Assembly (NCBI GenBank): GCA_017610545.1
Contig: JAFCBV010000007.1
Span: 1-13,157, forward strand
DNA: 13,157 bases
Source: Candidatus Nanohalarchaeota archaeon
GTDB taxonomy: Archaea > EX4484-52 > B79-G9
Direction: 5' to 3'
The notes under the pieces were generated by a model. That model had not been told where the DNA came from, made no database searches, and saw nothing but the letters and a program-made list of their open reading frames with translations. A program made the position numbers and the translations under genes. Positions within the stretch are counted from its first letter, which is position 1. Every line of letters begins with the position of its first letter. Below, in pieces: positions 1-13,157 of the stretch.

Positions 1-180
1 AAAGTCTATGCAGACATCAACATCTTTCATGCTTTCTGCATTTATTTCATTAAAAAAATTGTTGCATTTCTTGGAAACAGGGTCTATTATTGCCTGAACA
101 ACGACATTCATGTCTTTGGCTGCCTTTTCAATCTCACAGCCCATTTTCCCGTATCCGATTATCGCTATTTTTGGATGCAT
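1..180 (-). CDS. dapB: 4-hydroxy-tetrahydrodipicolinate reductase, N-terminal part (partial)
   Basis: Only the first 60 codons are present; the gene continues past base 1. The translation starts MHPKIAIIGYGKMGCEIEKA and ends in DVCIDF. The GYGKMG stretch near residue 9 is the Rossmann dinucleotide-binding loop, and the hydrophobic strand ending in DF matches the DapB core that normally continues into a T/H-P motif. DapB reduces the dipicolinate intermediate of lysine/diaminopimelate synthesis with NAD(P)H in the cytoplasm. I chose the ATG at 180 because a minus-strand TATA-like TTTATAA at 211-205 lies about 28 bp away, which suggests a leaderless or nearly leaderless transcript. An in-frame ATG at 189 would add three residues. 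Another NAD(P)-binding oxidoreductase cannot be excluded from so short a piece. Confidence 0.72.
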   Translation of the reverse strand, partial: MHPKIAIIGYGKMGCEIEKAAKDMNVVVQAIIDPVSKKCNNFFNEINAESMKDVDVCIDF

Positions 181-200
181 CACGTTCATTCAAGTTATAA

Positions 201-222
201 ACACTTATAAATTTTTAAGTGT
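201..222. promoter_or_regulatory. Near-palindromic TATA element between divergent dapB-like and small ORF
   Basis: The 22 bases ACACTTATAAA/TTTTTAAGTGT read almost the same on both strands, with one mismatched pair. On the minus strand this gives TTTATAA about 28 bp from the ATG at 180. On the plus strand CTTATAAA faces the small gene at 278. It is probably a TATA box usable in both directions, or an operator overlapping it. TATA function is inferred from spacing only. Confidence 0.45.
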
Positions 223-277
223 AATCTTCAACGTGGTATTACTACAATAAAGTTATAATGAAAGGATGGTGTTTTGC

Positions 278-487
278 ATGACCAAACAGACCGTACGACT
301 ACAAGAAGAACTTCTTGAAAGTGGACTTCTTGAGCCCGTTTCTTTAAATGGTATAACTGCATACAAAAGCACAGGCGGAGAATCAAAAAACGTTGTTTCC
401 CTCGACGGAAAGCCTATTGGCATCCTTTGCGGTGACAACCTATATCGTTTTGATTCTCAGACACCATCCGGACTTTATATACGTTGA
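278..487 (+). CDS. Small hypothetical protein (69 aa)
   Basis: I do not recognise this family. The protein begins MTKQTVRLQEELLESG and is soluble and mildly acidic at the start, with no signal peptide or membrane segment. It has a predicted short N-terminal helix followed by strand-rich sequence (ITAYKSTGG, KPIGILCGDNLYRF). The ATG at 278 is preferred over the in-frame ATG at 266 because the purine-rich GGATGGTG at 264-271 then works as a ribosome binding site 6 nt upstream; with the upstream start that site would be inside the gene. It converges on the RNase HIII gene with a 14-bp gap. Short length and lack of known motifs limit confidence, but the site and the clean termination support a real gene. 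Confidence 0.5.
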   Translation: MTKQTVRLQEELLESGLLEPVSLNGITAYKSTGGESKNVVSLDGKPIGILCGDNLYRFDSQTPSGLYIR

Positions 488-496
488 ATAAATCCA

Positions 497-502
497 TTTT
501 TT
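497..502 (+). terminator. Oligo-T run after small ORF
   Basis: Six consecutive T residues lie 9 bp after the stop of the small gene, in the 14-bp gap before the convergent RNase HIII gene. Archaeal RNA polymerase often terminates at such T-runs without a hairpin. Assignment is by position only. Confidence 0.3.
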
Positions 503-1320
503 CAACAAAAGAATTTTTGAACATTCCTAAACCCCGTCTTAACAAACTTTTCAGGCGCAAGCCCTCTTTTTTTCAATTCCATTAGTGCGCCCCTCACATG
601 AGTGCTACCAAGCGGCACCTTGAAACCTGCTTTTTTTGACAATTCATCAATCTGCCTCAAAGCAACTGAGCGCGCGAGAATTGATGCCGCAGCAACCGCA
701 AGATATTTTGATTCTGCCTTTGTCTCAAGTATCGCGCCCTTTACGCGGCATCCGGGATACTGGTCAACAACAATTTCATAAGCCGGAAGAAGACTGCTTG
801 TCGCGCGCGAGTGCATTGCGTTCAGCATTGTAGTCACGCTCTTGAACTTGTTATATTCCTCTGGAAGCAATTCAACAATTGCGTAGTTCTTTTTTCCAAG
901 AATATTTCTTATTCGATCAGCCAACTCATGTATTTTGCCATTCATTATTTTTTTTGAGTCCTGAACACCGCACATGGCAAGAGCCTCTCTTTCCTTTGGG
1001 CCAAGCTTTGCTGAAGCAACCACAAGCCCGCCAAAAGTGTCTCCCTTAAGTGACTCATCACTTCCAATGCGCACTAGTTTACGTCCGTCCGTTTTTGGTA
1101 ATATTTTTTTTGCAGCAGTCTTTCCTGTAAGAAAAAACACAACCCTCTCAACTTCTGTTTCTTTTCCCTGTACAAGAAGCTTTCCGCTCTTGTAAACAAT
1201 CACTGTCGCAGGGCCACTTAGGCGACGAAGCTCATACTCTGTTTTTATTTTGATATCACAAAATCCTGAGTCCAGAAGTTTATCAATTTTTCGGGGGTTG
1301 ATCCTTGTAAGAACAGTCAT
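502..1320 (-). CDS. rnhC: Ribonuclease HIII
   Basis: This 272-aa enzyme should cleave the RNA strand of RNA/DNA hybrids left by primers, R-loops or misincorporation. Residues 1-65 (TVLTRINPRKIDKLL... KLLVQGKETEVERVVFFL) look like the TBP-like N-terminal substrate-binding domain of RNase HIII. The catalytic domain begins at IGSDESLKGDTFGGLVVA (Asp88, Glu89), followed by GVQDSKK (118-124), VVDQYPG (Asp186) and ETKAESKYLAVAAASILAR (199-217). The GSDE, DQ and TKAES forms are RNase HIII signatures, as opposed to the GIDEAGRG of RNase HII. The usual Gly after GSDES is Leu91 here. The start at 1320 is preferred over 1365 because TATATATA at 1351-1344 lies about 27 bp upstream; the longer form would put the TATA box inside the coding sequence. 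It is divergent from ppsA. Confidence 0.9.
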   Translation of the reverse strand: MTVLTRINPRKIDKLLDSGFCDIKIKTEYELRRLSGPATVIVYKSGKLLVQGKETEVERVVFFLTGKTAAKKILPKTDGRKLVRIGSDESLKGDTFGGLVVASAKLGPKEREALAMCGVQDSKKIMNGKIHELADRIRNILGKKNYAIVELLPEEYNKFKSVTTMLNAMHSRATSSLLPAYEIVVDQYPGCRVKGAILETKAESKYLAVAAASILARSVALRQIDELSKKAGFKVPLGSTHVRGALMELKKRGLAPEKFVKTGFRNVQKFFC

Positions 1321-1343
1321 GCCCCTTATTGATTTATTCAATC

Positions 1344-1351
1344 TATATATA
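1344..1351. promoter_or_regulatory. Shared TATA box between rnhC and ppsA
   Basis: TATATATA is a perfect palindrome. It lies about 27 bp from the rnhC ATG (1320, minus strand) and about 39 bp from the ppsA ATG (1387, plus strand). That implies a leaderless rnhC message and a ppsA message with a leader of roughly 14 nt that includes AGGGA at 1377-1381. Function is inferred from spacing. Confidence 0.5.
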
Positions 1352-1386
1352 CCCCCCGCGACCAATAAATTACTTCAGGGACTTCT

Positions 1387-3807
1387 ATGGATAAAATAAA
1401 TGCATTTATTTTATGGTTCGATCAATTAGGAATTGAAGACGTGCCTCTTGTCGGCGGAAAAAACGCATCTCTTGGTGAGATGTACCGAAACCTCTCGTCT
1501 CTTGGAGTTAAAATACCAAACGGCTTTGCCGTAACTTCAAAAGCTTACTGGCATTTTCTTGAAACCGCAGGAATAAAGGAAAAAATACACAAAATTCTTT
1601 CAGACCTTGATACGCGCAGCATTTCCAACCTTCGCGAGCACGGCGAAAAGGTGAGAAATACAATACTATCAGCAGAACTCCCCGATGATTTAAAGCAGGC
1701 AATTGTTGAAGCATATTCACATCTTGAAAAGCAGTACGGCGAGTTCGTTGACGTTGCAGTCCGCTCAAGCGCAACAGCAGAGGACCTTCCTGATGCAAGC
1801 TTTGCAGGCCAGCAGGAAACATACCTCAACATAACCGGTCCGGAATCATTGGTTCTGGCATGCAAGAAATGCATTGCATCCCTTTTCACAGACCGGGCAA
1901 TATCTTATCGTGCAGACAAGAACTTTGACCAGTTTTCTATTGCACTCTCAATAGGCGTCCAGAAAATGGTGCGCTCTGACATAGCAACAAGCGGTGTGAT
2001 GTTTTCAATTGATACCGAAAGCGGCTTTCCGGATGTTGTTGTAATAAACGCAGCATACGGGCTCGGCGAAAATGTTGTACAGGGCGCAGTAAATCCGGAC
2101 GAATATGTTGTCTTCAAGCCCACGCTTCTTGAAGGCAAAAAACCCATAATATCAAAATCACTGGGTTCAAAAGAACAAAAAATGGTCTATACAACAGACG
2201 GGCGCCACCCGACAAAGAATGTTGCGGTGCCCCTAGAAGAACAGAGGTCTTTCGCACTTTCCGATGATGAGATACTCAATCTTTCAAAGTGGGCATGTAC
2301 AATAGAGGGCCACTATTCTAAGAAAGCCGGCCACACAAAACCCATGGATATGGAATGGGCAAAAGACGGGGTAACCGGAGAATTGTTTATTGTGCAGGCG
2401 CGCCCGGAAACAGTCCAGTCCCAGAAGGACAAAAATGTTATCAAGACATATGTGCTAAAGCAAAAAGGAAAACTTCTTGTAGAAGGAACAAGTGTTGGAG
2501 ATAAAATTGGCAACGGGCGGGCGCACGTCATAAAGAGCGTTCATAATATTGATGAATTCAGGAAGGGCGAAGTTCTTGTTACAGACATGACAGATCCTGA
2601 CTGGGAACCAATAATGAAAATAGCATCCGCAATTGTCACAAACAGAGGCGGGCGCACATGCCACGCCGCAATAATTTCAAGGGAGCTTGGAATCCCATGT
2701 GTTGTCGGCACAGTCAATTCAACAGAATTGGTAAAAGACAAAGTGGATGTAACGGTTTCTTGCGCAGAGGGCGAGGAAGGTTATGTTTACAAAGGAAAGC
2801 TTGATTTTGAAATCCGCGAAATTAAGCTTGATGAAATACCTCAAACAAAAACAAAAATAATGATGAATGTCGGAAACCCGGGACAGGCATTTGATAATTC
2901 ATTCATCCCAAATGATGGTGTAGGCCTTGCGCGCGAGGAATTTGTGATAAATTCACATATAAAAATACACCCTCTTGCACTAGTACATTTCAGCAAGATA
3001 AAAAAGGACAAAAAAAATAATGACTTGGTAAAAGAAATAGAATCCCTTACTTATGGCTATAAAAACAAGACAGATTTTTTTGTTGACAAGCTTGCAGAAG
3101 GCATCGGTACAATTGGCGCCGCATTCTATCCTAAAGACGTTATAGTTCGATTGTCAGACTTCAAATCTAACGAGTATTCAAACCTGGTTGGAGGAAAACT
3201 TTTCGAGCCAAGTGAAGACAACCCCATGATTGGATGGAGAGGTGCGTCCAGGTATTATTCAGATAAATACCGGGCTGCGTTTGTCCTTGAGTGCAGGGCA
3301 CTCAAAAAAGTCAGGGACGACTTTGGCCTAAATAATGTAAAAATCATGATTCCTTTTTGCAGGACCATCACGGAAGGAAAAGCAGTTTTGGCAGAAATGA
3401 AAAAGAACGGCCTTAAGAAAGGAGAAAACGGGCTTGAGGTTTACGTCATGTGCGAAATTCCTTCAAACGTTATTCTTGCAGACAAGTTTTCTGAAATCTT
3501 TGACGGTTTTTCAATCGGCACAAATGACCTGACCCAATTAACACTCGGGCTTGACCGTGATTCTGAAATTGTCTCACACATTTATGATGAGCGAAACGAG
3601 GCCGTCAAGCGCCTGATTACCTGCGTAATAAAGACGGCAAAGGAAAAAAAGAGGAAAATCGGAATATGCGGGCAGGCGCCAAGCGACTTTCCTGATTTTG
3701 CAGAATTTCTTGTTGAGTGCGGAATTGACTCTATTTCTTTGAACCCGGACACTGTTGTCAAAACAAGGCTCACTATTGCAGAAAAAGAGAAAAACATGAA
3801 TGCATAA
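1387..3807 (+). CDS. ppsA: Phosphoenolpyruvate synthase (pyruvate, water dikinase)
   Basis: This 806-aa protein has the full length of the family. It converts pyruvate, ATP and water to phosphoenolpyruvate, AMP and phosphate, the entry to gluconeogenesis. The N-terminal ATP-grasp-like domain (about 1-350) starts with LVGGKNASLGEM and includes VRSSATAEDLPDASFAGQQE. The swivelling phosphohistidine domain has GGRTCHAAIISRELGIPCVVG with catalytic His426. The C-terminal TIM barrel contains NPMIGWRGASRYY, the CEIPSN stretch, FDGFSIGTNDLTQLTLGLDRD and GICGQ, with the acid/base Cys761. All expected active-site elements are intact. The order of domains and the SIGTNDLTQ motif favour PEP synthase over pyruvate phosphate dikinase. 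No strong Shine-Dalgarno is present (AGGGA 5 nt upstream). A tRNA gene follows 43 bp downstream. Confidence 0.96.
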   Translation: MDKINAFILWFDQLGIEDVPLVGGKNASLGEMYRNLSSLGVKIPNGFAVTSKAYWHFLETAGIKEKIHKILSDLDTRSISNLREHGEKVRNTILSAELPDDLKQAIVEAYSHLEKQYGEFVDVAVRSSATAEDLPDASFAGQQETYLNITGPESLVLACKKCIASLFTDRAISYRADKNFDQFSIALSIGVQKMVRSDIATSGVMFSIDTESGFPDVVVINAAYGLGENVVQGAVNPDEYVVFKPTLLEGKKPIISKSLGSKEQKMVYTTDGRHPTKNVAVPLEEQRSFALSDDEILNLSKWACTIEGHYSKKAGHTKPMDMEWAKDGVTGELFIVQARPETVQSQKDKNVIKTYVLKQKGKLLVEGTSVGDKIGNGRAHVIKSVHNIDEFRKGEVLVTDMTDPDWEPIMKIASAIVTNRGGRTCHAAIISRELGIPCVVGTVNSTELVKDKVDVTVSCAEGEEGYVYKGKLDFEIREIKLDEIPQTKTKIMMNVGNPGQAFDNSFIPNDGVGLAREEFVINSHIKIHPLALVHFSKIKKDKKNNDLVKEIESLTYGYKNKTDFFVDKLAEGIGTIGAAFYPKDVIVRLSDFKSNEYSNLVGGKLFEPSEDNPMIGWRGASRYYSDKYRAAFVLECRALKKVRDDFGLNNVKIMIPFCRTITEGKAVLAEMKKNGLKKGENGLEVYVMCEIPSNVILADKFSEIFDGFSIGTNDLTQLTLGLDRDSEIVSHIYDERNEAVKRLITCVIKTAKEKKRKIGICGQAPSDFPDFAEFLVECGIDSISLNPDTVVKTRLTIAEKEKNMNA

Positions 3808-3817
3808 GCGGATAAGC

Positions 3818-3825
3818 ATAATAAT
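3818..3825 (+). promoter_or_regulatory. Possible TATA box for tRNA-Pro unit
   Basis: The A+T-rich ATAATAAT sits about 29 bp before the first base of the tRNA, the expected distance for an archaeal TATA box with a very short tRNA leader. It is weak, and read-through from ppsA is also possible. Confidence 0.35.
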
Positions 3826-3867
3826 CTTTCTGCACAACCTATCTCTATCAGGGGCCTTGGGGTAGCT

Positions 3868-3898
3868 TCGCGCAATGCTACTGTTTTGCGCGCTACAA
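3868..3898 (+). other. D-loop intron of tRNA-Pro (31 nt, canonical-type BHB core)
   Basis: Exon bases GTAG (3862-3865) pair with intron CTAC (3893-3896) to give the 4-bp central helix. It is flanked by a 3-nt 5' bulge CTT (3866-3868) and a 3-nt 3' bulge AAT (3897-3899). The intron then closes with the 5-bp helix CGCGC (3869-3873) / GCGCG (3888-3892) around a 14-nt loop. Cutting after the second base of each bulge joins AGCT to TGGTATCC, restoring a normal D-loop. The outer exon-exon helix is not evident, so it is of the HBh' form. Confidence 0.88.
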
Positions 3899-3940
3899 TG
3901 GTATCCTTCCGGTTTCGGGGACCGGGGACCTGAGTTCAAA

Positions 3941-3983
3941 ATTTGGTGAGATTGTATGTTTGAATCAACTCGTCCAATGAAAA
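3941..3983 (+). other. T-loop intron of tRNA-Pro (43 nt, relaxed BHB)
   Basis: The T stem CTGAG/CTCAG (3930-3934, 3985-3989) is the outer helix. Exon TTCA (3935-3938) pairs with intron TGAA (3978-3981) as the 4-bp central helix. The 3' bulge is AAT (3982-3984). The 5' bulge is AAAT (3939-3942), one base longer than canonical. The intron helix TTGG (3943-3946) / CCAA (3974-3977) continues through GAG/CTC (3948-3950, 3969-3971) and TTG/CAA (3952-3954, 3966-3968) to an 11-nt loop. Cutting after the second base of each bulge gives the standard T-loop TTCAAAT. Confidence 0.85.
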
Positions 3984-4016
3984 TCTCAGGGGCCCCACTA
4001 ATTATGAGGTGTAATT

Positions 4017-4346
4017 ATGCAACCAGTAATGAAGCAAGCACAACAAAACATAATGAAAAGCAGGATGCCGCCAATTTTCGCGGATGAAGCAGTAATCATA
4101 ACCCCGATTCGGGCAATGAAAGACAAAGACGGAAATATAACAAAAGAAGGTCATGTAGTTGTTGTTTTTGTTGATATGACAACACAGCAGCCCGTCTCAA
4201 AAATTGCAATGACCACAACAACTGCAAAAAACCTTGAGCGCGCACTTACAAATTCAATAGAGCGCCTTGAAAAAGACCTTAAATCCAAGGACATTCCTAT
4301 AAAACCCACAGAAGTAACAGAAACTTCAACAAAATACATTGGGTGA
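4017..4346 (+). CDS. Small DUF3467-like protein (109 aa)
   Basis: The protein has no membrane segment or signal peptide. A strand-rich N-terminal half (DEAVIITPIRAMKDKDGNI, HVVVVFVDMTTQQPVSKIAM) is followed by a helix (AKNLERALTNSIERLEKDL). The order of a strand pair ending in 'PVSKIAMT', then 'AKNLERAL..SIERLEKD', resembles DUF3467-type proteins, in which a conserved AKxLxxAL helix follows a V-A-R-I-V-M strand. I give this as a likeness, not a firm assignment. No biochemical function is known for it. The start is fixed by a strong GAGGTG at 4006-4011, 5 nt from the ATG. It lies 19 nt downstream of the tRNA, and its stop overlaps the ribosome binding site of the next reading frame, so tRNA, this gene and the HIT region probably form one transcript. 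Confidence 0.7.
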   Translation: MQPVMKQAQQNIMKSRMPPIFADEAVIITPIRAMKDKDGNITKEGHVVVVFVDMTTQQPVSKIAMTTTTAKNLERALTNSIERLEKDLKSKDIPIKPTEVTETSTKYIG

Positions 4347-4350
4347 TATT

Positions 4351-4524
4351 ATGAATGACTGTATTTTTTGTAAAATTTTTGACGAGCGAGACCTTGCGAA
4401 ACATGCTCGTATTGAGCAAGAGTTGAGTTGTCAGAAAAGCTTGAAAAGCCGAACCAAAAACATCGTGGATTTTCATGATCATCTCATTTCGCTGCGGCTT
4501 CATTCGAAGCTTTTGCAAAAGTAA
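4351..4524 (+). pseudogene. Truncated duplicate of HIT gene start with unrelated insert
   Basis: The first 26 bases repeat the start of the intact HIT gene at 4537 with one mismatch (T/C at 4371/4557), giving MNDCIFCKI in both. After that the sequence diverges completely, and the frame runs to a TAA at 4522-4524, giving a 57-residue peptide. A good ribosome binding site, GGTGAT at 4342-4347, overlaps the stop of the upstream gene, so the stub could still be translated. The repeat unit spacing is 186 bp, exactly 62 codons. The simplest reading is that the HIT gene originally began here and an insertion with a duplicated flank displaced it. The insert contains several short inverted repeats: ACGAGC/GCTCGT (4382-4387, 4405-4410), GCTTC/GAAGC (4497-4501, 4506-4510) and the palindrome CTTTTGCAAAAG (4510-4521). 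Confidence 0.6.
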
Positions 4525-4536
4525 GAGGGGAACACT

Positions 4537-5088
4537 ATGAATGACTGTATTTTTTGCAAAATCATTGCAGGGCAAATACCTGCCTTGAAAATCTACGAAG
4601 ACGCAAACTTCATAGGTTTTCTTGACATAAACCCGCGACGCCGCGGACACGCCGTCGTAATACCAAAGCGCCACGTAAAGACGCTCCTCGAACTGCCCGA
4701 AAAACTTGCAGGAGAATATCTCGAAGTTGTGCAGGCTGTTGCACGGCACATAGTCGGAGCTCTTGGTGCAAAAGGATTCAATTTCGGCTCGAACAATGGC
4801 GAAGTAGCAGGGCAGATAGTGCCACACCTCCACATACACATATTACCAAGATTCTCAGGTGAAAAAATAACCGCCGGCTTTGAAGCAATCTTCCAGCCGG
4901 ATGAAGCACTAAAAAAAGAGCTTGAGCCAACACAGAAAAAAATCGGCAGGCTCGCACCACTAATCCGCCCTGATTTTTCCGAGAGAAAAGAAAAGAAAAA
5001 GCCCGAGAAAAAAGAAGAGTCAAGCACAGATACTGGCGAACCTAAATGGGACTTTGACGGCAGAGAAAACCAACCGGAGAATTTTTAA
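4537..5088 (+). CDS. HIT family nucleotide hydrolase/transferase with charged C-terminal tail
   Basis: This 183-aa protein is a histidine triad hydrolase of the Hint/Fhit superfamily, which cleaves nucleoside phosphoramidates or dinucleoside polyphosphates. The triad is PHLHIHILPR at 96-105 (His97, His99, His101), with His99 the expected nucleophile. Cys4 and Cys7 (CIFC), with His46 and His97, could form the zinc site seen in many microbial HIT proteins. The HIT fold covers about residues 1-110. The remainder is an unusual hydrophilic tail of about 70 residues with a lysine/glutamate-rich run (ERKEKKKPEKKEESS) ending in GRENQPENF, probably disordered. The start follows GAGGGGA at 4525-4531. 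The same start region is duplicated 186 bp upstream. Substrate cannot be predicted. Confidence 0.92.
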   Translation: MNDCIFCKIIAGQIPALKIYEDANFIGFLDINPRRRGHAVVIPKRHVKTLLELPEKLAGEYLEVVQAVARHIVGALGAKGFNFGSNNGEVAGQIVPHLHIHILPRFSGEKITAGFEAIFQPDEALKKELEPTQKKIGRLAPLIRPDFSERKEKKKPEKKEESSTDTGEPKWDFDGRENQPENF

Positions 5089-5097
5089 GCACAACAA

Positions 5098-5105
5098 TAT
5101 ATATT
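5098..5105 (+). promoter_or_regulatory. TATA box upstream of tiny ORF and the 5242 gene
   Basis: AATATATATTTT lies just after the HIT stop, and its core is centred about 25 bp before an ATG at 5125. It suggests a transcript starting at or near 5125. That would give the gene at 5242 a leader of about 115 nt, long for a genome where leaderless spacing is common. Confidence 0.5.
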
Positions 5106-5124
5106 TTGCCACCCCACTTAACAG

Positions 5125-5196
5125 ATGAAAAAAACAGGCTTTTGCGGAACTGGCAAACATATTGCAACAATTAGTTCTACCATTATTATCTGCTAA
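5125..5196 (+). CDS. Possible 23-aa leader peptide
   Basis: A short frame from ATG to TAA encodes MKKTGFCGTGKHIATISS followed by TIIIC. It has a lysine start, two cysteines and a hydrophobic end. Its ATG is positioned for a leaderless message from the TATA box at 5098-5105. It precedes the gene at 5242 by 45 nt. There is no homology evidence. It could be a regulatory upstream ORF or chance. Confidence 0.25.
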   Translation: MKKTGFCGTGKHIATISSTIIIC

Positions 5197-5241
5197 AGCC
5201 CCCAACCGATTAAACAACTTTTTTGGAGGGAATTACTATGG

Positions 5242-5562
5242 GTGAATGTATTATCTGTCGAGAAACAAAGAATAATTGAGTTGTATTCTAGTCCCTACTT
5301 TGATGAACGAATCGAAGCGTTTCAAACAGGGCACAACATACGTCAATGCGCCGAATTAAAGAAAACAGCCAATCTATATGGGCTCAACACTTTTGTCGAC
5401 ACTGTTATGAGATATTTTCTTAAGGATCTCACCGACAATGATGCGCCGATAATTTATAATGAGGGCGTGCCATTTCTCACTCAAAAAGAGAAAGCGTACA
5501 ACCTTGCCCTAAAAACCATTGCAGACCCAAGAAAACTTGAACGGCTACTTGCAAACCCTTAA
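5242..5562 (+). CDS. Small hypothetical protein (106 aa), GTG start
   Basis: I do not recognise this family. The protein is soluble and mostly helical, beginning (M)NVLSVEKQRIIELYSSPYF and containing DTVMRYFLKDLTD and a C-terminal KAYNLALKTIADPRKLERLL. It has one cysteine and no membrane segment. The only plausible in-frame start is GTG at 5242; the next methionine is 55 residues in. The GGAGGG at 5225-5230 is 11 nt from this GTG but only 7 nt from an out-of-frame ATG at 5238, which opens a 13-codon frame (MGECIICRETKNN). The annotated gene may therefore depend on translation restart, or a frameshift may have separated a CxxC start from it. It is 23-33 bp upstream of ileS and probably co-transcribed with it. 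Confidence 0.6.
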   Translation: MNVLSVEKQRIIELYSSPYFDERIEAFQTGHNIRQCAELKKTANLYGLNTFVDTVMRYFLKDLTDNDAPIIYNEGVPFLTQKEKAYNLALKTIADPRKLERLLANP

Positions 5563-5594
5563 AAACATTCAAAAAACACTAACTTGTGAACACC

Positions 5595-8500
5595 ATGTAT
5601 GACCAAAAAGAAATCGAGAAGAAAATATCAGAACTATGGGAGAAAGAGAAAGTCCCTGAAAAAGTCAGGACAAGAAACCCAAAAGGCAAAAAATGCTATG
5701 TCCTTGACGGCCCGCCATACACAACGGGTGAGCCGCATGTCGGGCATCTTAGGACCACCCTTGCAAAGGACTTATGGATAAAGCTTCGCATGATGCAAGG
5801 ATATAATGTACGCATCCAGCCGGGTTTTGACTGCAACGGGCTTCCGATTGAAAATAAGGTCGAGCAGGAACTTGGCGTCAAGTGCAAAAGCGACATAGAA
5901 AAAATTGGTGTCGACAAGTTCATGAAAACCTGCGAGCAATATGCTGAAGGGAACATCCCAAAATGGCTTGGTGTATACAAGCGCTTTGCAGCATGGGTTG
6001 GTTGGGTTGAGCCATACAAGACATACAAGAACTACTATCATGAGAGCGGATGGTGGACAATAAAACAAATTTATGACAAGGGATTTTTGATTCCCGGCGA
6101 AAAACCGCTTTACTGGTGCCCGCACTGTGAAACAGCAATTTCTGCGTTTGAAGCGCAAGACAGCTATAAAGATGTTACAGACCCTGCCGTTTATGTGAAG
6201 TTCCCCCTCAAAGAAAAGAAAAACGAGTATCTCGTAATATTCACGACAACCCCCTGGACCCTTCCGGCAAATGTTGCAGCAGCAGTCCACCCTGATGAAA
6301 AATATGTCCGGGTTCAGGCAAATGACGACATACTTATTCTCGCAGAAAAGCTCATAAAAGACGTTATGAAAAAAGCAAAGGTTTCTGATTACAAAGTTCT
6401 TGAAACATTTCCCGGAAAAAAACTAGAGGGATTAAAGTACTTGCCGGCACTTGATGTCCCGCTTCAAAAAGGGCTTGAAAAAAAAGCGAATGCACAAAAA
6501 GTAATCCTTTCAGTTCCAATACTTCTAAAAAAGGGTGCAGGTAAGACCGCAGTTAAGACTGGCTCTGATGCAAAAGCAGAGTTTGGCCACCTGGTCACAA
6601 TGGATGTCGGAACAGGAATAGTCCACATTGCCCCGGGGCATGGACAGGAAGACAACCGAATTGGAGCAAACTACAGCCTGCCGATTGTCTCCCCTGTTGA
6701 AGAAAACGGAACATTCGATGATACCGTCGGAAAATTTGCAGGCCTCTTTGTCAAAGATGCAGACAAAAAAATAATAGCTTACCTGAAAGAACGCGGGCTT
6801 CTTCTTTATTCTGAGCAGATAACACACCCATATCCTCTTTGCTGGAGATGTAAAAGCCCGCTATTGTTTAGAATGAGCAAGCAGTGGTTCTTCAAAATTG
6901 ATGCAATAAAGCAGAAGATGCTTGATGCCAACAGCAAAATAAACTGGATGCCCGAGTTTGCGCGCGTCCGTATGCACAACTGGCTTGAGGATGCTGAGGA
7001 TTGGGCATTCTCAACCCAAAGATACTGGGGCATCTCAATACCGATATGGATTTGCGAAGATTGCGGCAAAACCAAGGTCATAGGCTCGCGTAAAGAACTT
7101 CAAAAAGAAGCCATAGAAAAAATACCAAATGATGTTGACCTGCACAAAAACACTGTTGACAAAATCCACATAAAGTGCCGGTGTGGCAAAACAATGAACC
7201 GCATCCGCGACACTGCAAACGTATGGTTTGACTCAGGCATCGCGCCCTGGGCATCAATGGGATATCCATTTCAAAACAAAGACGTTTTTGAAAAATTCTG
7301 GCCCGCAGATCAGATATCCGAAAGTCAGGATCAGGTTCGCGCGTGGTTTTACCACATGCTTTTCATGGGAATGATAACTTTTGATGAAACTCCCTTCAAT
7401 GCCGCATCCGTCACCGGATGGGTGCTTGACAAAAAGGGAGAAAAAATGTCAAAGTCCCTCGGAAATGTGATTTCCGCAGAAGATGCCATAGATGAACTAG
7501 GCACAGATGTTGTGCGATTTTACTATTGCTACGACACCGCATCATGGGACACGCAAAAGTTCAACAAAGACTCTGCGCGCGAAATAAATAGGATTCTAAA
7601 CTCTCTTTGGAATGTAAAAGAGTTTTACAAAAGCTATGGCGGAACAAAAGAAGAAAAAATAAATTCCAGGATTCTCAAAAAAGAGGACAAATGGATTCTT
7701 TCGCGGGTAAATACTTTGACAAAAGAATATACAGAACATCTTGAAAAATTCGAGTGGCACTTTGCAGGAAGGAAACTTGCAGAATTTATCCTTAATGACT
7801 TTTCACGCTGGTACATAAAACTCGTGCGCACGCGAGTATCAACATCTTACAAAGGCGATGACAAGGAAAACGTTTTTGCAGTAAGCGCATACATTCTTCG
7901 AAAAATAGCACTTCTGCTCACCCCTGTCTGCCCATTCATGTCAGAAGCTATATTTCAGGAAATGAAAACTTCCGGCACAAAAGAGAAATCTGTGCATTTT
8001 TGCAAGTGGCCGGAATATAACAAAGAATATGTTAACTCAGCACTTGAAAAAGACATGGATGTTGCAAAAAGCATTGTTGAGGCATCGAACTCTGCAAGAC
8101 AAGACAACGACCTCAAACTCAGGTGGCCGCTTAGAAAAATAACAATCTCCGGCGAAAAAGATGTCCTTACATCCGCAAAGAATTCAAAGGAAATCCTGAA
8201 ATTCATGGCAAACGTCCTTGATGTTGATTTTGGAATGCTGAAACTCAAAGTCATAGCAAAGCCAAATTATAAGGTACTCGGCCCTGCATTTGGCAAAAAA
8301 GCAAAAGACGCGGCATTATTGATAGAGAAAATTGACTCTAAAAAGATACAGGAAATTTCTTCAAAAGGAAAAATATCTCTTGGTAGTTTCAGCATCACAA
8401 AAGATATGGTACTAATAAAAGAGAGCATTCCGGAAGGCGTTGCCGGAAAGACATTTGAGGGCGGAAGTGTTTATCTTGATTCGACGCGCGACAAGGTTAT

Positions 8501-8732
8501 GCTTGAGGAAGCAACAATCCGCGAACTCATACGTCACGTACAAATTATGCGCAAGGAATCAGGGCTTGACGTCAAAAAAGGAATAAGCATTTCTCTTTCA
8601 GGAGATATAGACTTTATAGCAAAAAACAAAGAAAAGATTGAAGCAGGAACAAATTCCACAATCATATCTGGCTGTAAAAAGAAACAGAGCACATTCAAAT
8701 TTGAGGAAATGACTATTGATATTTTCTTTTAA
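5595..8732 (+). CDS. ileS: Isoleucyl-tRNA synthetase
   Basis: This 1045-aa class I synthetase charges tRNA-Ile. The Rossmann fold starts with LDGPPYTTGEPHVGHLRTT, with HVGH at 48-51 as the HIGH motif. Then comes PGFDCNGLPIE (77-87), a segment with YWCPHCETAISAFEAQD that is typical of IleRS, an inserted editing domain (about 190-400) with TTTPWTLPANVA and GTGIVHIAPGHGQED, and KMSKS at 617-621 followed by LGN. Zinc-type cysteine pairs occur at WICEDCGKT and KCRCGKT. The C-terminal half carries the anticodon-binding helical domain and a long tail. Length and the GWVLDKKGEKMSKSLGN form fit archaeal/eukaryotic-type IleRS. Asn81 stands where His is usual in the GWDxHGLP motif. ATG 5595 is chosen; an in-frame GTG at 5586 would add three residues. 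Confidence 0.96.
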   Translation: MYDQKEIEKKISELWEKEKVPEKVRTRNPKGKKCYVLDGPPYTTGEPHVGHLRTTLAKDLWIKLRMMQGYNVRIQPGFDCNGLPIENKVEQELGVKCKSDIEKIGVDKFMKTCEQYAEGNIPKWLGVYKRFAAWVGWVEPYKTYKNYYHESGWWTIKQIYDKGFLIPGEKPLYWCPHCETAISAFEAQDSYKDVTDPAVYVKFPLKEKKNEYLVIFTTTPWTLPANVAAAVHPDEKYVRVQANDDILILAEKLIKDVMKKAKVSDYKVLETFPGKKLEGLKYLPALDVPLQKGLEKKANAQKVILSVPILLKKGAGKTAVKTGSDAKAEFGHLVTMDVGTGIVHIAPGHGQEDNRIGANYSLPIVSPVEENGTFDDTVGKFAGLFVKDADKKIIAYLKERGLLLYSEQITHPYPLCWRCKSPLLFRMSKQWFFKIDAIKQKMLDANSKINWMPEFARVRMHNWLEDAEDWAFSTQRYWGISIPIWICEDCGKTKVIGSRKELQKEAIEKIPNDVDLHKNTVDKIHIKCRCGKTMNRIRDTANVWFDSGIAPWASMGYPFQNKDVFEKFWPADQISESQDQVRAWFYHMLFMGMITFDETPFNAASVTGWVLDKKGEKMSKSLGNVISAEDAIDELGTDVVRFYYCYDTASWDTQKFNKDSAREINRILNSLWNVKEFYKSYGGTKEEKINSRILKKEDKWILSRVNTLTKEYTEHLEKFEWHFAGRKLAEFILNDFSRWYIKLVRTRVSTSYKGDDKENVFAVSAYILRKIALLLTPVCPFMSEAIFQEMKTSGTKEKSVHFCKWPEYNKEYVNSALEKDMDVAKSIVEASNSARQDNDLKLRWPLRKITISGEKDVLTSAKNSKEILKFMANVLDVDFGMLKLKVIAKPNYKVLGPAFGKKAKDAALLIEKIDSKKIQEISSKGKISLGSFSITKDMVLIKESIPEGVAGKTFEGGSVYLDSTRDKVMLEEATIRELIRHVQIMRKESGLDVKKGISISLSGDIDFIAKNKEKIEAGTNSTIISGCKKKQSTFKFEEMTIDIFF

Positions 8733-8767
8733 GTGTTTAAAGTTAAAATAAACAGCAGGTGCTTTAT

Positions 8768-9130
8768 TTGGAGGTCGTACTTTCAACATACATTGGAATT
8801 TTTATTGCAGTTTCTTTTAGCACATTCATACTTTTTACAGTAGCATCTTTTTTCTTATTCGGCATATCTCAAATGATTAAAAAAAGAGAAATTGTTGCCA
8901 AAGGATTTATTAATACAAACTTCCAGAGAGTCGGTATTTTCTCATTATTAAACGGGCTTTCAGCAACCGCAATAACTGCGCGATGGCTTTCGGACTTTGT
9001 GCCAAAAGAACTCGGAGGCGCGCTCGTCGGTCCATTTGTAATTATAATTTCAGCACTTACAGTCACGACTTTTTTCTGGCTCATTGTACTCATAATAGAA
9101 TTTGTCGTGCGCATCAGAAAAATGCTTTAG
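8768..9130 (+). CDS. Small integral membrane protein (120 aa)
   Basis: Family not recognised. Three hydrophobic segments are visible, at about residues 5-32 (TYIGIFIAVSFSTFILFTVA), 49-70 (VGIFSLLNGLSATAITARWL) and 80-112 (LVGPFVIIISALTVTTFFWL). They are joined by a basic loop, MIKKREIVAKG, and end in the basic RIRKML. The positive-inside rule would put the first loop and the C-terminus in the cytoplasm. I choose TTG at 8768 because CAGGTG at 8756-8761 lies 6 nt upstream; a GTG at 8759 would overlap that site. The strong-looking GGAGGT at 8770-8775 has no start codon after it. It follows ileS by 35 bp and is probably in the same unit. Confidence 0.7.
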   Translation: MEVVLSTYIGIFIAVSFSTFILFTVASFFLFGISQMIKKREIVAKGFINTNFQRVGIFSLLNGLSATAITARWLSDFVPKELGGALVGPFVIIISALTVTTFFWLIVLIIEFVVRIRKML

Positions 9131-9163
9131 ATCATACCATATTGATTTAATTGGTTCAATGAT

Positions 9164-9349
9164 AAGTGAAGTCACTTGCTACGCTGCGTTCCAACATTTC
9201 GGAAATCTGCTTCGCAAATTTCCTGCATTTCAGAAATACAGGAAATGTACGAAGTACATTTCTGAAATCTCCGAGACAAAACTCATTGAAGTGTCTCGAA
9301 GACTCTCCAACCGGCAACTCCACTCCAAATAATGGAGTTACAACGGTTG
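9164..9349. repeat. Array of five hairpins in the intergenic region
   Basis: Five inverted repeats follow each other: AAGTG/CACTT (9164-9177); GGAAATCTGC/GCAAATTTCC with a TTC loop (9201-9223, one mismatch); GAAATGTAC/GTACATTTC with a GAA loop (9242-9262, perfect); CGAGACA/TGTCTCG (9272-9298); and a two-part stem CAACCG/CGGTTG with AACTCCA/TGGAGTT (9308-9349). Nothing in the region looks coding. It could be a structured RNA, a decayed mobile or repeat element, or transcript 3'-end structures. No periodic unit or CRISPR spacing is present. The remaining bases of the 252-bp gap (9131-9163, 9350-9382) hold only the promoter of the next gene. Confidence 0.6.
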
Positions 9350-9353
9350 TAGA

Positions 9354-9362
9354 CTTAATAAA
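9354..9362 (+). promoter_or_regulatory. TATA box of prepilin peptidase gene
   Basis: CTTAATAAA is centred 25 bp upstream of the ATG at 9383, and no Shine-Dalgarno sequence precedes that ATG. This is the layout of a leaderless archaeal gene. Confidence 0.5.
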
Positions 9363-9382
9363 CCCAATCCATAAATACACCC

Positions 9383-10276
9383 ATGATCGAAGTTCTTCTT
9401 TTTGCAGTAGCTCTTGCAGGAACTGCCGCAGGAGGTTGGATTGATCTAAAGACAACCGAAATACCCGATATTATCCCGGCTTCAATGGCTGTGGCAGGTC
9501 TCATTCTTCACATAGCCAACGCATATCTTCTCGGAAGCATGTTTCCCATTTATGCAGCTTTTGCTGCGGCGATAGGATACCTTACATTCGGGTATATACT
9601 TTACTACACAGGCCAATGGGGAGAAGCAGATGTTTTGCTGCTTGGAGCAATTGGTTTTCTTCTGCCTGTTGCACCATTCTTTTTCAATGCGTCAGCAGCA
9701 GGCACCATCTGGTATGCATACCCATTGATTTTCCTCCTGAACACATTCATTGTCGGAGGTGTTTATTCGATAATTTACGCATTCATTGTTGCTTTCCGTG
9801 AGAAGCACGTCATAAAATCACTATATTCTGATATTCACGCAAACGCAAAAAGCTTCGCAAAAATAACCCTTGTTTTCCTTGCCGGAGCCGCTGTTGTCTC
9901 ATCATACATTTCAAATTATATTGTCCCGCTTCCCGCACATTTTTTCATGGAGCGCGCCCTGATGCTTTTGCCCGCAATCATACTGCTTTTCCTTGTCTAC
10001 AGGTTCGCAATTGTGGTTGACAAAACAGCGTTTCGCAAAAAAGTATTGTCAGGCAAACTTCAGGAGGGCGATGTACTTGCAGAGAGCATAAGCGCTAAGG
10101 GGCTTAAGATGGACGGTAAGCTATTCATTGGCCTGACAGAAGACCAGATAAAAAAGATACAGAAAGCAAAAAAGACTGTCTGGATAAAAGAAGGTATAAG
10201 ATATGGTCCGACATTTTTTCTGGCACTTGTCGCAACATGGCTTTATGGGAATATTCTTCTTATTGCGATGATCTAA
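9383..10276 (+). CDS. Archaeal prepilin/preflagellin peptidase (A24 aspartic protease)
   Basis: This 297-aa polytopic membrane protein should remove class III signal peptides from archaeal type IV pilins or archaellins. The two catalytic aspartates of A24 proteases are visible: Asp21 in GGWIDLKTTEIPD, and Asp83 in GQWGEADVLLLGAIG, the GxxD motif. Six or more hydrophobic segments are apparent, the last at YGPTFFLALVATWLYGNILL. Between helices near residues 215-275 is a soluble, basic module (KKVLSGKLQEGDVLAESIS...GLTEDQIKKIQKAKKTVWI), resembling the extra domain found in longer euryarchaeal members. No pilin genes are nearby. Its stop is 3 bp from the convergent metG stop. FlaK/EppA/PibD subtype cannot be decided. 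Confidence 0.9.
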   Translation: MIEVLLFAVALAGTAAGGWIDLKTTEIPDIIPASMAVAGLILHIANAYLLGSMFPIYAAFAAAIGYLTFGYILYYTGQWGEADVLLLGAIGFLLPVAPFFFNASAAGTIWYAYPLIFLLNTFIVGGVYSIIYAFIVAFREKHVIKSLYSDIHANAKSFAKITLVFLAGAAVVSSYISNYIVPLPAHFFMERALMLLPAIILLFLVYRFAIVVDKTAFRKKVLSGKLQEGDVLAESISAKGLKMDGKLFIGLTEDQIKKIQKAKKTVWIKEGIRYGPTFFLALVATWLYGNILLIAMI

Positions 10277-10279
10277 GAA

Positions 10280-12427
10280 TCATCTTATCTTCGCACCACA
10301 AGAAACATTTTCAACATACACTTTCTTGCCCGCGCACACAAGAGATGCCCCCAAAACATTGACGCCATTGTCTTTTGTGGCAGACATCGTGTTTTTCTGA
10401 AAATCCTCAAACAAGAAAACGTCTACAGGATTCTGCGAAACACCCTCTGCAGACACAACATCACCAGGCTCTGCGCCAGAGAAAAGCAGGCTCAACTGCT
10501 TGCCATCGTCTGCAACCAAAACCATTCCCTGCGACTCAATGCCGCGTATCTTTGTGGGCTTGATGTTTGTCAGAAAAACAGCCTTCTTATCTAAAAGCTC
10601 TTCTATTTTGTACGCGCCCTTTATGCCTGCAACAATCGCGCGCTTTTCACCGCCAAAGTCAACGCCAAGAACATAAAGCTTGTCAGCATTCGGATGCTCA
10701 ACAGCAGAAATTATTTTTCCTGTACGTAGTGCCATTCGCGTGAATGGATCGCCCTCGTCTTCGGTCTTTGGCTCAACAATATCTTTTTTGACAGAATCAC
10801 CCTTTTCTGAAATCTCGCTGTCCTCAATTTTTTTGAACAAAGGTGTTGGCTCCGAAATTTTCTGCCCTGCAGAAACAATAGATACGGCATCGTCCCAAGC
10901 AGCACCCTTACTTCCCAAAAACCCCTGAAGGGTTTTTGTTGTGTTCGGTATAAACGGCTCAAGAACAACTGAAAGCACACCGATTGCGCGCGCGCATATA
11001 TAAAGCGTAGTGTCACACTTTTCCTTTTTCTCCTGAATTGTTTTCCAGGGGCACGCCTCATTGAAATACTTGTTGCACGCGTGAGTAAATGCCATGATTT
11101 CCTCAAGCGCGCGCTTAATCTCAATAGCCTCCATCTGCTTTGCCACGTTTTCAGGCAAAGAATCTATTTTTTTCTGAAATTCGATGTCTGCATCATCAAG
11201 TACAGATGGCTTTGGCACAACTCCCCCATACCTTGCTGAAATAAAAGCCAGAGTCCTGTGGACAAAATTGCCGAATGCATCAGAAAGGTCTGAATTGCAC
11301 TTTGACTGAAACTCATTCCATGAAAAATTGACGTCAACCGTGCTGTTAGGGGTTGAGGTTGTAAGATAGTACCGAAGATAATCCGACGAAAAGCGCGCAA
11401 GGTAGTCTTTCAGCAGTATGAATGTCCCGCGACTCTTACTCATCTTCTCTGACTCAACAGTCAGGTATCCGCGAGTCGGTATTGCTGAAGGAAGTTCAAA
11501 TCCTGCTGCCATCAAAAGCGCAGGCCAGAAAAGGTAGTGAAAGTAGATTATGTCCTTTCCGATAAAGTGAACGATTCTAGAGTCTTTGCTCTTCCAGAAG
11601 TCCTCCCAATTCCGGTTTGCGCCCTCTGCCCATTTTACAGTTGACGAAACATATCCAATCGGTGCATCAAGCCACACATAATAGTATTTGTCTTCCTCAC
11701 CAGGAATCTTGAATCCAAAGTAAGGACCGTTCCTTGTTATATCCCAGTCCTTGAGCCCGCCCTTTAGCCAGCCGGAAACATAATTCTTTACAGATTTCTG
11801 AAGGTTTTTGTTTGTCTCAAGGTATTCCTTAAGCCTTTTTTCATAAAGCGAGAGCTTGAAGAAGTAGTGCTCATCCTCTTTCTTAACAGGAGTTTTACCG
11901 CAGATTGCGCACTTCGGGTTCTTCAGCTCATTTCCTGCATGCGTCTTTCCGCATGCCTCGCACACATCACCATACTGGTCACTTGCGCCGCATGCCGGGC
12001 ACTCGCCCTTCACGTATCTGTCAGGCAGATACCTCTTGCAGTTTTCGCAGTATGTCAGAAGAACCTTTTTCTTAAATATCACGCCAGCCTTGTTCGCGCA
12101 CTCAAAAAAGTGGTCAGACATCTTTTGGTTCTCATGCGAATGGGTGTGATAGAACATATCAAACGAGACACCCATCGCATTAAAGTCTTCTGAGTGCTCC
12201 TCGTGAAATTTCTTAACAAACTCTTCAGGCTTTATCCCTGCCTTTTCAGCATTTATCTGTATCGGTGTCCCGTGCTCGTCAGACGCACACACAAACACAA
12301 TATCGTTTCCCTTAAGGCGGTGGTATCTTGAGAATATGTCTGAAGGAAGATAAGTTGACGCAAGATGCCCTAGATGCAGTGGCCCGTTAGCATAAGGAAG
12401 CGCCGCAGTAACAAGTATTTTCGCCAT
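10280..12427 (-). CDS. metG: Methionyl-tRNA synthetase with C-terminal tRNA-binding domain
   Basis: This 715-aa class I synthetase charges initiator and elongator tRNA-Met. It begins MAKILVTAALPYANGPLHLGH, with HLGH at 18-21, and has KMSKS at 328-332. The connective peptide carries paired zinc-knuckle cysteines (CENC, CPAC, CEAC, CAIC), as in four-cysteine-pair archaeal MetRS. The helical anticodon domain runs to about residue 530. A linker and a Trbp111/EMAP-like OB-fold domain follow from about 558 (DPFTRMALRTGKI, HPNADKLYVLGVD, ESQGMVLVADD). A further ~50-residue tail ends in CGAKIR. The start is set by GGTGATGAT directly before the ATG; an upstream in-frame ATG at 12511 would overlap the divergent gene. 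It is convergent with the prepilin peptidase. Confidence 0.96.
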   Translation of the reverse strand: MAKILVTAALPYANGPLHLGHLASTYLPSDIFSRYHRLKGNDIVFVCASDEHGTPIQINAEKAGIKPEEFVKKFHEEHSEDFNAMGVSFDMFYHTHSHENQKMSDHFFECANKAGVIFKKKVLLTYCENCKRYLPDRYVKGECPACGASDQYGDVCEACGKTHAGNELKNPKCAICGKTPVKKEDEHYFFKLSLYEKRLKEYLETNKNLQKSVKNYVSGWLKGGLKDWDITRNGPYFGFKIPGEEDKYYYVWLDAPIGYVSSTVKWAEGANRNWEDFWKSKDSRIVHFIGKDIIYFHYLFWPALLMAAGFELPSAIPTRGYLTVESEKMSKSRGTFILLKDYLARFSSDYLRYYLTTSTPNSTVDVNFSWNEFQSKCNSDLSDAFGNFVHRTLAFISARYGGVVPKPSVLDDADIEFQKKIDSLPENVAKQMEAIEIKRALEEIMAFTHACNKYFNEACPWKTIQEKKEKCDTTLYICARAIGVLSVVLEPFIPNTTKTLQGFLGSKGAAWDDAVSIVSAGQKISEPTPLFKKIEDSEISEKGDSVKKDIVEPKTEDEGDPFTRMALRTGKIISAVEHPNADKLYVLGVDFGGEKRAIVAGIKGAYKIEELLDKKAVFLTNIKPTKIRGIESQGMVLVADDGKQLSLLFSGAEPGDVVSAEGVSQNPVDVFLFEDFQKNTMSATKDNGVNVLGASLVCAGKKVYVENVSCGAKIR

Positions 12428-12457
12428 ATCATCACCAGAAAACTTGACATTGAATCC

Positions 12458-12467
12458 TTTAAATATT
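12458..12467. promoter_or_regulatory. Shared TATA element between metG and the ubiquitin-fold gene
   Basis: TTTAAATATT reads as a TATA box on either strand. It lies about 26 bp from the plus-strand ATG at 12488 (leaderless spacing) and about 35 bp from the metG ATG at 12427 (a short leader containing GGTGAT). One element probably serves both genes. Confidence 0.5.
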
Positions 12468-12487
12468 ATCGGAAAGGATATTATTTC

Positions 12488-12742
12488 ATGCGCACAGTCT
12501 ATACCGGTCATTTCGAAAAAATCACCGGAAAAACAGATGAATTATTTGAAATCCGCAAGTCAACGGTTTCAGATGTTATTGAAGTTATCGAGAAAAAAAG
12601 CTCTGGCTTCAGGAAAGAATCAGAAGGGCACGATGCGCTCATTCTCAAGAACGGCGTAAATATCGAAGGACTCCGTGGGTTTGACACGCTTTTGACAGAC
12701 AACGATACCCTGACGTTCGCGCATAAGGTTGTTGGGGGATAA
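12488..12742 (+). CDS. MoaD/ThiS-like ubiquitin-fold protein (SAMP-type)
   Basis: This 84-aa protein matches the size and pattern of small beta-grasp sulfur carriers and archaeal ubiquitin-like modifiers. The fold signature is ALILKNGVNIEGLRGFDTLL, then DNDTLTFAHKVVGG. The chain ends in Gly-Gly, which E1-like enzymes adenylate and use for thiocarboxylate formation or lysine conjugation. It could supply sulfur for molybdopterin or tRNA thiolation, act in protein tagging (sampylation), or both; sequence alone cannot tell. The ATG at 12488 is used because it lies 26 bp after a TATA box. A longer frame reaches upstream into metG but would overlap the promoter. No E1 gene is in the window. Confidence 0.85.
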   Translation: MRTVYTGHFEKITGKTDELFEIRKSTVSDVIEVIEKKSSGFRKESEGHDALILKNGVNIEGLRGFDTLLTDNDTLTFAHKVVGG

Positions 12743-12817
12743 AAAAACAGAATTCGTTTGTTTAATTCATTTCGCCACCATTAGGCATTATCTCGCTTAA
12801 CCGCCACGAATTAAAAA

Positions 12818-12825
12818 ATATATAA
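12818..12825 (+). promoter_or_regulatory. TATA box of glycine-rich membrane protein gene
   Basis: ATATATAA, in an A-rich stretch, is centred about 28 bp before the ATG at 12850, and no Shine-Dalgarno sequence lies between. This suggests a leaderless or near-leaderless message. Confidence 0.55.
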
Positions 12826-12849
12826 ACTATGACCGCCCTTTAAGACACC

Positions 12850-13140
12850 ATGAAACAAAAAAGATATCCTGAAGGACACTTTATTGAGTGGGGCGTTGCT
12901 CTTGGACTCGTTCTGGGAATGCCGGTTGGACTTGCTTTAGGAAATATTGCATGGGGTCCTGCAATTGGAGTTGCTATTGGAATCGCAGTAGGGCTTTCAT
13001 TAGAAAAGCAAAAAAATCCAAATCCGCGACAGCCAACAAAAGAAGAAGAAAATGTTATGAAAGGAAATATGACGGCCATATTGTATTCCGGGATGGTTAT
13101 ATTTTTGATTATTTTAATATCCACCCTTATTTTCCATTAA
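12850..13140 (+). CDS. Small glycine-rich membrane protein (96 aa)
   Basis: The protein has a short N-terminal KQKRYPEGHF segment, then a glycine-zipper-like hydrophobic stretch with repeated GxxxG spacing (GVALGLVLGMPVGLALGNIA and GPAIGVAIGIAVGLSLEK, about residues 14-52). A polar linker (KNPNPRQPTKEEEN) and a C-terminal membrane helix (AILYSGMVIFLIILISTLIF) follow. The PEGHF start and the LGNIAxGPAIGVAIG core resemble a widespread family of uncharacterised small membrane proteins in archaea and bacteria. No function is known to me. The gene stands alone, 107 bp after the ubiquitin-fold gene, with its own TATA box. Confidence 0.8.
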   Translation: MKQKRYPEGHFIEWGVALGLVLGMPVGLALGNIAWGPAIGVAIGIAVGLSLEKQKNPNPRQPTKEEENVMKGNMTAILYSGMVIFLIILISTLIFH

Positions 13141-13157
13141 TGAACAACCCAACCGCA

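Follow-up and report, generated by a model that had tools for sequence, protein, structure and literature searches.

The window analysed here is the whole stretch of 13,157 bases, a contig that belongs to a 953-kb archaeal genome with a completeness of 82.65% (G000), probably of a DPANN lineage near Candidatus Nanohalarchaeota. Between a gene of the PEP synthase/PPDK type (1387-3807) and a small open reading frame without Pfam match (4017-4346) lies a tRNA-Pro gene with anticodon CGG, divided into three exons by one intron in the D loop and another in the T loop. The features are the following.

3812-3850, forward strand: stretch upstream of tRNA-Pro(CGG), conserved in the genome G001 (95% identity over 3812-3940)
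3851-3997, forward strand: tRNA-Pro(CGG) gene with three exons and two introns, from sequence, ARAGORN and conservation in G001 (L025:1069-1216)
3851-3867, forward strand: exon 1, tRNA nucleotides 1-17, 17 nt
3868-3898, forward strand: D-loop intron, site 17/17a, 31 nt
3899-3940, forward strand: exon 2, 42 nt, which holds the CGG anticodon in an uninterrupted anticodon loop (UUCGGGG)
3941-3983, forward strand: T-loop intron, site 59/60, 43 nt
3984-3997, forward strand: exon 3, from U60 to the discriminator A73, 14 nt, CCA not encoded
4376-4450, forward strand: one copy of a repeat linked to tRNA genes, probably with a pseudoknot, and no part of the tRNA-Pro gene

The joined exons give a tRNA of 73 nucleotides, with seven base pairs in the acceptor stem, five in the anticodon stem, five in the T stem, and three pairs plus a U13.U22 mismatch in the D stem. 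Exons of 17, 42 and 14 nt, and introns in the D and T loops with none at 37/38, had been proposed in a first-pass annotation of the sequence; both proposals are borne out by the sequence, where the anticodon loop is whole, and by ARAGORN, which recognizes a standard tRNA, tRNA-Pro(cgg), when both introns are removed in silico. The product had also been called fully paired, which is correct except for the mismatch in the D stem. The sequence leaves the cut points ambiguous by about one base, and the coordinates above are those selected by BHB geometry. We conclude with high confidence that 3851-3997 is a functional tRNA-Pro(CGG) gene, the two introns of which would be spliced as BHB introns, the type removed by the archaeal splicing endonuclease. 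The conserved stretch upstream may, at a guess, be its promoter or leader.

When the contig is searched as it stands, the gene is listed neither by ARAGORN nor by Rfam at E ≤ 1, and the Rfam matches in the window are chance ones alone. Without its intron option ARAGORN finds no tRNA in 3851-3997, whether the DNA is left unspliced or has lost the D intron or the T intron alone, and with this option it makes a single call, a false tRNA-Gln in the T-spliced DNA. The expectation that standard annotation would miss the gene is thus right for these two programs, but tRNAscan-SE 2.0 includes a step that looks iteratively for BHB introns at non-canonical sites (PMC8450103, in excerpt). In G000 as a whole, Rfam at E ≤ 1e-3 gives 23 tRNA places. 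Non-canonical introns are found in three of the weakest of these (L021-L023), as well as in several tRNA genes that fall under this cut-off or are wholly missed, and counts of tRNA genes in such genomes come out too low. At L021 (G000:C30:2823-2935), one of the weak places, a tRNA-Thr(GGT) gene is probably interrupted close to where the D stem ends, a further non-canonical site.

A search of G000, at its 82.65% completeness, for a second tRNA-Pro(CGG) gave none. It had been suggested that the split gene, if overlooked, would leave CCG codons apparently without a decoder. This need not follow, as the genome has an intron-free tRNA-Pro(TGG) (L009) which could read CCG by wobble, and tRNA-Pro(CGG) need not be the sole reader of this codon. 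The genome also encodes a tRNA-Pro with anticodon GGG and a T-loop intron. In the family to which G000 belongs, this isoacceptor has C33 in place of the usual U33 (loop UCGGGGA) in five distinct genes that were parsed (L023/L035, L027, L032, L033 and L138); L145, from another family, has U33.

Splice motifs and splicing enzymes

At the T-loop junction, 3935-3938 (UUCA) pairs with 3978-3981 (UGAA) in a central helix, and 3943-3946 pairs with 3974-3977 in an inner helix h', with AA|A as the 5' bulge and AA|U as the 3' bulge. Two bulges of three nucleotides thus flank a helix of four base pairs, and the junction is a strict hBHBh' motif, in which the inner helix begins one base later or carries a bulged U. 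The pairing is general: U54-U55-C56-R57 pairs with intron nucleotides -6 to -3, which read YGAA or nearly so. Over 14 T-loop introns, 53 of the 56 central-helix pairs are formed, against a mean of 22.9 and a maximum of 37 in 5000 shuffles, and an A57xG mismatch occurs in three of the introns. In an alignment of 13 rows, 92.7% of the paired cells are paired and the covariation is 0.571, compared with 0.165 for shuffled and 0.10-0.22 for slid alignments, a score to which the T stem contributes a part.

At the D-loop junction, 3862-3865 (G12U13A14G15) can pair with 3893-3896 (CUAC), and the inner helix h' joins 3869-3874 to 3887-3892, with CU|U as the 5' bulge and AA|U as the 3' bulge. A full BHB is absent from this junction, where no outer helix lies next to the 3' bulge. 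Among related D introns, nucleotides 12-15 (GUAG) pair with CUAC, CUAU or CUAA, and 41 of 48 central-helix pairs are formed over 12 intron units (mean 22.2 and maximum 33 in 3000 shuffles). The inner helices covary (CGCGC/GCGCG, CATGCG/CGCATG, ACGAT/ATTGT). Since G12xA mismatches occur in seven of the 12 units and no outer helix adjoins the motif, the D site is assigned to the relaxed HBh' form, a known variant of the BHB motif (PMC4090602, in excerpt). The first-pass annotation, which had placed a BHB at each junction, is therefore right for the T loop in the strict sense, but in the D loop for a relaxed motif only. It had also proposed folding of the precursor as a check, and the outcome is divided in the same way: the T-loop BHB is part of the minimum free energy (MFE) structure, with central-helix pair probabilities of 0.44-0.48, but the D-loop conformer is less stable than the MFE structure by 1.4 kcal/mol and has a pair probability of 0.33. 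Endonucleases of narrow specificity would cut the relaxed D-loop junction poorly.

A tandem D intron was seen in a tRNA-Pro(GGG) of the genome G006 (L033:1311-1392), where two intron-like 41-nt units stand one after the other, each able to form the motif, so that two rounds of splicing may be needed. At 12 nt downstream of this gene lies a tRNA-Pro(CGG) with a D intron, which in the copy on the other contig has a T intron too.

Splicing is envisaged as follows. The T-loop nucleotides U54-U55-C56-A57 would pair with the intron end UGAA, and the D-arm nucleotides G12-U13-A14-G15 with the intron end CUAC. Each pairing would form a helix of four base pairs, with cut sites contained in the 3-nt bulges. 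By analogy with the known pathway, the splicing endonuclease would cut within the bulges and RtcB would join the exons to a normal tRNA of 73 nt. Since both introns hold nucleotides of the tRNA core or elbow, they should be excised before the T loop is modified and the tRNA takes its final fold.

RtcB is encoded in G000 (E = 8.4e-170) and in nine of the 11 genomes of the family. A splicing endonuclease was not found in G000, at its stated completeness; a search with PF01974 gave exactly one gene in 27 of the 34 genomes of the order, and no match in six further ones, each less than 90% complete. The same search gave no second (beta) subunit in the order, although a divergent one could be missed by PF01974. 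Among archaeal splicing endonucleases of solved structure, the G001 enzyme is closest to 5x89 (E = 1e-29), followed by 1a79 (E = 1.4e-26). We take 1a79 to be the Methanocaldococcus jannaschii enzyme, and 4fz2 that of ARMAN-2.

In an alignment of 39 archaeal endonucleases, 22 of them from the 27 found in the order, the enzymes of the order have two extra segments, one of about four amino acids at the ASL/CSL place and one of about seven between the catalytic Tyr and His. The shorter segment (FGK[WYFI]...) exceeds the shortest archaeal sequences, and its lysine is present in all 22 aligned sequences of the order and, outside it, in G043 and G046. The longer one is shared with G050 and G059, both outside the order, and with the alpha subunit of N. 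equitans. ASL/CSL loops are known from the epsilon2 endonuclease of ARMAN-2 and the (alpha-beta)2 endonucleases of crenarchaea (PMC12397907, in excerpt), which the enzyme of the order may resemble, being about four residues longer than the shortest archaeal sequences at that place and having the FGK lysine. Broad specificity, for which CSL/ASL endonucleases are known, would be a candidate property of this enzyme. Unlike those enzymes as described there, it has one gene found, its reading frames are of single-unit length, and the Tyr-Lys pair of the ASL is not conserved. The strict T site and the relaxed D site are natural substrates for an endonuclease apparently encoded by one gene. The loop was also considered as the cause of the T-loop introns, an idea that finds no support, as the same loop occurs in G017, G022 and G033, which have no T-intron match.

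D- and T-loop introns in related genomes

G001, from the same genus, has a tRNA-Pro(CGG) with both introns at the same sites, of 32 nt in the D loop and 43 nt in the T loop. Its exons are identical to those of G000 but for one pair of the T stem, changed on both sides from A52-U62 to U52-A62, and its T intron has no clear likeness to that of G000 (z ≤ 2.3). More widely, a 231-base region around the gene has matches in nine of 61 genomes, G000 included, some of which correspond to a part of tRNA-Pro or to one intron. The pattern of a D-loop intron in tRNA-Pro occurs at 13 places in 11 of the 34 genomes of the order, representing three of its 12 genera, and the reversed control pattern has zero matches in the same 34 genomes. 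At least eight tRNA-Pro genes have D and T introns together (one each in G000, G001, G002, G010, G029 and G031, and two in G006), with anticodons CGG, GGG and TGG. This is a lower bound, because four loci with a D intron (L141, L142, L143 and L146, of which L142 stops at the end of its contig) could not be parsed; a further locus, L148, is a tRNA-Pro(TGG) with the D intron only. A gene interrupted in both arms had been regarded as rare, but from its occurrence in at least eight tRNA-Pro genes of seven of the 34 genomes it follows that the arrangement is not an isolated rarity, and many tRNA genes of the order have T-loop introns.

The last point rests on a model of the T-loop introns, applied at E ≤ 0.05 with strict filters that lose weak matches; for instance, the tRNA-Gly(TCC) gene of G000 is unlisted. 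It gave 92 matches, 84 of them in 25 of the 34 genomes of the order and eight in five of 27 other archaeal genomes. When the predicted intron is removed, ARAGORN finds a tRNA across the junction in 74 of the 92 cases, compared with eight in the unspliced DNA. The tRNA-Pro(CGG) of G000 is counted among the 74 just as a false tRNA-Gln, because its D intron stays in. Seven of the 18 matches that give no tRNA after T-splicing are tRNA-Pro genes that have a D intron as well, and the remaining 11 are truncated or false matches or lack an explanation. At least one confirmed match is present in 23 of the 34 genomes, and G014 and G015 have unconfirmed ones only. According to the ARAGORN labels, some of which may be wrong, the hosts within the order cover 13 of the 20 amino acids (Ala, Arg, Asp, Glu, Gly, His, Ile, Leu, Lys, Pro, Ser, Thr and Tyr). 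In G000 itself, T-loop introns are found in tRNA-Pro(CGG), the tRNA-Pro with anticodon GGG, tRNA-Ala(CGC), tRNA-Ala(GGC), tRNA-Lys(CTT) and tRNA-Leu(TAA) and, by reading of the sequence, in tRNA-Gly(TCC) (L169).

These comparisons bear on what else the locus could be. If it were a decaying pseudogene, with inserts that are debris and stay unspliced, the presence of an intron-free tRNA-Pro(TGG) that could read CCG would speak in favour of this. Yet the exons of G001 differ by a compensatory pair only, at the same time as the T intron has diverged, BHB pairing has been kept at both junctions through sequence change, and the same layout recurs in seven genomes; decay is therefore very unlikely. 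One could also imagine that the three exons are tRNA-like pieces assembled by chance, since two freely chosen introns allow many combinations. Against this stand the recurrence of these exons and intron sites in G001 and in other relatives, the 13 D-intron matches with none in the reversed control, and a T-intron score of 47.4 bits here against 13.1 for the next place in the contig, with the G000 copy itself in the training set. By this conservation, chance assembly is in practice refuted. Split or permuted tRNAs and self-splicing (group I) introns exist in archaea or bacteria, but here the exons are contiguous and in order, inserts of 31 and 43 nt fall well below the size of a group I intron, and a group I match is absent from Rfam results, which makes such an arrangement scarcely credible. 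A functional gene with two BHB introns is the reading that we retain.

Introns of this kind are known. Multiple non-canonical introns, the site 59/60 and relaxed BHB motifs have been described for Thermoproteales and others (PMC4090602, in excerpt), and tRNA-Pro(UGG) of Pyrobaculum islandicum has introns at 25/26, 56/57 and the canonical site (PMC4090602, in excerpt). The two cases are alike in that a single tRNA-Pro is interrupted at more than one site by introns of the BHB or relaxed-BHB form (PMC4090602, in excerpt); the present gene differs in having them at 17/17a and 59/60 with none at 37/38, in another archaeal lineage with one endonuclease gene found. In the red alga Cyanidioschyzon merolae, tRNA-Ile(UAU) has introns in the D, anticodon and T arms, and the T intron blocks Pus4 at U55 (PMC9602550, in excerpt). 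This is again a combination of D- and T-arm introns in one tRNA, but in a eukaryote and with an anticodon intron in addition (PMC9602550, in excerpt). A literature search, with most subscription journals outside it, gave no report of D+T or T-loop tRNA introns in this order, so that the kind of intron is known and the lineage is new in the literature searched.

Likeness between introns of different tRNAs

To compare T introns with each other, their last 6 nt at the 3' end were left out. The T intron of tRNA-Pro(CGG) in G000 then matches the introns of tRNA-Lys(CTT), with z values of 6.6-6.7 within G000 and 6.9-7.7 for G002, at about 73% identity. The pair formed by the tRNA-Pro(CGG) T introns of G000 and G001 falls outside the best 16 pairs. 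The nearest to the G001 intron was that of tRNA-Pro(GGG) in G006 (z = 4.6) in a first comparison, and in a larger one it groups with an Arg(CCT) cluster. Elsewhere in the order, the introns of Arg(GCG) and Arg(TCT) in G032 are 97% alike, and those of Arg(TCT) in G032 and Glu(CTC) in G027 are identical over the compared core, in both cases with tRNA T stems that differ. In G012, the introns of Ala(CGC) and two Leu tRNAs are 85% alike, and that of Gly(TCC) 74%. At z ≥ 6 there are 11 clusters, four of which mix isotypes. The remaining seven hold one known label each, and from this it follows that many T introns look simply inherited.

From the likeness to Lys introns, the T intron of tRNA-Pro(CGG) in G000 was probably copied between genes, and judged by such sequence comparisons some members of the 59/60 class of the order seem to have passed as copies from one tRNA gene to another. 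The opposing explanation is that all these introns were inherited and diverged, with the resemblance between Pro(CGG) and Lys reflecting shared constraint, as both introns are bound to base-pair with the T loop and to fold into a hairpin, their identity is merely about 73%, and seven of the 11 clusters carry a single known isotype label. The z values of 6.6-7.7 were nevertheless obtained with the constrained last 6 nt left out, at the same time as the G000-G001 pair stays at or below 2.3; introns of 97-100% identity reside in different tRNAs with different T stems, and the isotype-mixing clusters already speak against constraint as the full account. Inheritance without copying is for these reasons improbable, though it keeps an appreciable weight.

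Copying is the reading developed here. The portability of T-loop introns would probably be due to the UUCR that most tRNAs offer to an intron ending in YGAA. In its widest form the proposal is that the tiny introns at 59/60 are a mobile class, which would spread from tRNA to tRNA via YGAA/UUCR, that the elbow of a tRNA with D and T introns would be blocked until both are spliced, and that a single-gene endonuclease with a loop of its own would serve them; we judge the chances of this whole to be about even. Transposition of introns among tRNAs is known for Thermoproteales and others (PMC4033280, in excerpt). The likeness is that similar introns occur in different tRNAs (PMC4033280, in excerpt), and in comparison with the cases described there the introns here occupy one site (59/60), in another lineage, with the pairing rule UUCR/YGAA. 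Multi-intron tRNA genes and intron copying would thereby be extended from Thermoproteales to a little-studied archaeal order, with UUCR/YGAA as a simple, testable rule for the movement of T-loop introns.

A tRNA-linked repeat and other observations

The repeat at 4376-4450 belongs to a set of tandem units of about 103 nt with ...AAAAGCTTGAAAAGC, which has 34 matches in G000, 27 in G001, and weak candidate matches in 12 other genomes. Copies flank tRNAs in G000 and G001 (L025:1217-1495, L002, L005, L006, L010 and L021). In G000, 32 of the 34 matches have a tRNA gene, or in two cases a tRNA-like fragment, no more than 400 nt away; 14 abut a tRNA end by 0-2 nt (nine at the 3' and five at the 5' end), reading away from it; and 11 of the 12 contigs with the repeat hold a tRNA gene. 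One of the 34 matches overlaps another on the opposite strand. In G001, tRNA-Pro ends at L025:1216 and the tandem repeat begins at 1217, and in the window the 3' end of tRNA-Pro is followed by 19 bases and an ATG, with no repeat, so that G001 is the occupied site and the present contig the empty one. The repeat has no Rfam match at E ≤ 0.1 for five loci with copies, and a literature search gave no paper on it.

In an 18-row alignment of the repeat, 95.4% of the paired cells are paired, with a covariation of 0.610 against 0.243 for shuffled and at most 0.09 for slid alignments. An outer stem and a main hairpin are supported, with three of four and seven of eight pairs, respectively, changed on both sides; a crossing helix is probable from the sequences, and since one of its five pairs only is changed on both sides the case for a pseudoknot is weaker than that for the hairpin. 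T introns might conceivably stem from the repeat next to tRNA genes, with which the intron of Pro(GGG) has, by eye, GCTTGAAAAGC in common.

In the region 4320-4567 of the window there is a HIT-family gene whose beginning (MNDCIFCKI...) occurs a second time upstream, in a short open reading frame (4339-4524) that runs into the repeat. At 9197-9267 there is a near-palindrome of 71 nt, with a chance match to a microRNA model of Rfam on both strands. Finally, L170 (G000:C11, about 6586-6670) is a copy resembling tRNA-Leu(CAG), degenerate at its 5' side and followed by the tRNA-linked repeat, which looks like a tRNA pseudogene that was carried along.
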